Assembly: GCF_031585635.1 (NCBI RefSeq)
Contig: NZ_CP134196.1
Span: 2,108,001 to 2,172,000 of the forward strand
Source of the DNA: Paraburkholderia sp. FT54
Lineage (GTDB): Bacteria; Pseudomonadota; Gammaproteobacteria; Burkholderiales; Burkholderiaceae
Reading direction: 5' to 3'
DNA: 64,000 bases
The notes below the pieces were generated by a model. It was not told the origin of the DNA. It did no database searches and saw only the letters and a program-made list of their open reading frames with translations. Positions 1 through 64,000 of this stretch are shown one piece after another; positions within the stretch are counted from its first letter, which is position 1, and the number at the start of each line of letters is the position of its first letter. Both the position numbers and the translations under genes were made by a program.

Positions 1-333
1 ACCCATTGGCGACACGTAGGTCAGGCCGACGTTGACGATCCTGTAGCCGCGCTGCCTGATCTGGCTGTCGAGAAACGGCTGGTGCTGAAAACCGTTGGCG
101 TCGAGGTCGCCCGCGTCGAGCGCCGCGTTCGGCTGAATGTAATCGTTGAATTCGATGACCTTGACGTTCAATCCTTCGCGCGCCGCCACTTTCGTCACGA
201 CCGACCAGATTTGCGCGTCCGGACCGCTCATCGTGCCGATCTTGAGTTGTTTGTCGTCCGCGTGCGCGAACGTGGCCGTCAGCGAGACGGCGGCGATAGC
301 GAGCAGATTCTGGATGATTATCCGGCGTTGCAT
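1..333 (-). CDS. MetQ/NlpA-family substrate-binding protein, N-terminal part
   Basis: Partial gene: 111 codons from an ATG at 333, leftwards off the window. Residues 1-24 form a signal peptide (MQRRIIIQNLLAIAAVSLTA...HA). The mature part begins DDKQLKIGTMSGPDAQIW and continues with ...VIEFNDYIQPNAALDAGDLDANGFQHQPFL, the pattern of the MetQ/NlpA family that binds methionine or related ligands for a MetNI-type ABC importer. There is no cysteine at the cleavage site, so this copy looks secreted to the periplasm rather than lipid-anchored, unlike classical MetQ. The partner ATPase and permease would lie outside the window, so the ligand cannot be judged. Confidence 0.85.
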   Translation of the reverse strand, partial: MQRRIIIQNLLAIAAVSLTATFAHADDKQLKIGTMSGPDAQIWSVVTKVAAREGLNVKVIEFNDYIQPNAALDAGDLDANGFQHQPFLDSQIRQRGYRIVNVGLTYVSPMG

Positions 334-628
334 GCGGTGCCTCACGTGTGATTTGTCGATAGGCGCGCATCGTCGCATGCGGCCGCGGCGCCCGAAAACC
401 AATCGTTTTTCACACGCTAATACGCACGATCTGGAGAAAGCTTATATGCGCGTGCCCTGCGCGACTCGCGCTGGCGGCGCCATGCGAGTGTCGCGCCGGC
501 GCGACAGATTCCAAAAATAACCAGGCTGTCACATGCCTTACTCTGCGTTCCCTTAAATTGCGGGCCATCGCACGACCTTACCGAAGAGTTGGGCGCCGCG
601 ATCGCTTAATTTTTAATCGGAGAAAGTC

Positions 629-1795
629 TTGAACAAGAAAGTATTGACCGCCGCTACTCTCGCCGTCTTCGCCACTGCCGCCCACGCACAAAGCAGTGTC
701 ACGCTGTATGGCTTGATCGATGCCGGTATCAGCTACGTGAACAACTCGAAGACCGCAACGGGTCACGACAACCTCTTCAAATACGACGACGGCGTTGCAC
801 AAGGCAGCCGTTGGGGCCTGCGCGGCACGGAAGACCTGGGTGGCGGCCTGAAGGCGCTGTTCGTGTTGGAAAACGGCTTTAACAGCGGCAACGGCACGCT
901 GGGCCAGGGCGGCGCGCTGTTCGGCCGTCAGGCCTATGTCGGTCTGTCGAAGGACACTATGGGCTCGCTGACGTTCGGCCGCCAGTACTCGTTTTCGACG
1001 GACTATCTGGGCGGCAACTACTCGACCGGCGGCCAGACCGTCGCGGGTAACTACGCTTACCACATCAACGACGTCGACCAGCTGACGTCGAGCCGTATCA
1101 ACAACGCAGTCAAGTTCAGCAGCGCGAATTTCGCGGGCCTGACCTTCGGCGCGATGTACGGCTTCTCGAACCAGGCTGGCGCATTCGCCGGCGCACCGGC
1201 AACCGGCACGGCCGCTGCACCGGTCGCGGGTTCGTCGCGTGCTTATAGCTTCGGCGTGAACTACGCAAACGGCCCGTTCGGCGTCGGCGCGGCTTACACG
1301 GACATCCGCTACCCGGGTCAGGCAACGCCGGCGTTCTCGACGGCCATGGCCAACGTGACGACGGGCACCGTGCGCGACCTGCGTACGTTCGGCGTCGGCG
1401 GCCGTTACTCGATCGGCGCAGCCACGCTGTGGGCGTTGTACACGAACACGCGCTTCGAGCCGATCACGGGCGGTTCGACGACGTTCGCCGCCTATGAAGC
1501 AGGCGCGAAGTACGCGTTCACGCCGGCTCTGACGGCAGGCGCGGGCTACACGTACATGCACCTGAGCAACGCCAACACGGGCCACTGGAACCAGGCGGAC
1601 CTGAGCGTCGATTACGCGCTGAGCAAGCGTACGGACGTGTATGCACTGGGTATCTACCAGATCGCTTCGGGCCACAACGCGGCAACGGGCGATGTGCAGG
1701 CGCAGATCGGTTCGAGCACGAGCTACTTCAACACGTCGGGCACGGGTTCGGATAACCAGCTGGCGTTCCGCGTCGGTATCCGTCACAAGTTCTAA
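629..1795 (+). CDS. Gram-negative porin (Omp32/OpcP type)
   Basis: Outer-membrane trimeric porin of 388 residues, the usual size for the beta-proteobacterial Omp32/OpcP family. A signal peptide (about residues 1-20, ending AHA) is followed by the family hallmark SSVTLYGLIDAGI, and the protein ends RVGIRHKF with the C-terminal phenylalanine used by the BAM machinery. Alternating hydrophobic/polar strands and the GSRWGLRGTEDLGGGLKA block are typical. The start is a TTG at 629 with GGAGAAAG six bases upstream; no better ATG exists before the signal peptide. It is monocistronic, ending in a strong terminator. Codon use is highly biased, as expected for an abundant protein. Confidence 0.95.
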   Translation: MNKKVLTAATLAVFATAAHAQSSVTLYGLIDAGISYVNNSKTATGHDNLFKYDDGVAQGSRWGLRGTEDLGGGLKALFVLENGFNSGNGTLGQGGALFGRQAYVGLSKDTMGSLTFGRQYSFSTDYLGGNYSTGGQTVAGNYAYHINDVDQLTSSRINNAVKFSSANFAGLTFGAMYGFSNQAGAFAGAPATGTAAAPVAGSSRAYSFGVNYANGPFGVGAAYTDIRYPGQATPAFSTAMANVTTGTVRDLRTFGVGGRYSIGAATLWALYTNTRFEPITGGSTTFAAYEAGAKYAFTPALTAGAGYTYMHLSNANTGHWNQADLSVDYALSKRTDVYALGIYQIASGHNAATGDVQAQIGSSTSYFNTSGTGSDNQLAFRVGIRHKF

Positions 1796-1848
1796 GCGAG
1801 TCTCCCGCTCGGCGGGGAACGCGGTTCCCTGCTGGATCGAGGTTCTGG

Positions 1849-1880
1849 AAAACGCCCTGCGGGGCGTTTTTTCTTTTTGG
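1849..1880 (+). terminator. Rho-independent terminator of the porin gene
   Basis: Perfect 9-bp stem AAAACGCCC / GGGCGTTTT with loop TGCG, followed by a T-rich run (TTCTTTTT), 50 bp after the porin stop codon. Confidence 0.9.
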
Positions 1881-1887
1881 GCGAGTC

Positions 1888-2010
1888 CTTTTCTATCTGA
1901 AATCGTTCGCCGCGCTGGTTTCCGATAGAGGCCCGGTGCTGCCAGGCGACATCGTCCTCGCCGACGATAACGGCGTATTGTTTACCGACGCCTCGACGTT
2001 GGCGAACACC
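1888..2010 (+). pseudogene. Possible remnant of an RraA-like protein (C-terminal end)
   Basis: Between the porin terminator and the aldolase gene one frame reads ...FAALVSDRGPVLPGDIVLADDN then GVLFTDASTL. The PGDIVLADDNGV block resembles the conserved PGD-hhh-aDdDGV segment near the C terminus of RraA-like / 4-hydroxy-4-methyl-2-oxoglutarate aldolase proteins. The rest of that family's roughly 200 residues is absent, the piece begins immediately behind the porin terminator, and the normal C-terminal helix is missing. I read it as a decayed gene tail. It could also be chance similarity over about 20 residues. Confidence 0.45.
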
Positions 2011-2050
2011 ACGCACACGAAAGCCAGTGCGAACCTCGGAGTCCTTTCAA

Positions 2051-2866
2051 ATGCAAACGACGCAATTATCCGACCCTGCGCTGGAATCGCGCGCCGCACG
2101 CAGCGCGCGATCCGTTAGCGAGCAGCATGTGCGGGAAGAACTGGCCGCGCTGTACCGGCTGGTCGCGCATTTCCGCATGACGGACATGATCGACACGCAC
2201 ATTACCGCCCGTCTGCCGAGCGCGTCGGGTGAGCCAGCCGCCTTCCTGATCAATCGCTATGGCGTCCTGTTCCACGAGATGCGCGCGTCGGATCTGGTGA
2301 AGATCGATCATCAGGGCAAGGTCATCGACGCGCGCGCACACGCCGAGCCCGCGTTGTTCCGCGTGAACGCCGCGGGTTTCACGATCCACTCGGCCATTCA
2401 CGCCGCGCGCGACGACCTGCACTTCGTGATCCACACGCACACGGCGGCCGGCACCGCTGTATCCGCACAGGAACAAGGCCTGCTGCCGATCAGTCAGCAT
2501 GCGTTGAAGTTCTACGGCAAGCTCGGCTACCACGATTACGAAGGCATCGCACTGGAACTCGGCGAACGCGAACGTCTGGTCCGCGATCTCGGCACCTGCA
2601 AGGCGATGATCCTGCGCAATCACGGACTGCTGGCAGCCGGCGCCACGGCCGCCGAAGCATTCCATGAGATCTACTTTCTCGAACGTGCCTGTCAGGCGCA
2701 GATTCAGGCGCTGGCCGGCGGCAGCGCATTGCGCATCCCGCCGCGCGAAGTCTGTGAACTGACCGCGAGCCAGTTCGATCGCGAGGATTCGGCGGAAATC
2801 GCGGAGCTGGCGTGGCAAGCCGCGCTCCGTTTGATCGACGACCCGAAATCCGATTACCGCGGCTAG
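2051..2866 (+). CDS. Class II aldolase/adducin-family protein
   Basis: Protein of 271 residues with the class II aldolase fold: a zinc-binding HTHTAAGTAVSA block near the middle and the later LRNHGLLAAG segment that supplies another histidine of the site. Family members cleave or epimerise sugar phosphates (fuculose-1-P aldolase, ribulose-5-P epimerase), but many proteobacterial homologues have no known substrate, and nothing nearby fixes it here. The ATG at 2051 is preferred over an in-frame start at 2027 because GGAGTCC lies eight bases before it. The gene follows the RraA-like remnant; RraA-like and class II aldolase proteins often share catabolic clusters. Confidence 0.85.
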   Translation: MQTTQLSDPALESRAARSARSVSEQHVREELAALYRLVAHFRMTDMIDTHITARLPSASGEPAAFLINRYGVLFHEMRASDLVKIDHQGKVIDARAHAEPALFRVNAAGFTIHSAIHAARDDLHFVIHTHTAAGTAVSAQEQGLLPISQHALKFYGKLGYHDYEGIALELGERERLVRDLGTCKAMILRNHGLLAAGATAAEAFHEIYFLERACQAQIQALAGGSALRIPPREVCELTASQFDREDSAEIAELAWQAALRLIDDPKSDYRG

Positions 2867-3061
2867 CCGCATTCTCCCGCGTCCTGGCCTTTGCGCTCAG
2901 CGCCGATGTCCAGGCTGAGCGCCGCCTGTCGTGCGCTCCAACTCCGCATCACGCGCCTCAGACAACGACATGGTTTTTACTTCGTATGACTGACTTCGAT
3001 CCGCTGCTGGAAGGCGGCGCGACGCAAACCATTCGAGTCGCGCCGTCCTGCATCGCGAAGT

Positions 3062-3634
3062 TCACCCGACCAGAAGCGTGGATTTCAGGGGGACGGCATT
3101 CGCCAGATTGTAGAAGTTGGGAGATGTGGCCATGACAGCATCGTGGATTTCAGCGAACTGTTCCCTGGTACCGCTGCCCTTGATACGAACGGTGTAACGC
3201 AGGCTCTCGTAGCCGTTTGCCACGTTCGGGTCGATCCCGAGAAATCCTCTGAGGTCGATGTCACCCTCGGTTTCGATCTGCAGAGATTCGAGCGTGATCC
3301 CGCGAACAGCGCACTGCGCCGCGTAGCCCACCGTCATGCAAGCGTTCAGCGCCGCGATCAGATGCTCCTGAGGATTGGCGAACTGGTTCGACCCGCCGAG
3401 TTCGCGAGGCTCGTCGATATCGATCGTGAATCGACGCGACACGTCCTGCCCTCCGAGCGCAAACCCCTTTACCTCGGAGTGACTCCGGGTCTGCCCCTGC
3501 CAGGTCGTGGCAACGCGCCAGCTGGTGGTGGCTTTCGATGCATCGCCCTTGACGCCCTCGATCAGTGAGAACAGGTCGTCGACGTTCAGGCCGTTGACGA
3601 TATTGGCTTCTTTGGTCTGCGCATTGGCATTCAT
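3062..3634 (-). CDS. OsmC-family protein
   Basis: Protein of 190 residues of the OsmC/Ohr superfamily, which includes thiol peroxidases for organic hydroperoxides. The core is visible: GGSNQFANPQEHLIAALNACMTVGYAAQCAVRGITLESL, i.e. the helix carrying a cysteine, followed by the typical ...EGDIDLRGFLGID strand. The start at 3634 is set by AGGAGATGG directly upstream; a longer open frame extends upstream but lacks a ribosome binding site. It is convergent with the class II aldolase gene and monocistronic. Its substrate cannot be stated; osmotic or oxidative stress is only the family association. Confidence 0.85.
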   Translation of the reverse strand: MNANAQTKEANIVNGLNVDDLFSLIEGVKGDASKATTSWRVATTWQGQTRSHSEVKGFALGGQDVSRRFTIDIDEPRELGGSNQFANPQEHLIAALNACMTVGYAAQCAVRGITLESLQIETEGDIDLRGFLGIDPNVANGYESLRYTVRIKGSGTREQFAEIHDAVMATSPNFYNLANAVPLKSTLLVG

Positions 3635-4119
3635 CTTCCATCTCCTGGACAAACGTGGCTTGTTGAGCTTCGGAAAAATCCCGTTGCAGAATGGCGAGCG
3701 CAGTCTGGATGCGCATGCCCTGGTCTGCGCGATGTCACGGCCGCTACCAACCCGGAATCGGGCGGCCGACCTGGCATCACGGTGGCTCAAATGTACGGTT
3801 GGCAGACGCGGGGTTCAATGATCAGGTCGCCGTAAGATATGACCGAAACGCCTTATAGCTTTGACGTGTCCGGATGAACGTTGCGTCGGGCATGGCATGG
3901 GCCGCACGCCAGCGGTAGCCGTGTGAAAGACCGACAAGCGCACTGACTACGTGATCTCGTGTGCGAGCGCAGCGATCGATCGTGCTAGGCTACGTAGCTA
4001 TCGTCCCACCTGGTAAATTCCGACGACAGGCAGGAAAAGCAGCACCCAAGTTCACGTTGCCCGAATATCCGCGTCCGCTCCCTCGTTGACTCAAAACGCA
4101 GGCGATACAAGGTGGATCG
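3635..4119. other. Gene-free interval before the RND efflux operon
   Basis: 485 bp between the divergent OsmC-like gene and the efflux operon. No open frame with a plausible start or family similarity was seen. A 10-bp palindrome (GCTACGTAGC, 3989-3998) lies 120 bp before the first efflux gene and could be an operator, but no regulator gene is adjacent. Confidence 0.5.
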
Positions 4120-5625
4120 ATGATCGACGTTGACCAGCGTAGTGTCCGGCTGCGGCGCCTGTGCGTCGCGCTATGCGGCTGCGCCGCAGTGGCCGGCTGC
4201 ATGGTCGGTCCCGACTACCGCTCTCCCCCCGCGCCGGCTACCGACTCCTATACCGCTTCGCCGCTGCCCGAGCAGACCGCCTCTTCTCCGGGAACGGCCG
4301 GCTTGCCGCAACGCTTCGTCCCGGGACAGGACATTCCCGCCGCCTGGTGGGCGCTCTTTCATTGCGAGCCGCTCGATACGCTGATCCGTCAGGCACTCGT
4401 CAATAGTCCGAACATCGCGGCGGCGCAAGCGGCCCTTCGGCAGGCACGCGAAAACTTCTCGGCGCAAGCCGGCGGCACGCTTCTGCCCAGCGTGGACGCG
4501 CAACTTGGCGCCACGCGCGAAAAATTGAACGGCATCTCATTCGGCCAGCCCGGACTCGTCGATGAGTTCAATCTCTACAACGCGTCGGTGAACGTGTCGT
4601 ACAAACTCGATGTATTCGGCGGCGCACGACGCGAACTCGAAGCGTTGCACGCGCAAGTCGATTACCAGCGCTTCCAGTTGCAGGCCGCCTATCTCGCGAT
4701 ATCCGCCAACATGGTGACCGCGGCCGTCAAGGAAGCGTCGCTGCGCGCCCAGATCGAGGCAACCGAGCGCATCGCCGCGGAAGAAGACGAACAACTGGGC
4801 GTACTCGGCAAGCAGTTCGAACTGGGGGGCGTGGGCCGCACGGCGGTGCTCGCGCAGCAGACCCTGTTGGCGCAGACCCGCGCAACGCTGCCGCCGCTGC
4901 AACAGCAACTCGATCAGGTGCGTCACCAGCTCGCCGTGCTGGCGGGCAACTTGCCCAGCGAAACCGCGTTGCCCGAATTCAGGCTCGAGATGTTTTCGTT
5001 ACCCGAGACGCTGCCTGTGAGCCTGCCGTCGGCGCTGGTACAGCAGCGGCCCGACATTCTCGCCGCCGACGCGGTGCTGCATCAGGCCAGCGCGCAAATC
5101 GGCGTAGCCACCGCCGCGATGTATCCGCAGATCACGCTGTCCGCCAGCTACGGCGCCGAGGCTCTGACGCCGGCCCAGGTGTTCAAGGCGGGCAGCACCA
5201 TCTGGAGCCTCGGCGCCGGCCTGCTGCAACCGGTGTTCCATGGCGGACAACTGAGCGCGCAGAAGCGCGCGGCCGAAGCGGCATACGAGCAGGCCGATGC
5301 GCAATACCGCGAAACGGTCCTGCTGGCGTTCCAGAACGTCGCGGACTCGCTGCGCGCGCTCGATCACGACGCGACCGGCCTGAAGGCGCAGACGGATGCC
5401 TGGCGTGCCGCCAACGACTCACTGGAACTGACGCGTGGGCAGTATCGCGTCGGCGGGGTGAGCTATCTGGCGCTTCTCGATGCCCAACGCCAATACCAGC
5501 AAACGGTGGTGAGCCTCGCGCAGGCGCAGGCAGCCCGCTACGCCGACACCGCGGCCCTCTTCCAGGCGCTCGGTGGCGGCTGGTGGAGCGCCGCCGCGCC
5601 GGCCACCGCCGCGACGACGCATTGA
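4120..5625 (+). CDS. NodT-family outer-membrane efflux lipoprotein
   Basis: Outer-membrane channel of a tripartite RND pump, 501 residues. Residues 1-27 are a lipoprotein signal with the lipobox AVAG-C followed by MVGPDY, the hallmark of OprM/NodT proteins. Two internally similar OEP repeats follow, rich in Gln/Ala coiled-coil helices (about residues 90-280 and 310-480), with the conserved VQQRPDILAADAVLHQA segment between them. It is the first gene of the operon; the membrane fusion protein starts 115 bp after its stop. Placing the channel gene first is less common than pump-first order but not rare. Confidence 0.92.
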   Translation: MIDVDQRSVRLRRLCVALCGCAAVAGCMVGPDYRSPPAPATDSYTASPLPEQTASSPGTAGLPQRFVPGQDIPAAWWALFHCEPLDTLIRQALVNSPNIAAAQAALRQARENFSAQAGGTLLPSVDAQLGATREKLNGISFGQPGLVDEFNLYNASVNVSYKLDVFGGARRELEALHAQVDYQRFQLQAAYLAISANMVTAAVKEASLRAQIEATERIAAEEDEQLGVLGKQFELGGVGRTAVLAQQTLLAQTRATLPPLQQQLDQVRHQLAVLAGNLPSETALPEFRLEMFSLPETLPVSLPSALVQQRPDILAADAVLHQASAQIGVATAAMYPQITLSASYGAEALTPAQVFKAGSTIWSLGAGLLQPVFHGGQLSAQKRAAEAAYEQADAQYRETVLLAFQNVADSLRALDHDATGLKAQTDAWRAANDSLELTRGQYRVGGVSYLALLDAQRQYQQTVVSLAQAQAARYADTAALFQALGGGWWSAAAPATAATTH

Positions 5626-5740
5626 GATAGCCCGCCAGGACATTCGCTACACCGCTCTTTGCAACACGCGCCGCCGGAAACGAAGGAACGAATGGACGAA
5701 CCGTCCGGCGCTTCGCCCAATGCCGTGCAAGGACATCACG

Positions 5741-6892
5741 ATGACCGAACGAAAACCGATGGCAAAGCGGATGGCGATCATGCTGATCTGTGTCGGCCTG
5801 CTGCTGGCCGCGCTCGTCGGCTTCAACATGTTCCGCACGCATATGTTCGCCAGATTCATGGCGGGCAACGCGGCGCCGCCCGCCACCGTGTCGGCGATCG
5901 TCGCCGGCTATCAGCAGTGGCAACCGCAGCTTGCGGCGGTCGGCAGCCTGCGCGCCGTGCGCGGCGTCGATGTCACCACCGAAGTCGCGGGCCTCGTGCG
6001 CGAGGTGGCGTTCCGCTCGGGGCAGGAAGCGAAAGCCGGGCAAGTTCTTATCAGACTCAATGCCGACAGCGACGTGGCGCTGCTCCAGTCGCTCCAGGCA
6101 GCCGCGGAACTCGCGCAGACGGTCTACACGCGCGACAAGGCGCAATACGACATCAAGGCGATCGCCATGGCGCAACTCGACGCGGACGCCGCCGACCTGA
6201 AGGGCAAGAAGGCGCAAGTCGCGCAACAGGTCGCGCTCGTCGACAAGAAGACCATCCGCGCACCGTTTGCGGGGCGCCTCGGCATCACCACGATCAATCC
6301 AGGGCAATACCTCAATCCGGGCGATGCGATCGTCACACTGCAGGCGATCGATCCGATCTACGCCGATTTCTCCCTGCCGCAGCAGCAGCTCGGCCAACTC
6401 GCGATCGGCCAGACCATCGCGGTCGACACCAATGCCTACAGCGGGCAAACCTTCGTGGGCAAGATCCAGTCGGTCAGCCCGAAAGTCGACAGCACTACGC
6501 GCAACGTGCAGATCGAGGCCAGCGTGGACAATCACGAGCGCAAGCTGCTGCCGGGCATGTACGCGAACGTGAAGATCGACGCGGGCGCCGGACAGCGCTA
6601 CCTGACGCTGCCGCAGACCGCCATCACCTACAACCCTTATGGCGCGACCGTGTTCATCGTCAAGCCGGGCGCGCAGGCCAACGCGCAGGGCAAGGCGCTG
6701 CCCGTCGCGCAGCAGGTGTTCGTCACGCCTGGCCCGACGCGCGGCGATCAGGTCGCGATCCTCAAAGGTGTCGACGCCGGCACGCAGGTCGTGACGAGCG
6801 GACAGCTCAAACTCAAGAACGGCACGCCGCTCGTCATCAACAACAGCGTGCAGCCGGCGGACAATCCGAACCCGGCGCCTCAGGAACAATAG
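5741..6892 (+). CDS. RND efflux periplasmic adaptor (membrane fusion protein)
   Basis: HlyD/AcrA-type adaptor of 383 residues linking the inner-membrane pump to the outer-membrane channel. One N-terminal membrane segment (about residues 10-30) is followed by the barrel-sandwich half-motif VGSLRAVRGVDVTTEVAGLV, a short alpha-hairpin (about 105-165), the second lipoyl half (IRAPFAGRLGITTINPGQYL) and beta-barrel domains. The ATG at 5741 with AAGGACA upstream is chosen; an upstream in-frame extension overlaps the previous gene and reads as non-coding. The pump gene begins 12 bp downstream. Confidence 0.92.
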   Translation: MTERKPMAKRMAIMLICVGLLLAALVGFNMFRTHMFARFMAGNAAPPATVSAIVAGYQQWQPQLAAVGSLRAVRGVDVTTEVAGLVREVAFRSGQEAKAGQVLIRLNADSDVALLQSLQAAAELAQTVYTRDKAQYDIKAIAMAQLDADAADLKGKKAQVAQQVALVDKKTIRAPFAGRLGITTINPGQYLNPGDAIVTLQAIDPIYADFSLPQQQLGQLAIGQTIAVDTNAYSGQTFVGKIQSVSPKVDSTTRNVQIEASVDNHERKLLPGMYANVKIDAGAGQRYLTLPQTAITYNPYGATVFIVKPGAQANAQGKALPVAQQVFVTPGPTRGDQVAILKGVDAGTQVVTSGQLKLKNGTPLVINNSVQPADNPNPAPQEQ

Positions 6893-6904
6893 AGAGACCG
6901 CGCG

Positions 6905-9900
6905 ATGACCTTCACCGATCTCTTCATCCGGCGGCCCGTGCTTGCCTCGGTCGTCAGCCTGCTGATCCTCGTGCTCGGACTGCGCTCGCTGGCCGCCCTG
7001 AAAGTCAGCCAGTATCCGCAAACCGAAAACGCCGTCGTGACGATCACCACGGCCTACTATGGCGCGAACGCCGATACCATGGCCGGCTTCATCACGCAGC
7101 CGCTCGAGGCGGCGATCGCCCAGGCGCAAGGCATCGACTACATGTCGTCGACGAGCAGCACCGGCGTGTCGACCATTACCGCGACGCTGCGCCTGAACTA
7201 CGACGCGAACCGCGCGCTGACCGAGATCAACACGCAGATCGGCTCGGTACGCAACCAGTTACCGCCGCAGGCGCAGCAGCCGGTACTGACGATACAGACC
7301 GGGCAGACCACCGACGCGATGTACATGGGCTTCTACAGCGACGTGCTGCCGAGCAACAACGTCACGGATTACCTGTTGCGCGTCATCAAGCCCAAGCTCG
7401 ATTCGATCGAAGGCGTGCAGACCGCGGAAATCCTCGGCGGCCGGCAGTTCGCGCTGCGCGCGTGGCTCGACGCGACACGTCTCGCCGCCCACGGCGTGAC
7501 GGCCGCCGACATCTTCACGGCGCTCGGCAACAACAACTACCTCGCGACACTCGGCACGACCAAGGGGCAAATGGTCAGCGTCGATCTGAACGCCGGCACC
7601 GACCTCCACACTGTGAACGACTTCAAGCAACTCGTCATCAAGCAGAAGAACGGCGCGATCGTGCGCCTCGAAGACGTCGCGAACGTCGTGCTCGGCGCCG
7701 ACAGCTACGACTTCAACGTCGCGTTCAGCGGCAAGCGTTCGGTGTTCATCGGCATCAAGGTCGCGCCGGACGCCAACATTCTCGATGTCGCCAAGCGCGT
7801 GAAAGCCATCTTTCCCGGGCTGCAGAAGCAGTTTCCAACCGGCATGACGGGAGAGATCGTTTATGACGCAACGGATTTCGTCAACACGGCCATCGTCGAA
7901 GTCATCAAGACGCTGGTCGAGGCGCTGCTGATCGTCAGCGCGGTGATTTTCCTGTTCCTCGGCAGCTTGCGCGCGGTCATCGTGCCGCTGATTGCCATGC
8001 CGTTGTCGCTCATCGGCACGTTCTTCGTGATGCAATTGCTCGGCTATTCGATCAATCTGCTGACGCTGCTCGCGCTCGTGCTCGCGATCGGACTTGTGGT
8101 GGACGACGCGATCATCGTGGTCGAAAACGTCGATCGTCACATGAAGGAGGAAGGCAAGGCGCCCCTCGATGCCGCGCTGATCGCCGCGCGCGAACTCGGC
8201 GGACCGATTCTCGCGATGACCGTCGTGCTGATCGCCGTGTATGCGCCGATCGGTTTTCAGGGCGGCCTGACCGGCGCCCTCTTCACCGAGTTCGCATTCT
8301 CGCTGGCCGGCGCGGTGACGGTGTCCGGCGTGATCGCCCTTACGCTGTCGCCGATGATGTGCTCGCGCTTCTTTCGCGCGGAGCAGGAGTCGGGGCGCTT
8401 CGCGCGCTTCGTCGACCGCCAGTTCGAACGCGTTCATCGCGGCTACGGCCGCCTGTTGCACGCGACGCTCGACACCTGGCCCGTGTTCACCGTGATGGGC
8501 GCGCTGCTGCTCGGCGGCACGGTCTACCTGTTCATGACGTCGAAATCGGAGCTCGCGCCGCAGGAGGATCAGGGAATCGTACTGTCCCAGATCCAGGGGC
8601 CGCCGAACGCGACCATCCAGCAGATGCAGACGTACGCGGACCAGGTATTCGACATATCCAAAGCCTTGCCTGAATACGCGCAGATGTTCCAGCTCACGGG
8701 CGCGCCGACAGTCAACCAGGGGATCGGCGGCGTGCTGTTCAAGACATGGGACCAGCGCAGCAAGGGCGCGACCGCGTTGCAGCAGGAATTGCAGCAGAAA
8801 TGGAATGAGATTGCCGGGGCGCGCGTCGCGGCGTTCCAGTTTCCGCCGCTGCCGGGCTCGCAGGGCTTGCCGGTGCAGTTCGTCATCAGCACGACCGAGC
8901 CTTTCGAGAACCTCAACGAAGTATCGCAGGCCGTCCTGCAAAAAGCCCGCGCGAGCGGCATGTTTTTCTTCGTCGACAGCGATCTCAAGCTCGATAAGCC
9001 GGAAGCCGTGCTCGTCGTCGACCGCGACAAGGTGGCCTCGCTCGGGCTCTCGCAGAGCGACGTCGGGCAGGCGCTCGGTTCGGCGCTCGGGGGCGGCTAT
9101 GTCAACTACTTCTCGATCGCCGGGCGTTCGTACAAGGTGATTCCGCAGGTATTGCAGACGGACCGCCTGAATCCTTCGCAGGTGCTCGATTACTACCTGC
9201 GCACGCCAGACGGCAGTGTCATGCCGGCTTCGACCATTGCGCATCTCGAACACAACGTGGTGCCGGAATCGATCAACCATTTCCAGCAACTCAACTCGGC
9301 GACGATCTCTGGCGTGATCGTGCCGGGCGTATCACAAGGGGAGGTTCTCGACTTTCTGCGCACGGCGACCGCGCAAGCCGCGCCCGCGGGTTATTCGGCG
9401 GATTACTCGGGGCAATCGCGGCAGTTCGTGCAGGAGTCCGGCGGTTTCGTCATCACGCTGATGTTCGCGACGATCATCGTGTTCCTGGCGCTCGCGGCAC
9501 AATTCGAAAGTTTCCGCGATCCGGTCGTGATCCTGATTTCGGTGCCGATGGCGCTCTTCGGCGCGCTCATCTTCATCAATATCGGCTTGACGACGCTGAA
9601 CATCTACACGCAGGTCGGGCTCGTCACGCTGATGGGGCTCGTCAGCAAGCACGGCATTCTGATCGTCCAGTTCGCCAACGAACTGCAACACGCCGGCAGA
9701 TCGAAGCGCGAAGCGCTGGAAGAAGCCGCCGGCGTGCGGCTGCGCCCGATTCTGATGACGACGGCGGCGATGGTGCTCGGCGTCCTGCCGCTCGTGGTCG
9801 CCTCAGGAGCAGGCGCCGCAGGCCGCAATGCGATGGGCCTCGTGATCTTCACGGGGCTGTCGATCGGCACGCTCTTCACCTTGTTCGTGGTGCCCGCGAT

Positions 9901-9958
9901 GTATATGTTTCTCGCGGCCGATCATCATCGGGACACCGCGGCACCGCGGGCCGGTTAG
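6905..9958 (+). CDS. RND efflux pump, HAE1 family inner-membrane subunit
   Basis: Proton-driven multidrug/hydrophobe exporter of 1017 residues, the usual length for AcrB/MexB relatives. It starts with the family signature MTFTDLFIRRPVLASVVSLL. Twelve transmembrane helices and two large periplasmic loops (about residues 35-335 and 550-860) are evident. The proton-relay aspartate pair is present in TM4 (LVVDDAIIVVENV, Asp400-Asp401). The C-terminal half shows the internal repeat (LMGLVSKHGILIVQFANE). It is closest in style to MexI-like pumps, though the substrate is unknown. It is the last gene of the three-gene operon; no TetR or two-component regulator is adjacent. Confidence 0.94.
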   Translation: MTFTDLFIRRPVLASVVSLLILVLGLRSLAALKVSQYPQTENAVVTITTAYYGANADTMAGFITQPLEAAIAQAQGIDYMSSTSSTGVSTITATLRLNYDANRALTEINTQIGSVRNQLPPQAQQPVLTIQTGQTTDAMYMGFYSDVLPSNNVTDYLLRVIKPKLDSIEGVQTAEILGGRQFALRAWLDATRLAAHGVTAADIFTALGNNNYLATLGTTKGQMVSVDLNAGTDLHTVNDFKQLVIKQKNGAIVRLEDVANVVLGADSYDFNVAFSGKRSVFIGIKVAPDANILDVAKRVKAIFPGLQKQFPTGMTGEIVYDATDFVNTAIVEVIKTLVEALLIVSAVIFLFLGSLRAVIVPLIAMPLSLIGTFFVMQLLGYSINLLTLLALVLAIGLVVDDAIIVVENVDRHMKEEGKAPLDAALIAARELGGPILAMTVVLIAVYAPIGFQGGLTGALFTEFAFSLAGAVTVSGVIALTLSPMMCSRFFRAEQESGRFARFVDRQFERVHRGYGRLLHATLDTWPVFTVMGALLLGGTVYLFMTSKSELAPQEDQGIVLSQIQGPPNATIQQMQTYADQVFDISKALPEYAQMFQLTGAPTVNQGIGGVLFKTWDQRSKGATALQQELQQKWNEIAGARVAAFQFPPLPGSQGLPVQFVISTTEPFENLNEVSQAVLQKARASGMFFFVDSDLKLDKPEAVLVVDRDKVASLGLSQSDVGQALGSALGGGYVNYFSIAGRSYKVIPQVLQTDRLNPSQVLDYYLRTPDGSVMPASTIAHLEHNVVPESINHFQQLNSATISGVIVPGVSQGEVLDFLRTATAQAAPAGYSADYSGQSRQFVQESGGFVITLMFATIIVFLALAAQFESFRDPVVILISVPMALFGALIFINIGLTTLNIYTQVGLVTLMGLVSKHGILIVQFANELQHAGRSKREALEEAAGVRLRPILMTTAAMVLGVLPLVVASGAGAAGRNAMGLVIFTGLSIGTLFTLFVVPAMYMFLAADHHRDTAAPRAG

Positions 9959-10147
9959 CGTTTGGCGTGCCGTGGAATTCCGCGGTGACCGCGACCAGTT
10001 TTAGCAAGGGCGGTCGCGAACCAGATCCAAAGCTCGCGACTGTCACCGCGATCAGTGCGCCCACACCGATCGGCGCGCGGATACAGGCGGTCGCGTTCGC
10101 AGTCTTCGCTCAGGAGCGGGAGGCTCCACGTGAGTCGGGAAATACGC

Positions 10148-10432
10148 CTACGCCTGCCCTCTTTCATGCCAATCATCTATATCGGTTCGAGCCCGATGCT
10201 CAAGCGCACTGAGCGCCATCAGCGGGTCGATCTTGGCCCTTGGAATGGCCATTTCGATTGCCGGGGGTGCGCCTTTGTGCTTATCCCCGTCAGTACGTTC
10301 AATCACAGCATGACATATCCACTGAACGCCAAGCTCATCCGGCGCACCGTCAGCGGTCACGCGAAAACCACGATGTTCAAAAACCACAAACCCTCCAGAC
10401 ATAGAACGAAATGCAGGTACCTCGACGACCAT
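10148..10432 (-). CDS. Small conserved-looking hypothetical protein
   Basis: A 94-residue protein if started at the ATG at 10432 (a GTG at 10438 would add two residues). The sequence is coding-like: GGFVVFEHRGFRVTADGAPD followed by a strand and a helix ending DPLMALSALEHRARTDIDDW. The layout of an aromatic-rich strand with HRGFRV, a polar turn and a C-terminal helix resembles small Burkholderia proteins of unknown function. No membrane segment or metal site is visible. The ribosome binding site is weak, so the exact start is uncertain. No function can be assigned. Confidence 0.5.
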   Translation of the reverse strand: MVVEVPAFRSMSGGFVVFEHRGFRVTADGAPDELGVQWICHAVIERTDGDKHKGAPPAIEMAIPRAKIDPLMALSALEHRARTDIDDWHERGQA

Positions 10433-10438
10433 GTACAC

Positions 10439-10932
10439 CGAGGATCATGGGAAGCCTAACATGGGTGCCCAACCCTCTGCATTAGAGTGCCAAACTCGAT
10501 TACACGTAGCTGACTCTTGCGCAAAAATGCGCACCTCGCTGAAAGGGAGCCGCATGCAAACGGTGTGCGAACGTCGCTCCCGGCGTCAGCACGCGTGGCC
10601 GCATTCCAGATTTCAGACAGGGTTTTGATGAGTTTCGATGAGACCGTCGGCCGGTCGCTTACATCTGTATTCCGGCCGCGATGATGATAGAGAGGGCGAG
10701 GACACACAACTCGAAGGTTGTGAATCGGGGGTATCTAATGTTCATCTTCATCCTCATGTCCCACGAAGGATCTTCATCAGGTCATCGTATGGCGACAAGG
10801 TGCTTTCCAAAACTTGTCAGCCACTCCGAAGCAGGAGCCTATCCGTGAATAGCAAGTGCATTCGCCGTCGACGGAGCCATGGCGTCCTCGTCGCCGATGC
10901 GGAACGGGTCATCTCGTTCCGGTCATCGTTGG
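10439..10932. other. Gene-free interval
   Basis: About 490 bp between two small minus-strand genes. GC content is lower than in the flanks (for example 10440-10560 and 10620-10800). No convincing open frame, repeat or terminator with a T-run was seen. Confidence 0.4.
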
Positions 10933-11124
10933 CTACTGCCAGACCGCAAATCCGCTGCATTCCGTGGTCATTTCGGCGAAGCACTTCGCACAACAGACGG
11001 CGGTTATATTCGGCCAAATGCTCACGTGCTTCTGAACGTCTTCCTTCAACTCGCCGCATTCATCGCAGCGTTCCAACACCCGGACCTGGAGCGGTCGGTT
11101 GTGCCACTTTTCAAGCGCGTTCAT
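10933..11124 (-). CDS. Small cysteine-rich (putative zinc-binding) protein
   Basis: A 63-residue protein with a well-placed ribosome binding site (GGGAGGG, about eight bases before the ATG at 11124). It contains a CDEC knuckle at residues 20-23 and CCAKC at 44-48, with an additional cysteine at 56: two CxxC pairs separated by about 20 residues, the spacing of a treble-clef or zinc-ribbon metal site. It is flanked by gene-poor DNA and transcribed alone. I do not recognise the family; a zinc-bound regulator or adaptor is a guess from the cysteine pattern only. Confidence 0.6.
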   Translation of the reverse strand: MNALEKWHNRPLQVRVLERCDECGELKEDVQKHVSIWPNITAVCCAKCFAEMTTECSGFAVWQ

Positions 11125-11338
11125 GTCAGCAACCCTCCCATGGAATCAAGATAGACCGACGACTCCAGGAAAACTATTCTACGAACGGTTGCTGCAGTTC
11201 TACCTGGACATAGTGCACCTATACGCCTGGATAACTCGAGGCTTCCAAGGGGGCTAGTGTTCGGATCTTGACGACGATGTTGCGGGATCCGTTACTGGAA
11301 AGCCGGTCATACTCGATTCAACAAACAATTCTTGCGGG

Positions 11339-11941
11339 CTAAAGAGTCAGCGTTTCGTGCGCCTTGACAATGTCGCTTGCCACCACCTCGATTGGCTCGC
11401 GCTTGAGCATCGCCTTTGAGCGTAGCGACTGATACGCGTGCTCTTCCGACACACCGCGCCTTTCCATCAGGATCTGCGTGGCCTGCTGGACCACTCGAAC
11501 CTTCGCCTGCTTCTTCTCGAGCCGCTCGATGTATCGATCGCGCACCCGCAATGCCTGACATTGCGTCAGCGCCACCGCAATCGCCGTCAGCAATCCGAAT
11601 GAACGCACTGGCGACGGTATCGTCGTCAGCGCGTTCAGGCGCAGCACTGCTTCAACGGTGATCGGATTTTCGCAGGTCACCACCGGAATCACGGGCGGCG
11701 ATAGGCTGGTTCCGAGCCAAGGAAAATCGGCCGAGAGGGTTTCGGGGCGCATTGCCATCAGCACGAGGCCGGTTCCGAAGGGCAAGCAGTCGAGTGTCGG
11801 CCAGCAGACCGTCACGTCGCATCCAATGCGATGGAGTTGAGCTAGAAGCTCGTCGCCGTCCTGATCTTGCGGATGAATCACAACAACTTTCAGCGAGCGC
11901 AAATCGCGAAGGATCGCCAGGCTATCCGCAGTCCACTTCAT
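11339..11941 (-). CDS. Orphan ANTAR-domain antiterminator (AmiR paralogue)
   Basis: RNA-binding transcription antiterminator of 200 residues. The N-terminal two thirds (about 1-130) is a receiver-like domain lacking a clear phospho-acceptor arrangement, then a coiled coil (RDRYIERLEKKQAKVRVVQQ) leads into the three-helix ANTAR domain ending HETLTL. By eye it is about 80 % identical, without gaps, to the AmiR gene at 21467-22069. Unlike that copy it has no AmiC-type sensor beside it. It lies just beyond the distal end of the urt-amidase operon on the same strand but 570 bp away, so probably has its own promoter. It may act on the same leader RNA or on a distant one. Confidence 0.85.
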   Translation of the reverse strand: MKWTADSLAILRDLRSLKVVVIHPQDQDGDELLAQLHRIGCDVTVCWPTLDCLPFGTGLVLMAMRPETLSADFPWLGTSLSPPVIPVVTCENPITVEAVLRLNALTTIPSPVRSFGLLTAIAVALTQCQALRVRDRYIERLEKKQAKVRVVQQATQILMERRGVSEEHAYQSLRSKAMLKREPIEVVASDIVKAHETLTL

Positions 11942-12510
11942 CGTTGCGCCCTGGCATGTAAGCACACGCGACGCGAGTCCTCGGGCCCGACTTCGCCTGG
12001 GTTGATTACATCGTCGAGGCCCGAAGGAAGACGGTGCAGTCGCGCAAACCTGGCGACCTCTAGTTGCATGGTAAGTCTCCTGTAGCCAGACCGAAGAGCG
12101 TACCGTGAGGCCGGTGCCCAGGCGATGCTTCACGGCGCGTTGACCCAATCTACGCCAACGCCGGCACCGCCAAAGAGGAGATCGGCCCCGCGGGAGCCGG
12201 AAGCGCATGTCGTCGTGGTGGCCGAACCGCGGGCTTCCCGCTGGTGTAACAGCCAGCGCGTAGCGATGAGAGAAGATTAGGCCGAGCCGGAGGACGAATC
12301 TACTCTACGGTTGGATATGCCAATGCCGCGTTAGCGTACCGCGCTTATACGGAGGTATAAGCGCAACGAGGGATGAACGCCTGGATTAACCGCCCATCTC
12401 TGCAAATATCAGAGCGGCGGTTCGCCTTGATCTCGTCAATAGCCAGTCGCTCCGCCTGAACCACCGGCGGAGCCACACGCTATTTGCACCGCTCAGACCT
12501 TTGCGGCACC
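11942..12510. other. Gene-free interval between the urt operon end and the orphan ANTAR gene
   Basis: 569 bp with no credible open frame. It contains two inverted repeats: a perfect 10-bp one at 12341-12364 (listed separately) and GCTCCGCC / GGCGGAGC at 12449-12473 with a nine-base loop, 38 bp after the SDR stop codon. Neither is followed by a T-run on the minus strand, so neither is a standard intrinsic terminator. The promoter of the orphan ANTAR gene must lie here. Confidence 0.45.
12341..12364. repeat. Perfect 10-bp inverted repeat, 4-base loop
   Basis: GCGCTTATAC, loop GGAG, GTATAAGCGC. It has an AT-containing core and no flanking T-run, which fits a DNA operator or a cruciform/RNA hairpin better than an intrinsic terminator. 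It sits about 400 bp upstream of the orphan ANTAR gene and 147 bp downstream of the SDR stop. Confidence 0.7.
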
Positions 12511-13281
12511 TTAGAGCTGCACGCCGCGCGTGAGCGCGCCATCCACGACGAGATTCGCCCCGCTCACGAAGCTCGCCGCCGGACTCGCGACGAACGCAAC
12601 CGCGTTCGCGATCTCCTGCGGGCGCGCCATGCGTCCGCTGGGATTCAGCGCGAGTGCTTCCGCGAACAGCTTCGGGTCGTTGTGTTCGATGTGATCCCAC
12701 ACGCCGCCTTCGAAATAGACGTTGCCCGGCGACACGGCGTTCGCGCGAATGCCCTTCGGCGCGAGGTGATAGGCGAGGCCTTGCATGTAGTGGATCAGCG
12801 CCGCCTTGAAGGTCCCGTAAGGGCCGGCGGCGAAGTCGATTTCGCGGCCGGACACGCTCGATATCGCGATGATCGAGGCGGCCTTGCTCGCTTCGAGAAA
12901 CGGTAGCGCGGCATCGACCAGATTGACCGTGCCCATCAGGTCGGTTTCGAACTCCTTGCGCCACGATTCGAGATCGTTGCCGATCGACAGCGCGCTCACA
13001 TTGGCGACCACGATGTCGATTCCGCCCAGTTGCGCGGCGGCTTCGCGGGTCCAGGCCTGTAACGCGGGACCGTTGGAAACGTCGACCGAGGCGCCGCACA
13101 CCTTGACCGCACCACGGGTGGCCTGCACGATGCCGGCCACCGTCTGTTCGACGGCGGCGCCATCACGCGCGCAAAGCGCGACGTGCGCGCCTTCGGTGGC
13201 CAGCGTTTGCGCAATGGCGCGGCCGATACCTTTGGTGCCGCCGGTAACAAGTGCCTTCAAACCGTTGAGTTTCAGATCCAT
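12511..13281 (-). CDS. SDR-family oxidoreductase (last gene of the urt-amidase operon)
   Basis: Classical short-chain dehydrogenase/reductase of 256 residues. The NAD(P)-binding TGGTKGIG motif is at about residues 13-20, the catalytic serine in IAISSVSG and the YxxxK pair in YGTFK, with the NPSGRMARPQEIANAVAFVAS tail typical of FabG-like enzymes. It starts at 13281 with GAGGAG upstream, 12 bp after the amidase stop, so is almost certainly co-transcribed with the amidase. The substrate is unknown; position suggests it processes a product of amide hydrolysis or a carbonyl compound entering with the amide, but this is inference. Confidence 0.88.
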   Translation of the reverse strand: MDLKLNGLKALVTGGTKGIGRAIAQTLATEGAHVALCARDGAAVEQTVAGIVQATRGAVKVCGASVDVSNGPALQAWTREAAAQLGGIDIVVANVSALSIGNDLESWRKEFETDLMGTVNLVDAALPFLEASKAASIIAISSVSGREIDFAAGPYGTFKAALIHYMQGLAYHLAPKGIRANAVSPGNVYFEGGVWDHIEHNDPKLFAEALALNPSGRMARPQEIANAVAFVASPAASFVSGANLVVDGALTRGVQL

Positions 13282-13293
13282 GGTGGCGTCTCC

Positions 13294-14289
13294 TCAGGCA
13301 GCCGGTGCGAGATATTTCTTGCTGATCGCCGCGCCGACCGAATACTTCGGGTCGACGAAATTGCCCAGCCGCACCTTGCCGCACTGGCTGAGCATCATGT
13401 AGGCATCCCAGCGGTCGAAGCCGTATTCCTTTTCCATCCACAGCACCAGTTCGTGGTACGCGATGCGCGTTGCGTCTTCAAGCGGGCGCGCACTGCCGAT
13501 CGCCATCAGCAGCTCATCCGTTTCGAGGCGCGGCCATTCGATGTGCCAGCCCTTGATCAGATCGACGTGGATCGTGGTCGTGCTGGAGAATTCGACGGCG
13601 GTGCCGCATACTTCGCCGTCGCCCTGGCAGGCGTGCGCGTCGCCGATAAAGAGCCGCGCACCGGCGGAGCGCACCGGCAGATACGTGATGCTGCCCGGGC
13701 CCATGTCGGGCACGTCCATATTGCCGCCGTGATTGTCCGGCGTGAGCGAATTGATCGAGTCGATTTCCGGCGACAGGCTCAGTGTGCCGATATGCGGCTT
13801 GTACGGCAGCGTGACGCGCTTGCTCCAGTAGACGCCTTCTTCGTCCACGTCGATCTTGCGGGTGATCTCGGGCAACGGCTCATTGAGCGTCGCGGTGTAT
13901 TCCGTACCGGTCAGCGCGCCGAAGCGCGGAATCAGGCAGCAGGTGCCGCGCGGATTGTCGCCGCGCGGCAGCATCGATTCGATGTAGACCGCCACCACGT
14001 CGCCCTTCTCCGCGCCTTCGATCATGATCGGACCGCTTTGCGGATTCAGGAACGGCACCCGCAGCTTCTGACTCGGCAGATCCTGTTCCGTCAGGATCTT
14101 GCCGTCGAATGCGTCGCGTGTCTGAACCACTACCCGGTCGCCCGGGGCGATGTTCATCACCGGCGTCGAGTACGGTCCGATGGTGTAGTGAAATGTGCCC
14201 TGACGGGATTCGCTGAGATCATGCGTTTCACGGACCTGGCCGCGTGCGACGCCGCGCGTGTACATGATCGATTGTTCGAGCCAGTTCAT
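13294..14289 (-). CDS. Acetamidase/formamidase family protein
   Basis: FmdA/AmdA-family amidohydrolase of 331 residues, which in characterised members hydrolyses formamide or acetamide to ammonia and the acid. Family features include NIAPGDRVVVQTRDAFDGKI, a glycine-rich LTPDNHGGNMDVPDMGPGS segment and the metal-site block LFIGDAHACQGDGEVCGTAVE. It is shorter than the 400-residue formamidases and resembles the compact subgroup. It lies 60 bp after urtE in the same operon, directly linking the transporter to an amidase rather than to urease. The promoter region and the divergent amide sensor support short-chain amides as inducers. Confidence 0.88.
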   Translation of the reverse strand: MNWLEQSIMYTRGVARGQVRETHDLSESRQGTFHYTIGPYSTPVMNIAPGDRVVVQTRDAFDGKILTEQDLPSQKLRVPFLNPQSGPIMIEGAEKGDVVAVYIESMLPRGDNPRGTCCLIPRFGALTGTEYTATLNEPLPEITRKIDVDEEGVYWSKRVTLPYKPHIGTLSLSPEIDSINSLTPDNHGGNMDVPDMGPGSITYLPVRSAGARLFIGDAHACQGDGEVCGTAVEFSSTTTIHVDLIKGWHIEWPRLETDELLMAIGSARPLEDATRIAYHELVLWMEKEYGFDRWDAYMMLSQCGKVRLGNFVDPKYSVGAAISKKYLAPAA

Positions 14290-14350
14290 TATGGTGTTTC
14301 CTGTTCAAATGTGGGTTGTCGATGTGAATGGGCGCAACGCTCACGCCGCA

Positions 14351-15061
14351 TTACACTGAAATTAACGCTCTGACGTTATTGGCTTCCATCTGGTCCCCGG
14401 CCCCAGCCGAGACAACCTGGCCGCGTACCAGCACGACATAGTCGTCGGCTACCGCCTGCGCGAAATCGAAAAATTGCTCTACCAGCAGGATCGACAGCGA
14501 TCCTTTCAGCGAACGGATCACCGCCTCGATCTCCATCACGATCGACGGCTGGATGCCCTCGGTCGGCTCGTCGAGAATGAGCAGCTTCGGATTGGTCAAA
14601 AGCGCCCTGCCAATCGCAAGCTGCTGCTGCTGTCCGCCGGACAGATTTCCTGCAATGCGCCGGCGCATCGTCTTCAGCACAGGAAAGGTATGAAAGACGT
14701 CATCGAAAGAAAATTGCTTGCCCTTGGCGGTCTGATTGCTCTCGCCGGCGTAGGCGCCGATGCGCAGGTTTTCTTCGACGCTGAGTTGCGGAAAAATCTC
14801 GCGTCCTTGCGGCACGTAGCCCAGACCCGCCAATACGCGCCGGTGCGACGGCGTGCGGGTCAGCGGCTGGCCCGCCAGTTCGATTTCGCCGGCTTTGACC
14901 GGCAACAGCCCGACGAGGCACTTCAGCAAGGTCGTTTTGCCCACGCCGTTACGGCCGAGCACGACGGTGCAGGCGCCGTCGGCGACGTTGAGCGACACGT
15001 CGCGCAACGTGTGGCTGCTGCCGTAAAACTGATTGAGTGCGGAAATCTTCAGCATGCTCAC
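14351..15061 (-). CDS. urtE: ABC transporter ATP-binding protein UrtE (urea/amide type)
   Basis: ATPase of 236 residues in the LivF/UrtE branch. Walker A (LGRNGVGKTTLL), the signature LSGGQQQQLAIGRALL and Walker B (LLILDEPTEGIQPSI) are complete. EPTEGIQPSIVMEIE is characteristic of UrtE. A GTG start at 15061 overlaps the urtD stop by four bases (GTGA), with an alternative ATG two codons later. It is the second ATPase of the high-affinity permease encoded upstream and acts at the inner membrane's cytoplasmic face. Confidence 0.9.
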   Translation of the reverse strand: MSMLKISALNQFYGSSHTLRDVSLNVADGACTVVLGRNGVGKTTLLKCLVGLLPVKAGEIELAGQPLTRTPSHRRVLAGLGYVPQGREIFPQLSVEENLRIGAYAGESNQTAKGKQFSFDDVFHTFPVLKTMRRRIAGNLSGGQQQQLAIGRALLTNPKLLILDEPTEGIQPSIVMEIEAVIRSLKGSLSILLVEQFFDFAQAVADDYVVLVRGQVVSAGAGDQMEANNVRALISV

Positions 15062-15813
15062 CGTCCGAGATAAACCTGAATCACGCGTGGATCATTGCGC
15101 ACGCTCTCCATCGATCCCTCGCCCAGCAACTGCCCTTCATGCAGCACGCTGACGAGGTCCGCGATCCTGCCGACAAAATCCATGTCGTGCTCGATCACCA
15201 CCACCGCCCGCTCGGGCGACTTGAGCCGCGCGATCAGTTCGGCGGTGCGTGCCGTTTCGTGGTCGGTCATGCCGGCAACCGGTTCGTCGAGCAGGATCAC
15301 TTGCGGATCGGCGACAAGCAGCATGCCGATTTCGAGCCACTGCTTCTGGCCGTGCGACAGCGTGCCGGCTATCCGGGGCCCTTCATTCCCGAGGCCGATC
15401 GTCTCGAGCACTTCGTCGATGCGCCGGTTCTGCTGTGCGCCGAGGCGCGAGCGAACCATCTCCGCATATCCGCGACCGTTGCGAATCGCCAGTTCGAGGT
15501 TTTCGCGAACCCGCAGTGCTTCGAACACGCTCGGCTTCTGGAACTTGCGGCCGATGCCCAGCCGCGCGATGGACGTTTCGTCGAGCGTCGCGAGGTTCGT
15601 CACCTTGTTCAGAAAGACCTCTCCGCCTGCCGGCCGGGTCTTCCCCGTGATGACGTCCATCAAGGTCGTCTTGCCCGCACCGTTCGGACCGATGATGGCG
15701 CGAATCTCGCCGTATCGAAGCTCCATCGACAGATTCGTGATCGCCGCGAAGCCGGAAAACGTGACGGACAGGCCGCTGATGTAGATGGCGGTGGCCGGTT
15801 GTGGCTTGTTCAT
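15058..15813 (-). CDS. urtD: ABC transporter ATP-binding protein UrtD
   Basis: ATPase of 251 residues in the LivG/UrtD branch: Walker A IIGPNGAGKTTLMDVITGKTRP, signature LSHGQKQWLEIGMLL (the SHGQKQWLEIGM form is diagnostic for UrtD), Walker B VILLDEPVAGMTDHET and the IEHDMDFV switch region. AGGAGGGG precedes the ATG at 15813. Its start overlaps the urtC stop by four bases, indicating translational coupling through the operon. Confidence 0.92.
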   Translation of the reverse strand: MNKPQPATAIYISGLSVTFSGFAAITNLSMELRYGEIRAIIGPNGAGKTTLMDVITGKTRPAGGEVFLNKVTNLATLDETSIARLGIGRKFQKPSVFEALRVRENLELAIRNGRGYAEMVRSRLGAQQNRRIDEVLETIGLGNEGPRIAGTLSHGQKQWLEIGMLLVADPQVILLDEPVAGMTDHETARTAELIARLKSPERAVVVIEHDMDFVGRIADLVSVLHEGQLLGEGSMESVRNDPRVIQVYLGR

Positions 15814-16946
15814 TGGCCGCCCCTCCTGGTTTCGCTGGCGGCGGCCTTGAGCGTACCCCACACGCCGTTGCTGAAATAGACGACGATCACAAGCGTGACG
15901 CCGGCAAGAATGAACGGCCACAACGCCGGCAGTTGCGCCGTCAGCCAGAACTTGAGTCCGTTGATCACGATAGCGCCGACGATCGCGCCGATCAGCGTGC
16001 CGCGCCCACCGATGGCCACCCACACGGCAATCTCGACGGACAGTTGCGGCGAAACGATGGTCGGGTTGACGATGCCGACCTGCGGCACGTACAGCATTCC
16101 GGCAAACGCCGCGAGTACCGCCGAGAGACACCACGCGAAGAGCTTCAGCGTATGCGTGCGGTAGCCGAGAAAACGCATCCGCGCTTCGTCGTCGCGCACC
16201 GCGATCAGCGCCCGGCCAAAACTGGAGCGCGCGAGAAACCGCACGCCGACATAGGCGACCACCAGGAGCAGGCACGAACACACGGCAAGGCCTATCTGCG
16301 TGGACGTATCGGCAAGCTTGCGGCCGGCGATGCTCGTAAAACCGGTCATGCCATTGTTGCCACCGAGGCCCACGTCGTTGATGAACAACAGCAGCATCAA
16401 CGCATATGTGAGCGCCTGAGTGATGATCGACAGATACACGCCGTTGATGCGCGAGCGGAATGTGACGAAGCCGAACGCGCCCGCGACCAGCACGGTGACG
16501 ACGATCGTGCCGACGATCGTCACATCGAGCCGCGAAAGCATCTTCCATAGCGCGGGAAAGTCGCTCGCGCCCATGTATTGCATGAAGTCCGGCAAGACGT
16601 GCGTTTCGGCATAGGCGCCGTTCAGCAGATAGATGGCCATCATATAGCCGCCTATGCCGAAGAAGACGCCGTGCCCGAGGCTCAGGATGCCCGCATAACC
16701 CCAGACCAGATCGAGCGCCAGCGCGAGCAGCGCGAAACACATGATCTGTCCGATCAGATTGATGCCGAACAGCGACAGATGCAACGCATTCGACTCCGGA
16801 ATCACAAAATAGGCAAAGGGCAGATAGAGCGCCAGCAGGACCAGCACCGGCACGATACCGGCCTCCACGGACTGGCCCATCCATTTCGTTGCGAACGCCG
16901 ACAAGGTGACTCTCCCGCTGTTACGCGGTTCAGGAAATGTATTCAT
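15810..16946 (-). CDS. urtC: ABC transporter permease UrtC
   Basis: Inner-membrane permease of 378 residues in the LivM/UrtC family, with about nine to ten hydrophobic helices. Recognisable blocks are LALDLVWGYAGILSLGHGVFFGIGGYMMAIYL and VRDDEARMRFLGYRT, the latter being the EAA-like loop contacting the ATPase. The start at 16946 overlaps the urtB stop by four bases. It forms a heterodimer with UrtB. Confidence 0.92.
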   Translation of the reverse strand: MNTFPEPRNSGRVTLSAFATKWMGQSVEAGIVPVLVLLALYLPFAYFVIPESNALHLSLFGINLIGQIMCFALLALALDLVWGYAGILSLGHGVFFGIGGYMMAIYLLNGAYAETHVLPDFMQYMGASDFPALWKMLSRLDVTIVGTIVVTVLVAGAFGFVTFRSRINGVYLSIITQALTYALMLLLFINDVGLGGNNGMTGFTSIAGRKLADTSTQIGLAVCSCLLLVVAYVGVRFLARSSFGRALIAVRDDEARMRFLGYRTHTLKLFAWCLSAVLAAFAGMLYVPQVGIVNPTIVSPQLSVEIAVWVAIGGRGTLIGAIVGAIVINGLKFWLTAQLPALWPFILAGVTLVIVVYFSNGVWGTLKAAASETRRGGQ

Positions 16947-18553
16947 ACGCGGGTCTTCAATGCGAAGAGTCCTTGCGGGCGCTTCTGGATAATCAGCACG
17001 ATGAGCAGAAGCACAGCCACCTTGGCGGCAACTGCTCCGTAGAACGGTTCGATGAACTGGTTGATTTCGCCGAGCGCAAGCGACGACACGACCGTCCCCG
17101 CGAGACTGCCCGCACCGCCGAGCACCACCACCATGAACGAATCGACGACGAAGCCCGTGCCCATCGACGGATTGACGCTGGCAATCTGCGTCAGCACCAC
17201 GCCGGCCAGTCCCGCGAGGCCGGCGCCCAGGCCGAACGCGATACGATCGACGCGCTCGGCGGGGACGCCAAGGCAGCGCGCCATGTCGCGCAGCTGCGTG
17301 GTGGCGCGCATCAGCAACCCGAGCTTCGTGAAGCGGACCACGGCGAAGGTCGCCACGAAGATCAGCACGGCGAGCACGATTGCAAATACGCGGTTGTAGG
17401 TCACGAAAAAGCCGGGCGCGACCTGCATGCCGCCGTTGAGAAAGCCGGGCGTGATGAACTCGACGTTCTGCGAGCCGAACAGCACCTGAATCAGCTTGAT
17501 CAACGCAATGCTGACCGCCCATGTGGCGAGCAGTGTCTCCAGCGGCCGGCGATACAGAAACCGGATGACGAAGAATTCGAGCAACATGCCGCACGCTGCG
17601 CAGATCACGAACGCCACGGGAATCGCAACGAAAATGTAGGCGTCGAACAAACCCGGCAGATGCGCCTGCATGAAACGTTCGACGAGATACGTCGCGTACG
17701 CGCCGATCATGATGAATTCGCCATGCGCGAGATTGATCACGCCCATCAGTCCGAACACGATCGACAAACCGAGCGCCGTCAGCAACAACACGCCGGCATA
17801 GCTCAAGCCGCTAAACAGAATCGACAAGCCCTTGCCGAGCGACAGCCACGTATCCATGTTGCGGATCGCGCCCTGCACTGCGGCCAGCACGTCGGGATCC
17901 GATCGCACGGAACTTTGCTCCGCAAAGTTCGCCAGCGCGGTACGCGCGGTTTCGCTCGGCACCTCGGCCACGGCCTTGATCGCCGCCAGGCGGTCGGCCT
18001 TGACGTTGCTGTTCAGTCCGCGCTTGGCCAGCGCCAGCCTGAGAACGGTCGCGATATCCGGGTCGTTCTGCGCCCTGACCGCACGGGCGACGATAGCGGG
18101 GTCGAGTAATGCAAAGAACTTGTCGACTTGCCGCGCGGCCGTCGCGCGGGTGTCTTGCTGTGGCGAGAACAGGTCCATTTCCGCCGACACCACTGCGAGC
18201 TTGCGCATCATCACGATGCTCGGCACATAGGGCGAATCCGCCGGCCCATTGGCACGCGGCTGGAGAGTCGCGGCGTCGAGCGCGGGGTTGCCTTGCAGCG
18301 TCGCCTGACCGTCGGCGCCGCACTGCAGCGCGCCGTTACGGATCGCATCGACGATCTGACGCGCCCACGCACGCTCGTGCGTGTCGTCCGACACGCCGGC
18401 TTCGACGACTTGCTCCAGCGCGGCGGCCTTATCGCCGTCCGTCGCGCAGAACGACGTGAGCATCGCAGCGCGGCTCGGCGCTGCGTTCGCGGTAGTGGCC
18501 CAAACAAGCGCCAGACAAGCGATCGCGAAAAAGAGCTGCCTGAAATTGATCAT
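16943..18553 (-). CDS. urtB: ABC transporter permease UrtB
   Basis: Permease of 536 residues. A signal peptide (about 1-25, ...TANAAPS) and a helical periplasmic domain to about residue 230 precede the LivH-type membrane domain (LSYAGVLLLTALGLSIVFGLMGVINLAHGEFIMIGAY). This long N-terminal extension is typical of UrtB and separates it from LivH. MINFRQ at 18553 is used as the start; an ATG four codons upstream (18565) is possible. It is 83 bp downstream of urtA. Confidence 0.9.
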   Translation of the reverse strand: MINFRQLFFAIACLALVWATTANAAPSRAAMLTSFCATDGDKAAALEQVVEAGVSDDTHERAWARQIVDAIRNGALQCGADGQATLQGNPALDAATLQPRANGPADSPYVPSIVMMRKLAVVSAEMDLFSPQQDTRATAARQVDKFFALLDPAIVARAVRAQNDPDIATVLRLALAKRGLNSNVKADRLAAIKAVAEVPSETARTALANFAEQSSVRSDPDVLAAVQGAIRNMDTWLSLGKGLSILFSGLSYAGVLLLTALGLSIVFGLMGVINLAHGEFIMIGAYATYLVERFMQAHLPGLFDAYIFVAIPVAFVICAACGMLLEFFVIRFLYRRPLETLLATWAVSIALIKLIQVLFGSQNVEFITPGFLNGGMQVAPGFFVTYNRVFAIVLAVLIFVATFAVVRFTKLGLLMRATTQLRDMARCLGVPAERVDRIAFGLGAGLAGLAGVVLTQIASVNPSMGTGFVVDSFMVVVLGGAGSLAGTVVSSLALGEINQFIEPFYGAVAAKVAVLLLIVLIIQKRPQGLFALKTRV

Positions 18554-18636
18554 GGGTGTTTCCATTCGATCCTGCCAGGGGACCGGCATGCTTGCGTATG
18601 CCGATCCCACAACTGCTGACTGTGCGACAGGGACTG

Positions 18637-19884
18637 TCAAGCCTTGCCGATGAACGGGCTGAATGCCACTGGCTTCTCGATGTCTTTCGACTTCCACAAA
18701 ATGTCGAAGCCCTGAGTCGCGTTGATCGAGCCGATCATGTCGCCCCGCCACAAGTACTGCGTGGAAGCATCCATCTTCACCGTGTAACCCGCCGGATCGA
18801 CCATCGACTGACCCGCGAGCGCCTTGCGCACCGCGTCCGTGTCGGTGGAATGCGCCTTCGCGGCAGCCTGCGCCCACAGATTGATGCCGAGGTAGGTCGA
18901 CACCATCGGGTCGATCACCATGTCCGGCCGATGCTTCAGGCTATGCGCGCTGACGTAGTTCTTCCAGTCGCTCTTGAACTGGCGATTCTGCGGCGTATCC
19001 ACGTTCTGGAAATAGCACCAGCAGCTGAGGTGGCCGACCAGCGGCTTTGTATCGAGACCCTCCAGATCGCTGTCGACCACGTCCAGGCCAAGAATCGGAA
19101 TATCGGTGGCGCGCACGCCCTGATTGATCGCTTCCTTGAACATCGCCGGAATCGAATCGCCGACCACGGTCATCACGACGATGGCCTGGCCACCCGGTTG
19201 CGCGGCGAAGTCCTTGATGTCGCGCACGATGGTCTGGAAGTTCGATTGCCCGAATGGAACGTAGTGTTCGCGCCATGCGGAGTCCGGAATGTTCTTGGTC
19301 TTGAGATAGCCCTTGAGCATCTTGTTGATCGTGCGCGGCCAGACGTAGTCGCTGCCGATCATATAGAAACGCTTGGCGCCGCCGCCCTGGTCACTCATCA
19401 GGTAATCGATTGCGGGGAGCACCGAGCTGCTCGGCGGCGAGTTCAGATAGACGACGTTCTTCGACTGCTCTTCGCCTTCGAAGTGAAGCGGATAAAACAG
19501 CAGGCTGTCTTGCGACTCGACCACCGGCAACACCGACTTGCGCGACACCGACGTCCAGCAGCCGAATAGCGCCGCGCATTTGTCGCGCAGAATCAGTTGC
19601 TTCGAGAGCTGCGCATACATGGGCCAGTCCGACGCCGGATCGACGACGACACCCTGAAGCTTGCGCCCGAGCACGCCGCCCTTGGCGTTGATCTGATCGA
19701 TCGTCATCAGTGCCGTATCTTTTAACAGCGACTCGCCATTGGCCATCGTGCCCGACTGCGAGAACAGCAGGCCGAGCTTGATCGGATCGCTGGCTTGTGC
19801 GGCGAACGCAGCCTTAGGTAGCGCGGTGCCCGCAGCGGTCACCAATCCGGAGCCGACTGCCGACAGGAAAGTACGTCTTTTCAT
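18637..19884 (-). CDS. urtA: Urea/amide ABC transporter substrate-binding protein UrtA
   Basis: Periplasmic binding protein of 415 residues, first gene of the operon. The N terminus (MKRRTFLSAVGSG...) is a Tat-like signal with the RRTFL motif, cleaved near AFA-AQ. The mature protein matches the UrtA/FmdD/AmiC branch of the Peripla_BP_5 fold: IKLGLLFSQSGTMANGE, FGCWTSVSRKSVLPVVE and FYMIGSDYVWPRTINKM. UrtA and FmdD proteins bind urea or short-chain amides; because the operon carries an amidase and no urease, amides are as likely as urea. GGAGTGAAGC precedes the ATG. The 5' leader carries a terminator and an ANTAR-type hairpin. Confidence 0.9.
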   Translation of the reverse strand: MKRRTFLSAVGSGLVTAAGTALPKAAFAAQASDPIKLGLLFSQSGTMANGESLLKDTALMTIDQINAKGGVLGRKLQGVVVDPASDWPMYAQLSKQLILRDKCAALFGCWTSVSRKSVLPVVESQDSLLFYPLHFEGEEQSKNVVYLNSPPSSSVLPAIDYLMSDQGGGAKRFYMIGSDYVWPRTINKMLKGYLKTKNIPDSAWREHYVPFGQSNFQTIVRDIKDFAAQPGGQAIVVMTVVGDSIPAMFKEAINQGVRATDIPILGLDVVDSDLEGLDTKPLVGHLSCWCYFQNVDTPQNRQFKSDWKNYVSAHSLKHRPDMVIDPMVSTYLGINLWAQAAAKAHSTDTDAVRKALAGQSMVDPAGYTVKMDASTQYLWRGDMIGSINATQGFDILWKSKDIEKPVAFSPFIGKA

Positions 19885-19921
19885 ATGCTTCACTCCGACA
19901 TGGATTAGAAATCGCAAACGC

Positions 19922-19961
19922 AAAAAGCCCGAAACCAGACAAGCTGGTTTCGGGCTTTTTT
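19922..19961 (-). terminator. Intrinsic terminator inside the urtA leader (attenuator)
   Basis: Perfect 17-bp stem (19922-19938 with 19944-19960) and a five-base loop; on the minus strand the stem ends in five U residues. It lies 38 bp before the urtA start codon, in the untranslated leader and downstream of the proposed sigma-54 promoter, so unconditional action would silence the operon. No plus-strand gene ends here, which argues it is a regulated attenuator rather than a gene-end terminator. Confidence 0.85.
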
Positions 19962-19968
19962 GGCCGGT

Positions 19969-19998
19969 GCTGCTCAAGACGCCTTTGTCTCGAACAAC
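19969..19998 (-). promoter_or_regulatory. Putative ANTAR recognition hairpin in the urtA leader
   Basis: On the minus strand GTTGTTCGAGAC pairs with GTCTTGAGCAGC (12 pairs, three of them G-U) around the six-base loop AAAGGC (19981-19986). ANTAR proteins such as NasR, EutV and AmiR recognise hairpins with a hexanucleotide loop having A at position 1 and G at position 4, which this loop has. It is seven bases upstream of the leader terminator, resembling the Klebsiella nasF leader. A second hexaloop hairpin of the dual EutV-type motif was not found. Confidence 0.7.
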
Positions 19999-20050
19999 GA
20001 AATGGATGCTGTGGGTCGCCGTGATGCACAGCGGGACAGCGTCACCATAT

Positions 20051-20068
20051 AAGCAACGGTCATGCCAG
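20051..20068 (-). promoter_or_regulatory. Sigma-54 (-24/-12) promoter of the urt-amidase operon
   Basis: The minus strand reads CTGGCATGACCGTTGCTT: GG and GC separated by exactly ten bases, matching the sigma-54 consensus TGGCACG-N4-TTGCA/T at all but one central position. Transcription would begin near 20041, giving a leader of about 155 nt before urtA that includes the ANTAR hairpin and the terminator. Confidence 0.75.
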
Positions 20069-20199
20069 AGCTTTGCGTTCGGCAGGGGTGCGTGCCGCAA
20101 AAGCCTTTGTGAAGCGGCTGTAAATTGATTAGTTGCGCCCCGGTCAACGCGGGAGGCATTATAAATAAAGCACTTTGCGCGGCTGACTACCTGAAAGCC

Positions 20200-20214
20200 G
20201 CACAAAGGCAGTGC
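20200..20214. promoter_or_regulatory. NtrC-like enhancer site 1
   Basis: GCACAAAGGCAGTGC, a GCAC-N7-GTGC palindrome of the NtrC type (consensus GCACC-N5-GGTGC). It lies about 160 bp upstream of the predicted start of transcription and 21 bp (two helical turns, centre to centre) from site 2. Confidence 0.6.
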
Positions 20215-20220
20215 GAGTGC

Positions 20221-20235
20221 GCACCAGTCACGTGC
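20221..20235. promoter_or_regulatory. NtrC-like enhancer site 2
   Basis: On the minus strand GCACGTGACTGGTGC, matching nine of ten conserved NtrC positions. Paired with site 1 in helical phase, it fits the usual tandem enhancer of nitrogen-controlled sigma-54 promoters. It is also 48 bp before the divergent amiC start, so could affect that promoter. Confidence 0.65.
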
Positions 20236-20282
20236 TGCACGCACAAACAGCGCACTTCCCTGGCGACCTTTGGTTTTGACGA

Positions 20283-21470
20283 ATGACTCGTATTGATGCC
20301 AGCCGTACCTCGGACCCAATCAGAATTGGCGTCCTGTATTCACGCTCAGGCGTAACCTCGGCCGCGGAGCTCACTCAACTGCAAGCCACCATGCTTGCAG
20401 TGGAGGAAATCAATCGCGCAGGCGGCGTGTCAGGACGCGAGATCGAACTCGTCTGTCTGGATCCGCAATGCCAGCCGCGGCGTTATGCCAACCTCGCGGA
20501 ACAACTGATTCTCGAACACCGGGTTCGGATCATCGTCGGCTGCTATATGTCCAGCACGCGCAAGGCGGTCATTCCGATTGTCGAACGGCACAATGCGCTG
20601 CTCTTCTATGCGACACCGTATGAAGGCTTCGAATACAGCCGCAACGTGATCTACACCGGCGCGGCGCCCAATCAGAACACCTTGCCGCTCGCCGGTTTCA
20701 TGCTCACGCAGTTCGGCTCACGCGTGAGCATGATCGGTTCGGACTACGTGTGCCCATACGAGTCGAATCGCGTGATGAGCGATCTGATCCTCGAACGCGG
20801 CGGAGAAAAGGTGGACGAAACCTATCTGCCGCTCGATGCGCCGTGGGAGAGTTATCTCGATGCCGCCAAGCGGATCAAGCAACTCGCACCCGACTTCATT
20901 TTCTCCACGGTAGTGGGCGAAGGCATTCCGCATCTGTACCGTGCGTTTGCGCAGGTCGGGCTCGATCCGTACCGCACGCCTATCGCCAGCCACATGACCA
21001 GTGAAGCCGAAATCGCGGTAATGGGAAACGACCTCGCACAAGGACACATCACCTCAGCCGCGTACTTCCAGAGTGTGGATACAGTTGCGAACCTCGGTGC
21101 GGTCGCCCGCTATCAGGCTCGCTTCGGCGACGACCAGCCGACCAACATGTGCTGGGAAGCCTCCTATTTCCAGATGCATCTGCTCGCGGATGCGATCCGC
21201 CGCGTCGGCTCGGACGACCCGACGCTGTTGCTGCGCGTATTGCCCGGCCTCGAATTCGACGCGCCGCAAGGCCGCGTGCGTATCGACGAGCACAACAACC
21301 ACACGTACCTGCATCCGTTGATCGGCCGGGTCGACGCGCATGGCCGCTTCGATATCATCGGGCGTGCGCCTGAGCGCGTGAAGGCGGATCCCTACGTCGT
21401 CTCTCACAGCACGCCAGCGTGGACCGCGCACGCGCATCCTGAACTCGCACGCGCGGGAGAGGTTCGATGA
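20283..21470 (+). CDS. amiC: AmiC-like cytoplasmic amide/urea sensor
   Basis: Protein of 395 residues with the UrtA/FmdD/AmiC periplasmic-binding fold but no signal peptide, starting MTRIDASRTSDPIRIGVLYS. In Pseudomonas, AmiC is the cytoplasmic amide sensor that holds AmiR inactive until an amide binds. Fold landmarks include SGVTSAAELTQLQATMLAVEEINRAGG, VGCYMSSTRKAVIPIVERHNALLFY and SMIGSDYVCPYESNRV. It is transcribed divergently from urtA and its stop overlaps the next gene by four bases (ATGA), coupling sensor and antiterminator one to one. Ligand specificity is inferred from the adjacent amidase. Confidence 0.88.
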   Translation: MTRIDASRTSDPIRIGVLYSRSGVTSAAELTQLQATMLAVEEINRAGGVSGREIELVCLDPQCQPRRYANLAEQLILEHRVRIIVGCYMSSTRKAVIPIVERHNALLFYATPYEGFEYSRNVIYTGAAPNQNTLPLAGFMLTQFGSRVSMIGSDYVCPYESNRVMSDLILERGGEKVDETYLPLDAPWESYLDAAKRIKQLAPDFIFSTVVGEGIPHLYRAFAQVGLDPYRTPIASHMTSEAEIAVMGNDLAQGHITSAAYFQSVDTVANLGAVARYQARFGDDQPTNMCWEASYFQMHLLADAIRRVGSDDPTLLLRVLPGLEFDAPQGRVRIDEHNNHTYLHPLIGRVDAHGRFDIIGRAPERVKADPYVVSHSTPAWTAHAHPELARAGEVR

Positions 21471-22069
21471 AGCGGACCACGCAGACGCCGGCGATCCTGC
21501 GCGACCTGCGTTCGCTAAAAGTCGTTGTGATTCATCCGCAGGATCAGGACGGTGAAGAGTTGCTCGCGCAGCTTCAGCGCATCGGCTGTGACGTGCAGGT
21601 ATGCTGGCCACGGCTCGATAGCCTGCCTGCCGACACCGGCCTCGTCCTCATGGCGATGCGCCCTGAGGCTCTGTCAGTCGATTATCCGTGGCTCGGAACC
21701 AGCACGTCGCCGCCGGTGATTCCGGTCGTGACCTACGAAAATCCGATCACCATCGAAGCGGTGCTGCGGCTAAATGCGTTCGCGACAATCCCGTCGCCGG
21801 TCCGCTCGTTTGGACTGTTGACCGCCATCGCTGTCGCGCTGACGCAATTCAAGGCATCCCGCACACGTGAGCGATACATCGAGCGGCTCGAGCAGAAGCA
21901 GGCGAAGGTTCGGGTGATCCAGCAAGCCACGCGAATCGTCATGGACTCGCGCGGCATGTCTGAAGAAGATGCATATCAGCTGCTGCGCTCACAGGCCATG
22001 CTCAAACGCGAACAGATCGAGACGGTGGCCGGCGACATCGTCAAGGCGCACGAAACACTGAGTTTCTAA
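21467..22069 (+). CDS. amiR: AmiR-like ANTAR transcription antiterminator
   Basis: RNA-binding antiterminator of 200 residues: receiver-like N-terminal domain (LKVVVIHPQDQDGEELLAQL...), coiled coil around residues 135-160 and a C-terminal ANTAR three-helix domain (MDSRGMSEEDAYQLLRSQAMLKREQIETVAGDIVKAHETL). It overlaps amiC by four bases, the standard amiC-amiR arrangement. Its expected target is the hexaloop hairpin and terminator in the urtA leader, 1.5 kb away and divergent. A near-duplicate (11339-11941) stands at the other end of the operon. Confidence 0.9.
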   Translation: MKRTTQTPAILRDLRSLKVVVIHPQDQDGEELLAQLQRIGCDVQVCWPRLDSLPADTGLVLMAMRPEALSVDYPWLGTSTSPPVIPVVTYENPITIEAVLRLNAFATIPSPVRSFGLLTAIAVALTQFKASRTRERYIERLEQKQAKVRVIQQATRIVMDSRGMSEEDAYQLLRSQAMLKREQIETVAGDIVKAHETLSF

Positions 22070-22335
22070 CGACGGCGCAGTGGCGTCGCGCAAGCGCCCC
22101 GATGCATACCACGGCGGTTGTGCCGCCGCTTATCGGGTCCGGCTGTTCATTTGGCCTGCCGATACCCGCCAATTGCCTCGTCGCCCAATACCGACGCCAG
22201 AAGGTACTTCATGGCAAATTTGTCATGTCCGCGTCCGTTTCGTGTTAACTACGAACTGATATCCTCGGGCCTGTCTCCGCAATTGCATCGCGACACGGAT
22301 AGATCCGTAGACCGTCCGGCGTCGTGTTTCCTCGC

Positions 22336-22884
22336 ATGAGCCTGAGTTTCTTCAAACAGTGGTTAAGAGCCCCTGCAACCGTGGGCGCAGTGGCTCCTTC
22401 GTCGCGCTGTCTCGCCGACGCCATGGCCGATGGTGTCGAGTCGTTCGAGGCAATCGTCGAGGTGGGCGCCGGCACCGGAGTCGTGACGGACTCTCTGGTG
22501 CGCCGGCACCCATCGGCGCGGCTAATCGTATTCGAGCTCGGCGATCAATTGGCCACCGAACTGAGAGGGCGGTTTCCTCAAGCGCATGTGGTCGGCGGTG
22601 CGTTTCATAAGAACGTAGAGGTCCTACAAGACCTGCCAGCGAAGACGATTATTGTCTCCGGACTCCCGTTTCGTTCGCTTTCGTCCGGTGTCGTCGAACC
22701 GACGGTTGCGGCTTTCGCCGAACTCCTTTACGCCGACCGGGCTCGCCGTCTCGTGCAGTTCACGTATCAACCGCGCGTCCCATTCGCCGCTCCTATAGGC
22801 TTGCGTTGGCACCGCATCAGAACAGTGTGGCTGAATGCGCCGCCAGCGAACGTCTGGCATCTCAGCAGCAAGACCAACTGGTAA
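22336..22884 (+). CDS. Phospholipid N-methyltransferase-like SAM-dependent methyltransferase
   Basis: Protein of 182 residues with a class I SAM-methyltransferase fold in the PmtA/COG3963 style: an N-terminal LRAPATVGAVAPSSRCLADAM segment, SAM-binding VEVGAGTGVVTDSLVRRHP, and ...KTIIVSGLPFRSLSSGVV where the catalytic loop lies. Family members methylate phosphatidylethanolamine or act on lipids near the membrane. An upstream GTG (22324) would add four residues; neither start has a strong ribosome binding site. Isolated gene in the plus direction after amiR, separated by 266 bp. Confidence 0.8.
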   Translation: MSLSFFKQWLRAPATVGAVAPSSRCLADAMADGVESFEAIVEVGAGTGVVTDSLVRRHPSARLIVFELGDQLATELRGRFPQAHVVGGAFHKNVEVLQDLPAKTIIVSGLPFRSLSSGVVEPTVAAFAELLYADRARRLVQFTYQPRVPFAAPIGLRWHRIRTVWLNAPPANVWHLSSKTNW

Positions 22885-22992
22885 GGCAGCGCGACGACGC
22901 GGCGGGGCTTGCTGCCAACCCAAAGATCCCTAACTTCAGGCATCTGAAGTCTGGTACGCTGCGCCCTTTGCTACCGCTTGCATTCAGATTCG

Positions 22993-23382
22993 ATGGAAAC
23001 CCCTTTCAATGATCGTGGCGTGTCGGTCACGCGCAACGCTCTCTCGTCCGCCGGCCAGGTCTTTCCGCTGCGCGATATCGTGAGCGTGCAGGTCGTCACC
23101 GTGCCGAAAAACAAGGTCTTGCCGCTCACGATTTCGCTGCTCGGAGCCGTCGGCGCTATTGTCGGCGTAATATTGCGCTCGCCGGTGGGCATGGTGTGCG
23201 GCACGATGCTGGCCGTGGTCGGCTGGCTCACCTGGCTGACCCAGGACGTCACCCATCGTCTGATGGTGCAGACGGCAAATGGCGAGCGTGAAGCGCTGAT
23301 GAGCACCGATCGCGATTTCGTCGAACGCGTCGGCGTGGCCGTGAACGAGGCGAAGGCCGCCGCCGCGGCGCCCAAGGTTTGA
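22993..23382 (+). CDS. DUF6232-family membrane protein
   Basis: Protein of 129 residues beginning METPFNDRGVSVTRNAL, a soluble strand-rich N-terminal part, then two adjacent hydrophobic helices (about residues 43-80) and a polar C terminus with a predicted beta-helix end (RLMVQTANGEREALMSTDRDFVERVGVAV). This NDRGVSVT start and double-helix layout is typical of DUF6232 proteins, which resemble bacterial PH-like membrane proteins. Function is unknown. The ATG at 22993 is chosen because the family motif starts right after it. Confidence 0.8.
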   Translation: METPFNDRGVSVTRNALSSAGQVFPLRDIVSVQVVTVPKNKVLPLTISLLGAVGAIVGVILRSPVGMVCGTMLAVVGWLTWLTQDVTHRLMVQTANGEREALMSTDRDFVERVGVAVNEAKAAAAAPKV

Positions 23383-23625
23383 TGCCGCGATTGACCGGCC
23401 AGCACGGTGCACGCAGGTCGCGCGCAGGCCGCCCGTTAACACAATTTTGATTCGACGCGCCGCAGCTTTTGCGCTTCATTGAGACGCGCGTCGCTAGAGT
23501 GAACGGGTGTCAACAACGCGCGCCGCCCGCCGGGTCGGCGCAACTCTATGCCCCCGTCCGCCGCAACGTCCGACCTCTCCCTCACACGTCCCTCGCGCAC
23601 CCAGCGCACACCGCAAACGCCGCGC

Positions 23626-23907
23626 ATGGCCCGCCGCACGCATATCGTCGTGCCGCTCGTCATTATCGACGTCACTGTGCCCGGCACATCGTCGGCAGAC
23701 GGACGGCGCGCGTTGCACGCCGCACTCGGCGACGACCTGCGTCTTTATGTCGTCACCATCGACCAGCAACGCGAGCGCGTCACCTTTCGCGTCGAAGTCA
23801 CCTCGCGCACCCTCGAAGACGTAATCGGCCTGCTGGCCATCAAACTCGATAGCGCCACGCTCGGCCGCGCGCAATCGACCGTGGTCCGGCGTCCGCGCGA
23901 CTATTGA
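23626..23907 (+). CDS. Small hypothetical protein
   Basis: A 93-residue protein starting MARRTHIVVPLVIIDV. It looks folded (alternating hydrophobic strand/helix pattern: DDLRLYVVTIDQQRERVTFRVEVTSRTLEDVIGLLAIKL) and may be a small ferredoxin-like fold. The same frame is open 78 bases upstream, but that stretch is proline/threonine-rich and unlike a protein. No family recognised and no ribosome binding site stands out, so coding status is moderately supported. Confidence 0.5.
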   Translation: MARRTHIVVPLVIIDVTVPGTSSADGRRALHAALGDDLRLYVVTIDQQRERVTFRVEVTSRTLEDVIGLLAIKLDSATLGRAQSTVVRRPRDY

Positions 23908-24169
23908 TTTAGATCGGATGTAGATCGACGCTCGCGCGGGCCGGTTGTCAGCCGCGCCCGCGCCTTCACACATCTTTGCAATTGCACTTGAGCGGCCATG
24001 TAGAGTCGCCGCTCCTGTTATCGCGTGTTCCCTCCCGCAGGCCCGCAAGCGTCACGGTTTCCGCTCACGCCGCGGCCAATCCAGCGAGATTGCCGCTCGT
24101 GTTGTCCGCCTCACCGCTTGCAATGTCTCGCCTTCGTCGGGGACCCACCTTTTGCAAAGCGTGTGATCC

Positions 24170-25261
24170 ATGTTCCTGTCGTCTCTCGATGCCGCGCGCC
24201 GGCATGTGCGCCTCAACCTGCGTCGTTTCGGCGCGACCGCGTTCGTCGTGACCGGGGCGCTCGCCGCGCTCAGCGGCTGCGCCGTGACCTTCCCCACGCC
24301 CACGCCGCCCGCGCCGACTGCCTCCCTGATCAACGGCGGCCAGGACGGCCTGCTCATTCCGCTGCAAGTGGAGCGCGTCGACGCAGGTCATGCGCGCCTC
24401 GGCCTGCCGGTCCAACTCGACGGCAAGCCGGTGTATGTCGCACTGGACACGGGCACGCAAGGCGTGCGCGTGCTGAAGTCGGTTCTGCCGGCCACAAACT
24501 ATCCGAACGCCGGCCCGGTGAGTTCGCTGCCGTTGCAGAACGGCGCACAAGTCTCCGGCGCGGCGGTGAAATTGCCGATGAGCCTCGCGGGGACGAAGCC
24601 GGCGCAAATCGACGCGCAAGCCGTCGAACTGGTGAATTGCCAGCCCAACGCCCGGCGCTGCGTGGGCATGGACGGCTACACCGGTGAATTCGGCTGGGCG
24701 TTCTCGGGTCTGTTCGGCATCGGCGCGGCGCAACCGGACGACACGTGCTGCACGCAACCGCTGAGCGCGTTGCCCGGCAATATCGGCCAGCGCTATCTGG
24801 TGCACTCGAACTTTGCGAAACCTTACCTGGTGCTGAGTCCGTCGGGCGCGCTCACCAAGGACTACACAATGGTGCCGATGACCGTCCTGCAAGACGGCAC
24901 GGCGCAATGGCCGAGAGGTTGCGTCAACGTCGGCGACAAGATGACCTTTTGCGCGCCGCTCGTGTTCGCCACGGCCAGCACCGACATGATCCGCGTGGAA
25001 ATGGACAAGGCGCCGAACTGGACCGGCGACGACGACGTAGGCAAGGTGCTCAATCAAGGCAACTACAACGCGGCGGTCGGCACGGGCAAATGGGTGCATC
25101 GCTATGAAGGTGCGCAAGTGGCAATCGTCAAGGCGAATCCGGGCGCCGAGCGCATCGTGATCGGCCTGATGGGCATGCAGAATATCGACGTGCTGTTCGA
25201 CTTCCCGCACGGCCAGTTGGGCCTGCGCGCCGCGAGCGAGGTCGAGAAGTTCGCGCAATAA
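24170..25261 (+). CDS. Lipoprotein with retropepsin-like aspartyl protease domain
   Basis: Protein of 363 residues. After a basic N terminus the lipobox LSG-C is at about residue 37, followed by a proline/threonine linker (FPTPTPPAPT), so the protein should be membrane-anchored facing the periplasm. The central part contains VYVALDTGTQGVRVL, an Asp-Thr-Gly active-site-like loop in a beta-rich domain as in DUF3443 or retropepsin-like proteins. Four to six cysteines (CQPNARRC, CC, C...C) suggest disulfides, consistent with export. Whether it is proteolytic is unknown. Ends before a strong shared terminator. Confidence 0.7.
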   Translation: MFLSSLDAARRHVRLNLRRFGATAFVVTGALAALSGCAVTFPTPTPPAPTASLINGGQDGLLIPLQVERVDAGHARLGLPVQLDGKPVYVALDTGTQGVRVLKSVLPATNYPNAGPVSSLPLQNGAQVSGAAVKLPMSLAGTKPAQIDAQAVELVNCQPNARRCVGMDGYTGEFGWAFSGLFGIGAAQPDDTCCTQPLSALPGNIGQRYLVHSNFAKPYLVLSPSGALTKDYTMVPMTVLQDGTAQWPRGCVNVGDKMTFCAPLVFATASTDMIRVEMDKAPNWTGDDDVGKVLNQGNYNAAVGTGKWVHRYEGAQVAIVKANPGAERIVIGLMGMQNIDVLFDFPHGQLGLRAASEVEKFAQ

Positions 25262-25282
25262 GCGTTGCGGTAGCAGCCAATC

Positions 25283-25321
25283 AAAAAGGCCGTGCGATTC
25301 ACCCACAATCGCACGGCCTTT
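25283..25321. terminator. Bidirectional intrinsic terminator
   Basis: AAAGGCCGTGCGATT and AATCGCACGGCCTTT form a 15-bp perfect stem around CACCCAC, flanked by A-run and T-run. It lies between the convergent lipoprotein and glgP genes and can serve both. Confidence 0.85.
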
Positions 25322-25358
25322 GCACATCTACGGCGAGTTGAAACGAGGCAACCGTCCG

Positions 25359-27812
25359 CTATTCGATATCCAGCGGATTCACATGCCAGATGTTGCGTGC
25401 ATATTCGCCGATCGTTCGATCCGACGAAAACTGCCCCATGCCCGCCACATTCTCGATTGCGCTTTCGGCCCACGCGCGTTTGTCGACAAAGCGCGCGTCC
25501 ACCTCGTCCTGCGCCTTCGCGAACGCCGCGAAATCGGCGAGCACCATGTAGTGATCGCCCCAATCGACCAGCGTGTGGAAAATAGCCGAGAAGCGTAGCG
25601 GATCGTCTGGTGAGAAGAAGCCGGTGCGGATCTGGTCGAGCGCCATGCGCAGTTCCGCGTTCTCTTCGTAGATCTGCCGCGGCCGGTAGCCGCTGGCGCG
25701 CAGGTTGTCCACTTCGTCGGCGGTGTGGCCAAAGATGAAGATGTTCTCGCGGCCCACCGCGTCGCAGATTTCGATATTCGCGCCGTCCATCGTGCCGATC
25801 GTCAACGCGCCGTTGAGCGCGAGCTTCATGTTGCCGGTGCCCGATGCCTCCGTGCCGGCCATGGAAATCTGCTCCGACAGATCGGCGGCCGGAATGATCA
25901 GCTCCGCCACGCTCACGCCATAGTTCGGCACGAATACCACCTTCAGGCGGTCGCCGACCAGCGGATCCTGATTGACCTTTTCGCTGACGTCGCCGATCAG
26001 CTTGATGATCGTCTTCGCCATCCGGTACGCGGAGGCGGCCTTGCCGGCGAACATCACCACGCGCGGCACCCAGTCGAGTTCCGGATTCGCGCGAATCTGG
26101 TTGTAGCGCACGATCACGTGCAGCACGTTGAGCAGTTGCCGCTTGTACTCGTGAATGCGCTTGACCTGCAGATCGAACAGCGCATCCGGATCGAAATGCA
26201 GTTTCGTATGATGCGCGAGACGGTGCACGAGCCGCAGTTTGTTCTGCCGCTTCGCTTCACGGAAGGCGTCGATGAAACCGCTATCCGTGCGCAGGTTGCG
26301 CAGTTGCTCCAGCTCGAACAGATTGCTGCGCCAGTGCTTGCCGATCTGCTGATCGATCAGCGACGACAACGACGGGCTCGCCTGCGCGAGCCAGCGGCGC
26401 GGCGTGATGCCGTTGGTGACATTGGTGAAGCGGTCCGGATAGATACGCGCGAAGTCGGCGAAGATATCGCGCGTCATCAGTTGCGAATGCAGCTTCGACA
26501 CGCCGTTCACCTTGTGGCTCGCTACGATCGCCAGATACGCCATGCGCACGCGCCGCTGCCCGTATTCGTCGACGAGCGAAATGCGGCGAATCATCTCGGC
26601 GTCATGGCCCGATTGCTCGCTGACGTGCTTGAGAAATTGCGCATTGATCTCGAAGATGATCTCGAGGTGCCGCGGCAACAGGCGCGCGAGCATCTCCACG
26701 TCCCACGTTTCGAGCGCTTCGGGCATCAACGTGTGATTCGTGTACGAGAAGATCTGCGTGACATGCTTCCACGCCTTGTCCCACTGCAGATGGTGGACGT
26801 CCACCAGCAAACGCATCAGCTCGGGAATTGCCAGCACGGGGTGCGTATCGTTCAGATGCACCGCCACCTTTTCGGAGAAGCGCCCGAACGTGCTGTGCGT
26901 GCGCTGATAGCGGCGAATCAGATCCTGCATGGTCGCCGAGACGAAAAAGTATTCCTGACGCAGACGCAACTCGCGGCCGGCCGGTGTCGAGTCGTCCGGG
27001 TACAGCAGGCGCGAGACATTCTCCGACGTGTTCTTGGTGTCGACCGCGTTGCGGTAGTCGCCGCGATTGAATGCGCCGAGATCGAGTTCTTCGGTCGCGC
27101 GCGCCGACCACAGGCGCAGTGTGTTGGTCGCATCCGTTGCGTAACCCGGAATGACGGTGTCGTATGCCGTGGCATTCACGTGTTCCGTATCGATCCACTC
27201 GACATGTTCGCCACGCTGCACCGTGCGGCCGCCGAAGTGCACCACGTACTTGATCTCGGGCCGCGGAAACTCCCACGGATTACCCGCGCGCAACCAGTAG
27301 TCCGGCGCTTCGACCTGCTCGCCGTTGACGATCTGCTGACGGAACATGCCGTATTCATAACGGATGCCGTAACCGAAACCCGGAATGCCGAGCGTCGCCA
27401 TCGAATCGAGAAAGCACGCCGCGAGCCGGCCGAGGCCGCCGTTCCCGAGCGCGGCGTCCGGCTCGATATCGGTCAGCGCATCCATGTCGACGCCGAGACT
27501 CGCCAGCGCTTCCTTCATCTGGTCGTGGATGCCGAGGGCGAGCAAGGCGTTCGTAAAGGTCCGGCCAATCAGGAACTCCATCGACAGGTAGTAGACGCGT
27601 TTCACGTCCTGTTCGTATTGCAGGCGCGTGGTCTTCATCCAGCGCGCGACCAGCCGGTCGCGCACGGCGAGCGCCGCGGCGTGCAGCCAGTCATGCGGAT
27701 GCGCGGTGACGGCGTCCTTGCCGACGCCGTACATCATGCGATTGGAAATTGAGCGCCGTAGCGCGTCGACGGTACTGTTGAGCTGGTCGAATTCCAGATC
27801 GACGGCTGTCAT
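25359..27812 (-). CDS. glgP: Glycogen/starch/alpha-glucan phosphorylase
   Basis: Enzyme of 817 residues that phosphorolyses alpha-1,4-glucans to glucose-1-phosphate. N-terminal GVGKDAVTAHPHDWLHAAALAVRDRL, RVYYLSMEFLIGRTFTNALL and ALGNGGLGRLAACFLDSMATLGIPGFGYGIRYEYGMF are unmistakable; the PLP-binding lysine is Lys663 in EASGTGNMKLALNGALTIGTMDGANIE. The start at 27812 follows GGAGG; the frame is open further upstream but that part is not family-like. Stand-alone gene here; the other glg genes are not adjacent. Confidence 0.97.
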   Translation of the reverse strand: MTAVDLEFDQLNSTVDALRRSISNRMMYGVGKDAVTAHPHDWLHAAALAVRDRLVARWMKTTRLQYEQDVKRVYYLSMEFLIGRTFTNALLALGIHDQMKEALASLGVDMDALTDIEPDAALGNGGLGRLAACFLDSMATLGIPGFGYGIRYEYGMFRQQIVNGEQVEAPDYWLRAGNPWEFPRPEIKYVVHFGGRTVQRGEHVEWIDTEHVNATAYDTVIPGYATDATNTLRLWSARATEELDLGAFNRGDYRNAVDTKNTSENVSRLLYPDDSTPAGRELRLRQEYFFVSATMQDLIRRYQRTHSTFGRFSEKVAVHLNDTHPVLAIPELMRLLVDVHHLQWDKAWKHVTQIFSYTNHTLMPEALETWDVEMLARLLPRHLEIIFEINAQFLKHVSEQSGHDAEMIRRISLVDEYGQRRVRMAYLAIVASHKVNGVSKLHSQLMTRDIFADFARIYPDRFTNVTNGITPRRWLAQASPSLSSLIDQQIGKHWRSNLFELEQLRNLRTDSGFIDAFREAKRQNKLRLVHRLAHHTKLHFDPDALFDLQVKRIHEYKRQLLNVLHVIVRYNQIRANPELDWVPRVVMFAGKAASAYRMAKTIIKLIGDVSEKVNQDPLVGDRLKVVFVPNYGVSVAELIIPAADLSEQISMAGTEASGTGNMKLALNGALTIGTMDGANIEICDAVGRENIFIFGHTADEVDNLRASGYRPRQIYEENAELRMALDQIRTGFFSPDDPLRFSAIFHTLVDWGDHYMVLADFAAFAKAQDEVDARFVDKRAWAESAIENVAGMGQFSSDRTIGEYARNIWHVNPLDIE

Positions 27813-28402
27813 CGAAGCCTCCGGGGAAAAAGACGCGACATGCGCGAACCGCACAGATGACGGACGGGAGGCGCGTGCCGGTCAGGCGGGTTAAGAAACA
27901 GAGTAGATCATTTTACGGCCACCGGACACCGGCGAGCGCGAGCGTCGGGTCACGCACATGCCATGCCCGCCGACATCGGCCGGCGCGCCGCTTTTTCGCA
28001 CGCGCGAGGTGCAAGCCACGTATATGGGGCACTGCGCGCGTGCATCGGTTCCGCAAAACAGGCAAACGATTGCGAGCCAGCCGATGCGCCGTGCATGGAA
28101 CGCAGCGTCATTATTTTTTCGCCGCGTGACGCGCGGATGAATGAGTCGATGGACTCGATGCGTGGTCAAATCGGAGCGCCTCGTCTGCAGGGCTGTTGTG
28201 CCGGAATGGCTTGTGACAACGCGAGGCGGCGTCAGTTCGCGGTGGTCGCGCGGACTTGACCGTTAGTTGCATTGACAGCGAGGTGGGCGGAACCCTACTC
28301 GCTCGGGTCCCAGCAGGATTTCCGCGTCTCTGTAACAATCACTACATTCGCCGCGCGCCCCAGCCGGAACGCTTCAAACGCTGGATTCAGACCACGCGCT
28401 TC
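27813..28402. other. Divergent intergenic interval glgP / MFS transporter
   Basis: About 590 bp that must hold the promoters of two divergent genes. No further gene, strong inverted repeat or recognisable operator was seen. Confidence 0.4.
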
Positions 28403-29911
28403 ATGCCACGAAACCCCTGCCACACGCGCGCCGTGCGCCTCGACTCGTCCGGCCGCGCGCGGGCATGCTTAACCCGACGAGCCACTGCCTTGTCCGACAA
28501 ACCTAGCGCCACCGCCGCCCGGCCCTTCCCCGCGGACCGCCCAATGTCCGCCGCCAACCGCCGTGCGATGGCCGCAATCATGCTCGCCGTCGCGCTCGCC
28601 ACGCTCGACACCGCCATCGCCAACACCGCGCTGCCCGCCATTGCCGCCGACCTGCATGCGGCGCCGGCGGCGTCGGTGTGGATCATCAATGCCTATCAGC
28701 TGGCGATGGTCGCGACACTCCTGCCGCTCGCCGCGCTCGGCGATATCGTCGGGCATCGACGGATCTATATCGGCGGCATTGCGCTCTTCACGCTGGCTTC
28801 GCTGGCGTGCTCGCTGGCGTCGACGCTGCCGCTGCTGGCCGCCGCGCGCGTTCTGCAAGGTCTCGGCGCGAGCGCGATCATGAGCGTGAATACCGCGCTG
28901 ATCCGTTATCTGTATCCGCCGCACCGGCTCGGACGCGGTCTCGGCACCAATGCGCTGATCGTCGGCGTGTCGTTCGCGGTCGGGCCGACTGTCGCGTCGC
29001 TGATTCTGTCCGTTGCCGCGTGGCCGTGGCTGTTCGCGGTCAACGTGCCGCTCGGCCTGCTGGCCTTGGGCTTCGCCTGGCCGGCGCTGCCGCACACCGG
29101 GCGCGGCAAGCACAACTTCGATCCGGTCGCGGCGTTGCTGAACGTGATCACCTTCGCCGCGTTGATCTTCGCGCTCGGCGAAGCGGCCCAGCGTGCCTCG
29201 GCGCAACTGGTGCTGAGCGCGGCGGCGATCGCGGTGGTGTTCGGGCTGCTGCTGATTCGCCGCGAAGCGGGCCACCCGGCGCCGATGCTGCCCGTCGATC
29301 TGTTCAAGCGGCCGGTGTTCGCGTTGTCAGCGGTGACTGCCGTGTGCTCGTTCGCCGCGCAAGGGCTGGCGTTCGTCTCGCTGCCTTTTTACTTCGAGGA
29401 CGTGCTGCATCGCAGCCAGGTCGAGACGGGCTTTCTGATGACGCCGTGGCCCGTGGTGGTCGCGCTGGCGGCGCCGCTCGCGGGCAGCTTGTCCGACCGC
29501 TATCCGCCGGGACTGCTCGGCGCGATCGGTCTCGCGGTGATGTCGGCGGGGATGGCGTCGCTGGCGCTTCTGCCGGTGCATCCGCATGTTCTCGACATTG
29601 GCATCCGCATGGCGATTTGCGGCGCGGGCTTCGGCTTCTTCCAGTCGCCGAATCTGAAAGCATTGATGGCGAGCGCGCCGCCGGAGCGCAGCGGTGGCGC
29701 AAGCGGCATTGTCGCGACCGCGCGGCTGCTTGGGCAGACCACCGGCGCGGCGCTGGTCGCACTGAGCTTCGGGATTGCGGGGCGGCATGGGCCAACGCTG
29801 GCGCTGAGCGCCGGCGCTTTCTTTGCGGGCGCGGCAAGCCTGGCGAGCGGCCTGCGTTTGCTGGCGCCGTCGCATCGGTCGGGTGTGCATGCGAAAGCGT
29901 CGGTGAAATGA
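28403..29911 (+). CDS. MFS transporter, DHA2-like drug exporter
   Basis: Proton-driven exporter of about 500 residues with 13-14 hydrophobic segments. Family motifs: LATLDTAIANTALPAIAADL in TM1 (the D-x-t-I-v-N-v-A-L-P motif of DHA2 exporters), GDIVGHRRIYIGG (loop 2-3) and ARVLQGLGASAIMSVNTALI. The start is uncertain: ATG at 28403, TTG at 28490 or ATG at 28544 are all in frame, and the first is used only because the frame is open. None has a good ribosome binding site. No adjacent regulator; substrate unknown. Confidence 0.85.
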   Translation: MPRNPCHTRAVRLDSSGRARACLTRRATALSDKPSATAARPFPADRPMSAANRRAMAAIMLAVALATLDTAIANTALPAIAADLHAAPAASVWIINAYQLAMVATLLPLAALGDIVGHRRIYIGGIALFTLASLACSLASTLPLLAAARVLQGLGASAIMSVNTALIRYLYPPHRLGRGLGTNALIVGVSFAVGPTVASLILSVAAWPWLFAVNVPLGLLALGFAWPALPHTGRGKHNFDPVAALLNVITFAALIFALGEAAQRASAQLVLSAAAIAVVFGLLLIRREAGHPAPMLPVDLFKRPVFALSAVTAVCSFAAQGLAFVSLPFYFEDVLHRSQVETGFLMTPWPVVVALAAPLAGSLSDRYPPGLLGAIGLAVMSAGMASLALLPVHPHVLDIGIRMAICGAGFGFFQSPNLKALMASAPPERSGGASGIVATARLLGQTTGAALVALSFGIAGRHGPTLALSAGAFFAGAASLASGLRLLAPSHRSGVHAKASVK

Positions 29912-29951
29912 AAAAAGCGGGCGCGCCGGGTGACAGTGCGTCCGCTTTTGT
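29911..29951 (+). terminator. Probable terminator of the MFS gene
   Basis: AAAAGCGGGCGC and GCGTCCGCTTTT pair (one G-U) across a loop of about 13 bases, directly at the stop codon of the transporter gene, followed by TTGTTTGCT. Confidence 0.65.
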
Positions 29952-29995
29952 TTGCTGATTTTTCTTGCTGGTTGCTTTGCTGCCTGGCTTTGCTG

Positions 29996-30047
29996 TTCGG
30001 CTTTGCTGTTCGGCTTTGCTGTTCGGCTTTGCTGTTCAGCTTCGGCC
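29996..30047 (+). repeat. Tandem repeat, 13 bp x 4
   Basis: Four identical copies of GGCTTTGCTGTTC in direct tandem in the 312-bp gene-free interval between the MFS gene and the convergent threonine aldolase gene. Partial diverged copies (TTTGCTG) precede it. No gene reads through it; the remainder of this interval holds no other feature. Confidence 0.95.
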
Positions 30048-30223
30048 CCTCGCTGGCGCCTCGCTTCACCGCCCGGCCTCGCGACTGTTCCCGGCGGCCT
30101 TGATGCCCGGCGCTTCCCTGCTTGAGCCTTCACTTCAATGCGCCTGGCAGATCAACTCTCCGCCTGGACTTCGCAAGCGCGGCCGCTCGAAAACCAAGGA
30201 TCAGACCGCGCCTCGCCCAAACG

Positions 30224-31231
30224 TCACCGCGCCGCGAAGTACCCCTTCACCGCGGCGATAAACGTATCGATATCCCCACGTGACACGTCCTTATGCGTCA
30301 CGAATCGCGACGCATACAACATCTGCGTCAGAATGCCACGCTCCTTGAGCCACGTTTCGAGCGGCACGCAATGTTGCTGCGGGAATTGCGCGAACACCAT
30401 GTTGGTGGCGACCGACTGCACCTTGACCTGCTCGATGCCTTCCAGACCCGCTGCCAGATGCGCGGCGTGCGCATGGTCGTCGGCGAGACGCTCGACGTTG
30501 TGATCCAGCGCGTACAGGCAAGCCGCCGCCAGCACGCCGGCCTGACGCATGCCGCCGCCCAGCACCTTGCGCCAGCGTTGCGCCACTTCGATCAGCTCCC
30601 GGCTGCCGACCAGCACCGAGCCGACGGGTGCGCCCAGTCCCTTCGAAAAACAGATCGAGATCGAATCGAACGGCTCGCACAGCGCCGCAACCGGCTTGCC
30701 CGAAGCAACCGCCGCGTTGTAGACGCGCGCGCCGTCGAGGTGAGCGGACAGGCCACGCTGACGCGCAAGCTGCACCGCCTCGGCGACATAACCCGCCGGC
30801 AGCACCTTGCCGCCGATGGTGTTTTCCAGCGCCAGCAGCCGCGTGCGCGCGAAGTGGTTGTCGATGGGCTTGATCGCGGCGGCGATCTTCTCCAGCGGGA
30901 TCGAGCCGTCCGCGGCATTTTCGAGCGGCTGCGGCTGGATGCTGCCGAGGACCGCCGCGCCGCCGCCTTCATATTTATAGGTGTGCGCCAGCTGGCCGAC
31001 GATGTATTCGTCGCCGCGCGCGCAATGCGCCATCAAGGCCGCGAGGTTGCTTTGTGTCCCGCTCGGGAAGAACAGGCCTGCCTCCTTGCCGGTACGTTCG
31101 GCCAGCGTGGCCTGCAAACGCAACACGGTGGGGTCGTCGCCCCAGACATCGTCGCCCACTTCGGCGGCGGACATGGCCGCGAGCATCGCCGGGGTCGGAC
31201 GGGTTACGGTATCACTGCGCAAATCGATCAT
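30224..31231 (-). CDS. ltaE: Low-specificity L-threonine aldolase
   Basis: PLP enzyme of 335 residues that cleaves L-threonine/L-allo-threonine to glycine and acetaldehyde. It begins MIDLRSDTVTRPTPAMLAAM, the threonine-aldolase signature, and carries the PLP lysine Lys197 in ICFSKGLGAPVGS plus HLDGARVYNAAVASGKP. AGGA nine bases before the ATG at 31231 sets the start; an alternative ATG seven codons upstream has no such site. Single-gene unit. Confidence 0.94.
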   Translation of the reverse strand: MIDLRSDTVTRPTPAMLAAMSAAEVGDDVWGDDPTVLRLQATLAERTGKEAGLFFPSGTQSNLAALMAHCARGDEYIVGQLAHTYKYEGGGAAVLGSIQPQPLENAADGSIPLEKIAAAIKPIDNHFARTRLLALENTIGGKVLPAGYVAEAVQLARQRGLSAHLDGARVYNAAVASGKPVAALCEPFDSISICFSKGLGAPVGSVLVGSRELIEVAQRWRKVLGGGMRQAGVLAAACLYALDHNVERLADDHAHAAHLAAGLEGIEQVKVQSVATNMVFAQFPQQHCVPLETWLKERGILTQMLYASRFVTHKDVSRGDIDTFIAAVKGYFAAR

Positions 31232-31368
31232 TGGGTGTTCCTGTGCGTCCATGAATGACAGCCGGTCGGCGCACCGCTTCGTCGGTATCGACGGACGGAC
31301 ACGGCGCCGGCAGTGTGGCCACACAGTATATTCAATTATCGCGGCGCTGAAATCGCGCCAAAAGAACC

Positions 31369-32139
31369 TCACCCACCCGACTTGGGCAGCCACGCGAGCG
31401 GATCGACCGGCTGGCCGTTCTGGCGGACTTCGAACTGGATCGACGCCACACCGCGGCTGTCCACCCCGACTTCGCCGATGGTTTGCCCCTGCGCGACGGC
31501 GTCGCCTTCCTTGACGAGCAGCGTGCTGTTCTGCCCGTAGGCGGTGATCAGCGAGTCGTCGTGCTTGATGATGATGAGCGGGCCGTACGCCTCGATGCCC
31601 GAGCCGGCGTAGACGACGCGGCCGGTCGCGGCCGCCTTGACCGGGTCGCCCGGACGACCGCCGATCACGATTCCGTTCGACCTGCCCGGTGCGAAGGCTT
31701 TCAGCACGGGACCGCGAACCGGCCATTGCAACACGCCTTGCTGCGGACCGGTGGCCGCCGGGGGCGCGCCGGGCGTCGTAACCGGACCGTTCGGCCCGAC
31801 GGCGACCGGCGGCGTCACCACACTGCCTGAAGCCATCGGCGGGGACACGCGCAGCACTTGCCCCGGCGTGACCGCGGCGGTGACCGGGAGGCCGTTCCAC
31901 GCCGCAATCTCCTGCGGTTTGCGACCATACGCCGACGCAATCCCACCGATCGTGTCACCCGGATTGACCCGGTAGAAGCCGGCGGGAACAGGCACCGTGC
32001 TGAGGGTGGTCGGGCGGGAAGGCGTGCTGCTATAAAACGGCGTGCTCTCCCACGGCATCGTCGTGCAGCCGCTGAACATCACCCCGAGCGCGGCCGCTGT
32101 CAGCAACCGGGTCCCCGTCAATTGCCATGGTCTTGTCAT
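31369..32139 (-). CDS. LysM plus LytM (M23) domain lipoprotein, NlpD-like, catalytically degenerate
   Basis: Protein of 256 residues: lipobox FSG-C at about residue 25, a LysM peptidoglycan-binding domain (about 55-100, FYRVNPGDTIGGIASAYGRKPQEIAAWN), a proline/glycine linker and a C-terminal LytM domain (about 140-256). The metal ligands of active M23 endopeptidases are missing: the usual HxH near the end is replaced by SIQFEVR and the first site reads SNGIVIGGRPGD. NlpD/EnvC-type proteins lose these residues because they activate cell-wall amidases rather than cut peptidoglycan, so an amidase activator is the best guess. NlpD itself normally sits beside pcm/rpoS, which are not here, so this is probably a paralogue. 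Confidence 0.85.
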   Translation of the reverse strand: MTRPWQLTGTRLLTAAALGVMFSGCTTMPWESTPFYSSTPSRPTTLSTVPVPAGFYRVNPGDTIGGIASAYGRKPQEIAAWNGLPVTAAVTPGQVLRVSPPMASGSVVTPPVAVGPNGPVTTPGAPPAATGPQQGVLQWPVRGPVLKAFAPGRSNGIVIGGRPGDPVKAAATGRVVYAGSGIEAYGPLIIIKHDDSLITAYGQNSTLLVKEGDAVAQGQTIGEVGVDSRGVASIQFEVRQNGQPVDPLAWLPKSGG

Positions 32140-32294
32140 GTGATTTTCCTCGACACTTTATTCAATCAATCGGATTCAATCGATGCCCAAGCATTTGCCG
32201 TGCCGCAGTCTCGAGGGCGCGGGCGCGGTTATCCATTATGCCGCCGTGTGCGCGGACAACCGTGCCCAGCATGGCATCGGCCGTCCGCCAAGAT

Positions 32295-32606
32295 TCAGAC
32301 GCTACCCTCCGCCTCGACCACCAGAATGCGCGCCGCGCCGATCGGATGAGCGACATGTTCGGTGCCCACCGAAGCGTAGAACACGTCGCCCGTTTCCAGA
32401 ATCGCCGACTGTTCGACGCCGCCTTCGCGATAGCGCATCTCGACGCGCCCATCGAGCACGGCGAACACTTCCTCGCCGTCGTTGACATGCCACTTATACG
32501 GCTGATCGGTCCAGTGCAGGCGCGTCGTGATGCCGCCCATGTTGGCGATATCGAGCGCGCCCCAGGCGCGCGCGGCGGTGAAACTCTTGCTGCGAATGAT
32601 CTTCAT
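32295..32606 (-). CDS. Small cupin-domain protein
   Basis: Single-domain cupin of 103 residues. Motif 1 is visible as YKWHVNDGEEVFAVLDGRVEMRY and motif 2 as LETGDVFYASVGTEHVAHPIG, with a histidine in each that could bind a metal. Small stand-alone cupins have very varied roles (isomerases, dioxygenases, ligand sensors), so no function is assigned. The ribosome binding site is weak. It lies between two unrelated genes. Confidence 0.8.
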   Translation of the reverse strand: MKIIRSKSFTAARAWGALDIANMGGITTRLHWTDQPYKWHVNDGEEVFAVLDGRVEMRYREGGVEQSAILETGDVFYASVGTEHVAHPIGAARILVVEAEGSV

Positions 32607-32857
32607 GGTCGCGAGTCAATTGAAAAAAAACGACGCCGGCCAGTCATACGATTCATGCGGCATGGCGAGCCACCACGGCTCGCGCGAACCGTGTTCCGGC
32701 TGGCCCCATTATAGGTGCGCTACACGCCATGCTTGCCGCCGGCGGGCCGCGCGCCAATTCGTGTGAATATTGAATCCTTTGGGGCCTCGCCTATACTCAG
32801 TCATGCTGCCGCGACGCGCCGTAAGCAGAACGTTTGAATCAAGCGAGGGGGTTGAGG

Positions 32858-33178
32858 ATGAACAAAGCCACTTTTCTGGCCGTACAACTCAACGTCGACG
32901 ATGTGGCTGCGTCGCCCGGTCTGGTCGAGTTGCTGAACACGCATCTGGTCTTCGCCGCCGACGTGGCCGAAGCCGCCGACGCCCTTGTCCAACTCGCCAG
33001 CGTTGCGGGATTGTCGAGCGGCGTGGAAGCGAGCGTCGAGATTCCCGCTCTGGCAATCGAGCGACTGCGCGAGGCGCTCGACAATCTGAGCGGCTACGAC
33101 GAATCCTGGCTGCTAGCCCTCGAACCCAGCCGCGCATTATTCGATGAGATAGGCCGCCGGCTTCGCACACTGCATTAG
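32858..33178 (+). CDS. Hypothetical protein, mostly helical
   Basis: A 106-residue acidic protein (MNKATFLAVQLNVDDVAASPGLVELLN...) with a clear ribosome binding site (GAGGGGGTTGAGG before the ATG at 32858). It is rich in Ala/Leu helices, has no cysteine, membrane segment or known motif. Family not recognised; coding status well supported by the start and amino-acid composition. Confidence 0.6.
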   Translation: MNKATFLAVQLNVDDVAASPGLVELLNTHLVFAADVAEAADALVQLASVAGLSSGVEASVEIPALAIERLREALDNLSGYDESWLLALEPSRALFDEIGRRLRTLH

Positions 33179-33371
33179 AGCCGCATTAGCGGATCGCATC
33201 TGCGTTGCATCTGGCGGATTCGCCAGCTCAATCTGACGAGCAGCGACCCGATTCCCCATTTGCCGACTCGTTGAGACCTGCGCGTTGAGACCTGCGCGTT
33301 GACACCGCGCGTCGAAGCGTGCACGCCGACATCGTGTCAGATACCAGCGCCAAAGCCCCGCCGTAAACAAC

Positions 33372-33401
33372 AAACGCCGCCCGGCAATCCGGACGGCGTT
33401 T
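33372..33401. terminator. Bidirectional terminator-like hairpin
   Basis: AAACGCCG-C-CCGG pairs with CCGG-A-CGGCGTTT (one mismatch, loop CAAT), located between the convergent hypothetical gene and the DUF4148 gene, with T-rich bases on both sides. A 14-bp direct duplicate (TTGAGACCTGCGCG, 33271-33298) lies just upstream. Confidence 0.7.
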
Positions 33402-33455
33402 CAATTTGCTCGCCGCCCGTTAGCCAGGCGGCATTTCCATCAGCTTCAGCGCGAA

Positions 33456-33773
33456 TCAGTTGCCGAAGTAGATCGAGTTACGATCGTTGCTGCTCACCGG
33501 ACGGCCAGCTTGCGAGCTGCCGGCGATCGGTGCGCCATAGCCGCTGTTCGCAGCCTGGGCGGCGCCGTTTTGAGCGTCGACACGGGCCTCGGCAGCCTGG
33601 ATGTTAGCCGGGTAATCGATGTGATCGCCCACCGGGTTGTAACCGGCCTTTTCCAGCTGAACCAGTTCAGCGCGGACTTGAGCGCGCGTAACCGGCTGGT
33701 TCGATTGAGCAAACGAAGCGACAGGAGCGGCCAGAGCGGCGGCGACGACAACTGCAGAGATAAGAGCCTTCAT
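33456..33773 (-). CDS. DUF4148-domain secreted protein
   Basis: Exported protein of 105 residues: signal peptide (residues 1-22, ...ASFAQS) followed by the DUF4148 pattern VTRAQVRAELVQLEKAGYNP and YPANIQAAEARV. These small proteins are abundant in Burkholderia and are frequently found next to two-component or stress-responsive genes; their function is unknown. GGAGG eight bases upstream sets the ATG at 33773. Its promoter region contains strong inverted repeats. Confidence 0.9.
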   Translation of the reverse strand: MKALISAVVVAAALAAPVASFAQSNQPVTRAQVRAELVQLEKAGYNPVGDHIDYPANIQAAEARVDAQNGAAQAANSGYGAPIAGSSQAGRPVSSNDRNSIYFGN

Positions 33774-33847
33774 GATGTAAACCTCCAGAACTTGTTTTAA
33801 TTCGCTGTGGGCTTGTTGTGCCGTAGCGGTTAAGCAGAAGTTTAGGA

Positions 33848-33873
33848 GTGTCGACACCTAGGGGAAACCCCTA
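33848..33873. promoter_or_regulatory. Two adjacent palindromes upstream of the DUF4148 gene
   Basis: GTGTCGACAC (33848-33857) is immediately followed by TAGGGG-AAA-CCCCTA (33859-33873), about 75-100 bp upstream of the start codon. Both are near-perfect dyads in an otherwise AT-richer promoter region, consistent with binding sites for dimeric regulators such as LuxR/FixJ-type response regulators. The bound protein is unknown. Confidence 0.5.
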
Positions 33874-34037
33874 AATTGATGAAACTCTGTTTCGGATTTC
33901 GCAACAGTAGCAGAGGCGCCGTGCCGCCTTGCCGTCTGTCCATTGGCTTTCAGCAATAATTGGCTGTCTCGATTTCAAGCGCCTTCCTAGCCCGGCGTGC
34001 CTCGCTGCATAGGCGCGCCGGGCTGTCGGTCAAACGC

Positions 34038-35447
<1,410 letters not shown>

Positions 35448-35594
35448 GTGAATTCTCCAGAGTCCAAAAATGTCGTGACGCCGCGCCGGAAAGAACGTCG
35501 GCGCGACGTCGAGGGTGAAAGAATAAAAGAAATGCCAGCTTGCCGCTCGTTGGCGGGCAACGGGCGGCGTTTTCTGCTGCGTCGAACGTTTGTG

Positions 35595-36227
35595 TCAGAC
35601 CCGCGCAGCGTCCGCGCGTTTCCTGAACACCAGACTGAAATTGTTGGCCGGCATCGCGATCGGCTCGTCGCACACGAGTCCGACCGAAGCGCCCAACGCC
35701 ACCACCGCCTCCATGTCGCGCACGCCCCACTCCGGGTTGCGGCCTCGCAACTGCTGATCGAACGCATCGTTGCTCGGTGAAGTATGCGCGCCGCCACGTC
35801 TATAAGGACCGTACAGATACAGTACACCGCCGTCGGCGAGACGGCGGCTCGCACCCGCGAACAGCGCCTGCGCCGCGCTCCACGGCGAGATGTGAATCAT
35901 GTTGATGCACACCACGGCGTCGAGCGTGTCCACGCCCCAGTCCGGCTGATGCACGTCGAGCGCGAGCGGCGCGCGCACGTTCGCGAGACCCTGGTGCGCG
36001 GCCCACGCGGCGATCGAATCACGCGCGTCGGCATCGGCGTCGCTCGGTTGCCAGTCGAGTCCGGGCATGGCGCGGGCAAACCAGATCGCGTGCTGGCCGG
36101 TGCCGCTCGCGATTTCGAGCACGCGGCCGTTAGCCGGCAACACGTCGCGCAGCACCGCGAGGATCGGTTCGCGGTTGCGTTCAGCGGATGGCGAATGTTG
36201 CCGCAACGCCGATTGGGAATCTGTCAT
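35595..36227 (-). CDS. DUF938-family SAM-dependent methyltransferase
   Basis: Protein of 210 residues. It starts MTDSQSALRQHSPSAERNREPILAVLRDVLP, typical of DUF938, followed by the SAM-binding loop LEIASGTGQHAIWFARAMP and the catalytic-region sequence AVVCINMIHISPWSAAQALFAGASRRL. Methylation target unknown. It ends 147 bp before the gnd start codon and begins 14 bp after the flavoprotein gene's stop, so likely belongs to the sirtuin-PPOX transcription unit upstream. Confidence 0.9.
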   Translation of the reverse strand: MTDSQSALRQHSPSAERNREPILAVLRDVLPANGRVLEIASGTGQHAIWFARAMPGLDWQPSDADADARDSIAAWAAHQGLANVRAPLALDVHQPDWGVDTLDAVVCINMIHISPWSAAQALFAGASRRLADGGVLYLYGPYRRGGAHTSPSNDAFDQQLRGRNPEWGVRDMEAVVALGASVGLVCDEPIAMPANNFSLVFRKRADAARV

Positions 36228-36241
36228 GTTCAGCTTCGGTT

Positions 36242-36847
36242 TCAGTAGAGGGTCGTGCGCACGCGTTCGGCGAGTTCGCGATCGTAGGTCGCCGCGTCGA
36301 ACTGCGCGCCGTTGATGCGCCGGTGAATCTCGCCCGCGCTCGGCAGCCGCGAACGTTCTACATGATGCGCGGGATCCCATAGTTTCGAGCGCACCAAGGC
36401 TTTCGAGCAGTGAAAGTAGACGCTGTCCACGTCGATCAGCAGCACGGTGCGCGGCAGTTTACCTTCGACAGCGAAACTGTCCAGCCATTGTGGATCGTTG
36501 GTGATACGGCCGCGGCCGTTCACGCGCAAACTTTCGCCCACGCCGGGAATGATGAAGAGCAGCGCGAGACGCGGCTCGACGATGATATTGCGCAGACTGT
36601 CGAGCCGATTGTTGCCGATCCGGTCCGGCAGCGCGAGCGTGCGCTCGTCGACGATGCGCACGAAACCCGGCGCGTCGCCGCGCGGCGAACAGTCGAGGCC
36701 TTCCGGGCCGGCGGTGGCGAGCACGACGAATGGCGCGACTTCGATGAACGCGCGATAGTCCTCGTTGATGCAGCCAATCTCTTTGCGCACGGCGCGCTCG
36801 TGCGGTTGACCGTAGAGGGCTTCGAGCTGTGCGATCGTCGTCAGCAT
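36242..36847 (-). CDS. Pyridoxamine 5'-phosphate oxidase-family flavoprotein
   Basis: Predicted FMN-binding split-barrel protein of 201 residues, PPOX class (YRAFIEVAPFVVLATAGPEGLDCSPRGDAPGFVRIVDERTLALPDRIGNNRLDSLRNI). Such proteins are oxidoreductases, not necessarily PNP oxidase: the PLP-pathway residues are not evident. AAGGA lies six bases before the ATG at 36847, which is preferred to the ATG two codons earlier. It sits between the sirtuin and the DUF938 gene in one direction with small gaps. Confidence 0.88.
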   Translation of the reverse strand: MLTTIAQLEALYGQPHERAVRKEIGCINEDYRAFIEVAPFVVLATAGPEGLDCSPRGDAPGFVRIVDERTLALPDRIGNNRLDSLRNIIVEPRLALLFIIPGVGESLRVNGRGRITNDPQWLDSFAVEGKLPRTVLLIDVDSVYFHCSKALVRSKLWDPAHHVERSRLPSAGEIHRRINGAQFDAATYDRELAERVRTTLY

Positions 36848-36875
36848 CGGCATTCCTTGTTTGTTGATGTGTCGT

Positions 36876-37745
36876 TTAATCCAGCGCCAGCCGGCCCGCT
36901 AGCGCGGTCAGCGTGTCGGCGCACGGCGCCGCGATTTTCAGCGACAACAGCGGATCGGCGCGCGTGCGCCCCAGATTGATCGCGACGACCGGCTTGCCCT
37001 GCTTCTGCGCCCACACGCAAAAACGATAGCCGGAGTAGACCATCAGCGACGAGCCGATCACCAGCACGGCGTCCGCTGCGTCGAGCGCGTGCGAAGCCGC
37101 CTCCACGCGCTCCTTCGGCACGCTTTCGCCGAAGAACACCACCGCGGGCTTGAGCAGGCCGCCGCAGTTCGAGCATGCCGGAATGCGAAAGCCGCCGAGA
37201 TCGTGCCACTCGAGATGCGCGTCGCCATCGGCGGCGGTTTCGGCGGTCACGTTTAGCAGCGCGGGATTCTCTGCTTCAAGCGTCTGCTGGATCGACGCGC
37301 GCGAGTGCTGCATGCCGCAGTCCAGACACGTCACACCGCCGATGCCGCCATGCAGTTCGATCACCTCGCGGCTGCCCGCCCGCTGATGCAGGCCGTCGAC
37401 GTTCTGCGTCACCAGCGTGGGCACATGGCCGGCCGCTTCGAGCCGGGCCAACGCCGTATGCGCGGCGTTGGGCTGCGCGTGCGCGACCACCGGCCAGCCG
37501 ACCATGCTGCGCGCCCAGTAGCGCTGGCGCATGGCGAGCGTGCCGAGAAACTCCTGCATCGTAATGGGTGGCGAGCGTTTCCATTCGCCATTGTCGTCGC
37601 GATAGCCGGGGATGCCCGAGTCGGTGCTGATGCCCGCGCCGGTCAGCACGAACAGTCGCGGGTAACGCTGCACGAAGCGATGCAGATCGTCCAGCGTGTG
37701 CGATTCATTCAGGGGTTCGAGAGGGGCGGACTGAAGGTCGGTCAT
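36876..37745 (-). CDS. Sirtuin-type NAD-dependent protein deacylase (Sir2)
   Basis: Protein of 289 residues with all sirtuin blocks: [40 protein letters not shown] (catalytic histidine in ELHG), a zinc ribbon of four cysteines (CLDC...CSNC) and [15 protein letters not shown]. It removes acyl groups from lysines using NAD+. This class II-like bacterial sirtuin is close to CobB in role but longer at the C terminus. Upstream gene of a likely three-gene unit with the PPOX flavoprotein and the methyltransferase. Confidence 0.95.
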
Positions 37746-37796
37746 GACGGGGCATGGTGGAGGGCTGCAGCCTCGAGGCGAAACCTCGAGCGCGAT

Positions 37797-38012
37797 TCAA
37801 CGGCGCGAGCGCGGCTTGCTCCGCCGCGCCGGCGCCCTGTGCTGCTGCGCCTGCCGCGCTTGCCACTCGGCAAGCACGGTTCGATAACGTTCGAGCGCTT
37901 CATCGTAGAGATCGAAAACACACGGATTGCAGCCGCTATGACAACAGTCGTCGAGATCGGGCTGCACGGGCGGCATTGGCTGCGGGTCGTCCTTCGGTGT
38001 GGCTCGGGGCAC
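37797..38012 (-). CDS. Small oxidoreductase-like domain protein
   Basis: A 71-residue protein beginning PRATPKDDPQPMPPVQPDLDDCCHSGCNPCVFDLYDEALERYR, the short cysteine-rich domain (CC-x2-GC-xx-C-V-x-D-L-Y) called oxidoreductase-like, found at the N or C terminus of larger proteins and also as short stand-alone bacterial proteins. The three cysteines suggest metal or iron-sulfur binding, but no function is established. Starts at a GTG (38012). A second open frame covers part of the same DNA but lacks family features. Confidence 0.75.
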   Translation of the reverse strand: MPRATPKDDPQPMPPVQPDLDDCCHSGCNPCVFDLYDEALERYRTVLAEWQARQAQQHRAPARRSKPRSRR

Positions 38013-38090
38013 GGCAAATCGCGTTCCATCAAAGGCAGGAAGCGACCAGTATAAGTTGATCCCGCGCGGCTTGCTGTTCGCGTGAGGCCG

Positions 38091-38855
38091 TCAACCCCGG
38101 CCGACGAACGGCATCTTGCTCGCCATGATCGTCATGAACTGCACGTTCGCCGAGAGTGGCAGTTCCGCCATGTGCAGCACGGCGTCCGCCACATGCTGGA
38201 CGTCCATCAGCGGCTCGACCGCGATCTCGCCGTTCGCCTGCGGCACGCCGCGCGCCATGCGTTCGGCCATTTCCGTCGCCGCATTGCCGATATCGATCTG
38301 CCCGCACACGATGTCGTACTTGCGGCCGTCGAGCGACACGGCTTTCGTGAGGCCGGTGATGGCATGCTTGGTGGCGGTATAGGCAACGCTATTGGGCCGC
38401 GGCGCATGGGCCGAGATGGACCCGTTGTTGATGATGCGCCCGCCGCGCGGGCTCTGCCTTTTCATCAGACCGAAGGCCGCGCGCGTGCACAGGAACACGC
38501 CGGTGAGATTGGTGTCGACCACCGAGCGCCATTCGTCGATATCGAGTTCGTCGATATCGACCGGCGAACCGCTGCGGCCCGCGTTGTTGAACAGCACGTC
38601 GAGCCGGCCGCGGCGCACGCGGATCGTCTCGAACAGCGCGGCGACACTGTCGGCGTTCGTGACGTCGCACGCCACGGCGAGCGCGTCGCCGCCGAGTTGC
38701 TGCGCTTCTTGCACGACGGCGTCGAGCGGCGCCTGGCGACGGCCGGCCAGCACGACGCTATACCCATGTTCCAGCAGCTTGAGCGCACACGCGCGGCCGA
38801 TCCCGCTGCCCGCGCCCGTCACCAGCGCGACCTTCTTGATTCCCGTTTCCGTCAC
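38091..38855 (-). CDS. SDR-family oxidoreductase
   Basis: Classical short-chain dehydrogenase of 254 residues: [15 protein letters not shown] at the N terminus, NNAGRSG, catalytic serine in [11 protein letters not shown] and tyrosine-lysine in [45 protein letters not shown] identifies it as a proteobacterial dehydrogenase of unknown substrate. It lies 105 bp after the amino-acid binding protein gene in the same direction, so may belong to the D-amino-acid unit upstream. Confidence 0.88.
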
Positions 38856-38960
38856 AGCACGTCTCCTCGTTGCGCAGTTGCTGCATAGTGCAGAGCGGCT
38901 GTACGCGAACCCGCCGGACCGGACAGCGTGGAGAGCGCCACGGAATCACTCGGCGATCAG

Positions 38961-39884
38961 TCAGTCCAGCGCGCGGTCGTTGGGGTTCGCGAACAGCGAC
39001 TTCATATCCGCCGACAGCGGATAGTTCAGGTTGATGCCCTTCGGCGGAATGGGCTGCGTGAACCACTTCTGATACATGGTGGCCGCCTCGCCCGAGGTTT
39101 GCAGCCGGGAGATCACGCCATCAGCGAGTTTCTTGAAGCCCGGGTCTTCCTTGCGGAACATGCAACCATACACTTCGGACATCGGCGAGCTGCCGGTGAT
39201 CAGGTAGTCATCCGCGTCCGCCTCCTTGGCTTTAGCACCATACAACAGCGGATCGTCCATCACAAATGCCACGGCGCGGCCGGTCTTCACGTTGAGGAAC
39301 GATTCCGCGTGGTCTTTCGCGCTGATCAGGCGCATATTCATGCCCTTCTCGTTGTTCATCTGCCGCAAGAGCCGTTCCTCGGAAGTGCCCGCCGTGGTCA
39401 CCACCGTCTTGCCGGCGAGATCGGGAAAGTCCTTCACGCCCGAGCTTTTCTTCACGATCATGCGCACGCCGTACTGGAAGAAACTATTCGAAAACGCCAC
39501 CTGGTTGTCGCGGTCTCTGGTGTGCGTGGTCGAACCGCATTCGATATCGACAGTGCCGTTCTGCACCAGCGGAATACGGTTTTGCGACGTGATCGGCACT
39601 TCCTTCACTTTCAGATTCGGCAGGTTCAGTTCCTTCTTCACCTCGTCGACGATCTTCAGCGCGATGGCCTGCGAGTAGCCGATCACCTGCTGCTGTTCAT
39701 CGTAGTAAGAGAACGGCACCGACGATTCGCGCACGCCCAGCGAAATCACGCCAGTGTCGCGGATCTTTTTCAGCGTGGCGCTCGACGCCCCGGAAGAAGT
39801 CCCCTTGGGGGACTCTTCGGCCCGCGCGGTGCCGGCAAGCGTCGTGGCGATGGCGATCGTGGTGAGGGTTACAGCGAGTTTCAT
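38961..39884 (-). CDS. Amino-acid ABC transporter substrate-binding protein (GltI-like)
   Basis: Periplasmic binding protein of 307 residues, SBP_bac_3 fold: signal peptide (1-22, ...TARAEE), then LKKIRDTGVISLGVRESSVPFSYYDE and DIECGSTTHTRDRDNQVAFSNSFFQYG, matching glutamate/aspartate-binding GltI proteins. No permease or ATPase gene is adjacent, so it would work with components elsewhere. It starts 77 bp downstream of the D-amino-acid dehydrogenase gene. Confidence 0.92.
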   Translation of the reverse strand: MKLAVTLTTIAIATTLAGTARAEESPKGTSSGASSATLKKIRDTGVISLGVRESSVPFSYYDEQQQVIGYSQAIALKIVDEVKKELNLPNLKVKEVPITSQNRIPLVQNGTVDIECGSTTHTRDRDNQVAFSNSFFQYGVRMIVKKSSGVKDFPDLAGKTVVTTAGTSEERLLRQMNNEKGMNMRLISAKDHAESFLNVKTGRAVAFVMDDPLLYGAKAKEADADDYLITGSSPMSEVYGCMFRKEDPGFKKLADGVISRLQTSGEAATMYQKWFTQPIPPKGINLNYPLSADMKSLFANPNDRALD

Positions 39885-39961
39885 GACGTCTCCTTTCGTG
39901 GCGCCGAAGCGGCGTGTGGTAGTGGTGGTTCTGTAACGACGGCGTAACGCACCGCGGCGCG

Positions 39962-41209
39962 CTACCGTTGCCATGCATAGGCGCCCAGATCGAGCGGCGG
40001 CGCGCGGCCGGCGATCGCATCGGCGAGCACGCGCGCGCTGCCGCACGCCAGCGTGAAACCGAGCGCACCGTGTCCCGTGTTGAGCCACAGGTTGCGCAAT
40101 GGCGTGGCGCCGATGAGCGGCTTGCTGTCCGGCGTGGCCGGACGATGCCCGTACCATGTCTGCGCCTGCGCGTAGTCGCCGGCATGCGGGAAAATCTCCT
40201 GCGCCTGGCGCTGGAGCAAGGCGAGGCGCCGCTCGCGTTGCGCGACATGCATGCCGGCAATTTCGACCATGCCGGCAATCCGCAAACGCTCACCGAGCGG
40301 TGCGTACACCACCTTGCGATGCAGATCGGTCACGCTCACGCGCGGCGCATGGCCGGGCGCACCGGGAATGGTGAGGCTGTAGCCGGTGAGCGGATACATC
40401 GGCAGTCGCACGCCAAGCGCGCGCAACAACGGCGCGCTGCCGTTGCCCAATGCGACCACGAAGGCGTCCGCGCTGACGTCGCCGTGCGGCGTGCGCACGG
40501 CGAGTGCCGCGCCGCGCACCGTGACAACGGAGTGCGCCGGCGTGTCGTAGTGAATCGCCACGCCGTAGCGCGTTTTCAACACCTCGGCGAGCGCGACGCT
40601 GAATCGGTGGCAATCGCCCGCCTCTTCCGAGGGCGTGTGAATTCCGCCCGCCAGTAGCAGCTGCGCGCGTTCGAGTGCGGGCTCGAGCGCCACGCAGGCG
40701 GCGGCGTCGAGCGCGCGCTGGGCGGAGCCGGCCGTTTGCAGATAAGCCATCTTGCGACGCGCCGCGTCGAACGCATTCGCGTCGCGATACACGACGAGTT
40801 TGCCGTTGCGCACGTAATTGAAGTCGATCGCTTCGCGTTGCACGAGCTCGTGCAGCGCAGCGCGGCTCAACGCGCCCAGTTGCAGCATTTCGATCGCCGT
40901 CTGCCGCGCGCGGTCGCCGCGGCAGGCGAGCAGAAACGACAGGCACCAGCGCCATTGCTGCGGATCGAGACGCGGCACGAAACGCAACGCGGAATCGCTT
41001 TGCAACAGCCAGGCCGGCAGATGCGGCAGGACCGACGGATCGGCAAGCGGCGCGACATAGCTATAGCTCAACTGGCCGCCGTTCGCGAAGCTCGCTTCCA
41101 GTGCCGCGCCGCCGCGGCCTTCGAGAATCGTCACGTCGTGGCCGTCGCGCGCCAGTTGATAGGCGCTCGTCAAACCCACCACGCCTGCACCGAGTACACA
41201 CACTCGCAT
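39962..41209 (-). CDS. dadA: D-amino-acid dehydrogenase (DadA type)
   Basis: FAD enzyme of 415 residues that oxidatively deaminates D-amino acids and feeds electrons to the respiratory chain. The N terminus MRVCVLGAGVVGLTSAYQLARDGHDVTILEGR is the GxGxxG FAD motif; the C terminus LRNLWLNTGHGALGFTLACGSARVLADAIAGR is the family signature. No signal peptide; peripheral at the inner membrane. The same-direction binding-protein gene downstream and the LysR gene upstream suggest a D-amino-acid uptake and use module. Confidence 0.93.
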   Translation of the reverse strand: MRVCVLGAGVVGLTSAYQLARDGHDVTILEGRGGAALEASFANGGQLSYSYVAPLADPSVLPHLPAWLLQSDSALRFVPRLDPQQWRWCLSFLLACRGDRARQTAIEMLQLGALSRAALHELVQREAIDFNYVRNGKLVVYRDANAFDAARRKMAYLQTAGSAQRALDAAACVALEPALERAQLLLAGGIHTPSEEAGDCHRFSVALAEVLKTRYGVAIHYDTPAHSVVTVRGAALAVRTPHGDVSADAFVVALGNGSAPLLRALGVRLPMYPLTGYSLTIPGAPGHAPRVSVTDLHRKVVYAPLGERLRIAGMVEIAGMHVAQRERRLALLQRQAQEIFPHAGDYAQAQTWYGHRPATPDSKPLIGATPLRNLWLNTGHGALGFTLACGSARVLADAIAGRAPPLDLGAYAWQR

Positions 41210-41328
41210 AAACGTCACGCCTGAAGAAAATCGTCCACCGCGAGTGTGGCGCGACGAAATGCGCGCAGCAAATGAGCAGATGCACGGCTCCATAACCCAG
41301 GGTTAAGAGCGCGAATCGGCGCGACGGC

Positions 41329-42204
41329 TCAGGCGAAGGGTGCGCGCAACACGTCGAGGAATGCGTTGCCGGCCTGCAAGTCCATGCCGCCGTCGCGCCA
41401 CAGCGCGAACACGCCCGCCGACAGCGCGGGCGTCACCGGCCGGACCGCGACCGGCTCCGCGCCGCTACGCGCCGTCAATTCGTCGAGCAGCGCATAGCCG
41501 ATGCCGCGCGCGGCCAGTGCGCGCGCCACATACCAGGTCTGCGCTTCGACGGCGGCGACGCTTTCATCGAGTCCCTGCGCCTCGAGCGCGTTGCCGATCA
41601 GCTCGCCGAGCGGATCGGTATTGCCGATGCTGATCCAGTCGCGAGCGAGGAAAGCCGCGAGATCGATCGGCTGCCGCGCGCCGGGATCGTCGGGCGGACA
41701 GACGCAGACGATTGCCGTGCGGCCCAGCTCGACTGCGGTGATGCCGGGCCGCGCCGGTGGATTGAGCGCGATCGCGAGATCGAGATCGCGCGTGAGCAGC
41801 GCGCCCAGCAACTCCTCCGTATGCCGCGTCTGAACCTTCAGCGACACCCGCGGATAGGCGCGGCGAAACGCCTGTACCGCGGGCGGAATCAGACTCAGCC
41901 CGAGACTCGGCAGACAGCCGATGCGCAGGTGCCCTTCCGGTTGCAGCGCGAGATTGCGCGCCAGATGCCGAATGCCGTCGAGATTCGCCTGCAGCTTCTG
42001 CGATTCGGAGAACAGCAGCTCCGCTTCACGCGTCGGCTGCAAGCGGCCATGCACGCGGTTGAACAAAGCGAAGCCGAGGCTGCGCTCGGCGTGCGCGAGC
42101 GCCTTGCTCACGGCGGGCTGCGACACGCACAGCAGTTCCGCCGCTTTCGACAGCGACCCCGTGCGCATGATGGCGTGAAAGATTTCGATGTGACGCAAAC
42201 GCAT
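41329..42204 (-). CDS. LysR-family transcriptional regulator
   Basis: Regulator of 291 residues with the winged helix-turn-helix MRLRHIEIFHAIMRTGSLSKAAELLCVSQPAVSKALAHAERSLGFALF at the N terminus and a periplasmic-binding-like effector domain (about 95-290). It lies 119 bp upstream of dadA in the same direction, so it may control that gene, although LysR regulators more often sit divergently. An in-frame start 12 codons earlier is possible. Confidence 0.92.
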   Translation of the reverse strand: MRLRHIEIFHAIMRTGSLSKAAELLCVSQPAVSKALAHAERSLGFALFNRVHGRLQPTREAELLFSESQKLQANLDGIRHLARNLALQPEGHLRIGCLPSLGLSLIPPAVQAFRRAYPRVSLKVQTRHTEELLGALLTRDLDLAIALNPPARPGITAVELGRTAIVCVCPPDDPGARQPIDLAAFLARDWISIGNTDPLGELIGNALEAQGLDESVAAVEAQTWYVARALAARGIGYALLDELTARSGAEPVAVRPVTPALSAGVFALWRDGGMDLQAGNAFLDVLRAPFA

Positions 42205-42443
42205 GGATGCATGACCGGCACGAACCGGCGAACTGAGCACAGTGAGATGGACGAGCGGCCGCCCGCCTGATGGCCCGGCCGTCGCGAAGCATAACGTCTT
42301 TCAGCGTGCTTTCATTATTTGCCGTTCCTGTCGGCAGGCGCGGCGAGGCGCGCATCAATGGTATCGTTTGCCGTTGTGCGCCACGCGCGCGATTGAAGGC
42401 CTTCGCAGGAAGGAGGAAGGAAGAAAGACAGGAAGCACGCTTG

Positions 42444-43301
42444 ATGAAAGAACTCTTTACGTCGCCGCATGGCGTCCACGACGCGCCGCCACGCCGCTGG
42501 CCGCAATCCGGCTATCCCGCGATGCTCACCGCCACCGCCGCATGGCACGTATTCGTGCTGGCCGGATGGTTGCTCGTGCCCGCCGCGTGGCCCTGGTGGC
42601 TCGCCGCGATCTTTGTGAATCACGCGATTTTCACGGTGGCCGGCCTGTTGCCGCGCACCTCGCTGCTCGGTCCGAACTGGACCCGCCTGCCCGCCGCCAC
42701 GCGCAACGCCGACGCGATCGCGCTGACCATCGACGACGGTCCCGATCCGCTCGTCACGCCGCAAGTGCTCGATCTGCTCGACGCCTTCGGCGTGCGCGCC
42801 ACGTTCTTCTGCATCGGCGCGAAGGCGCAGCGGTATCCGGAACTCGCACGCGAGATCGTCGCGCGCGGCCATGCGCTCGAAAACCATTCGCAGGTTCACG
42901 TCCACACGTTTTCCGTGACGTTGCCCGGCGCCCTCACGCGCGAGATCGACGCCGCGCAACGCACGCTCGAAGCCCTGGGCGGCGAACGGCCGATGTTCTT
43001 CCGCGCGCCGGCCGGGTTGCGCAACATCTTTCTCGAACCGGTATTGCGCAAGCTCGATCTGCGGCTCGCGGCGTGGACGCGGCGCGGCTACGACACGCGC
43101 GAGCGCGATCCTCAGGTGGTCACGCGGCGGCTGCTCGACGGCCTCGGGCCGCGCGACATTCTGCTGCTGCACGACGGCAACGCCGCCCTCACGACCGATG
43201 GCAAGCCATTGATCCTCGCGGTGCTGCCGCGTGTGATCGACGCGGCGCGGCAACGGCATCTGCGTTTCGTGACGCTGCGCGAAGCGCGTGTGGACGGCTG
43301 A
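42444..43301 (+). CDS. Polysaccharide deacetylase family protein
   Basis: Protein of 285 residues: two N-terminal hydrophobic segments (about residues 28-70) anchor it in the membrane, followed by a NodB-homology domain with ALTIDDGPDPLVTPQVLDLL, the metal-binding histidine pair in HALENHSQVHVH and the catalytic-region motif FFRAPAGLRN. Such enzymes de-N-acetylate peptidoglycan or an exopolysaccharide. AGGAAG eight to ten bases before the ATG supports the start. Divergent from the LysR gene. Confidence 0.88.
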   Translation: MKELFTSPHGVHDAPPRRWPQSGYPAMLTATAAWHVFVLAGWLLVPAAWPWWLAAIFVNHAIFTVAGLLPRTSLLGPNWTRLPAATRNADAIALTIDDGPDPLVTPQVLDLLDAFGVRATFFCIGAKAQRYPELAREIVARGHALENHSQVHVHTFSVTLPGALTREIDAAQRTLEALGGERPMFFRAPAGLRNIFLEPVLRKLDLRLAAWTRRGYDTRERDPQVVTRRLLDGLGPRDILLLHDGNAALTTDGKPLILAVLPRVIDAARQRHLRFVTLREARVDG

Positions 43302-43400
43302 GCCACGCACGACCGCACGCGCATAGGCCGCTCAGCGCGTGTCCGTCGCGCGGCTCGCACACAGCTCGACTCAACGCGCAGAGCCGCGCGAACACCGCCG

Positions 43401-44813
43401 CTACACGCGGAAATCCGCCGCCATGTCTTCGTCGGTGCGTGCTTCGAGCTCGCCGCTGCGGCACGCCTTCAGGAACACGTCGTAGTCACGTTCCACCTGA
43501 TCCGCGTAGGCAGCCGCATAGCCGGTGAGCGCTTCCGCGAACTGGTCGCCACGGCCGATATACGCGCTGACTTCGATGGCCTGCCCGCTCGCCTTGGCAT
43601 GCGCGCGCGCCATGATCCAGCCACATAGCCGCGCGTAGCCTTCCAGCAGATCGATGTCGAACAACTCGATATTCGCCGAGAGCTTCATGTCGCGCAGCTG
43701 GCGGAAATAGAAATGCCGCCCGAGCGGCCCCGTCGCCCAGCCGAGAAAGATATCGCTCGCGGCCTGCAGCATGCGCTGCCCCCGCACGACGCGCTCGCCC
43801 TCATGCTTGATGACCGGCGACTTGTAAAACTGCGCGATCACCGAGGGCCGCGCCTCCTTCATTTGCAGGAACAGCGGCTTGCCCATGTGATCGACCAGCA
43901 GCACCACCATGCAGCGCGTGCCGACGCTGCCCACGCCCACCACCTTGAACACGCAATCCTGCACGGTGAAATGACTGAGCAGTTCGCGCCGGTCGTGCGA
44001 CATCGTCTTCAGATATTCGCCCCACATACGTTCGAGCATCTTGCGCCAGTTCGAGCCTCTGAACGCTTCGGTCTCTTCCGCGGTGAACAGGGTGTTGGCG
44101 CCCAGCACGTGGAACAGCGCCGGCGGCGCATCGCGAATCGTCCAATGGTCGCCGTCGTGCTGCGCCATTTTTTCGAGGAGGTTTTCGTGCGTGCGGCTCG
44201 CGGCCTTCTCCATACCGCGCCGCACGGTGCGGCGGCGCTCCGGCGTCAACGCCGTCTCCGCCATGCGGTCAAAGGTAATGCGGTCGTACCAGAGTTCGAG
44301 CGCGCCGCATTGCGCGTACTGCGCCATGCGGTTGCGGTATTCGGTGACCGCGGTCATCACCAGGGTTTCAGCGGCGCCCCGGCTTAAACGCATATGACGC
44401 GCGGCGACCACGAAGCTCGCGGTCAAACGCTTGAGATCCCACTCGAACGGCCCGACCGACACCTCGTCGAAGTCGTTCAGATCGAAGACGAGTTGCCGCT
44501 CGGGCGTGGCGAACCCGCCGAAATTCATCAGATGGCCGTCGCCGCAGATCGGCATGGTCAGGCCAGAGTCGCGCACCTGACTGAGATCGTGCGCCTGAAG
44601 GATCGCGGTGCCGCGAAAAAACGTGAAAGGCGACACGGCCATGCGCCCATAGCGCAGCGGCACGAGGTTGTGCACCCGGCCCTCGCTGCTTTGCTTGAGC
44701 AACTCGACCGGGTTGCGATGCAGTTCGCCGACCGCCTTGTGGCTCGAACGTTTCGAATGCTCGCGAGCGGCACGGCCCCGGGCCTCCCGTTCGGCGATGG
44801 TGCTGGCTTTCAT
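43401..44813 (-). CDS. DUF2252-family protein
   Basis: Protein of 470 residues with the DUF2252 fold, distantly related to aminoglycoside-phosphotransferase-like kinases: RYGRMAVSPFTFFRGTAILQAHDL, CGDGHLMNFGGFATPERQLVFDLNDFDEVSVGPFEWDLKRLT (the metal/ATP-loop region) and GVGSVGTRCMVVLLVDHMGKPLFLQMKEARPS. The family's substrate is unknown. Its ATG (44813) overlaps the stop codon of the upstream outer-membrane gene by four bases, so the two proteins are translated together, an unusual pairing. Confidence 0.92.
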   Translation of the reverse strand: MKASTIAEREARGRAAREHSKRSSHKAVGELHRNPVELLKQSSEGRVHNLVPLRYGRMAVSPFTFFRGTAILQAHDLSQVRDSGLTMPICGDGHLMNFGGFATPERQLVFDLNDFDEVSVGPFEWDLKRLTASFVVAARHMRLSRGAAETLVMTAVTEYRNRMAQYAQCGALELWYDRITFDRMAETALTPERRRTVRRGMEKAASRTHENLLEKMAQHDGDHWTIRDAPPALFHVLGANTLFTAEETEAFRGSNWRKMLERMWGEYLKTMSHDRRELLSHFTVQDCVFKVVGVGSVGTRCMVVLLVDHMGKPLFLQMKEARPSVIAQFYKSPVIKHEGERVVRGQRMLQAASDIFLGWATGPLGRHFYFRQLRDMKLSANIELFDIDLLEGYARLCGWIMARAHAKASGQAIEVSAYIGRGDQFAEALTGYAAAYADQVERDYDVFLKACRSGELEARTDEDMAADFRV

Positions 44814-45451
44814 GCTCTTCTCCGTTTTTTCGAGTCTTGATTAGCGGTTTGAGAGACTGCCACCTCGTTATTGGTGACCTTGTGGGTGCTGCCGCCCGCC
44901 CAGTCGCGCGGACCCGGCGAACCGGGTGCGTCGAGCTGATAGCCGACGCCGAACATCACGCCGGCCGAATCCGGTCCACGCTGCACGTGCACGCGATTCA
45001 ACTGGAGCTGCGTGATCCACCGGTTCGACGCATAGTACGCGGCGCGCACGCTGTACACCACGCCCCAGCCGTGAGTGTTGGAATAACTGCCGCCCTGCCC
45101 GCCGGTGGTCGTATCGAAGTAGCGGTATGGGCCGACGCCCGCTTGCAGGACGAATTGCGGGCTGCCCACGGGAATCCGCGCCCACAACTGGACCAACTGG
45201 CCGTCGCGATGATGATCGGGAATATGTCCTTCGTTGAGCCACGTGAAGCTGGCGGCGAAATATTGCCCCAGGCCTTCCTGATAGTTGAAGGCCCACGTAT
45301 AGGTGTTAATACTGCTCGCGCGCGAGCCGCCGCCGAATAGCGAAAACTCCTGAGCGTGACTGAAGGTGGGAATGAACAGCAGGCCGAAACCCGTCATGCA
45401 GGCAGCCTTGGGAACCAGCCAACGTCGAGCAAGAGATGTCAGAGTCCGCAT
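44810..45451 (-). CDS. Outer-membrane beta-barrel protein, PagL-like size but without its active site
   Basis: Exported protein of 213 residues: signal peptide to about residue 33 (...FSHAQE), then amphipathic strands with many aromatic residues (TYTWAFNYQEGLGQYFAASFTWLNEGHIPDHHRDGQ, YFDTTTGGQGGSYSNTHGWGVVYSVRAAYYA). The size and a C-terminal-half histidine (NRVHVQ) recall PagL lipid A 3-O-deacylases, but PagL needs a HxS pair and an acidic residue, and here it reads HVQ. It is therefore best called an outer-membrane barrel of unknown activity. Translationally coupled to the DUF2252 gene. Confidence 0.6.
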   Translation of the reverse strand: MRTLTSLARRWLVPKAACMTGFGLLFIPTFSHAQEFSLFGGGSRASSINTYTWAFNYQEGLGQYFAASFTWLNEGHIPDHHRDGQLVQLWARIPVGSPQFVLQAGVGPYRYFDTTTGGQGGSYSNTHGWGVVYSVRAAYYASNRWITQLQLNRVHVQRGPDSAGVMFGVGYQLDAPGSPGPRDWAGGSTHKVTNNEVAVSQTANQDSKKRRRA

Positions 45452-46159
45452 GCGGCATTGTTCTCCGGTTGAGTCGCTAGCGCTGCCTGGTTTCCTGATC
45501 GACGGGGCGCCGTGACGCGGCAAGGGATTGCACGGGAATGGCCGCCGGACGAACTGTTCATCATGCTAGCAGACCGATCGGTAAAAAGGTGGCTATCCGC
45601 TTAGCGTTAACGACGCATTAACTCGGGTTTGCACCGGTATGACAAACACCAGTTGCAACTGCATCGATCGCGGTACGCGGACAGATTTACCGGCACCAAT
45701 TCAAAAACTAACCGATTGGTGAGTTCTTTCGAATTCGATACTGGCGAGCACTTCAGCAAACGCGAATTCAGCCGTTTACCCATACATGCAGGAATTTTTC
45801 GACGAACGAGAAAAGCCCCTGAAATAAGGGCTATTCTGATCGAACGTGCACCGCGCAAGATAATCGCAGAGAGTATGTTTGTTGCAATCGGCTGGGTGGT
45901 AGTGATCGGTTCTCGCATCAGCATCCTGGTATTGAACAAAGCCGCGGAGCTGGCGTTCTTCCACGACAGCGGACGCACCGCGATCGACGAAACCACGCCG
46001 GCGAATTCAGCCATTCCCGCCGTGCTCGGGCGCTTGCAGCCGGTGAGCGGTTCGCATAGCACGCCGTAGCATTGTTTCGGCCTCGTGCCTGACCAGTTTG
46101 GCTCGTGCGCTCGATAACGCACACTGCAAGGCACATACAGTGTGTATAGAATCGAACCC
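45452..46159. other. Gene-free, AT-richer interval
   Basis: About 700 bp without a supported gene. The part 45580-45900 is clearly lower in GC than the rest of the window. Two overlapping open frames on opposite strands exist, but neither has a ribosome binding site or a recognisable domain. A short hairpin (AGCCC/GGGCT, 45814-45832) is present without a convincing T-run. Confidence 0.5.
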
Positions 46160-46843
46160 ATGCGCCCTGCCCTTTCCGAGCAACGGGAGTCCGAGCTTCC
46201 GCTGCATACGCCTAGTGTCTCGTCGATCACGCTGGCGGCGATCATCGCCGTCATTGCGTGGATGTCCATCGTCGCGCAAGCCGACATCACGATCGATCGC
46301 ACGCTTGCTCGCGGGCTGACCGTGTTCGACGGCTTCGCCCGCATGAGCAGTTACCTCACCAATCTGACGGCACTCGCCTGCGCGATCTGTTTTACCTGTG
46401 TGGCCTTGCGCGGGCACAGGTCGGCGCCTGCGCGGTTTTTCCGGCAACCTACCGTCGTCACCGCTGTGGTGGTGTATATGGCGTTTGTCGGCATCGCCTA
46501 CAACCTGCTGTTGCGAGGTTACTGGACGCCCACGGCATTCCGTCTGCTGCTCAACGAATCGCTACACAGTGTCTTGCCCATGCTTGCCGCGCTTTACTGG
46601 GTGCTGTTCGTACCGCGCTTTCATCTGAGGCTGCGGCATTGTCTGTGGTGGCTGGTGTATCCGTTGGTCTATCTCGGCGTGACCTTCTGGCGCGGGAGCC
46701 TGTCGGATTTCTATCCCTACCCGTTCATCAATGTCGAGACGCTCGGGTTCAGGCATGCCGTGGTGAATTCAGCGCTGCTGTTCGGTGGCTTTCTCATGTT
46801 GATGGCCGTGTTCGTGGGGATCAATTCCCGGCGGCGCCCCTGA
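46160..46843 (+). CDS. Pr6Pr-like integral membrane protein
   Basis: Protein of 227 residues with about six hydrophobic segments. Pattern: SSITLAAIIAVIAWMSIVAQADIT..., RMSSYLTNLTALACAICF, and the loop TFWRGSLSDFYPYPFINVETLGF, which is the signature of the Pr6Pr/FAR-17a-like family (R-G-x-Y-P-Y-P-F-h). Function is unknown. The ATG at 46160 is used; a GTG six codons upstream is possible. A plausible -10 (TATAGA, about 46145) overlaps the start region, so transcription may begin very close to it. Confidence 0.8.
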   Translation: MRPALSEQRESELPLHTPSVSSITLAAIIAVIAWMSIVAQADITIDRTLARGLTVFDGFARMSSYLTNLTALACAICFTCVALRGHRSAPARFFRQPTVVTAVVVYMAFVGIAYNLLLRGYWTPTAFRLLLNESLHSVLPMLAALYWVLFVPRFHLRLRHCLWWLVYPLVYLGVTFWRGSLSDFYPYPFINVETLGFRHAVVNSALLFGGFLMLMAVFVGINSRRRP

Positions 46844-47001
46844 CGCTCGAGTCCAGTCCCGCTTTTCCCCGGGCGCGCTTCTTGCGCCGTGTCTGGTGGA
46901 CGTAAGCCGCGCTTCCCGGCGTGGCGTGCGCGAAACCTTGGTGTGATCGCGTTGCGATTGCAATGGCTCACACGTAAATATGACAATGGGAGCAAAAACG
47001 T

Positions 47002-47289
47002 ATGGACACCAATTCGGCAACTAACTCAGCGGAAGGCGCAGTGAAGGAAGTCGCTGGCAAGGTTCAGGGCGCGGTCGGCGACGTGTTGGGCGATACCGGC
47101 ACGCAACTGGCCGGCAAGGCGAAGGAACTCAGCGGCAAAGCCCAGCAGCTATGCGCGAGCACCACGAGCCTCGTCCGCGAGACCACGGCGGAAAGCCCGT
47201 TCACCGCGATCGCGGTGGTCGCGCTCGCCGGTTTCGTGGCCGGCGCGCTATGGGCACACGGCGCCTCTGGACGCGACTATCGCCGTTAA
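47002..47289 (+). CDS. CsbD/YqjD-like small stress-associated membrane protein
   Basis: A 95-residue protein with an alanine/glycine/lysine-rich repeat pattern (EGAVKEVAGKVQGAVGDVLGDTGTQLAGKAKELSGKAQQL), typical of CsbD and YqjD/ElaB relatives, followed by a single C-terminal transmembrane helix with glycine spacing (TAIAVVALAGFVAGALWAHG). YqjD-like proteins anchor ribosomes at the membrane in stationary phase in E. coli; whether this one does is unknown. GGGAG lies about ten bases upstream of the ATG. Confidence 0.8.
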   Translation: MDTNSATNSAEGAVKEVAGKVQGAVGDVLGDTGTQLAGKAKELSGKAQQLCASTTSLVRETTAESPFTAIAVVALAGFVAGALWAHGASGRDYRR

Positions 47290-47358
47290 TTTTCGGCGCG
47301 GCTGACCACCGGGCGATCCGCGCTGAGCGATCGCCCGTTTCGCACCCATGCACCGCTT

Positions 47359-48171
47359 TCAGGCGCCGTTTTTCTTACGGCGCCCTGCGCTCATCTCCAG
47401 TTCGATCCACGCAGGCGCATGATCGCTCGCATGCGGCTCGCCACGCACCCAACGATCGACGCCCGCGTCGCGCAAGCGCGGCGCGAGGTCGGCGCTCAGC
47501 AGCAGATGGTCGATGCGCAAGCCGGAGTTCGTGTCCCAATGCCGGCGGAAATAGTCCCAGAAGGTGTAGACCCGTTCGTCGCCGAAATGCGTTCGCAGCG
47601 CGTCGGTCCAACCCTGCGCGAGCAGCCGCTGGTAGCGCTCGCGGCTTTCGGGTTGCAGCAGCGCGTCCTTCAGCCAGGAGCGCGGGTTGTAGATGTCTTC
47701 ATCGGTGGGAACCACGTTGAAGTCGCCCGCCAGCACCACCGGATGCGCGCTCTTGTATAGCTTCGCCGCGTGCTTGATCAGATGATCGAACCACGCCAGC
47801 TTGTAGTCGAACTTGGGCCCCGGCTGCGGATTGCCGTTCGGCAGATAGAGGCATGCCACCAGCACGCCGCCGACTGCTGCTTCGAGGTAACGGCTGTGCG
47901 TGTCGTCCTCGAAACCGGGCAGGCCGCGGCGGCTCTCCAGCGGCGCTTCGCCTTTCGACAGGATCGCCACGCCGTTCCATGCGCTCTGCCCTTGCCAGAT
48001 CGCTGCATAGCCGGCATCGCGCAACTGCTCGACGGGAAACGCGCTGTCCACCGCCTTGAGTTCCTGCAGACAGACGATGTCCGGCGCCTCGCGTTCGAGC
48101 CATTGCAGCAGCGCCGGCAGGCGCGAGCGAATACCGTTGATGTTGAAGGTCGCGATTCGAAGCCTGGCCAC
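47359..48171 (-). CDS. xthA: Exodeoxyribonuclease III
   Basis: AP endonuclease/3'-5' exonuclease of 270 residues. Canonical motifs are present: RIATFNINGIRSRL, CLQELK (catalytic glutamate), LAGDFNVVPTDEDIYN (Asp-Asn) and the C-terminal SDHAPAW. It cuts at abasic sites in base excision repair. The GTG at 48171 is chosen because AAGGAGGA lies eight bases upstream; the open frame extends nine codons further. Neighbouring gene is a small hypothetical on the same strand, 33 bp upstream. Confidence 0.96.
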   Translation of the reverse strand: MARLRIATFNINGIRSRLPALLQWLEREAPDIVCLQELKAVDSAFPVEQLRDAGYAAIWQGQSAWNGVAILSKGEAPLESRRGLPGFEDDTHSRYLEAAVGGVLVACLYLPNGNPQPGPKFDYKLAWFDHLIKHAAKLYKSAHPVVLAGDFNVVPTDEDIYNPRSWLKDALLQPESRERYQRLLAQGWTDALRTHFGDERVYTFWDYFRRHWDTNSGLRIDHLLLSADLAPRLRDAGVDRWVRGEPHASDHAPAWIELEMSAGRRKKNGA

Positions 48172-48204
48172 AGCCTGTCCTCCTTGCACTCCCTGCAATG
48201 CGGC

Positions 48205-48423
48205 CTAGTGCGCCGCCGCGTCGCACCACTCCATCGCCCAGGACTTCGCGCATGAAATGGCATCGGCCTGATTGGAAAAGCCGTCGATATCGCCCGAATC
48301 GTGCGATTGGACGTGCTCGTTTTTCCGCGGCGCGCGCGTGATCTTCGCTCTCGCATAGTAGAGGCCGTCTTCTGCATGACGGGCTCGGCAATCGATATGA
48401 AAATGCCTGTAGTCGAACTGCAT
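48205..48423 (-). CDS. Small conserved hypothetical protein
   Basis: A 72-residue protein with a good ribosome binding site (AAGGGAGAG before the ATG at 48423). The sequence, beginning MQFDYRHFHIDCRARHAEDGLYYARAKI, then GFSNQADAISCAKSWAMEW, has an aromatic beta-strand start and a helix at the end, the layout of several small Burkholderia proteins including the one at 10148-10432. No function is known. Just upstream of xthA, possibly co-transcribed. Confidence 0.6.
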   Translation of the reverse strand: MQFDYRHFHIDCRARHAEDGLYYARAKITRAPRKNEHVQSHDSGDIDGFSNQADAISCAKSWAMEWCDAAAH

Positions 48424-48487
48424 TCGCTCTCCCTTGAACGCGTTTCACCTGATCTGCCGCAGCATCGTTTATACCCGGACAGCCATG

Positions 48488-48543
48488 CTCACGGCCGGCA
48501 ATCGCGCACACCGGCTCGCGTGCGCGATTGCCACCGCCGTGAG
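48488..48543. repeat. Large interrupted inverted repeat between genes
   Basis: CTCACGGC (48488-48495) and GGCAATCGCGCAC (48497-48509) pair with GTGCGCGATTGCC (48520-48532) and GCCGTGAG (48536-48543) across a ten-base loop: 21 pairs with one small internal loop. It lies 22 bp after the 3HB-oligomer hydrolase stop codon, so may be its transcription terminator, though the minus-strand side has no U-run. Confidence 0.75.
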
Positions 48544-48565
48544 CCGGATGCGCAGTCCGCCCGAC

Positions 48566-50689
48566 TCAGTCTGGCACGTTCACCGCGCCGTTGGTCACCG
48601 TGATCGCGTTGACGCCCGGGCTCGCCGCGATCGACGGCAGATTGGCCGTGCTCAGCGCGGGCGCGGCACCGGCCGCGCCGCCGCGCGGTATCGTGTGAAT
48701 CACCTGCGATGGTGGCAGCGGCGTGCCGTTCTTCAGGTGACTCCACATCAGATTGAGCGCCTGAAGGTTGTAGTAATGCAGCGGCACGAAGCGCGAATCG
48801 AAACCCGCCACGCCGAGGAACGCATCGAAGTGCTGGGCGTTCGTCACTTCGTAAAACGACAGCTTGCTCGCGCCACCTTCGCTCAATTGATTCAAGCCGA
48901 GATACGGCCGTGACGCGTGGTTGATCGGCACCAGCGCATCCGCGCGGCCCTGCACGATGATGGCGGGTTTGCCATGCAGATTCGCATTCACGCGAATGGC
49001 CTCGACGCTATTGGTCAGCGTGCCGTTCGTCCACAGCGTACGCAGGCAGGAGGCCCCCGCGAAACTGCCGTCGGCGGTCGCCAGCCGGTGGTCCGCCGCG
49101 CCCCCACCCGAATTGAAGATGAGGCTGATGCCGTTGGTCGGCGGCACCCCGTTGCCATTACCGAACACCGTGGGCATCGGCGACACCGCCGGCGTCACGC
49201 CGGCTGTTCCCGTCGCGCTCGTCGTGCCGAAGCTGAAGTCGCAAAGGTTGGCGGTGACGCTCGCTTTTGCGTATGCATCCGCATAGGTCACGGCGACAGC
49301 CGGCACCGCCTGCGAATCCCACATCGGCGCTTGCAGCAGATCGGAGTCGGTCTGGTAGCCGTTCTGATGCAGGAGCGCGAGCGCGTTGGCCGCCTGGGTC
49401 GTCACGTCCCCGCCCGCGATCACGCCAGCGGCTGCCAGCGACGCGCATCGCGCGGTGCGAATCGCCGTGGTCGTGGCGAGTGGCAATGCTGTCAGATACG
49501 GCGCGCCGGTCGCCGCGGGCGCAAGCGCCGCGCACGGTTGCAGCATGTTCGCGAGCGTCGTGTAGTCGGCGAGCGGCTTGCCGAATGCACCTACCGGCAC
49601 GCCGCCCTGGGCCACCGATACCTGCGCGGGCAAGCGCAAATTGATCTGCGGTTCGCCCACGACGACCGCGGTGATCAAACCGGACGTGTCCTGTTCCGCC
49701 GCCGCGAGCGACGCGCCGCCGCCGTTGCTCACCGAGGCCGCGATGGTCGTGATGCTGCCGCTCGCGTAACGCACCGTGCGAGTCGAACCGTTGAGCGCTC
49801 CGTAAGAATCGTTGAGCGCCCAATACGCGAACTGGATCGCCTGCAACGTATTCTTGCCCCAATCCTTCTCGGGATTCTGCTGTGAATGCGCGTGCTTGAA
49901 CGCGTAGCGATTCGGAAACCTGCTGTTGTAAGACGCGAGATCGGTGTTGCCCAGGTTGGCCGTGAAGAAGCTGGCCTTGCCGGCGGTGGTCGCGTTCTGC
50001 AACGTGCCGTCGATCAGTGTAACCAGATTGGAAGACAACTCATGTGCGCCGTTGCCGCTGCCTTTGTCGGTGTACGCGACCGCGCAACCGCGCTTGAGGC
50101 CCCACTCGCCTGCCGCCGAAATCGCGCCGTAAACGCCGCGCGAACCGGATGACGTTGCCGTGACAATGCACGGCTGATCCGCATTGAAGCTTGCCGGTAT
50201 CTGAACGAGCATGGTCACGTTCTGCGTGCCGCTGCCGTCGTCGGCGTAAGCGAGGTATTCCTTGCCGGCGATCTTGCCTTCGCCGAGCGTGTCGTTGCCG
50301 TTCAGGTCGACATTGGGCCCCCAGAAGCGTCCATAGCCGCCGTTCGCCGTCATGTCGACGAGCGCGCGATAGTTCGACCAGATGGCGAGGCGCCGCAGTT
50401 CGGCGGCGGTGGGTTGCGCGGCATTGGCAATGGCCGGCGCCGTGGCCGACCCGAGGCCGGATTTGCCGAGGCCCGCGGTGAGCAGGTCGTCGGTGTTGCC
50501 GTCGTAGGACTGGGTTTTCACCGATGAGGCAGTAACGAAACCCGGCAGCGAGTTCGCTTGCGGCGGCGAATCAATGTCGCTGCTGCCCTGGCAGGCGGTC
50601 AGCGCAATTGCCACGGCCATCGTCGTCGCCAGGGTTCGCACCAACGGCACGGGGCTTGGCGTAGGTCTGATTCCGAAAGCTGATGTCAT
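48566..50689 (-). CDS. D-(-)-3-hydroxybutyrate oligomer hydrolase
   Basis: Lipoprotein enzyme of 707 residues that cleaves 3-hydroxybutyrate oligomers from polyhydroxybutyrate. The signal ends in lipobox LTAC (about residue 33). The catalytic serine is Ser321 in SVSNGGGAS, the non-lipase-box serine motif known from this family, after the conserved ALNDSYGALNGSTRTVRYASGSITTIAASV segment. Overall length and the NGGYGRFWGPNVDLNGNDTLGEGKIAGKEYLAYADDGSG block match the family. Monocistronic; a large inverted repeat follows. Confidence 0.93.
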   Translation of the reverse strand: MTSAFGIRPTPSPVPLVRTLATTMAVAIALTACQGSSDIDSPPQANSLPGFVTASSVKTQSYDGNTDDLLTAGLGKSGLGSATAPAIANAAQPTAAELRRLAIWSNYRALVDMTANGGYGRFWGPNVDLNGNDTLGEGKIAGKEYLAYADDGSGTQNVTMLVQIPASFNADQPCIVTATSSGSRGVYGAISAAGEWGLKRGCAVAYTDKGSGNGAHELSSNLVTLIDGTLQNATTAGKASFFTANLGNTDLASYNSRFPNRYAFKHAHSQQNPEKDWGKNTLQAIQFAYWALNDSYGALNGSTRTVRYASGSITTIAASVSNGGGASLAAAEQDTSGLITAVVVGEPQINLRLPAQVSVAQGGVPVGAFGKPLADYTTLANMLQPCAALAPAATGAPYLTALPLATTTAIRTARCASLAAAGVIAGGDVTTQAANALALLHQNGYQTDSDLLQAPMWDSQAVPAVAVTYADAYAKASVTANLCDFSFGTTSATGTAGVTPAVSPMPTVFGNGNGVPPTNGISLIFNSGGGAADHRLATADGSFAGASCLRTLWTNGTLTNSVEAIRVNANLHGKPAIIVQGRADALVPINHASRPYLGLNQLSEGGASKLSFYEVTNAQHFDAFLGVAGFDSRFVPLHYYNLQALNLMWSHLKNGTPLPPSQVIHTIPRGGAAGAAPALSTANLPSIAASPGVNAITVTNGAVNVPD

Positions 50690-50833
50690 CTTTGACTGTC
50701 TCCGTTATTTTCTAATACCGTTGTGAATGCAACGGCACCGAATTTGCTGCGTGCTGTCCAAGGGATCGCGACGCTTCGGATACCGACGCATCGCTAGCCT
50801 GCATTGACCTTTCAACGGAGTCAATAGAACGTC

Positions 50834-51559
50834 ATGTCTACGCATAACGAATGTCAGGATTCGAGCCACGCCTCCGCCGCCACCCCACCCAAACCTTCAC
50901 GCCGCCGCTTTCTTCAATCAGCCGCCGCTGCCGCCACGGTCGGCGCGGCCCCGCATCTGCGCGCGCAAAGCCAAACCCCGACCGCGCCACCGGCCCAGGT
51001 TCAGCAAGCCGTGCCGCCGCGCCCGGTCACGCTGACCGTAAACGGCCGCGCGTATACGCTGCAACTCGAGCCGCGCGTGACCTTGCTCGACGCGTTGCGG
51101 GAATACGCTGGCCTGATGGGCACGAAGAAAGGCTGTGACCGCGGACAGTGCGGCGCATGCACGGTGCTCGCCGACGGCCGCCGCATCAACTCCTGTTTGA
51201 CGCTCGCCGTGATGCACGAAGGCGAGAACATCACGACGGTTGAAGGACTCGCCGCCAACGGCGCGCTGAGTCCGATGCAACGCGCATTTATCGAACACGA
51301 TGCCTTTCAGTGCGGTTACTGTACGCCCGGGCAATTGTGTTCCGCGACCGCCCTTCTGAATGAATTCCGCAATGGCACGGCGAGCACCGTCACGGCCAAT
51401 GTGCGCACCCGCCCTGCCCAACTCTCCGACGATGAAATCCGCGAACGCATGAGCGGCAACATCTGCCGCTGCGGCGCCTACGCGAATATCGTGGCCGCCG
51501 TACGCGCGGTGCATGAAGGCGGCGGCCAGAACAGCGGCGGCAGCAACCCCAACGCCTGA
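50834..51559 (+). CDS. paoA: Aldehyde oxidoreductase 2Fe-2S subunit (PaoA-like)
   Basis: Iron-sulfur subunit of 241 residues of a periplasmic xanthine-oxidase-family enzyme. The N terminus has a Tat signal (SRRRFLQSAAAAATVGAA, about 23-40), then the plant-type ferredoxin cluster (CDRGQCGACTVLADGRRINSC) and the second cluster (FQCGYCTPGQLCS...CRCGAYANI). Exported folded via Tat with its partners, which lack signals. First gene of a four-gene unit; FAD and molybdenum subunits follow. Confidence 0.94.
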   Translation: MSTHNECQDSSHASAATPPKPSRRRFLQSAAAAATVGAAPHLRAQSQTPTAPPAQVQQAVPPRPVTLTVNGRAYTLQLEPRVTLLDALREYAGLMGTKKGCDRGQCGACTVLADGRRINSCLTLAVMHEGENITTVEGLAANGALSPMQRAFIEHDAFQCGYCTPGQLCSATALLNEFRNGTASTVTANVRTRPAQLSDDEIRERMSGNICRCGAYANIVAAVRAVHEGGGQNSGGSNPNA

Positions 51560-51571
51560 CGGAGCGACAGC

Positions 51572-52573
51572 ATGGATGCGATCTCTTATGAACGCGCCGG
51601 CGATGTCGCCGGCGCAGTGCGGGCGGCGCAGCAGCCTGGCGCGGTATTCATCGGCGGCGGCACGAATCTGCTCGATCTGATGAAAGGCGGCGTAGCGCGG
51701 CCGATGCGGCTGATCGATATCACGCACATCCGCGGACTCGATACGGTCACGACGCTGCCTGACGGCGGCATCCGGCTCGGTGCGCTGGTGCGCAATAGCG
51801 ATGCGGCCAACCACGCGTTGGTGCGCGAGCAATACCCGTTGCTCTCGCAAGCATTTCTGGCGGGCGCGTCGTCACAACTGCGCAATATGGCGACGGTCGG
51901 CGGCAATCTGCTGCAGCGCACGCGTTGCGGCTATTTCTACGATACCGCCTTCACGCAGTGCAACAAGCGCATGCCGGGCAGCGGCTGCGCGGCGCTCGAC
52001 GGCCTCAATCGCACGCATGCGATTCTGGGCGCGAGTCCGCAGTGCATTGCAGTCAATCCGTCGGATATGAGCGTGGCGCTGGCCGCGCTCGATGCCGTGG
52101 TGCGCGTGAGCGGCCCCGCAGGCGAGCGGACCATTGCGTTCGCCGACTTTCACCGGCTTCCCGGCGACCGGCCCGATGTCGATACGACCTTGCAGCCCGG
52201 TGAGTTGATTACCGCCGTCGATCTGCCGCCGCCGCTCTTCAGCGCGAACTCCCACTATCTGAAAGTGCGTGACCGCGCCAGTTACGCATTCGCGCTGGTC
52301 TCGGTGGCCGCCGCGTTGCAGATGGATGGCGATCGCGTGAAGACCGCGCGTATCGCATTGGGCGGCGTCGCGCACAAACCGTGGCGCGCGAGCGTCGCGG
52401 AACAGATGCTCGACGGCCAGCCGCTCACGCAAGCAACGCTGACCAACGCCGCCGCGGCCGCATTACGCGAAGCGCGGCCGCAGCACGACAATCGTTTCAA
52501 GGTGCGGCTCGCGCAGCGCGCGATCGTGCGCGCAGTGAACCAGGCCGCCGGCCGTGCGGGAGGTGTTGCATGA
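51572..52573 (+). CDS. paoB: Aldehyde oxidoreductase FAD-binding subunit (PaoB-like)
   Basis: FAD-binding subunit of 333 residues. [25 protein letters not shown] is the FAD site; cysteines in [29 protein letters not shown] and further on (GASPQC) match the extra 4Fe-4S cluster characteristic of PaoB and 4-hydroxybenzoyl-CoA-reductase-type subunits. The start has GGAGCGACAGC upstream and is 12 bp after paoA. Transfers electrons from the molybdenum subunit. Confidence 0.93.
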
Positions 52574-54792
52574 ATCTGATTGGTCAACCGCTCGACCGCA
52601 CCGACGGTCTGCTCAAAGTCACCGGCGAAGCGCGCTATGCAGCCGAATTTCCTGAAGCGCGTCTCGCGCATGCGGTGCTCGTCACCAGCACGATTGCGCG
52701 CGGCACCATTGCATCGATCGATGCGAGCCGCGCGCAGGCGCTGCCCGGCGTGCTGCTCGTGATGACGTATCAGAATGCGCCGCGTCTGCCGAACGGCGGC
52801 AAGGCCGCGTTGGCGCCGCCGGCCGGACGCCGCCTCTCGCTGCTGCAGGACAACGATGTTCACTACAGCAACGAGCCGGTCGCCGTGGTGGTGGCCGACA
52901 CGCTCGAACATGCCACCGACGCCGCGCGCCAGTTGCGCATCGCGTATCAGAGCAGCGCCGCGACCGTGGACTTTGCGCGGGCCTTGCCGAACGCGTATGC
53001 GCCGGACAAACCGCAAGGCAGGCAAACCGACACGCAACGCGGCAGCTTCGACGACGGCCTGCAAAGCGGCGCGATGCGTGTGGACGCAACCTACACCACG
53101 CCGATCGAACATCACAACCCGATGGAGCCGCACGCCACGATGGCGCACTGGGACGGTCCGCAACTCACGCTCTACGATTCGACGCAAGGCGTGAGCGGCG
53201 CGGCGCAGGCGATCGCGAAGACGCTCGGCGTTTCACCCAGCGACGTGCGCGTGATTTCGCCGTTCGTGGGCGGCGGTTTCGGTTGCAAGGGCTCGTCATG
53301 GTCGCATGTCTCGTTGTGCGCGATGGCGGCGAAGCAGACCGGGCGGCCCGTGCGGCTCGTGCTCGAACGGCCGCAGATGTTCGGCCCGGTTGGCGCGCGT
53401 CCGCGCACCGAGCAGCACTTCGTGCTCGCCGCGCGGCGCGACGGCACGCTGACCGCGATGCGCCACGACAGCATCTCGAACACCTCGGTGATCGAAGACT
53501 GGACCGAGACCTGCTGCATGGTCACGCGCATGCTGTACGCGGTGCCCAACCAGGTCACCACGCACCGCATCGTGCAGCTCAATCTCGGCACGCCGACCTT
53601 CACGCGCGCGCCGGGCGAAACAACCGGCTCGTTCGCGCTCGAATCGGCCATGGACGAACTCGCGGCGGCCCTGAAGATGGACCCGCTCGCGCTGCGCATC
53701 AAGAATTACGCCGACGCCGACCCACAGGAAAACAAGCCGTGGTCGGGCAAGTCCTTGCGCGAGTGTTATCGGATCGGCGCGGAGAAATTCGGCTGGTCGC
53801 GACGCACGCCCGCCCCGCGCTCGATGCGCAACGGCGGCACGCTGATCGGCATGGGCATGGCGACCGCGACCTATCCGGCCAATCGCAGCGAAGCCAGCGC
53901 CATTGCGCGGATCTTGCCGGACGGCACCGCGATGGTCGCCTCCGGCACCCAGGATATCGGCACCGGCACCTATACCGTGATGACCCAGGTGGCCGCCGAC
54001 GCGCTCGGCTTCGCGCCGGAAAACATTCGCTTCGCGCTCGGCGATTCGTCGCTGCCCAGAGCGCCGGGGTCGGGCGGTTCGCAATCGACCGCGAGCGTGT
54101 CGCCGGCCGTGCGCGACGCGGCGAGCCAGGCGCGCAGCCAGTTGATCGCGCTGGCGCTCGCCGATCAGGCGTCGCCCGTGCACGGCATCGCGCTCGACGA
54201 CATCACCGTGGAAAACGGCTGGGTGATGAGCCGCTCGCAACCGGGCAGGCGCGATCCGGCGGCGGCGATCATCGCGCGCTCGGGCGGCAAGCCGATCGAG
54301 GCGAGCGCGACCGTCAAGCCCGGCGACGAAAAGCAGAAGTACTCGTTTCACTCGTTCGGCGCCGTGTTCGTGGAAGTGCATGTCGATGCCGATCTCGGCA
54401 CGATCCGTGTGCCGCGCGTGGTCGGCGTCTACGACGTGGGCCGCGTGCTCAACGAGAAGACAGCACGCAGCCAGTTGATGGGCGGCATCGTGTGGGGCGT
54501 CGGGGCGGCGCTGCAGGAAGAGACCTCGCTCGATACGCGTTACGGGCGCTTCACCAACGCGAATCTCGCGGACTATCACGTGCCGGTGAATGCCGATATC
54601 GGTTCGCTCGACATTACTTTTATCGACCGGCCGGATCCGTATATCAACTCGCTCGGGGTGCGCGGTATCGGTGAGATCGGCGTGACGGGCGTGCCGGCGG
54701 CGATTGCGAACGCGGTGTATCACGCCACGGGCGTGCGCGTGCGCGATCTGCCCATCACGGTAGACAAGGTGATGGGCACGATGGAGGTTTGA
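52570..54792 (+). CDS. paoC: Aldehyde oxidoreductase molybdenum-binding subunit (PaoC-like)
   Basis: Catalytic subunit of 740 residues of the xanthine oxidase family. Cofactor motifs include VGGGFGCKG, the [27 protein letters not shown] segment and [13 protein letters not shown]; the catalytic glutamate of this family sits in [12 protein letters not shown] (Glu702 here). Its ATG overlaps the paoB stop by four bases. It oxidises aldehydes in the periplasm, detoxifying aromatic and aliphatic aldehydes in E. coli; the physiological substrate here is unproven. Confidence 0.93.
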
Positions 54793-54804
54793 CGCGTTGG
54801 GGTT

Positions 54805-54960
54805 GGCGTCGGCGTCGGCGTCGGCGTTGGCGTCGGCGTTGGCGTTGGCGTTGGCGTTGGCGTTGGCGTCGGCGTCGGCGTTCGGCGTTCGGCGTTCGGC
54901 GTTCGGCGTTCGGCGTTGGCGTTGGCGTTGGCGTTGGCGTTGGCGTTGGCGTTCGGCGTT
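54805..54960 (+). repeat. GGCGTT/GGCGTC simple-sequence repeat tract with embedded GGCGTTC heptamers
   Basis: 156 bp starting 12 bp after the paoC stop codon: about thirteen hexamers GGCGTT or GGCGTC, then five GGCGTTC heptamers (54877-54911), then seven GGCGTT hexamers and two final units. No start codon with ribosome binding site uses it. The rest of the paoC-mocA interval (to 55169) contains no gene. Array length is expected to be slippage-prone. Confidence 0.97.
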
Positions 54961-55169
54961 GCCCGTTGGCGTCGCCGCTGCGGTTCGACGGTGCGGGAGC
55001 GGGCGCCCGCACCGTCGCGCGCGTCTCTCAAATTGACGCCGGTTCGTTCCGAGCGACGTGGCGATCCGATGAGCCCGCCGGCGCCGAGGCGCCAAGCATC
55101 CGTATTGGCGCTTGCCTGTGGCTGCGTTGCATCGCACAATCGATCTCATCCTTCTACCGGTGCCCGCCC

Positions 55170-55757
55170 ATGGCCTACGCCTCGCTCGCCACTGGCGTGT
55201 TGCTCGCCGCCGGCTTCGGTTCTCGCTTCGATCCGGACGGCCTGCACAATAAACTGCTCGCGCGCATGCCCGACGGCACGCCGGTCGCGCATGAATCGGC
55301 GCATCGGCTGCTGCGGGTCGTGACGCGCGTGCTGGCCGTAGTGCGGCCGGGTTCGGACGCGCTCGCGCGGCTGCTCAACGATGCCGGTTGCGACGTGGTG
55401 TTCGCGCTGGACGCCGAACGCGGCATGGGCGCGAGTCTCGCCGCCGGCGTCGAGGCCAGCGAGGGCGCCGAGGGTTGGATCGTCGCGCTCGCGGACATGC
55501 CGCGCATCGCCACCACGACGATCGAAGGCGTGGCGCGCGCGCTCGACGGCGGCGCGTCGCTGGTCGCGCCGTTTTATCAGGGGCAGCGTGGGCATCCGGT
55601 CGGCTTCGGCATCGAGCATCGCGACGCGCTGCTGGCACTCGACGGCGACACCGGCGCGAGGTCGTTGCTCATGTCGCAACAGGTGACGCGGCTGGACGTC
55701 GACGACGCGGGCATTTTGCGCGACGTCGATACGCCGGAGGATCTGCGCAACGTGTAG
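55170..55757 (+). CDS. MobA/MocA-like molybdenum cofactor nucleotidyltransferase
   Basis: Nucleotidyltransferase of 195 residues that in homologues adds CMP to molybdopterin for xanthine-oxidase-type enzymes. The phosphate-binding loop LLAAGFGSRFDPD, the following K in HNKLLARMPDG and the metal-binding ALADMPRI are intact; the C terminus reads DVDTPEDL. Encoded right after paoABC, so its product most likely matures the PaoC cofactor. The ATG at 55170 is used; the frame is open through the upstream repeat but that part is not protein-like. Confidence 0.85.
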   Translation: MAYASLATGVLLAAGFGSRFDPDGLHNKLLARMPDGTPVAHESAHRLLRVVTRVLAVVRPGSDALARLLNDAGCDVVFALDAERGMGASLAAGVEASEGAEGWIVALADMPRIATTTIEGVARALDGGASLVAPFYQGQRGHPVGFGIEHRDALLALDGDTGARSLLMSQQVTRLDVDDAGILRDVDTPEDLRNV

Positions 55758-55818
55758 CTGCGACCGCGGCGTGGTGTTGTGAGGTCACACGCTTGATCAG
55801 GAGCGCTGTTCAGGCGCA

Positions 55819-55838
55819 TACTGTACATCCATACAGTA
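55819..55838 (+). promoter_or_regulatory. LexA (SOS) box upstream of the UdgX gene
   Basis: TACTGTACATCCATACAGTA: CTGT-N8-ACAG with the flanking T and A, a full match to the proteobacterial LexA consensus. It ends 54 bp before the start codon, in promoter position. Confidence 0.85.
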
Positions 55839-55892
55839 TTTTGGTCCGCATGGGCTGGCGCGTTATGTTGCGCATGGCCGCGGCGCGTCCGC

Positions 55893-57401
55893 ATGAAACG
55901 CATTTCAATCGAGCCGTCTTTTGCCGCATGGCGCCGCGCGGCGCGGGAACTGCTGCGGCAAGGAGTCGAACCGGAACGGATCGAGTGGGTTGAGTTCGAT
56001 TCAGGTGCTGCGGGGGCTTCGGAGGCTTCGGAGGCTTCGGTCGCTTCGGGCACCAACAGCACACACGTTTCAAACAGCCCCGCCATCGCCCCGCCCGCCA
56101 TTCCTCGCGAACTGCTCGCCTGGCTGAAAACGGCGGCCTGCTTTTGCGCGCCGGACCGCTGGTCCCTGCTCTACCGCATCCTGTGGCGTTGGACACGCGG
56201 CGAGCGCCACGTTCTCGACACGCAAGACGCTGACGGCGCGCTGCTCGATCAGCGCATCCAGTCGGTCGAGCACGAAACCGACGATCTGCTGCTGCTCACC
56301 CGGTTCAGGCGACGCGACCCGTCCATGGGACCGCCGGAGTTCGTCGGCTGGTACGAGCCGCATCATGACCTGCTGGAGCGTGCCGCCGCGCGCTTTGCCG
56401 AGCGCATGGGCGATTCCACTTGGATGCTGGCGACGCCGCAAGGCGCGGTGCTCTGGAACGGCATGTTGCTGCGAATCAGCCGGCCGACCACTGAAGACGG
56501 CGAGCACGCCACGCACCCTTTTCCCACGCGCCAGCAGCAGAATCCGCCAGCCATGCAAGCGTTGCCACCCGGCGCCATGGCCGGCGAAGCCACGACCAGC
56601 GAACCCACCGAGGCGCTCTGGCTCGCGTATTACGCCAGCGTCTTCAATGCCGCCCCGGCGCCCGTGCCACTGCGCTACTGGAGAACGCCGCCCGCGGGTC
56701 CGCCGCTGCCCGCGCACCTCGCGCGCCAGCGCAGCCGTCTCGGCGCGCAGAGCGGCACCGTCACCGTTCCGGAGCTGCCGCCGCTCGAATATTCGGCGGT
56801 GACGCCACCCTTGCGCGAGCCCACCGGACCACTGGCCACCTGCCGGCGCTGCGCGTTGTGGCGCAACGCGAAGCAGGCCGTCGCGGGCGCCGGTCCGGCT
56901 CAGGCGGCACTCATGGTGGTCGGCGAACAGCCCGGCGAGCACGAGAACCAGCACGGCGCGCCCTTCACCGGCCCAGCCGGTCAATTGCTGGACACGGTGC
57001 TAGCGCGCGCCGGCCTCGAGCGCGCGGCGCTGTATCTGACTTATGCCGTCAAGCATTACAAGTGGGAAACACTCGACCAGCAGCGCGTTCATCGCACGCC
57101 CGCGCGGCGCGAGGTCGAAGCCTGCCAGTACTGGCTGGAAAACGAGCTCACGCAGGTCGCGCCGCGTGTGGTCGTTACGCTCGGCGCGACCGCGCTGAAG
57201 GCGTTGACCGGTGCGCACGTCAATCTGTCGGAATATCTGGGGCAGACCATCGATCACGGCGGGCGGCTCATCGTGCCGACGTGGCATCCGTCGTATGCGC
57301 TGAAAATGGCCGATGGCCGGCTGCGCGAGGATATTGTCGCGGGCATGGTGGCGGCGTTCAGTCGGGCGGCGGGGTTGGCGGCGCCAGGGGTAGACGATTA
57401 A
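55893..57401 (+). CDS. DUF4130 - UdgX uracil-DNA glycosylase fusion
   Basis: Protein of 502 residues. Residues 1-about 260 are a DUF4130 domain (ELLAWLKTAACFCAPDRWSLLYRILWRW...), with a low-complexity ASEASEAS insertion at about 42-50. About 310-502 is a family-4-like uracil-DNA glycosylase: GEQPGEHENQHGAPFTGPAGQLLD (motif A, Gly344 on), VKHYKWE, and QQRVHRTPARRE with His400 in the R-loop. In UdgX this histidine attacks the sugar and leaves the enzyme covalently bound to DNA after uracil removal. The upstream LexA box predicts induction by DNA damage. The radical-SAM partner gene often found next to this fusion is absent here. Confidence 0.92.
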   Translation: MKRISIEPSFAAWRRAARELLRQGVEPERIEWVEFDSGAAGASEASEASVASGTNSTHVSNSPAIAPPAIPRELLAWLKTAACFCAPDRWSLLYRILWRWTRGERHVLDTQDADGALLDQRIQSVEHETDDLLLLTRFRRRDPSMGPPEFVGWYEPHHDLLERAAARFAERMGDSTWMLATPQGAVLWNGMLLRISRPTTEDGEHATHPFPTRQQQNPPAMQALPPGAMAGEATTSEPTEALWLAYYASVFNAAPAPVPLRYWRTPPAGPPLPAHLARQRSRLGAQSGTVTVPELPPLEYSAVTPPLREPTGPLATCRRCALWRNAKQAVAGAGPAQAALMVVGEQPGEHENQHGAPFTGPAGQLLDTVLARAGLERAALYLTYAVKHYKWETLDQQRVHRTPARREVEACQYWLENELTQVAPRVVVTLGATALKALTGAHVNLSEYLGQTIDHGGRLIVPTWHPSYALKMADGRLREDIVAGMVAAFSRAAGLAAPGVDD

Positions 57402-57588
57402 CCCGAACGGAGGCGTCAGCCAACCGGTGTCATCAGGCACGCCGCTTGCGGACCACAAACCCGCCGCGCAAGCCGCGACGATTCCGCCTAAGCTGATGTG
57501 ACGCCGCATTTTTCCAAGCACCGGCGCGACGCTCGAGCCTCGAACAGCTTCGTCCACGGCTCGCGGGTTGCGAACCATCACACGTCCC

Positions 57589-58293
57589 ATGAGCGAAACC
57601 AGCCCACGCCTTTTTATCGTCTCGCCCCATTTCGACGACGCCGTCTTCAGTTGCGGCGCCTTGCTCGCCGCCCATCCCGACGCCGCGGTCTGCACGGTAT
57701 TCGCCGCCCCGCCCGAGCAGCCGATGCATACCGAATGGGATGAAAAGTCGGGCTTCACGAACGCCCATCAAGCGATCCACGAGCGCACGCTGGAAGACAA
57801 TCGCGCGCTCGAAGTGCTCGACGCGATTCCGCTGCGCATGCCGTTTCGCGACAGCCAGTATTCGGACTCACCCTCGATCAGCAAAATGGCGGCGGCGCTC
57901 GAGGAAACCATTTACCGCAGCACCGCGAACACACTGCTGATGCCGCTCGGCCTGCATCACGACGATCACGTGCGAGTCTTCGAAGCCTGTTGTGAAATCC
58001 TGCCGCGCCTGTCGCATCTGACCTGGTTCGGCTACGAGGAAGCGATTCACCGGCGCACGCCCGGCGTGGTGCAGGCGCGGCTCGCCGATCTCGCGCAGCG
58101 CGGCATTGTCGCGACGCCGGCGCATCCGAGCGCTGGCCACACGATCGATTCACAGCGCCGCGCGCAGCTCAAACGCGAGGCGGTCAATGCTTACGAAAGC
58201 CAGTTGCGCGCGTTCGGCGCCGGCAATTACGACGACGTCTTTGCCACCGAGCGTTACTGGCAGCTCAGCGTGGGCCGTCGCGTGAAAAAGTAG
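57589..58293 (+). CDS. PIG-L family deacetylase
   Basis: Zinc-dependent deacetylase-like protein of 234 residues. The family's AHPDDE motif appears as SPHFDDAVFSCG and the second site as LGLHHDDHVRVFEACCEILP, so the metal ligands are preserved in an altered form. Relatives deacetylate N-acetylglucosamine conjugates (LmbE, bacillithiol and mycothiol enzymes), but the substrate here is unknown. The ATG at 57589 precedes SETSPRLFIV; an upstream ATG in frame lacks supporting sequence. Confidence 0.88.
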   Translation: MSETSPRLFIVSPHFDDAVFSCGALLAAHPDAAVCTVFAAPPEQPMHTEWDEKSGFTNAHQAIHERTLEDNRALEVLDAIPLRMPFRDSQYSDSPSISKMAAALEETIYRSTANTLLMPLGLHHDDHVRVFEACCEILPRLSHLTWFGYEEAIHRRTPGVVQARLADLAQRGIVATPAHPSAGHTIDSQRRAQLKREAVNAYESQLRAFGAGNYDDVFATERYWQLSVGRRVKK

Positions 58294-58393
58294 GAGACGC
58301 GGCGCGCCGGAAAGGCCTACGCTTGAAGAAAGCGGCCGGCTTGAATTCGATAGCATCACCGTACCGTTCGCTTCTCCACTCAAAGGTGCTGCC

Positions 58394-58546
58394 ATGAGCT
58401 ACGACATGCATACCAGTCCGATTCCCGACCCCAACGCCGATCCGAACCGCGACCCGGAGGCCGATCCACTGGTGCCGCCGTCGCCCGGCCATCACGTCGA
58501 GGAACCGCAGCGGCCCGACGGGCCGCCGGACAAGGATCCGGTGTGA
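58394..58546 (+). CDS. Proline/aspartate-rich microprotein (50 aa)
   Basis: Short open frame ATG to TGA of 50 residues, MSYDMHTSPIPDPNADPNRD then further Asp-Pro repeats ending PDKDPV. A pattern of repeated D-P-N/E-A-D-P units, no hydrophobic core and high Pro/Asp/Glu content indicate an intrinsically disordered peptide. The flanking context is intergenic and a possible ribosome binding site (AAAGGTG) sits before the ATG. Coding status is inferred from composition and start; function is unknown. Confidence 0.55.
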   Translation: MSYDMHTSPIPDPNADPNRDPEADPLVPPSPGHHVEEPQRPDGPPDKDPV

Positions 58547-58578
58547 CCGCGTCGCGCGGTCGGAGGCGCAAGCGCGAA

Positions 58579-59646
58579 TCAGCGCATCAGTTCGGTAAAG
58601 CCTTGCAGCAGACGGTCGATGTCGGCGGCGTGAATGTTGCCCATCGTCGAGATGCGGAACAGTTCGGCCGACAAGCCGCCTTGCCCGGCGTAGATGACGA
58701 AGCCGCGTGCCTTCAGCGCGTCGTGCAGTTGCGGATAGGCAATGCCCTCCGGCAACCGGTACGCGCGCAGCACCACAGACGACTGCTCCGGCGGCAACAC
58801 GCTGCCGATGCCGCGCTCGGCGAGACCCGCCCGCGCCTGTTCGGCGAGCGCCGCGTAGCGCGCGTGACGCGCGCGCCAGCCGCCTTCATCGGCGAGTTCG
58901 CGCAGCGCTTCGACCAGCGCGTAGTACGCATGCACCGACGGCGTAAACGGCGTATTACGCTGATCCTGCAAGCGCGCGAGGCGTCCGAGATCGAGGTAGT
59001 ACGTGCGGCTCGCCGCCTGCGCGAGCGCCGCGCGGCGCACCAGCACGAACGACGCGCCCGGCACGCCATGCAGACATTTGTTCGCCGTGGCGGCCACCGC
59101 GTCAAGACTGGTGTCGGCGAAATCGACCGGTTCCGCGCCGAAGCTGCTCACGCCGTCCACCAGCAGGCGCAGCCCCCGTTCGCGGCACAGCGCGCCGAGC
59201 GCCGCCAGATCGTTCAGGCGGCCCGTCGTGGTTTCGTGATGGATCACGGCGACGTGCGTGAACGCCTTGTCCGCGGCGAGGCGTGCAGCGATCTTCGCGA
59301 GATCCGGCGCCTGCATCCAGTCGTGCTTCAGCGAGTCATGCGCGATGCCGTACTGCGAGGCGATCTGCGAAATACGCTCGCCGTACACGCCGTTTTCCAC
59401 GACGAGCAGCTTGCCGTTTTGCGGCACCAGCGCGGCGGTCATGCTTTCGACGGCCGCCGTGCCGGAGCCTGTCATCAGCACGGCCTGCCATTCGCTGGCG
59501 TCGAGGCCGTACAGATCGACGAGGCGCGTGCGGGCCTCTTCCTGCAAATCGAAAAACTCGCTTTCGCGGTGGCACAGATCGGTCTGCAACAGGCTGTTGC
59601 GAACGCGTTCGGTGAGCGTCACCGGGCCGGGGTTGAGCAGCAGCAT
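58579..59646 (-). CDS. phnW: 2-aminoethylphosphonate-pyruvate transaminase
   Basis: PLP aminotransferase of 355 residues, class V fold. It begins MLLLNPGPVTLTERVRNSLL (the PhnW signature), with LMTGSGTAAVESMTAALVP and the PLP lysine Lys190 in ATANKCLHGVPGASF. It interconverts phosphonoacetaldehyde plus alanine with 2-aminoethylphosphonate (AEP) plus pyruvate. Next to the PEP mutase and phosphonopyruvate decarboxylase it should run in the AEP-making direction. AAGGAG precedes the ATG. Last gene of the operon. Confidence 0.93.
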   Translation of the reverse strand: MLLLNPGPVTLTERVRNSLLQTDLCHRESEFFDLQEEARTRLVDLYGLDASEWQAVLMTGSGTAAVESMTAALVPQNGKLLVVENGVYGERISQIASQYGIAHDSLKHDWMQAPDLAKIAARLAADKAFTHVAVIHHETTTGRLNDLAALGALCRERGLRLLVDGVSSFGAEPVDFADTSLDAVAATANKCLHGVPGASFVLVRRAALAQAASRTYYLDLGRLARLQDQRNTPFTPSVHAYYALVEALRELADEGGWRARHARYAALAEQARAGLAERGIGSVLPPEQSSVVLRAYRLPEGIAYPQLHDALKARGFVIYAGQGGLSAELFRISTMGNIHAADIDRLLQGFTELMR

Positions 59647-59678
59647 GAGCGCTCCTTGAGTTTGAATCGGGTTTGACT

Positions 59679-60839
59679 TCAGGCGGCGCCGATGTGGCGC
59701 ATCAGACGCGTCTTCACATCGGGCGGCGTGATGGTGGGACGCGGCAGCCCGTCGGGCGTGCCGCGGCGAATGGCCAGACGCGCGAAGCGCGGGCCGTCGA
59801 GCGGCGGCGCTTCGAACAGGGCGTCGATCACGTTCACGTCGTCGCTTTCGACCGCGGATGCATAACCGCACGCCGCCGCGACGCCCGCAAACGAAACCTG
59901 CGACGACACCGTCGCCTGACCGCCGGTCGAATCGTGCGCGCCATTATCGAGCAGCACGTGCGTGAGATTCGACGGACCGTACGCGCCGATGGTGGCGAAC
60001 GCGCCCATGCGCATCAGCGCGGCGCCGTCGCCGTCGAGCGCGACCACGCGCAGGTCGGGACGCGCGAGCGCCAGGCCCAGCGCGAACGGCGTTACGCAAC
60101 CCATCGAGCCGACCATGTACAACTGGTTCGCACGGTCGTCGATCGCGTAGAGTTCGCGCCCGCAAAAGCCGGTCGACGCAAGCACTACCGTCGATTCGAG
60201 CGGCGTGTGCGCGATCACCTTGTTCAGCGCGTCGTGACGCGAAGCCAGTTCGCCCGCCGCCTTCGTGAACTGCGATTGCGGCGTAACGGGCACGCGGCGC
60301 TCGCTCGCACCGCTGTCTTTCAACTCGTACGGCGCCACGCTGCCCTTTTGCATGACGAGCGCGTACGGGCGCCCGGTTTCATCCATATAAGCGATGGCGC
60401 GATCCAGCGCCGGGCCGATCGCGTCGGCTTCGGTCGGGAACGTCTCCCAGGGAATCTCCATGGTCTCCAGCATCGCGGGTGTGACCGGACCCATCAGCGC
60501 GTGCTGCGGTTCGTCGGCGACACCGGGCTGGCCGCGCCACGTGACGATCAGCAACTGCGGCAGACGGAAGGTCCACGTGAGCGAGGTCAACGGGCTCACG
60601 GCGTTGCCGAGTCCGGAGTTCTGCATCATCGTGATGCCGCGGCGGCCGTTTTTCGCGCCGAGCGTAACGCCAGCGATCAACGCGACGGCGTCGCCTTCAT
60701 TGGCCGCCGACACGTAATGCAGCGATTCGTCCTGCAACACGTAGTTGATGAACGGCGTCAGATACGAGCACGGCACGCCCGCATACCAGTCGAAGCCGCG
60801 TTCGCGCGCCGCCTCGACGAACTGTGCTGCCTCGATCAT
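59679..60839 (-). CDS. ppd: Phosphonopyruvate decarboxylase
   Basis: Thiamine-diphosphate enzyme of 386 residues converting phosphonopyruvate to phosphonoacetaldehyde and CO2, the step that pulls the unfavourable PEP mutase reaction. Key parts: [20 protein letters not shown] at the N terminus, [20 protein letters not shown], and the TPP/Mg binding [16 protein letters not shown] with [10 protein letters not shown]. Its start (60839) overlaps the mutase stop by four bases, and phnW follows after 32 bp, so all three enzymes are one transcript. Confidence 0.93.
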
Positions 60840-62593
60840 TGCGCGGCTCCGCTCGCTGCGTCCGCCGCGCCTTTGCCCGCGCCTTTGCCCACGCATTTGT
60901 CTGCGGCGCCGACCGCGGCCGCGAACGGCGCTTGCGCGTGCGCGAAGTCGCCCGCACGGCGGAAGTCCTCCAGGTCGTTCACGCCGCGCCAATGGCCGTG
61001 CACGTATTGCACTTCGATCGATTCGCCCGCTTCGATCAGCGCGTTCAGCAATGCCGGCATGTCGAGCGATGCGAAATCCGCGCGCGCCCGCAACTCGCTC
61101 ATGACCGCCTGCAAACGCTCACGGCCTTCACCGCGCACATTCAGCAGACCGACCCAACGGCCATGCGGCGTTTGCGATGCGATGGCCGACGTTGCATCCT
61201 GCCCGCTCGACACGTGACGCAGCAGCACCTTGTTGCCGAACAGGCCGCGATCATCCGCCGCCGAACACCAGGCGAAATCGCGCACGCTGGCGTTTTCCGC
61301 GTCGGTCAGCGACGAATCGACCACCACGCTGAACGCCGCTTCGCTTTCCACGAGATCGCGCAGAATATAGCTGCGGAACAGCAGATCGCCGTACGAGATC
61401 ACCGTGTCGCCCGCCAGCTTGTCCACCGCGCAGGCGAGCGACGCGAGTTCGCCGGTTTGCGCATGCTGTTCGTTGACGACGAGCTTGATGCCGGCCGTGT
61501 CGATCGCATCGGCGCGATAACCGCCGACCACGGTGATGTCGTTCACACCCTGCTTCTTGAACGCATCGACGAGCCAGCGCAACAGCGGCTTGCCGGCGAT
61601 CGGCAGCATCACTTTCGGACGGTCTTCGGTGACGGCTTCCAGGCCCTTGCCGCGGCTCGCCGCGAGCACGACCGCGGAACCGGCGGCACGGCCGCTCGAC
61701 AGATAGCGGTCTTCCGCTTCCGAATACTCGTCGGCGTCTTGCAGGCGGAAGATTTCGTTGACGGCGGCGATGCTGTCTTCCACGTTGACGAGCGTCTCGC
61801 TCGAATGGATTTCCTTGGCGACGGCCTGCATCGCCGAGGTCGCCGCGCGGATCAAATGGTTCGCCCAGATTACCGTGCTGATACCGGCTTCGCGGAACAC
61901 TTCGGTCGGCGTGCTGTAGTACTTGGTCGGCACGATCACGAGCGGAGCGCGGCCGGCCCATTCGCGCGCGAATTCGAGAATTTCGTCGGGGCGCGAGAGT
62001 TTGCTGTGAATCAGGATCGCATCCGCGCCGGCCTGACGATAGGCTTCCGCGCGACGCAGCGCTTCGTCCATGCCCCAGCCGGCAATCAACGCTTCAACCC
62101 GCGCGACGATCGAAAAGTTCTCATCGGACTGCGAGTCTTTACCGGCTTTGATCTTGCCGCAGAACTCGTCCATATCCGCGAGCGGTTGCGCTTCGCCGTT
62201 GATGAAGCTGTTGGTCTTGGGGAATTGCTTGTCTTCGATACACACGCCGGCAATGCCGCGCTGTTCGAGTTTGCGCACGAGGCGGCGCACGTTGTTGAAG
62301 TTGCCGTAGCCGGTATCGCCGTCGAGCAGGATCGGCAGATCGCTGGCGTCGGCCATGAATTCGAGCGTGTCGACGACTTGCGTCCAGCTTGCTTCATTGT
62401 TGTCGCGCACGCCGTATTGCGCAGAAATCGCGAGGCCCGAACCCCAGATCGCCTTGAAACCGGCTTCGCGGACGATCCGGGCGGACAGGCCGTTATGGGC
62501 CTCCATCATGAATTCGAGTTCGCTGCTGACGAGCATCTGGCGCAGGCGCGCGCTGCGGGACGCGGAGACGAAAGCGGGTTCGCGGGCGTTCAT
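60836..62593 (-). CDS. aepX: Bifunctional PEP mutase - nucleotidyltransferase fusion
   Basis: Fusion of 585 residues. The N-terminal domain (1-about 295) is phosphoenolpyruvate mutase, with the signature [11 protein letters not shown] (residues 120-130) that makes the C-P bond of phosphonopyruvate. From about 306 a nucleotidyltransferase fold follows: [33 protein letters not shown], with the usual GxGxR loop altered to AASRGKGL. Comparable fusions make CMP-activated phosphonates (CMP-AEP) for transfer to a glycan or lipid. The operon therefore probably builds an AEP-decorated surface molecule. Confidence 0.9.
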
Positions 62594-63197
62594 TTTATGT
62601 ACTCCTGGTGGCGGGCTTATTGATGCTCTTCTTTTGCCCGACTGGCGTCTGGAAAATGGCGACTATAGCGGAATTTTTATTTATTCGTCTTTTTCGTGAC
62701 AGTGGTTTTCTCCATTTGCGGATAAGTGGAAAAATGTGTCGTTTTTTGCAATCCGCTAATGCGACCGGCGGCTTGGATTTTATTGGCGTTCTGTGGAATC
62801 GTGACGCGATCGCATGGCAGCGTGTTGGCGGGCGGCGTGTCCGTTCGGTTTGGTCGCCAATCGGTTGTGGCGATATTGAGGTTTGAATATCCGATTTTTA
62901 TTGGCGGAAAGCCTTAATTATCAATATCGATTCACAAGCACTGGCATTTGGCATTGGCAATAGATGGAAAGCCCGATTGAATCAGCAGAAAATGAATAAG
63001 CGTTCTGAATGAAACATAAATAATGCCGTCGCGCGGTAAAAAAGTCTTTTTGGTCAGACGAATAGAAATACATAACAGCGGGTTTCCCCTGCCCTGCGGA
63101 GTCCAGGCCGCCGCGCCGTAAACACAGTCAGCGACAAGCCACTCGCCACAAGCGAACCCAATCCCTGACCGACCACTGTGCGAAAGCAAAACCCGCT
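62594..63197. other. AT-rich divergent promoter region, phosphonate operon / chemoreceptor
   Basis: 604 bp with clearly lower GC than neighbouring genes (62640-63060). It must carry the promoters of the minus-strand phosphonate operon and the plus-strand chemoreceptor. The open frames here have no ribosome binding site or motif. No flagellar sigma-28 promoter could be recognised with confidence. Confidence 0.5.
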
Positions 63198-64000
63198 ATG
63201 ACTCTGAACAGAAAACTGGCCTCGATGATCGCCGTCCTCTGGATCGGCCTGATCCTGATCGGCGGCTTCGGCGCATGGCAGAACCGTGCCTCGATGATCT
63301 CGGACCGCCGCGATCAGTTGAAATCGCTGATCGAGCAGGCCAACCACATCGTCGGCCGTTACTACGCGCTCGCGCAGCAGCACACCATGACCGAAGAAGA
63401 AGCGAAGAAGCAGGCGCTTGAAAGCCTCGCGGCCATGCGCTACGGCAAGGACGGCTACATCTCCGTCAACGATTCGCAACCCGTCATGCTGATGCATCCG
63501 ATCAAGCCGGAAATGGTCGGCAAGAACCTCGCGCAGTTCACCGATCCGGCGGGCAACCACCTGTTCGTCGATATCGTCAACGCGGGCAATCGCGAAGGCG
63601 GCGGCTTCATCGACTACCTGTGGTCCAAGCCGGGTAGCGACAAACCGGTTGCCAAAACCAGCTACTCGATTCACTTCGCGCCGTGGGACTGGTATCTCGT
63701 CACCGGCATGTATATGGACGACGTGCAAAGCGCGTTCTACGCCAATCTGCTGCGCTGGCTCGTGATCACCGTCACGCTCGGCGCAATCGCCACCGCCGTC
63801 ATGCTGCTGGTGCTGCGCAGCGTTCGCCGTACACTCGGCGGCGATCTCGAAGTGGCCGTGGAACACGCGCAGTTGATGGCGCGCGGCAACCTCGCCACGC
63901 GCGTGCCGGTCCAATCGGACTACACCGGCAGCCTGCTGCATGCGCTTCAGACCATGCAGGCCGGTCTCGTCGAGACGGTGTCGCGCGTGCGGCTCGGCAC
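63198..64000 (+). CDS. Cache-domain methyl-accepting chemotaxis protein, N-terminal part
   Basis: Partial chemoreceptor, 267 residues to the right edge. A first transmembrane segment (about residues 7-25), a periplasmic single Cache domain (about 30-180: AMRYGKDGYISVNDSQPVMLMHPIKPEMVGKNL then SIHFAPWDWYLVTGMYMDD), a second membrane helix (about 190-210) and the start of a HAMP domain (LRSVRRTLGGDLEVAVEHAQLMARGNLATRV) are present. The G-x-x-G-Y-I-x-V-x-D and M-H-P motifs place it in the sCache_2 group. The signalling domain lies beyond the window. Confidence 0.9.
   Translation, partial: MTLNRKLASMIAVLWIGLILIGGFGAWQNRASMISDRRDQLKSLIEQANHIVGRYYALAQQHTMTEEEAKKQALESLAAMRYGKDGYISVNDSQPVMLMHPIKPEMVGKNLAQFTDPAGNHLFVDIVNAGNREGGGFIDYLWSKPGSDKPVAKTSYSIHFAPWDWYLVTGMYMDDVQSAFYANLLRWLVITVTLGAIATAVMLLVLRSVRRTLGGDLEVAVEHAQLMARGNLATRVPVQSDYTGSLLHALQTMQAGLVETVSRVRLG

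Follow-up and report, generated by a model that had tools for sequence, protein, structure and literature searches.

In Paraburkholderia sp. FT54, the leader of a urt-type transporter operon lies opposite a divergent amiC-amiR pair. This raises the question of which signals have to coincide before the operon is transcribed. The first-pass annotation proposed an AND gate, with NtrC reporting nitrogen starvation and AmiR reporting amides. We examined the locus in a stretch of 64,000 nucleotides (nt), hereafter the window, and in related genomes. The AND gate stood as the best explanation and its parts are conserved; a second hairpin had gone unnoticed in it, and its logic was already known in Klebsiella. 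On the sequence evidence, we consider it likely that the operon, which would encode an amide importer and hydrolase, has a two-input leader combining NtrC/sigma-54 control with AmiR antitermination.

Genes of the operon and of the sensor pair

The genes under consideration are as follows.

18637..19884, minus strand: urtA, urt-type substrate-binding protein (profile match below the urea-specific cutoff)
16943..18514, minus strand: urtB permease, start uncertain (TIGR03409 above cutoff)
15810..16946, minus strand: urtC permease (PF02653)
15058..15813, minus strand: urtD ATPase, start approximate (TIGR03411 above cutoff)
14351..15061, minus strand: urtE ATPase (TIGR03410 above cutoff)
13294..14289, minus strand: acetamidase/formamidase-family hydrolase, 331 aa (PF03069, FmdA_AmdA)
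12511..13281, minus strand: short-chain dehydrogenase, probably in the operon
11339..11941, minus strand: amiR2, second AmiR-type ANTAR protein (80% identical to AmiR)
20283..21470, plus strand: amiC sensor (match to Pseudomonas aeruginosa AmiC 1PEA, E 9.7e-99)
21467..22069, plus strand: amiR, antiterminator with AmiR_N and ANTAR domains (matches AmiR structure 1QO0)

The designation urtABCDE was borne out for UrtB, UrtD and UrtE, which scored above urea-transporter cutoffs, but not for UrtA, which reached 410.2 bits against a urea-specific cutoff of 492.75 bits. Moreover, another protein of the same Pfam family in this genome (C1:3281033) scored higher than UrtA (539.2 versus 409.5 bits). Together, these scores are in keeping with a UrtA substrate other than urea. 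The hydrolase had been named fmdA. It belongs to the FmdA_AmdA family, but with 73.9 bits against the formamidase equivalog cutoff of 500 bits it is not an FmdA equivalog. A reading of urtC and urtD as a fusion was also discarded; the correct frame gives a separate urtC.

The assignment of the divergent pair to amiC and amiR was confirmed by the structure matches and by the AmiR domains. There is a 4-base overlap between the two genes. In AmiC, the YMS and TPYEGF stretches of its P. aeruginosa counterpart are conserved; we take them to be part of the ligand pocket. On the operon strand, amiR2 is separated from the operon by some 570 nt in which no clear gene is seen. The upstream part of amiR2 (11339-12511 region) resembles the amiC-amiR junction, as if amiR2 had arisen by duplication of amiCR with later loss of amiC.

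Layout of the leader region

In order of transcription, the region upstream of urtA contains the following elements, all on the minus strand.

20221..20235: distal NtrC-type box GCACGTGACTGGTGC (GCAC-N7-GTGC, 0 mismatches)
20200..20214: proximal NtrC-type box GCACTGCCTTTGTGC (GCAC-N7-GTGC)
20052..20067: predicted sigma-54 promoter TGGCATGACCGTTGCT (consensus match, kept in relatives)
19969..19998: P1, ANTAR hairpin of 12 bp with loop AAAGGC, A1 and G4 (fold and covariation)
19951..19966: P2, predicted antiterminator hairpin CGGCC-AAAAAA-GCCCG with one C/C mismatch (pairing in the alignment)
19922..19960: intrinsic terminator with 17-bp stem, 5-nt loop and U run (fold and covariation)

The two palindromes 21 bp apart, the sigma-54 site at 20067-20052 upstream of urtA, and the P1 hairpin with its hexaloop were present as first annotated. 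So was the 17-bp terminator stem (arms 19960-19944 with 19938-19922), although its extent is one base shorter than the 19922-19961 given before. The urtA start codon (ATG, 19884-19882) is located 3' of the terminator. Judging from the position of the sigma-54 site, the transcript would start at about 20040.

The consensus forms are TGGCAY-N5-TTGCW for the sigma-54 site and GCAC-N7-GTGC for the NtrC box. The sigma-54 site has 0 mismatches to its consensus, and the pattern TGGCAYR-N4-TTGC has a single match in the window (0.15 expected). The two NtrC boxes begin 147 and 168 nt upstream of this site. A lone box was dropped as evidence, because the window contains 6 of them against 3.28 expected, too close to expectation. 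When a box was required at 112-142 nt from a sigma-54 site, a spacing picked around the urtA promoter itself, three places were found in the 8.6-Mb genome and none with the reversed-pattern control. No sigma-70-like site was detected in 19800-20320.

The core GACAAAGNCGTC has just one match in the window (0.01 expected). The leader (20039-19915) folds with a z-score of -6.7; a 5' hairpin within 20039-20005 reached only -1.7. In an Rfam search of 8000-30000 up to E 1, the leader had no match. The sole match in that search was a sub-threshold Moco-II (25494-25538; 26 bits versus a gathering score of 35).

The region separating the NtrC boxes from the sigma-54 site (20121-20170) contains TTTATTTATRATGCC- and GATCAATT-like stretches, which were seen by eye and recur in several relatives. 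They are perhaps an amiCR promoter or a DNA-bending site.

Distribution of the leader among relatives

Using AmiC as the query, 80 loci were fetched. Of these, 47 were searched with covariance model R1, and 33 other amiC loci, mostly actinobacterial, were left out of this search. Scores above 60 bits were obtained at 23 of the 47 loci, namely at every locus with an AmiC at least 62% identical. Three further loci (L029, L030 and L031) scored 29-36 bits, and the best match at Pseudomonas loci had E 0.06 or worse.

The leader and amiC are divergently arranged at each of the 23 high-scoring loci. Beyond the leader, 22 of these loci have a urtA-type gene (L020 is cut off), with 79-98% identity in 19 loci and 36-37% in L026, L027 and L040. 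Similarly, amiR was found 3' of amiC in 22 of the 23 loci (L025 is cut off, L017 partly). Thus the hairpin and terminator, whose loss in relatives that keep amiCR would speak against the annotated switch, are present, among the 47 loci searched, wherever AmiC is at least 62% identical. Against the switch counts L028 (AmiC 57%), which keeps amiC and amiR but has neither a leader match nor a urtA-type neighbor in its 4.5 kb.

In the genus, some leader match was obtained in 126 of 144 genomes and none in the other 18. A tally of 106/144 at E 0.01 was dropped since it comprised mostly weak terminator-like matches; at E <=2e-7, 30 of the 144 genomes have the leader. Leader and AmiR_N co-occur: AmiR_N was found in 22 of 23 leader genomes, the exception being G108, versus 20 of 74 others (Fisher p 2.6e-9). 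With strict filters, an order-wide search at 1e-7 recovered 8 of 399 genomes, counting that of the window; under these filters the leader is not common in the order. At the DNA level, two of 40 genomes were matched (the window's own and G019), under criteria too stringent for absence to be judged.

Two side observations were made at related loci. In L139 (11149-11701), the hydrolase match is confined to two pieces, residues 1-37 and 229-330, and that of the dehydrogenase to its first 39 residues; the operon tail seems broken there. A similar decay of the tail in L143 was discounted, as the match there runs up to the edge of the retrieved sequence. In L141 (2953-3390), a 146-aa protein (MIPIPKKG...) without a Pfam match is located behind an ANTAR leader, and it has relatives in L137 and L146.

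A putative nitrogen promoter that is separable from the RNA

With up to one mismatch allowed, sigma-54 sites were found upstream of 22 of the 23 amiC-side leaders (17 without any mismatch) versus 13 of 4000 random stretches. A 0-mismatch NtrC box 147-195 nt upstream of the sigma-54 site was found in 15 of the 23 relatives versus 71 of 4000 random stretches, the latter count coming from a slightly longer scanned stretch than in the relatives. Among further leaders of the urt, NMT1 and related kinds, 21 of 24 have a sigma-54 site at the same tolerance. In contrast, livK- or amiE-type leaders have it in 0 of 11 cases, even when two mismatches are allowed. Thus the RNA switch is also found where the nitrogen promoter is lacking. 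The leader in L145, beside AmiC and AmiR genes, has no sigma-54 site either.

These counts omit L109-L111, L113 and L114, taken as repeats, as well as L029-L031, and two of the seven order-level loci (L172 and L173) did not parse. Some repeats remain (leader L106 equals L009, and L139 equals L010), and the livK-type leaders are close kin. One protein of the window's genome passes the NtrC equivalog cutoff, and two pass that for RpoN. Judged by these comparisons, the predicted sigma-54 promoter is a real layer, separable from the RNA switch.

Related leaders in the same genome and the ANTAR input

At E <=2e-12, the genome contains three leaders, the urtA leader and two on C4. The first C4 leader precedes an NMT1-type binding protein that starts with MKRGTF. 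UrtA starts with MKRRTF, and this similarity suggests that leader and gene start were copied together. The second C4 leader precedes genes for a MetX-like hydrolase, an amidase-family protein and a cytosine-permease-like protein; its sigma-54 site has two mismatches. Another genome (G110) has four leaders at E <=3e-6.

The strict search for a box plus a sigma-54 site, at spacings of 112-142 and 82-112 nt, returned three promoters in total: those of urtA, of the NMT1 leader and of a nirB leader (C1:2152726-2152877, L164). The gene behind the last scores 574.0 bits to NirB over its first half (the rest is cut off), against a cutoff of 578.35 bits. The nirB leader, at a gene of nitrite assimilation, resembles the urtA leader. 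It has a pair of GCAC-N7-GTGC boxes spaced by 21 bp, a sigma-54 site that fits the consensus, a P1 hairpin (loop AACGTG, folded) and a strong terminator (z -7.4). Its P2, GGAC-AACGGC-GTCC, overlaps the terminator as seen by eye. Both nirB loops have A1 and G4, unlike P2 of urtA. At C2:1113852, a REC-ANTAR protein adjoins an NMT1_2 protein. This is probably a NasT/NasS pair, which presumably serves the nirB leader.

Three ANTAR proteins are encoded in this genome, and the input to the urtA leader could come from AmiR2, from AmiR together with AmiR2, or from NasT, in which case the signal would not, or not only, be an amide sensed by AmiC. The close relationship of AmiR2 to AmiR fits this alternative, and so does genome G108, which has a leader (L142 3201-3294, with sigma-54 site and NtrC box) but no AmiR_N match. 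Against it, amiC is divergent from the leader at every one of the 23 high-scoring loci, and the NasT candidate adjoins a NasS-like protein and would have the nirB leader, with other loops, as its own target. We therefore regard an input other than AmiR alone as unlikely and retain AmiR as the probable antiterminator at urtA.

Covariation of P1 and the terminator

The RNA was analyzed in an alignment of 25 leaders, two of them from the genome of the window; model R1 was built from this alignment. In P1, 9 of 12 pairs show changes on both sides, and of the 16 terminator pairs counted, 8 do so. For both structures, 0 of 500 shuffles reached the observed covariation values, a result that the shuffle test overstates because the aligned sequences are kin. 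Pairing dropped from 90.8% to at most 49.5% when the partners were slid.

The P1 loop features of the first-pass annotation also held across the alignment, in which the stem covaries as described: A1 is present in 25/25 leaders, and G4 occupies at least 90% of its column (it is changed to A in L022 and L024). An A1 tally of 48/48 over parsed leaders is circular, as the search pattern required A1, and the 25-leader alignment was used instead.

For P2, 98.9% of the cells are paired. Its variation is uninformative, with no compensatory change in the 25 aligned leaders. The 5' arm of P2 (CGG-C), which lies outside the terminator, is invariant in 25/25 leaders; by this comparison, the arm is kept as sequence.

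P2 as a candidate antiterminator

The P2 hairpin (19966-19951) was absent from the earlier reading of the leader; as a second ANTAR hairpin, it would complete the switch. Its 3' arm (GCCCG, five bases) is part of the 5' arm of the terminator. The overlap is exact, and thus P2 and the terminator are mutually exclusive. P1 folds with -17.7 kcal/mol (z -5.5) and the terminator with -27.4 kcal/mol (z -7.0). P2 alone reaches -2.8 kcal/mol, 97 of 200 shuffles fold equally well, and forcing it costs 15.5 kcal/mol versus the terminator fold. Given this weakness and cost, the protein would need to act during RNA synthesis.

The P2 loop, AAAAAA, has A1 and lacks the canonical G4. Of 49 distinct leaders, 48 were parsed and 41 have a P2 loop of six bases, with A at position 4 in 23 of them, G in 15 and C in 3. 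The leader is therefore filed as a variant of the ANTAR dual-hairpin class and not as a strict consensus member. With a canonical P1 loop, a P2 that overlaps the terminator and an ANTAR protein in the genome, it would be expected to work like an ANTAR-responsive dual-hairpin leader.

AmiR might also act on P1 only, blocking terminator folding from a position near the polymerase, with the P2 hairpin irrelevant. This would fit the covariation and the canonical A1/G4 loop that, of the two hairpins, only P1 has, and the instability of P2 alone. It would also agree with a minimal ANTAR binding motif consisting of a single hexaloop, as given in excerpts of PMC8934654. It would not account for the invariance of the P2 5' arm outside the terminator, nor for the livK-type leaders, in which P2 is clean and its loop (ACAGAA or ATAGAA) carries A1 and G4. 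Furthermore, EutV antitermination is harmed by changes in either loop, according to excerpts of PMC3369931. We hold antitermination through P1 alone to be quite improbable and favor a switch that uses both hairpins.

That the near-symmetric terminator, which matches model R1 on the opposite strand too, merely insulates the divergent operons by halting stray transcription both ways, with the hairpin incidental, is very improbable, as the terminator sits between urtA and the only promoter-like site found, P1 covaries, further copies of the leader precede different genes on a separate contig of this genome, and the leader co-occurs with AmiR.

Proposed mechanism

The elements, their conservation and the covariation of P1 and the terminator rest on sequence and comparison, and the two-input leader built on them would work as follows. 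Under nitrogen limitation, NtrC bound to the two boxes would activate sigma-54 RNA polymerase at 20067-20052. The resulting transcript would carry a leader of about 155 nt, and by default the polymerase would halt at the terminator. A small amide would bind AmiC, and AmiR would be released. The ANTAR domains of AmiR would recognize the P1 loop and then capture P2. By taking GCCCG from the 5' arm of the terminator, P2 would block the full terminator, and urtA and the following genes would be transcribed together. Positive feedback may come from amiR2, which lies 3' of the operon.

Relation to known systems

The closest described logic is that of nitrate assimilation in Klebsiella oxytoca, where one operon is under Ntr control and NasR antitermination, as described in excerpts of PMC5424462. 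By this description, the nasF leader resembles the urtA leader in combining nitrogen-limitation control with inducer-specific ANTAR antitermination. It differs in operon and substrate, and NasR itself senses nitrate, whereas AmiC would sense and AmiR act at urtA.

The sensor and antiterminator belong to the same families as the AmiC-AmiR pair of P. aeruginosa. Hairpins and a terminator were seen by eye upstream of P. aeruginosa amiE (L042, about 2590-2675). There, the upstream sequence contains TTGACA (L042 2540, by eye), in contrast to the sigma-54 site at urtA; the amiE leader controls an amidase operon, the urtA leader a urt-type importer; and L042 gave no match to model R1 up to E 0.5.

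The eut leaders of Enterococcus faecalis share P1 and a P2 that overlaps the terminator with the urtA leader (excerpts of PMC3369931 and PMC8934654). They differ in that EutV is a phosphorylated response regulator and both eut loops keep A1 and G4, and these excerpts describe no sigma-54 layer.

ANTAR regulons that span several operons have already been proposed in PMC3369931, which also reports putative ANTAR RNAs in Burkholderia. Sigma-54 promoters have been predicted for ANTAR protein genes in a survey from 2025 (PMC12316311), which is a separate claim. The first-pass annotation knew of no case joining both layers on such an operon. In open-licence papers, with the supplementary tables of PMC3369931 outside this scope, we found no description of a urt-type amide operon with both layers. 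The two-signal logic itself is already known from Klebsiella (PMC5424462), and the nirB leader of this genome appears to be built alike. The amide operon, the copied leader and the P2 loop without the canonical G4 would be new.

Implications

We tentatively suggest that the NtrC/sigma-54 promoter and ANTAR leader may form a mobile cassette. It would have been copied, together with the first codons of urtA, onto other transporters and would build an AmiR regulon for secondary nitrogen sources, with the A4-for-G4 divergence of P2 keeping AmiR leaders from NasT. All three strict NtrC/sigma-54 promoters found at the two spacings feed ANTAR-type leaders, and if the cassette reading is true, this would be a general design. 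At urtA, inducer-specific antitermination would lie atop global nitrogen control outside nitrate use. The livK- and amiE-type leaders, which keep the RNA switch without sigma-54, provide a natural set in which the layers are separated. Together with a P2 loop that departs from the published A1/G4 rule, such relatives would make specificity among the several ANTAR proteins of one cell directly testable.
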